The notes under the pieces: model-generated | Databases searched by the model: none | The model's input: only the letters and a program-made list of their open reading frames with translations | Told to the model about the DNA's origin: nothing | In this document: positions 1-18,678 of the stretch, piece after piece | Numbering within the stretch: position 1 is the first letter of the stretch | How the letters are laid out: each line of letters begins with the position of its first letter | From: JADFSZ01 sp022560555 [NCBI: PVC group bacterium] | GTDB taxonomy: Bacteria; GCA-001730085; JADFSZ01 | Length of the DNA: 18,678 nt | Direction of reading: 5' to 3' | Assembly: GCA_022560555.1 (NCBI GenBank) | Contig: JADFSZ010000010.1 | Coordinates: 1 to 18,678 of the forward strand | Program-made: the position numbers and the translations under genes

Positions 1-1151
1 TCCATCCAGCTAATCACATAATCCGTGTAGGCATCACCTGTCACACCGGAATCACGACCCGTAATCAACATTTTCTTTTCGAACTGCCCGCAGATATCCA
101 ACGCTTTTTCCAGTTTGTCCGCGCGTTCCCCAAATCCAATATGTCTAACGAGCATCGCGGCCGCCCGAATCATCGAACATGGATCCGCATATTGAGCTCG
201 ATTTTCTTTGAGCATCCGCGGTGCGGTTCCGTGAATCGCTTCAAACATCGCCCATTTTTTTCCGATGTTCGCGCTTCCGGCCGTACCAACACCGCCCTGC
301 ATTTGGGCCGCTTCATCCGTCAAAATATCCCCATAAAGATTCGGCATGACCATCACACGGAACTGTTTTCGTCTCAGGGGATCAATCAGTTTGGCCGTCA
401 TAATGTCGATATACCATTCATCGTGTTTAATCTTTGGATATTCAGTCCCGATTTTTTTCGCCATCTGTGAAAAACGCCCGTCCGTAGCCTTGACCACATT
501 AGCCTTAGTCACAACGGTCACATAATCAATGTTATTTTTATCCGCGTATTCAAACGCCATCCGGATGATCCGTTCCGAGCCCTGTTCGGTAATGACTTTG
601 AAGTCAATCGACAAATCGTTGGAGACATCGAGGCCCCTTGAACCAAGCACATACGCGCCCTCAGTGTTTTCACGAAAAAAGATCCAATCAATGCCCTCGG
701 CCGGAATCTTAACGGGACGGACATTGGCAAATAAATCGAGTTCTCTACGCATCGCAACATTGGCACTCTCGATATTCGGCCACGGATCTCCTGCCTGCGG
801 AGTTGTCGTGGGACCCTTCAACAAAACATGACACTTTTTGATTGCTGCAAGAACATCATCAGGAATCGCTTTATTGTGTTCCGCACGATTTTCAATCGTT
901 AGTCCATCAATGGCATGAAATGTGACTTTGCCATCTTTAAACTCTTTTTTTAAGATATATTTTAATACGCGCTCAGCATGTTGGGAGATATGTTTTCCGA
1001 TACCGTCTCCGGGACAAATTCCGATTTTGATCGGTTTGATGGATCCGTAATCGATCCAATCGGGCTCTTTTTTCATACGCTCTACACGCGCTAATTGTTC
1101 TTCGACGAGTTTTCCAAAGTGGTCTTTGGCTTTTTCTACAATATCACTCAC
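1..1151 (-). CDS. icd: Isocitrate dehydrogenase, isocitrate/isopropylmalate family (3' end beyond window)
   Basis: My own reading of the minus strand gives 383 open codons from a GTG at 1151 to the window edge, so the C-terminus is missing. The family oxidatively decarboxylates isocitrate to 2-oxoglutarate in the TCA cycle. Visible: the PGDGIG loop at about 47-52; the substrate motif S129-x-N131-x-x-x-R135, typical of isocitrate rather than isopropylmalate enzymes; R145; the FRENTEGAY segment at 159-167; TKAN at 215-218; metal-binding Asp in LYGDILTD (D275, D279); and HGTAP at 307-311. After HGTAP the chain reads R-M where E. coli NADP-IDH has K-Y and NAD enzymes have D-I, so the cofactor is not settled. 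The GTG has an AGGTG ribosome site 5 nt upstream; the only nearby upstream GTG stops after two codons. The gene lies 133 nt after pyrE, probably with its own promoter. Confidence 0.88.
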   Translation of the reverse strand, partial: MSDIVEKAKDHFGKLVEEQLARVERMKKEPDWIDYGSIKPIKIGICPGDGIGKHISQHAERVLKYILKKEFKDGKVTFHAIDGLTIENRAEHNKAIPDDVLAAIKKCHVLLKGPTTTPQAGDPWPNIESANVAMRRELDLFANVRPVKIPAEGIDWIFFRENTEGAYVLGSRGLDVSNDLSIDFKVITEQGSERIIRMAFEYADKNNIDYVTVVTKANVVKATDGRFSQMAKKIGTEYPKIKHDEWYIDIMTAKLIDPLRRKQFRVMVMPNLYGDILTDEAAQMQGGVGTAGSANIGKKWAMFEAIHGTAPRMLKENRAQYADPCSMIRAAAMLVRHIGFGERADKLEKALDICGQFEKKMLITGRDSGVTGDAYTDYVISWM

Positions 1152-1284
1152 TTTTTCACCTATTCGGTATTTTTTTTAAAAAAAGTTATTGTTTGTGCTT
1201 CGAGTCATTCCCAAGGCTCTATATAAATAAGACTTATACTTATATCAGACAAAAGGCTTTTCGTCTAGGAAAGCTTAAAGGCGG
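1152..1284 (-). other. pyrE-icd intergenic region with AT-rich hairpin
   Basis: This 133-nt gap separates the last pyr gene from icd. An inverted repeat at 1247-1266 (AGACGAAA/TTTTGTCT, loop AGCC, one G-T pair) can form an 8-bp hairpin, but no T-run follows it, so it is not a clear intrinsic terminator. Overlapping its 3' arm, TTGTCT is followed 17 nt later by TATTTA and then TATATA, a weak candidate promoter for icd. The icd ribosome site lies at the left end. I see no small gene here. Confidence 0.35.
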
Positions 1285-1866
1285 CTATTGGACAACAGTT
1301 CGGCTACCCGGCTTGGTACAAGCAAGGCCGTCCCGGCACATGGGACAATCGGATTCAGGATAATTCTGAATCTTTAATGAGAGCAAGGTCTTATACGGAA
1401 CACCAAAATCGATTTTGCCTCCCGAACGATCCACAAGAGCTCCTACGCCTGTCACATCACCCCCAAGAGAACCTATTGTTTCAATCACTTCTTTCACAGA
1501 TCCCCCAGTCGTGGTCACATCCTCCACCACAAGAATCTTCTCTCCTTTTTCGATCGTAAATCCTCTTCGAAGCACCATTTGATTATTCACGCGTTCGGTA
1601 AAAATTGCGCGCTTTTTCAAAGCGCGTCCCACAACTTGTGCCACAACTATTCCCCCAAGGGCAGGTCCGACAACACAGTCCACATCAAATTCATTAAGCA
1701 TCTTAGCAAGTTCACCGCACAAAAATTCCGCTTTGTCCGGATACTGCAAAACCAACGCGCACTGCATATAGTGATCACTATGAAGCCCGGAGGTTAATTG
1801 AAAATGTCCTTGAAGGATGGCATGCGATTCCTTAAATACATTTAAATATTTTTCATTCACGCTCAT
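1285..1866 (-). CDS. pyrE: Orotate phosphoribosyltransferase PyrE
   Basis: This 193-residue protein joins orotate to PRPP to give OMP, the fifth step of UMP synthesis, in the cytoplasm. Seen: the N-terminal LQGHFQLTSGLHSDHYMQ signature (18-35), the catalytic-loop region around ERVNNQ (91-96), the PRPP-binding motif ILVVEDVTTTGGS (111-123), and a Cys-containing tail CPMCRDGLACTKPGS (174-188) that resembles the longer Thermus-type PyrE. Length is normal for that branch. The ATG lies one base after the pyrF stop (TGAgATG), so translation is probably coupled. It is the last gene of the pyr run; its product feeds back to PyrF, encoded just upstream. Confidence 0.95.
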   Translation of the reverse strand: MSVNEKYLNVFKESHAILQGHFQLTSGLHSDHYMQCALVLQYPDKAEFLCGELAKMLNEFDVDCVVGPALGGIVVAQVVGRALKKRAIFTERVNNQMVLRRGFTIEKGEKILVVEDVTTTGGSVKEVIETIGSLGGDVTGVGALVDRSGGKIDFGVPYKTLLSLKIQNYPESDCPMCRDGLACTKPGSRTVVQ

Positions 1867-1867
1867 C

Positions 1868-2581
1868 TCAATCCGGCCCTACTTGTTCTAATTCGTTTTT
1901 AATGTCTTGAGCCGCTTTCTTACGATCCCCCGCTTCCAACACCGGCCGTCCCACAACAATAAAATCTGCACCCTGCTCCATAGCTTGCCGCGGCGTCATC
2001 ACGCGTTTCTGATCAGCATGAATAGCCGTCATCGGACGAATACCGGGCACAACAGCCAAAAAATGGTGTCCGCATGTTCGCTTGATCTTTTGGATCTCAT
2101 AACCCGAAGCCACGACACCGGACAATCCACATTCTTGCGCCAGTTTGGCTAACAACTGCACCTGCTCTTTAACACCTCGCTGGACACCAATTCCGGCCAG
2201 TTGATCTTCATCCATACTTGTCAAAACCGTGATCCCGAAAATCAAAGGCTTACGCTCTCCTGAATTTTCCGAAACCGATTTAATCACGCGCCGCATCATT
2301 TCTGTCCCACCGCTTGTGTGAACATCAAACATATAAACATTTTTTCGACACGCTTGCGCGGCGGCCAAAGCCACCGTGTTTGGAATATCATAATACTTGA
2401 GATCCAAAAATACTTCGGAGGCTTCATCATGAATCGCGTCAATTAACGTGGGGCCGCACGAGGTGAACAATTGACTACCAACCTTAAAAATGTCCACGAT
2501 TCCTTTAAGCTCTTTCACGAGTTCCATGGCTTCATTGAACGAATCCACATCCAAAGCTAAAATAAATTTTGTTCTGCTCAT
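1868..2581 (-). CDS. pyrF: Orotidine-5'-phosphate decarboxylase PyrF
   Basis: This 237-residue TIM-barrel enzyme converts OMP to UMP, the last step of the pathway. The family's catalytic Asp/Lys array is visible: D11 in LALDVD, K33 in IFKVG, and D60, K62, D65 in the hallmark LDLKYYDIPNTV (59-70). The phosphate-binding end is seen as VVPGIRP (about 174-180) and FIVVGRPV (about 212-219). Length is normal for bacterial PyrF. Its ATG overlaps the stop of pyrKD as ATGA (2578-2581), with an AAAAGG ribosome site about 7 nt upstream inside pyrKD. It sits between pyrKD and pyrE, the usual order. Confidence 0.96.
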   Translation of the reverse strand: MSRTKFILALDVDSFNEAMELVKELKGIVDIFKVGSQLFTSCGPTLIDAIHDEASEVFLDLKYYDIPNTVALAAAQACRKNVYMFDVHTSGGTEMMRRVIKSVSENSGERKPLIFGITVLTSMDEDQLAGIGVQRGVKEQVQLLAKLAQECGLSGVVASGYEIQKIKRTCGHHFLAVVPGIRPMTAIHADQKRVMTPRQAMEQGADFIVVGRPVLEAGDRKKAAQDIKNELEQVGPD

Positions 2582-4383
2582 GAAGGTGCCTTTTCAAGCG
2601 TGTGACTTAGGCCCACAAGTTTTTCAAATTTATTCACGCGTTCTTTAATCAAATATTCCAACAGATCATCTATGATTGTCATCGCGCGGTTCGGGTGAAT
2701 AAAATTGACTGTCCCTAGAGCTATAACCTTTGAGCCCGCATACACAAATTCAAGCGCGTCAAACAGATTCATGATCCCGCCCATACCCATAATCGGAAGT
2801 TTAGTCGCCTGATACAATTGCCATACCATCCGCACAGCCAAAGGCTTAATCGCCGGCCCCGAAAGGCCACCCATTCCCTGTCCAAGAACCGGCATTGCGG
2901 TCGCAGGATCAATCGCCATTCCCAAAAATGTATTCACAAGACTAAAGCAATCAATCCCGTAATCCTCACAGGCACGCGAAATTTGCGTAATATCAGTCAC
3001 ATTTGGTGATAGTTTTACAATACAAAACAAATTGGTATTTTTTCTGACAACATCCACAACTTTCGCGGCTGTCGAAGGATCCGTCCCAAACTCCATGCAT
3101 CCCTCGTCCATGTTCGGACAGGAAATATTGACCTCTATCGCTTGCACGCCCTCAGCATCATTCAATCGCTTAGCAATTTCGCCATAATCCTCGATCCGCT
3201 CGCCGGATATATTCACAATCACGGCTGTATCATATGAACGAACCTTCGGAAGCATCGTTTTGATAAATTCGTCCACGCCATAATTCTGCAGGCCAATAGT
3301 GTTTAACAGCCCCGCCGGTGTTTCCGCGAGACGTTGCTGACGATTCCCCGTCCGGGAGTGTAGAGTAATCCCTTTAACGGCTATCCCTCCCAAGCGGGAC
3401 AAATCCATGATGTCCTTAAACTCTTCGCCATATCCAAATGTTCCGGAAGCGGTGATAATGGGATTTTTTAAACGCAGTTTTCCTAAATCAACGGTCAAAT
3501 CTGTTTTGAATACGGCTTTCTTTTCACGTACCTGATCAATCAAATTTACACGTTCGCCACGCCAGTCCCATTGAAGTTTATCTCCAAAAAATACCGGGCC
3601 GTCCTTGCAAACTCGTTTAATCCCCTCTTCAGTATTCACCACACAGCTCAAACATGCTCCCAAACCGCAGCCCATTTGTTCTTCGAGACACAGCTGAGAC
3701 GAGATTCCATTATCAAGAGCGATCGTTTGCACTTTTTTAAGCATGACCGTCGGACCACAGGTGTAAATCAAGTCATAGTGTTGGCCATCGTTTAATTCTT
3801 TTTTGAAACAATCTGTGATATAACCTTCGAACCCTTCGGATCCATCCTCAGTCGAATAAAAAACAGGGCACTCCAGCCGTTCAACATCATGACGGCAAAG
3901 CAGATCTTCTTTTCTTCGCCCGCCGATAAAGACAGTCGGTTTCATATTTTTGTGTTGATTTAAAAAATCCGCGAGAAAAATGAGCGGAGGAATCCCGACA
4001 CCGCCCCCGATAAGCGCAATATTTTTTTCTTCGATATTCGCTTCATACTGAAAAGCATTTCCGACAGGGCCCATCACGTCAATCTCATTATCCTCCTTGA
4101 GTTGAGACATTTGCTCAGTACCGCGGCCGACAAGTTTATAAAGGATTTCGAAAATGGTCCCTTTATCCGTTTTTTTGTATTTGTAAATACTAAACGGGCG
4201 TCTTAAGAGAGGATCGTAAACATCCTGAGCACGGCAAAGAATATGAAGGAATTGTCCCGGCAATACAAGATCAAATTTTTCGGATGTCTCGATTACCATC
4301 CAAAAATATTCATCTGTGATAGGTTCGTTCGCACGTATAGCCGCTGCAAAATTTTTCATCATAATTTTCCCGTCATTTATCAT
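2578..4383 (-). CDS. pyrKD: Fused dihydroorotate dehydrogenase 1B: PyrK electron-transfer module plus PyrD catalytic module
   Basis: One open frame of 601 residues carries both subunits of NAD-dependent dihydroorotate dehydrogenase, which oxidises dihydroorotate to orotate. Residues 1-275 are PyrK: FAD motif RRPFS (61-65), NAD-binding GGGVGIPPL (126-134), and [2Fe-2S] ligands C239, C244, C247, C259. After a linker of about 20 residues, 295-595 are PyrD: VKGIT (K337), NTIGLQN (362-368), NISCPN with the class-1 active-site C422, VKLSPN (K457) and GMGGI (533-537). In Bacillus and Lactococcus these are two genes in the same order, so the fusion follows operon order. The ATG used here overlaps a mini-ORF stop as TAATG with no ribosome site; ATG at 4362 or 4359 are alternatives with a weak GGGA upstream. 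It overlaps pyrF by 4 nt. Confidence 0.95.
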   Translation of the reverse strand: MINDGKIMMKNFAAAIRANEPITDEYFWMVIETSEKFDLVLPGQFLHILCRAQDVYDPLLRRPFSIYKYKKTDKGTIFEILYKLVGRGTEQMSQLKEDNEIDVMGPVGNAFQYEANIEEKNIALIGGGVGIPPLIFLADFLNQHKNMKPTVFIGGRRKEDLLCRHDVERLECPVFYSTEDGSEGFEGYITDCFKKELNDGQHYDLIYTCGPTVMLKKVQTIALDNGISSQLCLEEQMGCGLGACLSCVVNTEEGIKRVCKDGPVFFGDKLQWDWRGERVNLIDQVREKKAVFKTDLTVDLGKLRLKNPIITASGTFGYGEEFKDIMDLSRLGGIAVKGITLHSRTGNRQQRLAETPAGLLNTIGLQNYGVDEFIKTMLPKVRSYDTAVIVNISGERIEDYGEIAKRLNDAEGVQAIEVNISCPNMDEGCMEFGTDPSTAAKVVDVVRKNTNLFCIVKLSPNVTDITQISRACEDYGIDCFSLVNTFLGMAIDPATAMPVLGQGMGGLSGPAIKPLAVRMVWQLYQATKLPIMGMGGIMNLFDALEFVYAGSKVIALGTVNFIHPNRAMTIIDDLLEYLIKERVNKFEKLVGLSHTLEKAPS

Positions 4384-4412
4384 TAGTCATTCGTCATTAA
4401 TCAATCGTCATT
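4371..4412 (-). repeat. Heptamer tandem repeat at the pyrC/pyrKD junction, forming chained mini-ORFs
   Basis: Six units of 7 nt (plus strand: cgtcatt, tatcatt, agtcatt, cgtcatt, aatcaat, cgtcatt) cover the end of pyrC, the gap and the start of pyrKD. On the coding strand, ATG at 4411 reads MTID-stop, ATG at 4397 reads MTND-stop, and ATG at 4383 opens pyrKD (MINDGK). Successive starts are exactly 14 nt apart and each stop overlaps the next start as TAATG. The repeat is read directly; any role in translation is inference. Confidence 0.8.
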
Positions 4413-5675
4413 GATTTGATATGTCCAAATTCCGTTCACCATCGTTCCCACGACTTGACCTTTGAGCGACCATCCAATAAAAGGTGAATTTTTTGATTTA
4501 GATACGATCTCTTCTTTTTTGACGATCCATTCTTTTTCTAAATCAATCAGTGTCAGATGCGCGTCGGCCCCTTTGGCAATCCCCTGGTTTTCAACTCCCA
4601 GGATCCGGCACGGACCGTAACTCATCCGTTCAATAATGGCCTCAAGATCCAAAATCTTTTTGTGATACAAGGTCGTCAAAACAAGCCCCAAAGATGTTTC
4701 TAGTCCGATAATCCCGAACGCGGCCACATTGTATTCAACATCTTTATTGGCCTCAGCATGCGGCGCGTGATCGGTAACAATCGCGTCCAACGTTCCGTCC
4801 TTGAGCCCTTCAATGATGGCTTCTCCGTCTTCGGGCGTGCGTAAAGGCGGATACATTTTGAAATTCGTATTAAAATTCACATCTTTATCAAAAAGTGTCC
4901 AGTAGTGCGGGGCCGACTCTCCCGTCACCGGCAAACCTTCGGCCTTGGCTTGACGGATGATCTCAACACCGCCTTTGGTACTTACATGCGTGATATGCAA
5001 ACGTCCCCCGAAACACTTCACGAGACGGATGTCTCGTTCCATCATACATTCTTCGGCGGCTCTTGGAATTCCGGGAATCCCCAAACGCGTTGAAACCCCG
5101 CCTTCATGCATGGCCCCATGCGCGGACAATAATTCGTCCTCTTCATGCGGCATTAGCGCCTTATTAAACATTTTTGAATATTCAAGCGCTCTTCGCATCA
5201 GGCCGCTATCCATTACACCGGATCCATCGTCCGTAAATCCATAGACACCATTTTCGATTAATTCTCCGAATGGAGCCAATTCTTTTCCGGCACGTTCTTT
5301 GGAAATCGTTCCAACGGGAAACACGCGGCACGCAGATGATTTGGCTTTTTCCAAAATATACCGCACCGTTCCCGCGGAATCAATCGGAGGTGTTGTGTTA
5401 GGCATACAAGCGACACCGGTAAATCCTCCTTTGGCGGCCGCCCGGCATCCGCTGTCAATGGTCTCAGCCCCTTCACAACCCGGTTCGCGTAAATGCACAT
5501 GCATATCAACCAGACCCGGAACAAGAACCCGTCCTTTTCCTTCTACAACATCTCCATCGGTCTGAAGCCCCTTTTTCACATCCGCGATTTTCCCGTCCTT
5601 GACGAGAACATCCATGGTGCCATGGATTTTGTTCTTAGGATCAACAACCGTCACATTTTTTATCAAACATGTCAT
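4401..5675 (-). CDS. pyrC: Dihydroorotase PyrC (class I)
   Basis: This 424-residue amidohydrolase closes carbamoyl-aspartate to dihydroorotate, the third step of the pathway. Metal and catalytic residues line up with class I enzymes: DMHVHLREPG with H59 and H61, FTDDG (147-151) with the bridging Asp, H177 in MPHEE, H230 in HITHVST, and D302 in VTDHAPH. MPNTTPPID (91-99) is the usual substrate loop. It is cytoplasmic and of normal length for a catalytically active class I enzyme rather than a non-catalytic PyrC' homologue. Its start overlaps the pyrB stop (5672-5675), consistent with co-translation and with association of the first enzymes of the pathway. Confidence 0.96.
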   Translation of the reverse strand: MTCLIKNVTVVDPKNKIHGTMDVLVKDGKIADVKKGLQTDGDVVEGKGRVLVPGLVDMHVHLREPGCEGAETIDSGCRAAAKGGFTGVACMPNTTPPIDSAGTVRYILEKAKSSACRVFPVGTISKERAGKELAPFGELIENGVYGFTDDGSGVMDSGLMRRALEYSKMFNKALMPHEEDELLSAHGAMHEGGVSTRLGIPGIPRAAEECMMERDIRLVKCFGGRLHITHVSTKGGVEIIRQAKAEGLPVTGESAPHYWTLFDKDVNFNTNFKMYPPLRTPEDGEAIIEGLKDGTLDAIVTDHAPHAEANKDVEYNVAAFGIIGLETSLGLVLTTLYHKKILDLEAIIERMSYGPCRILGVENQGIAKGADAHLTLIDLEKEWIVKKEEIVSKSKNSPFIGWSLKGQVVGTMVNGIWTYQINDD

Positions 5676-6619
5676 GATTTCATTTTCACCTTTTTTGATG
5701 ATCCCACACTAGAAACAAGATACAGAACCGCCATACGAACTGCAATCCCATTCGTCACCTGATCTAAAATGACCGAATACGGCCCATCCGCTACAGCCGG
5801 ATCAATTTCGACCCCCCTGTTGGCAGGTCCCGGATGCATGATGAGCAGGTCTTTTTTTGCGTTTTTCAACCGTGCTTCACTCACACCGAAAAGCTGAATA
5901 TATTCACGCAGTGTTGGGAAAAAATTTCGATCCTGTCGTTCTCTTTGAATACGTAAAATGTTGATCACATCCGCTTTCGGTATTTCTTCATCTAAATAAT
6001 ACGAAACATTGACTCCCATTTTTTCAATCTCGGCCGGAATAAGCGTTGAAGGACCGACAACCGTCACATCCGCTCCGAGTTTCTTGAGAGTCCAAATATT
6101 GGACCTGGCCACACGGCTATGCGCGATATCCCCCACAATCAAAACTTTGAGTCCTTGAATACGGCCTTTCTTTTCTTTGATCGTATACGCATCCAATAAT
6201 CCCTGTGTCGGATGCTCATGCGGCCCATCCCCGGCGTTGATCACGCTGCAGCTTACACAATCAGCCAAAAGCTGTGCGGACCCGGGCATGGAGTGACGGA
6301 TAATAATCATGTCCACCTTCATAGCTTCGATATTTCTCGCGGTATCCTTCAGGGATTCACCTTTAGAGAGTGAACTGCTGGAGGACACGACATTCAGCAT
6401 ATCCGCGGATAATCGCTTTGCCGCCAACTCAAATGACATGCGTGTCCGCGTGCTTGGTTCGCAGAAAAAATTGACTATAGTTTTACCGCGCAAAGTCGGA
6501 ACTTTTTTGACAGAACGAACGGAAATTTCTTTAAATGAGACCGCCGTTTCAAGGATATATTCGATATCCTCCTTAGAAAGCTGTTCAATCGTGAGCAAAT
6601 GTTTGTGTTTCCATTCCAT
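5672..6619 (-). CDS. pyrB: Aspartate carbamoyltransferase catalytic subunit PyrB
   Basis: The enzyme condenses carbamoyl phosphate with aspartate, the committed step of pyrimidine synthesis. From the ATG at 6619 it has 315 residues, normal for a catalytic chain. Seen: CEPSTRTR (carbamoyl-phosphate loop), SSLSKGES (the Ser-Lys loop contributed by the neighbouring subunit), HEHPTQGLLDAYT, and the C-terminal MHPGPANRGVEI. An in-frame GTG at 6628 lies directly after the pyrR stop, but the sequence AGGTGATCATTATG makes that GTG part of the ribosome site, so I prefer the ATG. No pyrI regulatory-chain gene is present, so control is probably by PyrR attenuation rather than CTP-sensitive allostery. 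Confidence 0.95.
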   Translation of the reverse strand: MEWKHKHLLTIEQLSKEDIEYILETAVSFKEISVRSVKKVPTLRGKTIVNFFCEPSTRTRMSFELAAKRLSADMLNVVSSSSSLSKGESLKDTARNIEAMKVDMIIIRHSMPGSAQLLADCVSCSVINAGDGPHEHPTQGLLDAYTIKEKKGRIQGLKVLIVGDIAHSRVARSNIWTLKKLGADVTVVGPSTLIPAEIEKMGVNVSYYLDEEIPKADVINILRIQRERQDRNFFPTLREYIQLFGVSEARLKNAKKDLLIMHPGPANRGVEIDPAVADGPYSVILDQVTNGIAVRMAVLYLVSSVGSSKKVKMKS

Positions 6620-6628
6620 AATGATCAC

Positions 6629-7162
6629 CTATTTTTCTATGAGAAAAACTCCATCATCAGCTTCTTCTTTCAGGCGCACATATATCTCTTGTTGGAGAGA
6701 AGTCGGAATATTTTTCCCGACAAAATCCGCTTTGATCGGAAACTCCCGATGCCCCCGATCCACTAGAACTGCCAACTGGATCACTTTAGGCCGCCCAAAA
6801 TCTACAATGGCATCCAGTGCCGCGCGAATGGTGCGGCCGGTAAACAAAACATCATCAACCAAAATAATATCTTTACCGCCAACATCGAAGGGAATATCCG
6901 TTGCCTTAAGCTGCGGATGCCCTTCACCCAATTCGGCAAAATCATCGCGATACAAACTGATATCCAGGATCCCTAAGGGCAATTCTTTTCCTGTAATATC
7001 CTTGAGCACCCCAATCATTCGGGTAGCGAGATGCGCTCCGCCTGTTTGGATACCGATGATTGCGAGATTGTCCACGTCTTCGTTTTGCTCCACAATCTCA
7101 TGCGCCATACGAACAAGGAGCCGCTGGATTCCTTTTTTATCTAAACCATTTATTTGCTTCAT
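6629..7162 (-). CDS. pyrR: PyrR, pyrimidine operon attenuation regulator / uracil phosphoribosyltransferase
   Basis: This 177-residue phosphoribosyltransferase-fold protein should bind UMP and then the 5' leader of the pyr mRNA, promoting termination; family members also make UMP from uracil and PRPP. Seen: IIGIQTGGAHLA (35-46), the PRPP motif DIILVDDVLFTGRT (98-111) and LVDRGHREFPIKADFVGKN (133-151), all typical of PyrR. The identification is supported independently by a PyrR-type binding loop and terminator directly upstream. It is the first gene of the run; its stop is fused to the pyrB ribosome site (TAGGTG). Its own ATG has an AGGCGGG site about 6 nt upstream. Confidence 0.95.
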   Translation of the reverse strand: MKQINGLDKKGIQRLLVRMAHEIVEQNEDVDNLAIIGIQTGGAHLATRMIGVLKDITGKELPLGILDISLYRDDFAELGEGHPQLKATDIPFDVGGKDIILVDDVLFTGRTIRAALDAIVDFGRPKVIQLAVLVDRGHREFPIKADFVGKNIPTSLQQEIYVRLKEEADDGVFLIEK

Positions 7163-7183
7163 GTTACCCGCCTATCCATGGGC

Positions 7184-7213
7184 AAAAAAAAACCCCTCGT
7201 CTTTCGACAGGAG
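7184..7213 (-). terminator. Intrinsic terminator of the pyr attenuator
   Basis: On the coding strand a stem CTCCT-GTC / GAC-(G)-AGGGG closes on a GAAA loop with one bulged G and one G-U pair, followed directly by nine T (7184-7192). This is a regular rho-independent terminator. It sits before the pyrR start and after the PyrR-binding loop, so it is the conditional stop of the attenuator rather than the end of hemW transcription. Confidence 0.85.
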
Positions 7214-7244
7214 CCCGCTATTGCTGAAAAATCTCATATTTTTG

Positions 7245-7277
7245 ACCTTCCCAGCCTCACAGGACCAGATTAAAGGT
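7245..7277 (-). promoter_or_regulatory. PyrR-binding loop (anti-antiterminator) in the pyr leader
   Basis: The transcript contains GGUCCUGUGAGGCUGG (7266-7251), matching the known PyrR target [A/G]GUCC-N-G-N-GAGGCU. It is framed by ACCUU (7277-7273) and AAGGU (7249-7245), which pair as the lower stem; GGUC and GGCU form the upper stem closing the C-N-G-N-G-A hexaloop. Known biology: UMP-bound PyrR stabilises this hairpin, prevents antiterminator formation, and lets the downstream terminator (7184-7213) form. The antiterminator pairing itself I could not draw convincingly by eye. Confidence 0.88.
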
Positions 7278-7304
7278 GATGGTTTTTTGCTCTAAGAGTT
7301 CCCC

Positions 7305-7334
7305 TTTTTATCATAGCCATAGACTTTCGTCAAG
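7305..7334 (-). promoter_or_regulatory. Candidate promoter of the pyr operon
   Basis: Upstream of the leader, TTGACG (7334-7329) resembles a -35 box. Downstream, TATGAT (7315-7310, 13-nt spacing) and TAAAAA (7310-7305, 18-nt spacing) are possible -10 boxes; neither combines ideal sequence with ideal spacing. Position is the main support: it lies between the hemW stop and the PyrR loop, leaving room for a leader RNA. Confidence 0.3.
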
Positions 7335-7369
7335 AGACGAGTCCGGCAATCCATCTAACAGAATAATCA

Positions 7370-8533
7370 TCAAGGGATTATACCGCAAGAATTTTGGGTA
7401 CGCGCCTCCTTTGAGCTTAGCACCAAACGGGCAAAAATTTCCTCGGCCACCGCGCGCCCTTTCATCGTCATTCGAACATAAGGGTAATACCACTCCATCA
7501 ACTCCATCTCAACCAATTCATCAATCCGTGATTGAACATGCGGCGCGTATTTTTTAAAACGCGATAAAGGAGCTCCATTCTTCAGGCGCAGTCTTAGGAG
7601 AAAAGTTTCCGCTTCCTTTTCAACATCATCAATAACATCTTCATGAATCACATCAAAATCCTTCTTACGGATTTTGGTCATGTAGCTGACATAATCAAGC
7701 GCTCTTTGGAATCGGACCCCCTTGATATAACTGTACGCGGAGGGACCCAAGCCAAGATACTCGCCATTATACCAATAATTTAAGTTGTGCTTTGATTCAT
7801 GCTCCGGCTTGGAAAAACAGGACAGGGCATAATCATTGTATCCATTTTGGCATAAAATATTTTGAACCATGGCCTCCATCTCTAAATGTGTTTCTTCAGA
7901 CGGAAGGTTTAATTTTCCCGCTTTATGCAATCGCTCAAAAGCCGTTCCTTGATCTACAGCCAAATCGTATACAGAAATATGCTCAGGCGAACATCCGCAT
8001 AATTTTTCTAAATCGCTGTTTAATTCAACCAAAGTTTCATCGGGCAGACGAATCATGAGATCCATATTAATGCTTTTAAACTGATATTCCCTTAGCATGC
8101 GAAAAACTTCCACAATGGCTTTCCGGCGATGAATACGCCCCAGGCGTTCCAAATGATGATCATGAAACGTTTGCGCGCCCAAACTGATCCGGTTCACTCC
8201 AAGCTCTTTATAGACTTGTGCCTTTTGGGCATCCACTTCACCCGGGTTGATTTCCATCGTTACTTCCGCGTCCGCCGGCCAGGAAAAAGAACTCCGCAGG
8301 ATCTTAAAAAGCTCTTTTGTCTCATCTACCCGTAACGCGGACGGCGTCCCTCCTCCAATGTAAACCGTGTCAAAGGTCTCAAGGCCATACTGATTTTTGG
8401 CGAATTCGGCCTCGGCTTTGATCGCTCGCAAAAATGATTGATGTTCACTCTCATTTCCCGTCGCCGTTGTCGCAAAATGGCAATACGGGCAATGTTTCTG
8501 GCAAAAAGGAATATGAACATATAAACCAGGCAT
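7370..8533 (-). CDS. hemW: HemW-type radical SAM protein (coproporphyrinogen-oxidase-like; heme chaperone family)
   Basis: A 387-residue radical SAM protein from the ATG at 8533, which has AGGAG 8 nt upstream; an in-frame ATG at 8557 lies before that site and is less likely. YVHIPFCQKHCPYCHF (5-20) carries the CxxxCxxC cluster ligands C11, C15, C18, but not the fourth Cys of true HemN (CxxxCxFCxC); GGGTPS follows at 60-65. This pattern marks HemW, which in studied bacteria binds heme and delivers it to cytochromes instead of oxidising coproporphyrinogen. A C-terminal winged-helix-like part (about 300-370) fits the family. Its position directly after hemH supports a heme role. Older annotations call such proteins HemN. 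Confidence 0.88.
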   Translation of the reverse strand: MPGLYVHIPFCQKHCPYCHFATTATGNESEHQSFLRAIKAEAEFAKNQYGLETFDTVYIGGGTPSALRVDETKELFKILRSSFSWPADAEVTMEINPGEVDAQKAQVYKELGVNRISLGAQTFHDHHLERLGRIHRRKAIVEVFRMLREYQFKSINMDLMIRLPDETLVELNSDLEKLCGCSPEHISVYDLAVDQGTAFERLHKAGKLNLPSEETHLEMEAMVQNILCQNGYNDYALSCFSKPEHESKHNLNYWYNGEYLGLGPSAYSYIKGVRFQRALDYVSYMTKIRKKDFDVIHEDVIDDVEKEAETFLLRLRLKNGAPLSRFKKYAPHVQSRIDELVEMELMEWYYPYVRMTMKGRAVAEEIFARLVLSSKEARTQNSCGIIP

Positions 8534-8559
8534 AGAAACTTCTCCTAAATTTGGCATGT

Positions 8560-8580
8560 CTCACTCGTCAATTGTCATTA
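8560..8580 (-). repeat. Short degenerate heptamer repeat at the hemH/hemW junction
   Basis: The coding strand reads AATGACA-ATTGACG-AGTGAGA between the hemH stop and the hemW ribosome site, close in sequence to the heptamers at pyrC/pyrKD. ATG at 8578 opens the mini-ORF MTIDE-stop (8578-8561), nearly the MTID mini-peptide of the other site. Here the true gene start has a good ribosome site further on. Confidence 0.5.
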
Positions 8581-8582
8581 AC

Positions 8583-9563
8583 CTACATCCAATCTTGAGT
8601 ATGGGCATCCACAAGAGTTGCCATGAGCCGGATATGGTCATCGCGCGCGTTTAAGCAAGAAATGTATGTGAACTGTTTACCACCGGCCTGAAGAAAAATG
8701 TCCTTATTTTCTTCTTCCATTTCTTCCAAAGTCTCTAAACAATCCACGGAAAAACCGGGACACACAACAGATAAAGATTCCAATTCATCCCGGCCAAATT
8801 CTCTTATCACGTCCGACGTATACGGCTGAAGCCATTCTTCCCGACCAAACCGCGATTGAAAGCTAATGCGCCATTCATCATGCGACAAGGACAATGCTTC
8901 GGCAACGTTTTTGGCCGTAACCCGGCACTCACTTTCATACGGATCTCCCTCCCGGCTAAAACGCATCGGGACTCCGTGAAAGGAAAACAAAAGTTTTTCT
9001 GTTTTTCCTGATCGAGACCATTCTTCTTTGATCGAGTCGACCACAGCTTGAATATATTGAGGATGGTCATAATAACGCATTACCATCCGTGATTCTAAAA
9101 CATTTTTAGACCTCGACAACGCGGAGGTAAACGCGTCCCACGTGGTAGCCGTTGTTGCCGAACAATATTGAGGATAAAGAGGCAAAAGTAGTATTTTTTC
9201 GCAACCATCCTTTTTTAATTGGTCCAACGCGAAAGGGATACCAGGATGGCCATATCGCATACCGACACGAATAGAGATGTTTTTTTTGTTGGCTTGATGG
9301 TAATGCTGCTTTAACTTTTGCGCTTGATCATAGGTGGTTAAGAGAAGCGGAGATCCATTTTCGGTCCAAATCTTTTTGTAGAGTTTGGCCGATTTTTCCG
9401 GACGTGTCCTGAGAACAACTCCGTTTAAGATAAACCACCACACCCACCTGGGAATACCGTCAAACACACGGGGATCCCACAAAAACTCCTTCAGATATTT
9501 TCTCAGGGCCTTGGGTGTCGGCGCGTCCGGAGTCCCTAAGTTTGACAATAAGATTCCAAGCAT
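8583..9563 (-). CDS. hemH: Ferrochelatase HemH
   Basis: This 326-residue enzyme inserts Fe(II) into protoporphyrin IX, the last step of protoporphyrin-dependent heme synthesis. Seen: N-terminal LLSNLGTPDAPTPKALRKYLKEFLWDPRV (5-33), a family hallmark; LLPLYPQYCSATTAT (126-140); FSFHGVPMR (193-201) with the catalytic His196; FGREEWLQPYTSD (239-251); and CPGFSVDCLETLEEM (268-282) with the acidic metal-path residues. Length is normal for a bacterial enzyme without the Fe-S extension. The ATG has a GATGAGG ribosome site and, further up, a consensus TATAAT box. hemW follows after 49 nt. No other heme-synthesis gene lies in the window. Confidence 0.95.
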   Translation of the reverse strand: MLGILLSNLGTPDAPTPKALRKYLKEFLWDPRVFDGIPRWVWWFILNGVVLRTRPEKSAKLYKKIWTENGSPLLLTTYDQAQKLKQHYHQANKKNISIRVGMRYGHPGIPFALDQLKKDGCEKILLLPLYPQYCSATTATTWDAFTSALSRSKNVLESRMVMRYYDHPQYIQAVVDSIKEEWSRSGKTEKLLFSFHGVPMRFSREGDPYESECRVTAKNVAEALSLSHDEWRISFQSRFGREEWLQPYTSDVIREFGRDELESLSVVCPGFSVDCLETLEEMEEENKDIFLQAGGKQFTYISCLNARDDHIRLMATLVDAHTQDWM

Positions 9564-9575
9564 ACAAGCCTCATC

Positions 9576-9604
9576 TGGATAAATTAAACGATATCTATTA
9601 TAAT
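9576..9604. promoter_or_regulatory. Divergent promoter region with palindromic -10 (hemH / SRAP gene)
   Basis: ATTATAAT at 9597-9604 reads TATAAT on both strands (plus 9599-9604; minus 9602-9597). For the plus strand, TGGATA at 9576-9581 with 17-nt spacing is a fair -35. For the minus strand no good -35 lies at normal distance (TTGATT is only 13 nt away). It lies between the divergent starts of hemH and the SRAP gene. Confidence 0.5.
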
Positions 9605-9666
9605 CGCATTCCGGAAATCAAGCCACCCGTAATAGAGATCCATAACCAACAACTCTGAGCAAAAAT

Positions 9667-10368
9667 ATGTGCGGACGATTTGCCCAAAGCTCAAACCAAA
9701 AAAAGATGATGGCGCGTTTTAAGATCAAAAAGCCGGTGCCCTCATTCACTCTTCGCTATAATATCGCGCCTTTACAAATGGTCCCTGTTGTCATCCAAGC
9801 TCAAGAGGAACGGGTTTTTGCGCCCATGCGCTGGGGTTTGATCCCAAGCTGGGGCAAAGATCCAACCATCGCCAACCGCATGATCAACGCACGTTTGGAA
9901 TCTGTTCGTACAAAACCAAGTTTTCGATCCTGCCTCAAGCAAAAACGCTGCCTTATCCCCGCTACCGGTTTTTATGAATGGCGCGCGGTCAAAGGGAAAA
10001 AGGGAAAAATACCAATGTGGATTTCGTTAAAAAACCAAGATATTTTCGCCTTCGCGGGTCTTTGGGATGAATGGCTTGATCCCCAACACAACAAAATCCA
10101 AACGTTCACAATCATTACAACTGAAGCCAACTCTTTTCTTCAATCTATTCACAGCCGAATGCCCGTCATCCTTGAAGCCAATGCCGAAGATAGTTGGCTG
10201 GAACCTTCCATAAAAGATTCACAACAAGTTTTACACAATCTTAAACAAGTATCCGTTGATCTCATGCAAGCACACGCGGTTTCTTCATACGTTAATTCTC
10301 CTAAAAATGACGGGATCGAATGCATCCAAGAAGCACCCGATCCTGAACAAGACCTCACACTTTTCTAA
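9667..10368 (+). CDS. SRAP domain protein (HMCES/YedK family, abasic-site DNA-protein crosslink former)
   Basis: This 233-residue protein is the only convincing plus-strand gene. Known for the family: after Met1 removal Cys2 forms a thiazolidine link with abasic sites in single-stranded DNA, shielding them at replication forks. Seen: MCGRFA with Cys2, YNIAP (31-35), MRWGLIPSW (54-62), ANRMINARLE (69-78) with N74, CLIPATGFYEW (95-105) with E104, and SIHSRMPVIL (160-169) with H162. These match E. coli YedK N75, E105 and H160. The ribosome site is weak (GAGC, 5 nt before the ATG). It is divergent from hemH and convergent with the LMF-like gene; I see no intrinsic terminator in the 62 nt after it. 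Confidence 0.95.
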   Translation: MCGRFAQSSNQKKMMARFKIKKPVPSFTLRYNIAPLQMVPVVIQAQEERVFAPMRWGLIPSWGKDPTIANRMINARLESVRTKPSFRSCLKQKRCLIPATGFYEWRAVKGKKGKIPMWISLKNQDIFAFAGLWDEWLDPQHNKIQTFTIITTEANSFLQSIHSRMPVILEANAEDSWLEPSIKDSQQVLHNLKQVSVDLMQAHAVSSYVNSPKNDGIECIQEAPDPEQDLTLF

Positions 10369-10430
10369 AAATTATTTACAGCACTTCGAACCTATCGCAC
10401 AGACCTTTCACGATGTCCCCTTTCGTTTCG

Positions 10431-12257
10431 TTAACGGGATGGACTAATAAATTGGTCCCGGGATAATATGGGGCAGAACAGTCCAAGATATTTTCTCTTC
10501 CACCACGCACCCGTTTCTGATCTCTCCATTATATCCGTAAACTGATAATCGTACAAGCTGGCCCGAATATGCAGCGGAGCCTGATCAACGAAAGGATTGG
10601 TCTCTAACAGCTTTGTAACAGCCGGTGAATTCTCAAAAAGCTTACGCACAAAATGAAAAAACCAGGGACTTCGTTCATAGCTCCCAAGCGCGGCAAACCA
10701 CATCTGCCAATCCAGTCGGGGCTGATGAGGAACAACCCATCCGGGAGCCCGCATGACATCTCCGGGTTTATAGCGAAATATATACGGCTTCCATGTTTGG
10801 CCATCCATACTTCCTTCGATAATGATTTCGGGACGTGTCCGTGTCATCACGGAAAAAAGCCCATATGTGCTTGTAAGATGCCATGGATTCAGCAACCGTG
10901 CGAGAATTACTCCCGGTTTCACAAACACATTTTGAAACCCGACACGCCAAAACATTTGGCTTGTCGAAGACACGAGGATCACACACGCAAGCGGGATAAT
11001 AATCCATCTGGGCCACTGCGATTTGCTTTCTGCCGGCTTATTTTTAAACCATTTTCGTTTTTGCCACCACGCGTCTTCCAAACAAAACAAACAGAGAACC
11101 ATGACCAATAAATTAAAGAAGCAATAATTCCCCGTCAGAATAATAATAATCTGGAATAATACAAAAAAGAAACAAACCAAATGTCGCAGTCGACGTGCGG
11201 CAAAAAGAAAAAACGGAGCAACAAGTTCGATAACAAACATAATTAGACACGACCCGATATGAAGCCAAACCGGAGCTTGGTCCATCCACCAGCTCAAGAC
11301 ATGCGGGAGAGGTTGTGTTTCATAATGATATGTGAGGGCCGTTAGATCGTGCCATGCAGGATCTCCCGAAAGAAGTTTGACAATCCCCGATAGAATCATG
11401 AGACGAAAGAGAAGCCATTTTACCAAAAACACAATCCATTGTGACGGACGGATAGAATTTCGAATCCGGTCCGTAATAACAAAGGGAGATAAAAATATCG
11501 TTAAAAATCCCGCCTCTAAGAGCAGTATGTCCCACTGAAAATTTAAGAAAACCTGACTAATATTGAGATACGATAAATACAAGATCCACAAAGAAGCGCT
11601 TGCGAACAAAGGCAAGATACCCATAATCAGCAAAAGGCTCAAAATAACGCCCATCCAACAGCCAGCCGTGAGCGTAATATCAGTGCTTGAAATCCAAAAA
11701 ATGCTCGGCAGCCGCATCAGGCTGGCTGAACCCATTTGCTCATGTACGGCGCTTAAATAAGATTCGGCAGGCAAAATTCCGTCGCTGCCGTACAAGCCTT
11801 GAATTTGCGTAAGAAGAGACCAAAAGGCGAATAGATATATCAGACCCATGGAGCGCCGAAAGAACCAAGCCGATGTCTGATATGTTTCTCTCCACCCACC
11901 CCCCATGGCAATCCAGCTTTTTAACAATCGAAATCCAACACCATGGTACGAAAAAAAACGATAGAGCTTTTCAAAGACAAATTTTGCTCCCGGCAGCTTT
12001 TTATAGATCCACAAAAGCCAGCCAAGGGGTGATCCGGACAACGCGCGAAAAATCGCTTCGGCTCCTCTGGACATGTGTCCTTCGCCATCCGAAAAATGAA
12101 TGGCTTCTTCAAAATCACTCCGGGATACTTTTGGAAATTGTTCTAAGACTTCTTGGAATGGGACAACATCGATTTTATCGCCGCACCAGGAGGGTAAACG
12201 TTTGGCACAGGCGCCGCAAACAATGCATTCACCGTTATAGATCAACGTCTTTTTCAT
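10431..12257 (-). CDS. Membrane protein: DCC thiol-redox (DUF393) domain fused to lipase maturation factor (LMF1-like) domain
   Basis: A 608-residue protein with two parts. Residues 1-75 look like a DCC/DUF393 thioredoxin-like domain: LIYNGECIVCGACAK has a CxxC pair (C11, C14), but Asn where most members have Asp (YDG), plus an extra C17. Residues about 130-600 match the lipase maturation factor family: RRSMGLIYLFAFWSLLTQIQGLYGSDGILP, FLNFQWDILLLEAGFL (237-252), SGIVKLLSGDPAWHDLTALTYHYETQPLP (290-318), GNYCFFNLL (376-384), roughly eight membrane spans and a soluble tail. Vertebrate LMF1 acts in the ER in maturation of dimeric lipases and redox balance; the bacterial role is unknown to me. RR before the first span suggests a cytoplasmic DCC domain. 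The start ATG lies in the last unit of a 17-nt repeat and lacks a ribosome site. Confidence 0.88.
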   Translation of the reverse strand: MKKTLIYNGECIVCGACAKRLPSWCGDKIDVVPFQEVLEQFPKVSRSDFEEAIHFSDGEGHMSRGAEAIFRALSGSPLGWLLWIYKKLPGAKFVFEKLYRFFSYHGVGFRLLKSWIAMGGGWRETYQTSAWFFRRSMGLIYLFAFWSLLTQIQGLYGSDGILPAESYLSAVHEQMGSASLMRLPSIFWISSTDITLTAGCWMGVILSLLLIMGILPLFASASLWILYLSYLNISQVFLNFQWDILLLEAGFLTIFLSPFVITDRIRNSIRPSQWIVFLVKWLLFRLMILSGIVKLLSGDPAWHDLTALTYHYETQPLPHVLSWWMDQAPVWLHIGSCLIMFVIELVAPFFLFAARRLRHLVCFFFVLFQIIIILTGNYCFFNLLVMVLCLFCLEDAWWQKRKWFKNKPAESKSQWPRWIIIPLACVILVSSTSQMFWRVGFQNVFVKPGVILARLLNPWHLTSTYGLFSVMTRTRPEIIIEGSMDGQTWKPYIFRYKPGDVMRAPGWVVPHQPRLDWQMWFAALGSYERSPWFFHFVRKLFENSPAVTKLLETNPFVDQAPLHIRASLYDYQFTDIMERSETGAWWKRKYLGLFCPILSRDQFISPSR

Positions 12258-12341
12258 AAAAAAGTTATTTTCAGTAAAAACACCGTTTCATAAAAAAGTC
12301 AATTTCATTAAAAATACTGTTTCATGGAAATACTGTTTTAT
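12254..12341 (-). repeat. 17-nt tandem repeat of start-codon units at the isochorismatase/LMF junction
   Basis: On the coding strand, units resembling CAGTATTTTTAATGAAA repeat with start codons at 12325 (ATG), 12308 (ATG), 12291 (ATG), 12274 (CTG) and 12257 (ATG, the gene start), each exactly 17 nt apart. An older degenerate unit lies at about 12341. Each start opens a mini-ORF (MKQYF, MKLTFL, MKRCFY, then CTG-KITFL) whose stop overlaps the next start, as TAATG once, as ATGA (12291, 12257), and as CTGA at 12274. The real protein starts MKKTLI, so the units look like copies of its own initiation region. Plus-strand 34-bp blocks at 12254-12287 and 12288-12321 are nearly identical. Confidence 0.85.
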
Positions 12342-12348
12342 GGAAAAA

Positions 12349-12888
12349 TCACTTTACCATTTTGATAATGGCCCTAAAAATCTCTCCCTCTGCCTCTTTT
12401 AAAAGTTCAAACATGGCCGTCTCAGTGCTCGTCAAAATACCACCGCTCTTTTCAATCTTATGAATGCCGATTTTATGATCCTCTAAGTCTCTCGAACTTG
12501 TTGCATCACACACAAGATGGACCTCAAAACCCTCGTTGATCAAATCCACAGCGGTTTGATAAACGCAAACGTGAGTTTCGATCCCTGCCAAGAGCACGCA
12601 AGACCGATTATGATCCTTGAGTCCTTTGAGACAGGCTTCTTGAGCTAGACAGCTAAAAGACTTCTTAGGAATGGCTTGAAAATCATTGAGAAAAGATCGG
12701 ATCGGGGCAACTGTTTCGCCGAGTTTTTCAGGAACTTGTTCGGTGAATGTGAGGGGAATATTCATTACCATGCATCCCTGAATCAGGATCCGCAGTTTCG
12801 AAAAACAATCATCCTTACGATGCACCAAAGGAAGCAGTTTCTCCTGAACATCCACGATCAGGCATTGTGTTTTGTCTGTTTGCAGCAT
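12349..12888 (-). CDS. Isochorismatase-family cysteine hydrolase
   Basis: A 179-residue alpha/beta hydrolase of the isochorismatase-like superfamily (ISOC/YcaC-type). The catalytic triad is visible: D13 in LIVDVQEKL, K75 or K76 in IPKKSFSC, and nucleophile C108 in LLAGIETHVCVYQTA (99-113), where the Ile-Glu bond is usually cis. Members cleave amides or related bonds in small molecules; substrate cannot be predicted and nothing nearby indicates siderophore synthesis. The ATG has a strong AAAGGAG site. It starts 12 nt after the secreted orphan gene, likely in one transcript, and is followed by the 17-nt repeat leading into the LMF-like gene. Confidence 0.9.
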   Translation of the reverse strand: MLQTDKTQCLIVDVQEKLLPLVHRKDDCFSKLRILIQGCMVMNIPLTFTEQVPEKLGETVAPIRSFLNDFQAIPKKSFSCLAQEACLKGLKDHNRSCVLLAGIETHVCVYQTAVDLINEGFEVHLVCDATSSRDLEDHKIGIHKIEKSGGILTSTETAMFELLKEAEGEIFRAIIKMVK

Positions 12889-12900
12889 ACAAGCTCCTTT

Positions 12901-13347
12901 TTAGAGATCAAACAAATCCTGTGCTTTATCATCCCAATAAAAAACATTGATAAGCCATTCTTCTTGGGCTTTGTAAAAAACAAAAAACCATCTTAAAAGA
13001 TGCTGCTCGTATTTTTGGACATAAATATAGCGAATCATATACTCCTTGATTGTGTCTTCCTTCAAGAGCTCATAACCAAGCAGTTTTCCAAATCTGGGTT
13101 CAATATATAGTAGATTCTCCTCTGTTTTGGCCGTCATGTTCTCGAATTCCAGATCCGGGATCGGCATATAGCTCCGGATGATTTCAAAAGACTCATTAAT
13201 TTCGCTGGTCTGAAGGCTAGACATAAATTTATCGGCTAAAGCCCTGGTTGACTCTTTCGTTGTCAGCTTAGGGTTCTCTTCAACGTCCGCGGCCGCTTGC
13301 CCGCTCAAAAGAAACAAACATAATAGCAAGGTAATCATTTTTTTCAT
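12901..13347 (-). CDS. Small secreted protein of unknown function
   Basis: I do not recognise this 148-residue protein. It starts with a clear signal peptide (Lys-Lys, then ITLLLCLFLLSGQAAA, likely cut after A20 before DVEEN); the Cys at 10 is within the hydrophobic core and does not form a lipobox. The mature part, about 128 residues, is mixed-charge with alternating strands near the end (MIRYIYVQKYEQHLLRWFFVFYKAQEEWLINVFYWDD), loosely like small alpha+beta or NTF2-like periplasmic proteins; this is only an impression. The ATG has AAGGAG 7 nt upstream. It lies 27 nt after glcD and 12 nt before the hydrolase gene, so it is probably co-transcribed with them. Confidence 0.75.
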   Translation of the reverse strand: MKKMITLLLCLFLLSGQAAADVEENPKLTTKESTRALADKFMSSLQTSEINESFEIIRSYMPIPDLEFENMTAKTEENLLYIEPRFGKLLGYELLKEDTIKEYMIRYIYVQKYEQHLLRWFFVFYKAQEEWLINVFYWDDKAQDLFDL

Positions 13348-13374
13348 ACCACGTCTCCTTAAAGTTTCTTATTG

Positions 13375-14781
13375 TTAAAATATTTTTCCGGGATTTAATA
13401 TCCCATTCGGATCAAACGCCTCTTTGATATTTTTCATTATTTCCAATGTTTTTTTCCCAAGAGCCATCGGGAGATAGGATCTTTTTGTGAGACCGATGCC
13501 GTGTTCCGCTGTGATAGTTCCGCCCAGATCAATGGCAATACGAAAAATGTCCTCGATAACATTTGGGGTCTTTTCACGCCAGGTGTCCTCATCTTCTTTG
13601 ATACGTAATACTTGAACATGCAAATTCCCGTCCCCCGCGTGACCATAACAAAATATCTCCATCTGATGTTTCTTTGCCAAAGCTTCGATGGCCTTAATCG
13701 CCCGAGAGATTTCGCGACGTGGGACAATAATATCTTCACTGATTTTATCGGGAGACAAGGCTTTTAATGCCGGGCGAACAGATCGCCGGACCTTCCAAAG
13801 AACGTCTTCTTCTTTGCTTGAGAACGCTTCTTTGATATATTGAGGTTGAAACCGCTTGCACACCTTCTTGATATCCTGAATCATATTGCTTATAACACTC
13901 TCATGATGTTCCATAAGCCGGATGAGCACCAAAACTTTAGCTTTTGAATAAGGAAACGTGCAATTGAGATATTTTTCCACGGCACAAATACAGCGTTCAT
14001 CTAACAACTCCATTGCGGCCGGAACAATTTTCTGTTTCAAAATTTCACTCACAACACATGCTGATGTATCCGTTGAATTAAAGGCCACGAGAAGTGTTGC
14101 CGAGTATTTTGGTTTTGGAATAAGCTTGAGTGTCACTTGCGTAATCACTCCCAATGTCCCTTCGGAACCAATAAGAAGCTGTATGAGATCATAGCCTGCC
14201 ACATTTTTGACAATCTTTCCTCCGAGTTTTTCACACGTTCCGTCAGGATAAACAACCTCCAGTCCGCACACATAATCTTTTGTGACTCCGTATTTAACAG
14301 CCATCGCGCCTCCCGCGCATTCCGCCAAATTTCCTCCGATCGTACACATATCCATGCTTGAAGGATCCGGAGGATAAAAAAGCCCCTTTTCCTCTACTTT
14401 TCTTTTTAGGTCGTCCGTGATGACACCCGCCTCAACAACAGCCATCAAATTATCAACGTCAATATCCAAAATTTTATTCATCCGCTCCATCGCCATGACA
14501 ATCCCTCCTAGGCACGGAACAGCCCCTCCCGTCACTCCTGTCCCGGTGCCGCGCGGAGTTACAGGAATACCTGTTTTGTTGGCTAATTTGAGTATGCGTG
14601 ATACTTCCGAAGCCTCCTCGGGAAAAACAACGACATCAGGTTCGGCGGATTCCTGATTCGATTCATCACGAGAATACTTTTCAAGGTTTGACCCATAAGA
14701 CAGAACCCGCCCTTCCCCGCAGATAGCTTTCAATTTTTCAAGGATGGCTTGGTCCAAATGATTGAAGGATTTTTGGATCAT
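13375..14781 (-). CDS. glcD: FAD-linked oxidase, GlcD / D-2-hydroxyacid dehydrogenase family
   Basis: A 468-residue flavoprotein from the ATG at 14781, which follows the upstream stop by one base and has AGG 8 nt before it; an in-frame TTG at 14796 would overlap the neighbour and looks worse. The N-terminal FAD-binding (PCMH-type) part shows VVFPEEASEVSRILKLANKTGIPVTPRGTGTGVTGGAVP, PPDPSSMDMCTIGGNLAECAGG and GSEGTLGVITQVTLKL; the C-terminal oxidase part shows CYGHAGDGNLHV and EHGIGLTKRSYL, with the metal/substrate histidines. Family members oxidise glycolate, D-lactate or related acids and pass electrons to quinone or a partner Fe-S protein. No glcE or glcF partner lies nearby, so the substrate is open. 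Likely cytoplasmic or membrane-associated. Confidence 0.9.
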   Translation of the reverse strand: MIQKSFNHLDQAILEKLKAICGEGRVLSYGSNLEKYSRDESNQESAEPDVVVFPEEASEVSRILKLANKTGIPVTPRGTGTGVTGGAVPCLGGIVMAMERMNKILDIDVDNLMAVVEAGVITDDLKRKVEEKGLFYPPDPSSMDMCTIGGNLAECAGGAMAVKYGVTKDYVCGLEVVYPDGTCEKLGGKIVKNVAGYDLIQLLIGSEGTLGVITQVTLKLIPKPKYSATLLVAFNSTDTSACVVSEILKQKIVPAAMELLDERCICAVEKYLNCTFPYSKAKVLVLIRLMEHHESVISNMIQDIKKVCKRFQPQYIKEAFSSKEEDVLWKVRRSVRPALKALSPDKISEDIIVPRREISRAIKAIEALAKKHQMEIFCYGHAGDGNLHVQVLRIKEDEDTWREKTPNVIEDIFRIAIDLGGTITAEHGIGLTKRSYLPMALGKKTLEIMKNIKEAFDPNGILNPGKIF

Positions 14782-14782
14782 G

Positions 14783-16132
14783 TTATATGCCTGCAAGAAA
14801 CAGGTAGGGCAAAAGGAATACGCGTTTTTTACGCGAGGCGAGTATTTTAAATTCGCCGGTGGTAAATAAAATCCCGTAAGGAAACTCTGATTCGGTTTGC
14901 TTAATATTTTTTTTCAAGTCTTCATCGGGCACGAAGCCGATGGGATAAATATTGTCAAGCGTGTCACAAAATACATAACGATAATACGAACGTCCCGCAT
15001 TGAAGAGATAGTACAGATCTTTGCTTTTCATTTCATCAAAATACAGAAACTTGCTCAGTTGAGTGACCATCAAATTTTTGAGAAGTTCGATGGTTTGCCC
15101 TACAGGTTCTTGGATCGCTTTGTATCCGCAAAGAATATTTCGCATCCCATGATCCGTTAAAACAAATCTCACGGGCATAAGGCTGCGCATTTCCCGGTCG
15201 GGATTAAACGCTCTTATCGGCATGATCAAATGCGCGTTTGTCAGGCCGGATTGCAATTCTCCCGCGTCATAATCCGGCTCAGAAAGCTCTTCTTTGGCAA
15301 TACGTTCCAGAATCCCCACATACAATTGGATATCCGGTTGAATCCTGTTTCCGGATTCCGGAACACTTTCCAGGCACTTCTTAATGATGTTAAAAACCGA
15401 ATCAAAAACATTTGATCCGGCTTTTCGAAAAATAACCTGAGGGTATCCGCCATAAACGGCATATTCGAGAAAATGTTTTTCAATAAAGTCAAATACGGCT
15501 TGATTGCGGCTATAAAATTCTTTGAGTTGAGGAAAAGTATCTTCGGGATCAATGATAAGGAAACGCATCAGAGCTTCAAGGCTGTGAAGCTTTTGAAGGG
15601 TATCCGGGTTTTTTGTTTTCGTAAAAAGATATTCCCGAAACGAAAATGGGAACATATAAAATGTTGTCGTCCGGCCCAACAGGCTTTGAGAAATTTTCTT
15701 CACAATATCCGACTGGTAAGAACTCACCATAATAATCTTAAAGCGAATATGACTTGCCAGCATCTGAATCACGTCATCATCGGGAAGTTCCTGGATTTCA
15801 TCAAAAAGCAAATATACTTTTCCTTCGGTATTTTTTGTTTTATCCTTTAAAAAGCTTACAAATTTATACCCTTTATTCAAAAGTTCAACCGCAGCCTTTT
15901 CGTTGAGATTAAAGTACAAGATGGACTCCGGGCGGGTATTTTGTTTGATGAGATAGTGAACAAATTGTTTTAAGAGAAAGGTTTTTCCTGAACAGACGGG
16001 CCCCTTAATCAAAAGAACGGAAATATCATCTTTGTTGGCACCAACAAATTTAAACACATTGCGTTCAACCCCCTCAAATGTCCAGGAAGGGTCCGTCCAC
16101 CAGGGATTTTGGTCTTTTATGGCTTCAAGCAT
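14783..16132 (-). CDS. P-loop ATPase of the AAA_14/DUF4143 type
   Basis: From the ATG at 16132 (AAGGAC 8 nt upstream) the protein has 449 residues; the frame stays open to an ATG at 16195, but that has no ribosome site. In the preferred numbering, NPWW lies near 9-12, Walker A GPVCSGKT at 44-51 and Walker B VYLLFDEIQEL at 106-116. A sensor-like MVSSYQS follows, then a GRTTTFYMFPFSFREYL segment typical of this family, and a helical C-terminal part ending in a nuclease-like fold region seen in DUF4143 proteins. These ATPases are widespread and poorly characterised; a toxin/antitoxin, DNA-related or regulatory role is undetermined. The stop lies one base before the glcD ATG, so the two are translationally coupled. 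Confidence 0.85.
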   Translation of the reverse strand: MLEAIKDQNPWWTDPSWTFEGVERNVFKFVGANKDDISVLLIKGPVCSGKTFLLKQFVHYLIKQNTRPESILYFNLNEKAAVELLNKGYKFVSFLKDKTKNTEGKVYLLFDEIQELPDDDVIQMLASHIRFKIIMVSSYQSDIVKKISQSLLGRTTTFYMFPFSFREYLFTKTKNPDTLQKLHSLEALMRFLIIDPEDTFPQLKEFYSRNQAVFDFIEKHFLEYAVYGGYPQVIFRKAGSNVFDSVFNIIKKCLESVPESGNRIQPDIQLYVGILERIAKEELSEPDYDAGELQSGLTNAHLIMPIRAFNPDREMRSLMPVRFVLTDHGMRNILCGYKAIQEPVGQTIELLKNLMVTQLSKFLYFDEMKSKDLYYLFNAGRSYYRYVFCDTLDNIYPIGFVPDEDLKKNIKQTESEFPYGILFTTGEFKILASRKKRVFLLPYLFLAGI

Positions 16133-16218
16133 ACAAAGAGTCCTTCGTAAGAATTTAGGGCATTCTAATCGGATTCCATTGATTCCACAAAACATTTATT
16201 TTCATCATGTTAAAAGGG

Positions 16219-16752
16219 CTAATCACATAAAACCACATCATCCGCATCAATTTCAACACTAGCGCTTTGCTGGATTAAATCAATGTTGATGACCAAGCGA
16301 TACTTACCCTTTTTGCGTTCAAGAACTCCTGTGATCCCTTTAAAAACCCCGCGTCGAACCTCAACACGTCTACCGGGGGTATAGTGAGGATAAGGATCAA
16401 TCTCCACTTTTAGCTCAACAAACTTACGAATTGAGTCAATTTGCTCCACTGGAACGCTTATTGGTGATGGTTTTCCGACAATTTGAACCACTCCATTCGT
16501 AGTCAAAATTTCTCTTTTTTGAGAAATTTTTGTAAAAACGAACAGATATCCCGGAAACAGGGGGAACGTAACCATTTTTTTGCGGTCAGACCATTTTCTC
16601 TGGATTTTCCTTACAGGCAAAAATATTGTGACCCCCTTTTTGCCTAAGAGCTTCTCAACTATTTTTTCATGGCGGGCCTTCACACGGAGGACATACCACT
16701 TTTGATCCTGGGATGCTTGTGTCACAGGCCGGATTCTTTCGATGGGGTTCAC
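16219..16752 (-). CDS. NusG-like transcription elongation/antitermination factor (UpxY/RfaH/LoaP type)
   Basis: A 177-residue NusG paralogue. The NGN domain (about 18-112) shows KWYVLRVKARHEKIVEKLL and the signature FPLFPGYLFV (63-72); the KOW domain (125-172) shows GRRVEVRRGVFKGITGVLERKKGKYRLVINIDLIQQSASVEID. NGN binds the RNA polymerase clamp helices; specialised paralogues help transcribe long operons. The divergent N-terminal extension and FLPVRKIQRKWSDRKK region suggest a UpxY-like paralogue, not housekeeping NusG, and no secE or rplK neighbours are present. UpxY members usually precede polysaccharide operons, but here an ATPase, oxidase, hydrolase and LMF gene follow. The GTG start has no ribosome site; a promoter-like pair sits right before it. 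Confidence 0.88.
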   Translation of the reverse strand: MNPIERIRPVTQASQDQKWYVLRVKARHEKIVEKLLGKKGVTIFLPVRKIQRKWSDRKKMVTFPLFPGYLFVFTKISQKREILTTNGVVQIVGKPSPISVPVEQIDSIRKFVELKVEIDPYPHYTPGRRVEVRRGVFKGITGVLERKKGKYRLVINIDLIQQSASVEIDADDVVLCD

Positions 16753-16757
16753 GTAGC

Positions 16758-16786
16758 TTTATATAGATTATTTTAACACATTTGAA
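16758..16786 (-). promoter_or_regulatory. Candidate promoter of the NusG-like gene (possibly leaderless)
   Basis: TTCAAA (16786-16781), 17-nt spacer, TATAAA (16763-16758), then 5 nt to the GTG start at 16752. If this is the promoter, transcription would begin at or next to the start codon, which would explain the missing ribosome site. The gap to the upstream gene is only 49 nt and shows no terminator. Confidence 0.35.
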
Positions 16787-16801
16787 GGGTAAAATGCAGG
16801 C

Positions 16802-17539
16802 TTAGGCGAGAACAATATCCGCAAATGCAAAAGGACCTTTTTGGACACACCCGGACACATGATACCGAATGGCTTCCCGGAATAGAGGGCCATCCACCAC
16901 AAACGAATGAAACTCCCCCTTCTCTCCACACGGATCCACATCCGGAGGAAGAGCCTTAAGCCATTCATCATCAATTAAACGTCCCAGAAAATCTACCGAT
17001 AGCTTTCGCGTGTCCACACAACTAACCAAGGCTTTTATACCACACCTCATCATTTCCAAGATCAGATCATCCGTCGGCCTCAGCCACAACGGAAATAAAG
17101 GTTTGATCCGGGTCGAAGATAACTGTTTGATACGATAATCACGGACATCTTCCAAAAACAAATCCCCGAACGCCATATGTTCAACTCCTGCCGCTTCGGC
17201 TTCGTGAATAATCTTCATCATAGATTTCTCATATTCTTCATTGGACGCTTCATCGGGAATTTCAACAATATCGATCGGAATTCCAAGACATTCAGCCTGT
17301 CTTCTAAGAAGTTTTAAAGAAATCCCATGCATAAATACCCGTTTGTATTTCTGATTAATCGTCGTTACCAAGCGATCAACATGATACTCTTTTTTCTTTT
17401 TTAATTCCTGAAGCATATACATGCTGTCTTTTCCCGTACTCCAGCTAACAAATAAGCCTGTCTTCTTAGAAACTTTAAGCGCTGAGTTTTTTTCGGCTTG
17501 ATCATAATTTTTCGTTTTCATCTTAAAATTGTTTTTCAC
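16802..17539 (-). CDS. DUF71/COG2102 ATP-pyrophosphatase (Dph6-related; probable B12-salvage subgroup)
   Basis: A 245-residue N-type ATP pyrophosphatase: PP-loop VSWSTGKDS (31-39), then AFGDLFLEDVRDYR (123-136) and VDPCGEKGEFHSFVVDGP (201-218), the family signature. Eukaryotic and archaeal relatives (Dph6) amidate diphthine, but bacteria do not make diphthamide; comparative genomics of the family has tied bacterial members to vitamin B12 salvage. The neighbouring BtuC-like permease agrees with that. The frame starts at GTG 17539, but ATG at 17521 (239 residues) is equally possible; both lie in a start-codon repeat and neither has a good ribosome site. Function is inferred from family and context. 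Confidence 0.85.
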   Translation of the reverse strand: MKNNFKMKTKNYDQAEKNSALKVSKKTGLFVSWSTGKDSMYMLQELKKKKEYHVDRLVTTINQKYKRVFMHGISLKLLRRQAECLGIPIDIVEIPDEASNEEYEKSMMKIIHEAEAAGVEHMAFGDLFLEDVRDYRIKQLSSTRIKPLFPLWLRPTDDLILEMMRCGIKALVSCVDTRKLSVDFLGRLIDDEWLKALPPDVDPCGEKGEFHSFVVDGPLFREAIRYHVSGCVQKGPFAFADIVLA

Positions 17540-17582
17540 TTAAAATGTTTTTCATTAATATTGTTCTTTCCCTAAAATTGGC
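17519..17582 (-). repeat. 16-18-nt degenerate repeat at the permease/DUF71 junction
   Basis: On the coding strand, units like CAATTTTAAGATGAAAA recur about four times from the end of the permease gene (CAATTTTAG, containing its stop) to the start of the DUF71 gene. ATG at 17555 opens the mini-ORF MKNILSEKQF, ending TAA one base before ATG 17521. GTG at 17539 is in frame with the DUF71 gene. Spacings are 16 and 18 nt, less regular than at 12254-12341. Confidence 0.6.
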
Positions 17583-18594
17583 CATCTTCACTCATCTTTT
17601 TCTTTAGAAGCCATATAAAAAATGGCCCTCCAAGCATGGTCGTGATGCAACCGACAGGAATTTCAATCGGAGCAATAACTGTTCTAGCCAAAGTATCGCA
17701 TACCACAAGAAGGATAGCGCCTCCGATAGCAGAAATCCAAAGAAGCAGCCTGTGATCCGCACCGAACATCATGCGCATAATATGCGGCACAATGAGGCCT
17801 ACAAATCCGATAGGTCCCGTCAAAGATACTACAGAAGCAATCACAAGAGATGAGGCAAAAAGGAGAAGCCACTGGACCCGTTCGGCATTGAGCCCAAGAC
17901 CCGAGGCCATCTCTGTGCCAAGAGAAAGTATATTAAGCGATTTCGCGTGCCGGAAGATGATAAAAGACCCTATCGCTAAAAAAGGCAAGATCCCTAAAAT
18001 CTGCCCATAGCTGACAACATCAATCCCTCCCATAAGCCAAATTACAATACGCCGCGTACTGAGAAAATCAGAAAAGAAATTGAGGAGAGTGATAAAACTC
18101 GACACAAAAAAATTGATCGTTACGCCCGCCAAGAGAATGGTCGCTGTTGATAGCTGGTGTCTTCGTTTAGCAATAAGAACCATTATTCCCATCACAGACA
18201 TAGCTCCCAAAAACGCCGAAAAGGACACAATGGAATAAGCTCCTAAAACAAATGGACCTCCAAAACGAACAGCTAAAACAGCCCCCAACGAAGCCCCGCC
18301 TGAAATCCCAATCGTAAAAGGTGTCGCCAGGGGGTTTTTAAGAAGGGCTTGTAGAACAACACCGCTCATGGCCAAAACCGCTCCCGCCAAACACGCTAGT
18401 ATGACCCGTGGAAGACGAATCTGAAAAAATATCACGGTTTGGGCTGTCCCTGATTGAATATGGCTCCAATTAAACACATCCGAGAACAGCAGTTTTGTAG
18501 GTCCAATAAAAGGCGCGAAAGCCATGACGGTCAAAAGAATCACGAGCCCCGCCATGATGCAGGTAATATGATAAGTTTTAACATCATTTTTCAT
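17572..18594 (-). CDS. FecCD-family ABC transporter permease (BtuC-like)
   Basis: A 340-residue inner-membrane permease with about ten hydrophobic spans. Family marks: FFQIRLPRVILACLAGAVLAMSGVVLQALLKNPLATPFTIGISGGASLGA (56-105), LSTATILLAGVTIN (148-161), TGPIGFVGLIVPHIMRMMFGADHR (259-282) with the ATPase-coupling loop, and EIPVGCITTMLGGPFFIWLLKK near the end. Members import vitamin B12, heme or ferric siderophores with a periplasmic binding protein and an ATPase. Specificity cannot be read from the permease; the DUF71 neighbour makes a corrinoid the best guess. The start has GGCGGTG about 5 nt upstream. The ATPase gene is not in this window. Confidence 0.92.
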   Translation of the reverse strand: MKNDVKTYHITCIMAGLVILLTVMAFAPFIGPTKLLFSDVFNWSHIQSGTAQTVIFFQIRLPRVILACLAGAVLAMSGVVLQALLKNPLATPFTIGISGGASLGAVLAVRFGGPFVLGAYSIVSFSAFLGAMSVMGIMVLIAKRRHQLSTATILLAGVTINFFVSSFITLLNFFSDFLSTRRIVIWLMGGIDVVSYGQILGILPFLAIGSFIIFRHAKSLNILSLGTEMASGLGLNAERVQWLLLFASSLVIASVVSLTGPIGFVGLIVPHIMRMMFGADHRLLLWISAIGGAILLVVCDTLARTVIAPIEIPVGCITTMLGGPFFIWLLKKKMSEDGQF

Positions 18595-18678
18595 AATTCA
18601 CCGCCGGTTGACAAGTAATGAATTTTTTATGATTTTTTGGATCCGTATGAACCTGAACCTTGATTCCGTAGGCATCCT
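18584..18678 (-). CDS. 3' end of an upstream gene, function unknown
   Basis: One frame stays open from the window edge to a TGA at 18584, giving about 30 C-terminal residues (DAYGIKVQVHTDPKNHKK, then FITCQPAVNYEK) and overlapping the permease start by 11 nt. Another frame is open to a TGA nearer 18598 but is rich in rare Arg and Ile codons, so it is less likely. In this context a binding protein or other corrinoid-salvage protein could be expected, but 30 residues do not allow identification. Confidence 0.4.
   Translation of the reverse strand, partial: DAYGIKVQVHTDPKNHKKFITCQPAVNYEK

What the first reader, a model, noticed from the sequence alone, without database searches (positions are those of the whole stretch)
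12254..12341. Chain of overlapping mini-ORFs built from a 17-nt repeat of the gene's own start region
Starts at 12325, 12308, 12291, 12274 (CTG) and 12257 are exactly 17 nt apart. Each opens a 5-6 codon ORF whose stop overlaps the following start, and the last start is that of the LMF-like gene, which has no ribosome site. The mini-peptides (MKQYF, MKLTFL, MKRCFY, KITFL) resemble the protein's own MKKTLI. A ribosome finishing the hydrolase gene could reinitiate step by step to the LMF start. A 17-nt period equals 2 modulo 3, exactly what puts the TGA of ATGA in frame. Slippage alone predicts no preferred phase.
Basis: partly seen in the sequence, partly recalled or inferred. Interest (0 to 1): 0.75.

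Follow-up and report, generated by a model that had tools for sequence, protein, structure and literature searches.

The report
Start-codon tandem repeats between genes
A short stretch before one bacterial gene is built from a 17-letter repeat that copies the gene's start signal several times; it belongs to a family of such repeats in this genome, and the chain of tiny reading frames it creates is probably a by-product of the copying, though a stepping-stone role for ribosomes is not excluded.

Summary
On the minus strand, between an isochorismatase-family hydrolase and an LMF gene, xTG triplets lie exactly 17 nt apart at 12325, 12308, 12291, 12274 (CTG) and 12257; each of the first four opens a 5-6 codon ORF whose stop overlaps the next. 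It is not unique. In the 47% of this genome that I held, intergenic tandem repeats concentrate at period 7/14 and period 16-18/34, far above shuffles. Two more arrays, L130:7543-7597 and L193:458-564, show a similar chain. But the period is about 17 whether or not an array contains a sense ATGA. Start-covering arrays split 5:5 between periods 1 and 2 mod 3. In the 17-nt class, sense start/stop junctions occur only where an array overlaps a gene start. Across copies the first base of the start codon is less conserved than TTTT and TGAAA. I conclude that a lineage-specific T-tract/A-tract repeat grew across an SD-less start and that the mini-ORF chain is most likely a by-product. A relay like that proposed for MIRUs remains possible.

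The parts
12252..12346 (-). 17-nt tandem array (one 16-nt step at its upstream end); about 5.5 copies; unit pattern AAA-N5-TTTT-NN-xTG
12338..12352 (-). GTG mini-ORF VIFP* whose start overlaps the hydrolase stop (GTGA)
12308..12325 (-). mini-ORF 1, MKQYF*, TAATG overlap with the next start
12288..12308 (-). mini-ORF 2, MKLTFL*, ATGA overlap with the next start
12271..12291 (-). mini-ORF 3, MKRCFY*, overlap with a CTG
12254..12274 (-). mini-ORF 4, CTG start, LKITFL*, ATGA overlap with the LMF start
10431..12257 (-). LMF-family gene with an N-terminal DCC1-like domain; its ATG is the last copy of the array
12349..12888 (-). isochorismatase-family hydrolase, upstream gene
17516..17580 (-). second array of the same class (steps 16 and 18) over the start of a Diphthami_syn_2-family gene

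Best explanation
The array belongs to a class of short AT-rich tandem repeats special to this genome (unit 16-18 nt, a T-tract then an A-tract) that sits between genes, often close to the start of the next gene. Here the repeated segment includes the LMF start region (TTTTNNATGAAA), so repeated tandem duplication copied the start codon upstream. Because the unit carries ATGA and its length is 17, every copied ATG meets an in-frame stop that overlaps the next copy. The chain of mini-ORFs is therefore a by-product. LMF is probably initiated at the last copy, in a U-rich/A-rich context without a Shine-Dalgarno sequence; some leakage of ribosomes through the chain may occur. Shown: the array, its class, the sister arrays and the lack of a phase preference in a small sample. 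Inferred: growth by tandem duplication, neutrality of the chain, and how LMF is initiated.
For: Direct repeats in 347 intergenic regions concentrate at lags 7, 14, 16-18 and 34 (40 of 51 lag hits), against a mean of 0.0-0.2 per lag in shuffles; in the same-phylum genome G001 lags 7, 14, 16, 17 and 18 give 0, lag 34 gives 2. Arrays of about 17 nt occur without a sense ATGA and with the same period. Start-covering arrays split 5:5 between 1 and 2 mod 3. Start/stop junctions in co-directional 17-class arrays: 22 sense against 1 antisense in 5 arrays that overlap a start, but 0 sense against 4 antisense (all in L135) in 6 that do not. Units are alike across unrelated genes, LMF against L193 16 of 17; 7 of 78 array pairs beat all 40 shuffles. 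The first base of xTG is the same in 8 of 11 adjacent-copy comparisons, against 11 of 11 for T and G and 9-10 of 11 for AAA. No 16-18 nt array scoring above 7.5 was found upstream of LMF in the 12 of 80 homologue loci that I scored (higher scores there were 13.0 at lag 8 in L032 and 11.0 at lag 36 in L033), and none is visible before the second LMF gene, printed but not scored.
Against: 17-class arrays lie nearer to gene starts than random placement: 10 of 12 within 25 nt, expected 7.2, P 0.023; 7 of the 11 co-directional ones are also within 25 nt of the upstream stop, so gaps are short. Column conservation is strongly uneven (none of 20,000 permutations reached it), with TTTT and TGAAA kept, which hints at constraint. 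L130 gives a complete relay and L193 a nearly complete one. The phase test rests on 10 arrays, and some starts of the heptad arrays among them may be miscalled.
Confidence: 0.62

Rival explanations
1. Ribosome relay: ribosomes that end the hydrolase gene reinitiate at each overlapping mini-ORF and so reach the SD-less LMF start; the 17-nt period is kept by selection because it is 2 mod 3.
For: The chain exists and recurs. L130 is unbroken (TAATG, ATGA, ATGA), and L193 has stop-to-start gaps of 4 nt at most if a GTG is allowed. 9 of 10 start-covering arrays lack an SD core, against 44% of 664 starts with one. Coupling needs overlaps or very short gaps (PMC10666635, abstract and section 6), which the chain would supply. 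Short upstream ORFs could deliver ribosomes to a downstream gene (PMC12548453, passages).
Against: No excess of 2 mod 3. The same period occurs without a sense ATGA. One LMF link is CTG, and two of the six xTG copies in L193 are CTG. The first step from the hydrolase stop is 23 nt to an ATG or needs a GTG followed by a 12-nt gap. In E. coli a 38-nt gap cut reinitiation by 80-90% in two gene pairs and fully in a third.
Confidence: 0.13
2. Repeated binding site: the copies of T-tract + TGAAA are sites for ribosomal protein S1, a cold-shock-type protein or a DNA-binding protein, and help or regulate SD-less initiation, as was proposed for TAACTGA repeats.
For: TTTT and TGAAA columns are conserved while the spacers vary. 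The class sits close to starts. The core TTTTCA/TGAAAA is a quasi-palindrome, and arrays match each other in either orientation. There is a precedent in Beggiatoaceae (PMC4679880, abstract and sections 7, 9, 13 and 25).
Against: TTTTNN-NTGAAA is not a general start motif: 3 of 665 starts. The left half of the dyad is less conserved (cols 13-14, 5 of 11). L115 lies 122 nt from the next start, and L135 carries ATGA on the other strand. No ligand is known.
Confidence: 0.2
3. Chance or an assembly artefact.
For: The genome is a draft of 222 contigs.
Against: Shuffles give essentially no such arrays. Nine separate contigs of the held part carry 17-class arrays (L163 not counted), most with diverged copies.
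Confidence: 0.03

Closest known systems
TAACTGA heptamer direct repeats of marine Beggiatoaceae (PMC4679880; abstract and sections 7, 9, 13, 25 read)
   Same: Short intergenic tandem repeats, mostly just upstream of start codons that lack a Shine-Dalgarno sequence; units hold stop codons and near-start triplets.
   Different: Unit of 7 nt with one fixed sequence, and 169 direct-repeat sets in that genome, found also in some Cyanobacteria and Bacteroidetes. Here the unit is 16-18 nt with a loose T-tract/A-tract consensus, and some arrays include the start codon itself.
MIRU, mycobacterial interspersed repetitive units (one passage in PMC12548453 seen; further detail recalled)
   Same: Repeat units that carry a small ORF coupled to the next gene with a -4 nt spacing.
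   Different: MIRUs are described as apparently mobile and inserted at start codons; as recalled, units are several times longer. Here the unit is 17 nt with 5-6 codon ORFs, and I have no evidence of insertion of a mobile unit.
Termination-reinitiation coupling at ATGA/TAATG overlaps (PMC10666635: abstract and section 6; PMC6728339: start of abstract in a search listing)
   Same: The individual junctions between mini-ORFs are of the -4 and -1 type.
   Different: The two annotated genes are 91 nt apart; coupling would need four or five successive events on tiny ORFs.

Membership tests
Lineage-specific short intergenic tandem repeats near start codons (TAACTGA-like kind) | sharp repeat period shared by many intergenic arrays of one genome | tested here: met
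   lag scan of 347 intergenic regions: 40 of 51 lag hits at 7, 14, 16-18 and 34; shuffles 0.0-0.2 per lag; 187 regions of G001 give 0 at lags 7, 14, 16, 17, 18 and 2 at lag 34. At the lower score 11, period 5 also gives 12 intergenic arrays, without a shuffle control
Lineage-specific short intergenic tandem repeats near start codons (TAACTGA-like kind) | preference for positions near start codons | tested here: met
   17-class 10 of 12 within 25 nt, expected 7.2, P 0.023; heptads 11 of 24, expected 11.1; modest
TAACTGA repeats proper | heptamer unit TAACTGA | tested here: not met
   unit 17 nt, AAA-N5-TTTT-NN-xTG
MIRU | small ORF in the repeat overlaps the next start by 4 nt | tested here: met
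   ATGA junctions at 12291 and 12257, TAATG (1 nt) at 12308, CTGA at 12274
MIRU | mobile unit inserted at start codons | tested here: inconclusive
   units are alike between some loci, but no empty site was available for comparison: the only same-phylum genome held has no isochorismatase or LMF match
Termination-reinitiation gene pair | overlap or very short distance between the two genes | tested here: not met
   91 nt between hydrolase and LMF
Termination-reinitiation gene pair | downstream translation depends on upstream translation | not testable with these tools
   needs a reporter or ribosome profiling

The most novel reading that the evidence does not exclude
A self-made reinitiation ladder: tandem duplication of an SD-less start region has built a row of 5-codon ORFs with overlapping stops and starts that carries ribosomes across an intergenic region up to about 90 nt long, at several operon junctions of one candidate-phylum genome, with the T-tract + xTGAAA of each rung kept by selection.
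Probability: 0.13. Interest if true: 0.75.

Novelty: new variant of a known kind. Interest (0 to 1): 0.42.

Why it matters
It gives a natural test of how far bacterial ribosomes can walk by repeated termination and reinitiation on very small ORFs, a disputed matter. It also shows a genome in which short tandem repeats of two preferred lengths occur at gene junctions, including across the start codons of genes such as LMF, a low-molecular-weight phosphatase and a prmC-like gene. If only a by-product, it is still a warning that start-codon ladders can arise from repeat growth alone.

Tried and rejected
Rejected: (1) an RNA family, as Rfam gave only two matches far below their gathering scores, both microRNA models; (2) a strong RNA fold, z -1.4; (3) a promoter or terminator: one promoter-like match on the other strand, 0.6 expected, and no terminator; (4) a general TTTT-ATGAAA start signal in this genome, 3 of 665 starts; (5) orthologous comparison of the junction, since no near relative is held: the one other genome of the phylum has no match to either gene, and the 80 named LMF homologues listed are at most 46% identical. 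A first gene caller failed (12 genes) and was replaced (725 genes). The survey of ATGAA triplets in 386 genomes was listed only in part and was used only as a remark; the ATGA survey of this genome was also listed in part, is full of coding matches and was not used. A paper search for tandem start codons with reinitiation and tandem repeats gave one irrelevant paper. Nothing like this 17-nt class was seen in the titles and abstract starts of those listings, which is not proof of absence from print.

Rows dropped before counts: arrays with no called neighbour on one side (L124:8693, L118:192) are not. L163 (period 34) is counted although its units look like heptads, and is left out, as is L118:192. 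L193:70-116 lies inside a called gene; it is but not. The G188 palindromic place was counted once. The first L130 unit compared lies partly in the upstream gene.

Full report
What is there. The window is one contig (C130) of a draft genome of 1,658,262 bases in 222 contigs. On the minus strand an isochorismatase-family hydrolase (12349-12888) is followed after 91 nt by an LMF-family gene with an N-terminal DCC1-like domain (10431-12257). Nearly all of the gap is a tandem array of period 17. Seen in register, the copies read AAA-N5-TTTT-NN-xTG, where xTG is ATG at 12325, 12308, 12291 and 12257 and CTG at 12274. A GTG also overlaps the hydrolase stop. The LMF start is supported by homologues that align from residue 2.

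It is one of a class. I held 100 stretches, 782,989 bases (47%), of this genome with 725 called genes. In 347 intergenic regions of at least 25 nt, direct repeats at score 13 concentrate at lags 7 (17 regions), 14 (7), 16 (2), 17 (7), 18 (2) and 34 (5), 40 of 51 lag hits; these counts can share a region. Shuffles gave a mean of 0.0-0.2 per lag. At the lower score 11, without a shuffle control, intergenic arrays are 25 of period 7, 12 of period 5, 11 of period 14, 6 of 17, 4 of 16, 3 of 34, 1 of 18 and 16 of other periods. The only other genome of the phylum held, G001, gives 0 at lags 7, 14, 16, 17 and 18 and 2 at lag 34 in 187 regions. The about-17-nt arrays share a T-tract followed by an A-tract. 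Units of different loci can be nearly the same: the LMF array and that of L193 share a 16-of-17 match, and 7 of 78 array pairs exceed all 40 shuffles; most pairs do not.

Sister chains. L193:458-564 and L130:7543-7597 fill the gap between two co-directional genes, much as here. In L130 the upstream gene ends in TAATG; the copies MKIFFQ* and MNILFQ* follow with ATGA overlaps, and the last ATG starts a low-molecular-weight phosphatase whose Pfam match begins at residue 3. L193 has six xTG copies, two of them CTG. L116 (prmC-like gene) has one extra copy at a step of 16, and the second array in the window (17516-17580) has steps of 16 and 18, so those are out of phase for the relay.

The phase test. 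Of 659 starts examined in this genome, 10 are covered by a tandem array with a start codon one period upstream: periods 7 (1), 14 (3), 16 (2), 17 (2), 22 (1), 34 (1), that is 0, 5 and 5 for 0, 1 and 2 mod 3. Period 0 mod 3 cannot be seen this way because the caller takes the longest ORF, and some heptad cases may be miscalled starts. In 80 loci of other phyla the count is 3 of 863 starts, and in G001 1 of 317. In 386 genomes searched for TTTNATGAAA pairs, 35 have a match; this genome has 8 places (periods 16, 17 and 34) and the other 385 have 47, with periods 27, 12 and 8 for 0, 1 and 2 mod 3, coding repeats included. Arrays of this class that hold no sense ATGA have the same period: 17 in L199, L135, L193:7472 and L124, 16 in L118, 18 in L115. 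The period therefore looks like a property of the class, not of start codons.

Start and stop junctions. In 11 co-directional arrays of the 17 class, the 5 that overlap a start hold 22 junction motifs (ATGA, TAATG, TGATG) on the sense strand and 1 on the other; the 6 that do not hold 0 and 4, all four in L135. The junctions come with the copied start. Between adjacent copies of the three chains, T and G of xTG are kept in 11 of 11 comparisons, AAA in 9-10, TTTT in 10-11, and the first base of the start codon in 8; the heterogeneity among columns was reached by none of 20,000 permutations. That pattern suggests some constraint, but on T-tract + TGAAA rather than on ATG. A relay needs the ATG.

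Points in favour of function. The 17 class, unlike the heptads, lies close to starts more often than random placement (10 of 12 against 7.2 expected, P 0.023; heptads 11 of 24 against 11.1), though 7 of its 11 co-directional arrays are also within 25 nt of the upstream stop. 9 of the 10 start-covering arrays lack an SD core, whereas 44% of 664 starts in the genome have one. So a role in SD-less initiation, as suggested for TAACTGA repeats in Beggiatoaceae (PMC4679880), is possible.

Comparison. Short upstream ORFs that could deliver ribosomes are an established idea, and MIRUs are a recorded case of a repeat unit that carries a small ORF coupled to the next gene with a -4 nt spacing (PMC12548453, passages). 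Coupling falls steeply with distance: a 38-nt gap removed 80-90% of it in two E. coli gene pairs and all of it in a third (PMC10666635 section 6). For LMF the weak points are the first step (23 nt, or a GTG) and the CTG link.

Verdict. It is a member of a class of intergenic repeats peculiar, as far as I could see, to this lineage; the start-codon ladder is most likely a by-product of repeat growth across an SD-less start. The relay is possible but has failed the one test that could be run here, with small numbers.

Noticed in passing
window 4371-4412: Heptad-type array (periods 7, 14 and 21, NNAATGA-like units) over the called start of a fused DHODB-type Fe-S/NAD-binding and DHO_dh gene; one of 25 + 11 intergenic arrays of period 7 or 14 in the held 47% of the genome, whose unit sequences differ widely (GTAAATG, AGTTCGG, CTCCGAA, AACAAGA). 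A fixed period without a fixed sequence is unexplained.
   Followed up: partly
window 17516-17580: Array of the same 16-18 nt class over the start of a Diphthami_syn_2-family gene; steps 16 and 18.
   Followed up: partly
L193:70-116: A similar motif (TTTCATTGAAAAAAGTTA) as an 18-nt, frame-keeping repeat inside a called gene that itself starts with a 17-nt array.
   Followed up: no
L199:5304-5389: Nearly perfect 17-nt array directly before a recG-like gene in which four of five copies repeat an SD-like TTAAGGA instead of a start codon.
   Followed up: no
   Followed up: no
L161 (C111):970-2502: A second, shorter LMF gene whose match to the first begins at residue 125, past the DCC1-like part; no array visible upstream by eye.
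   Followed up: partly
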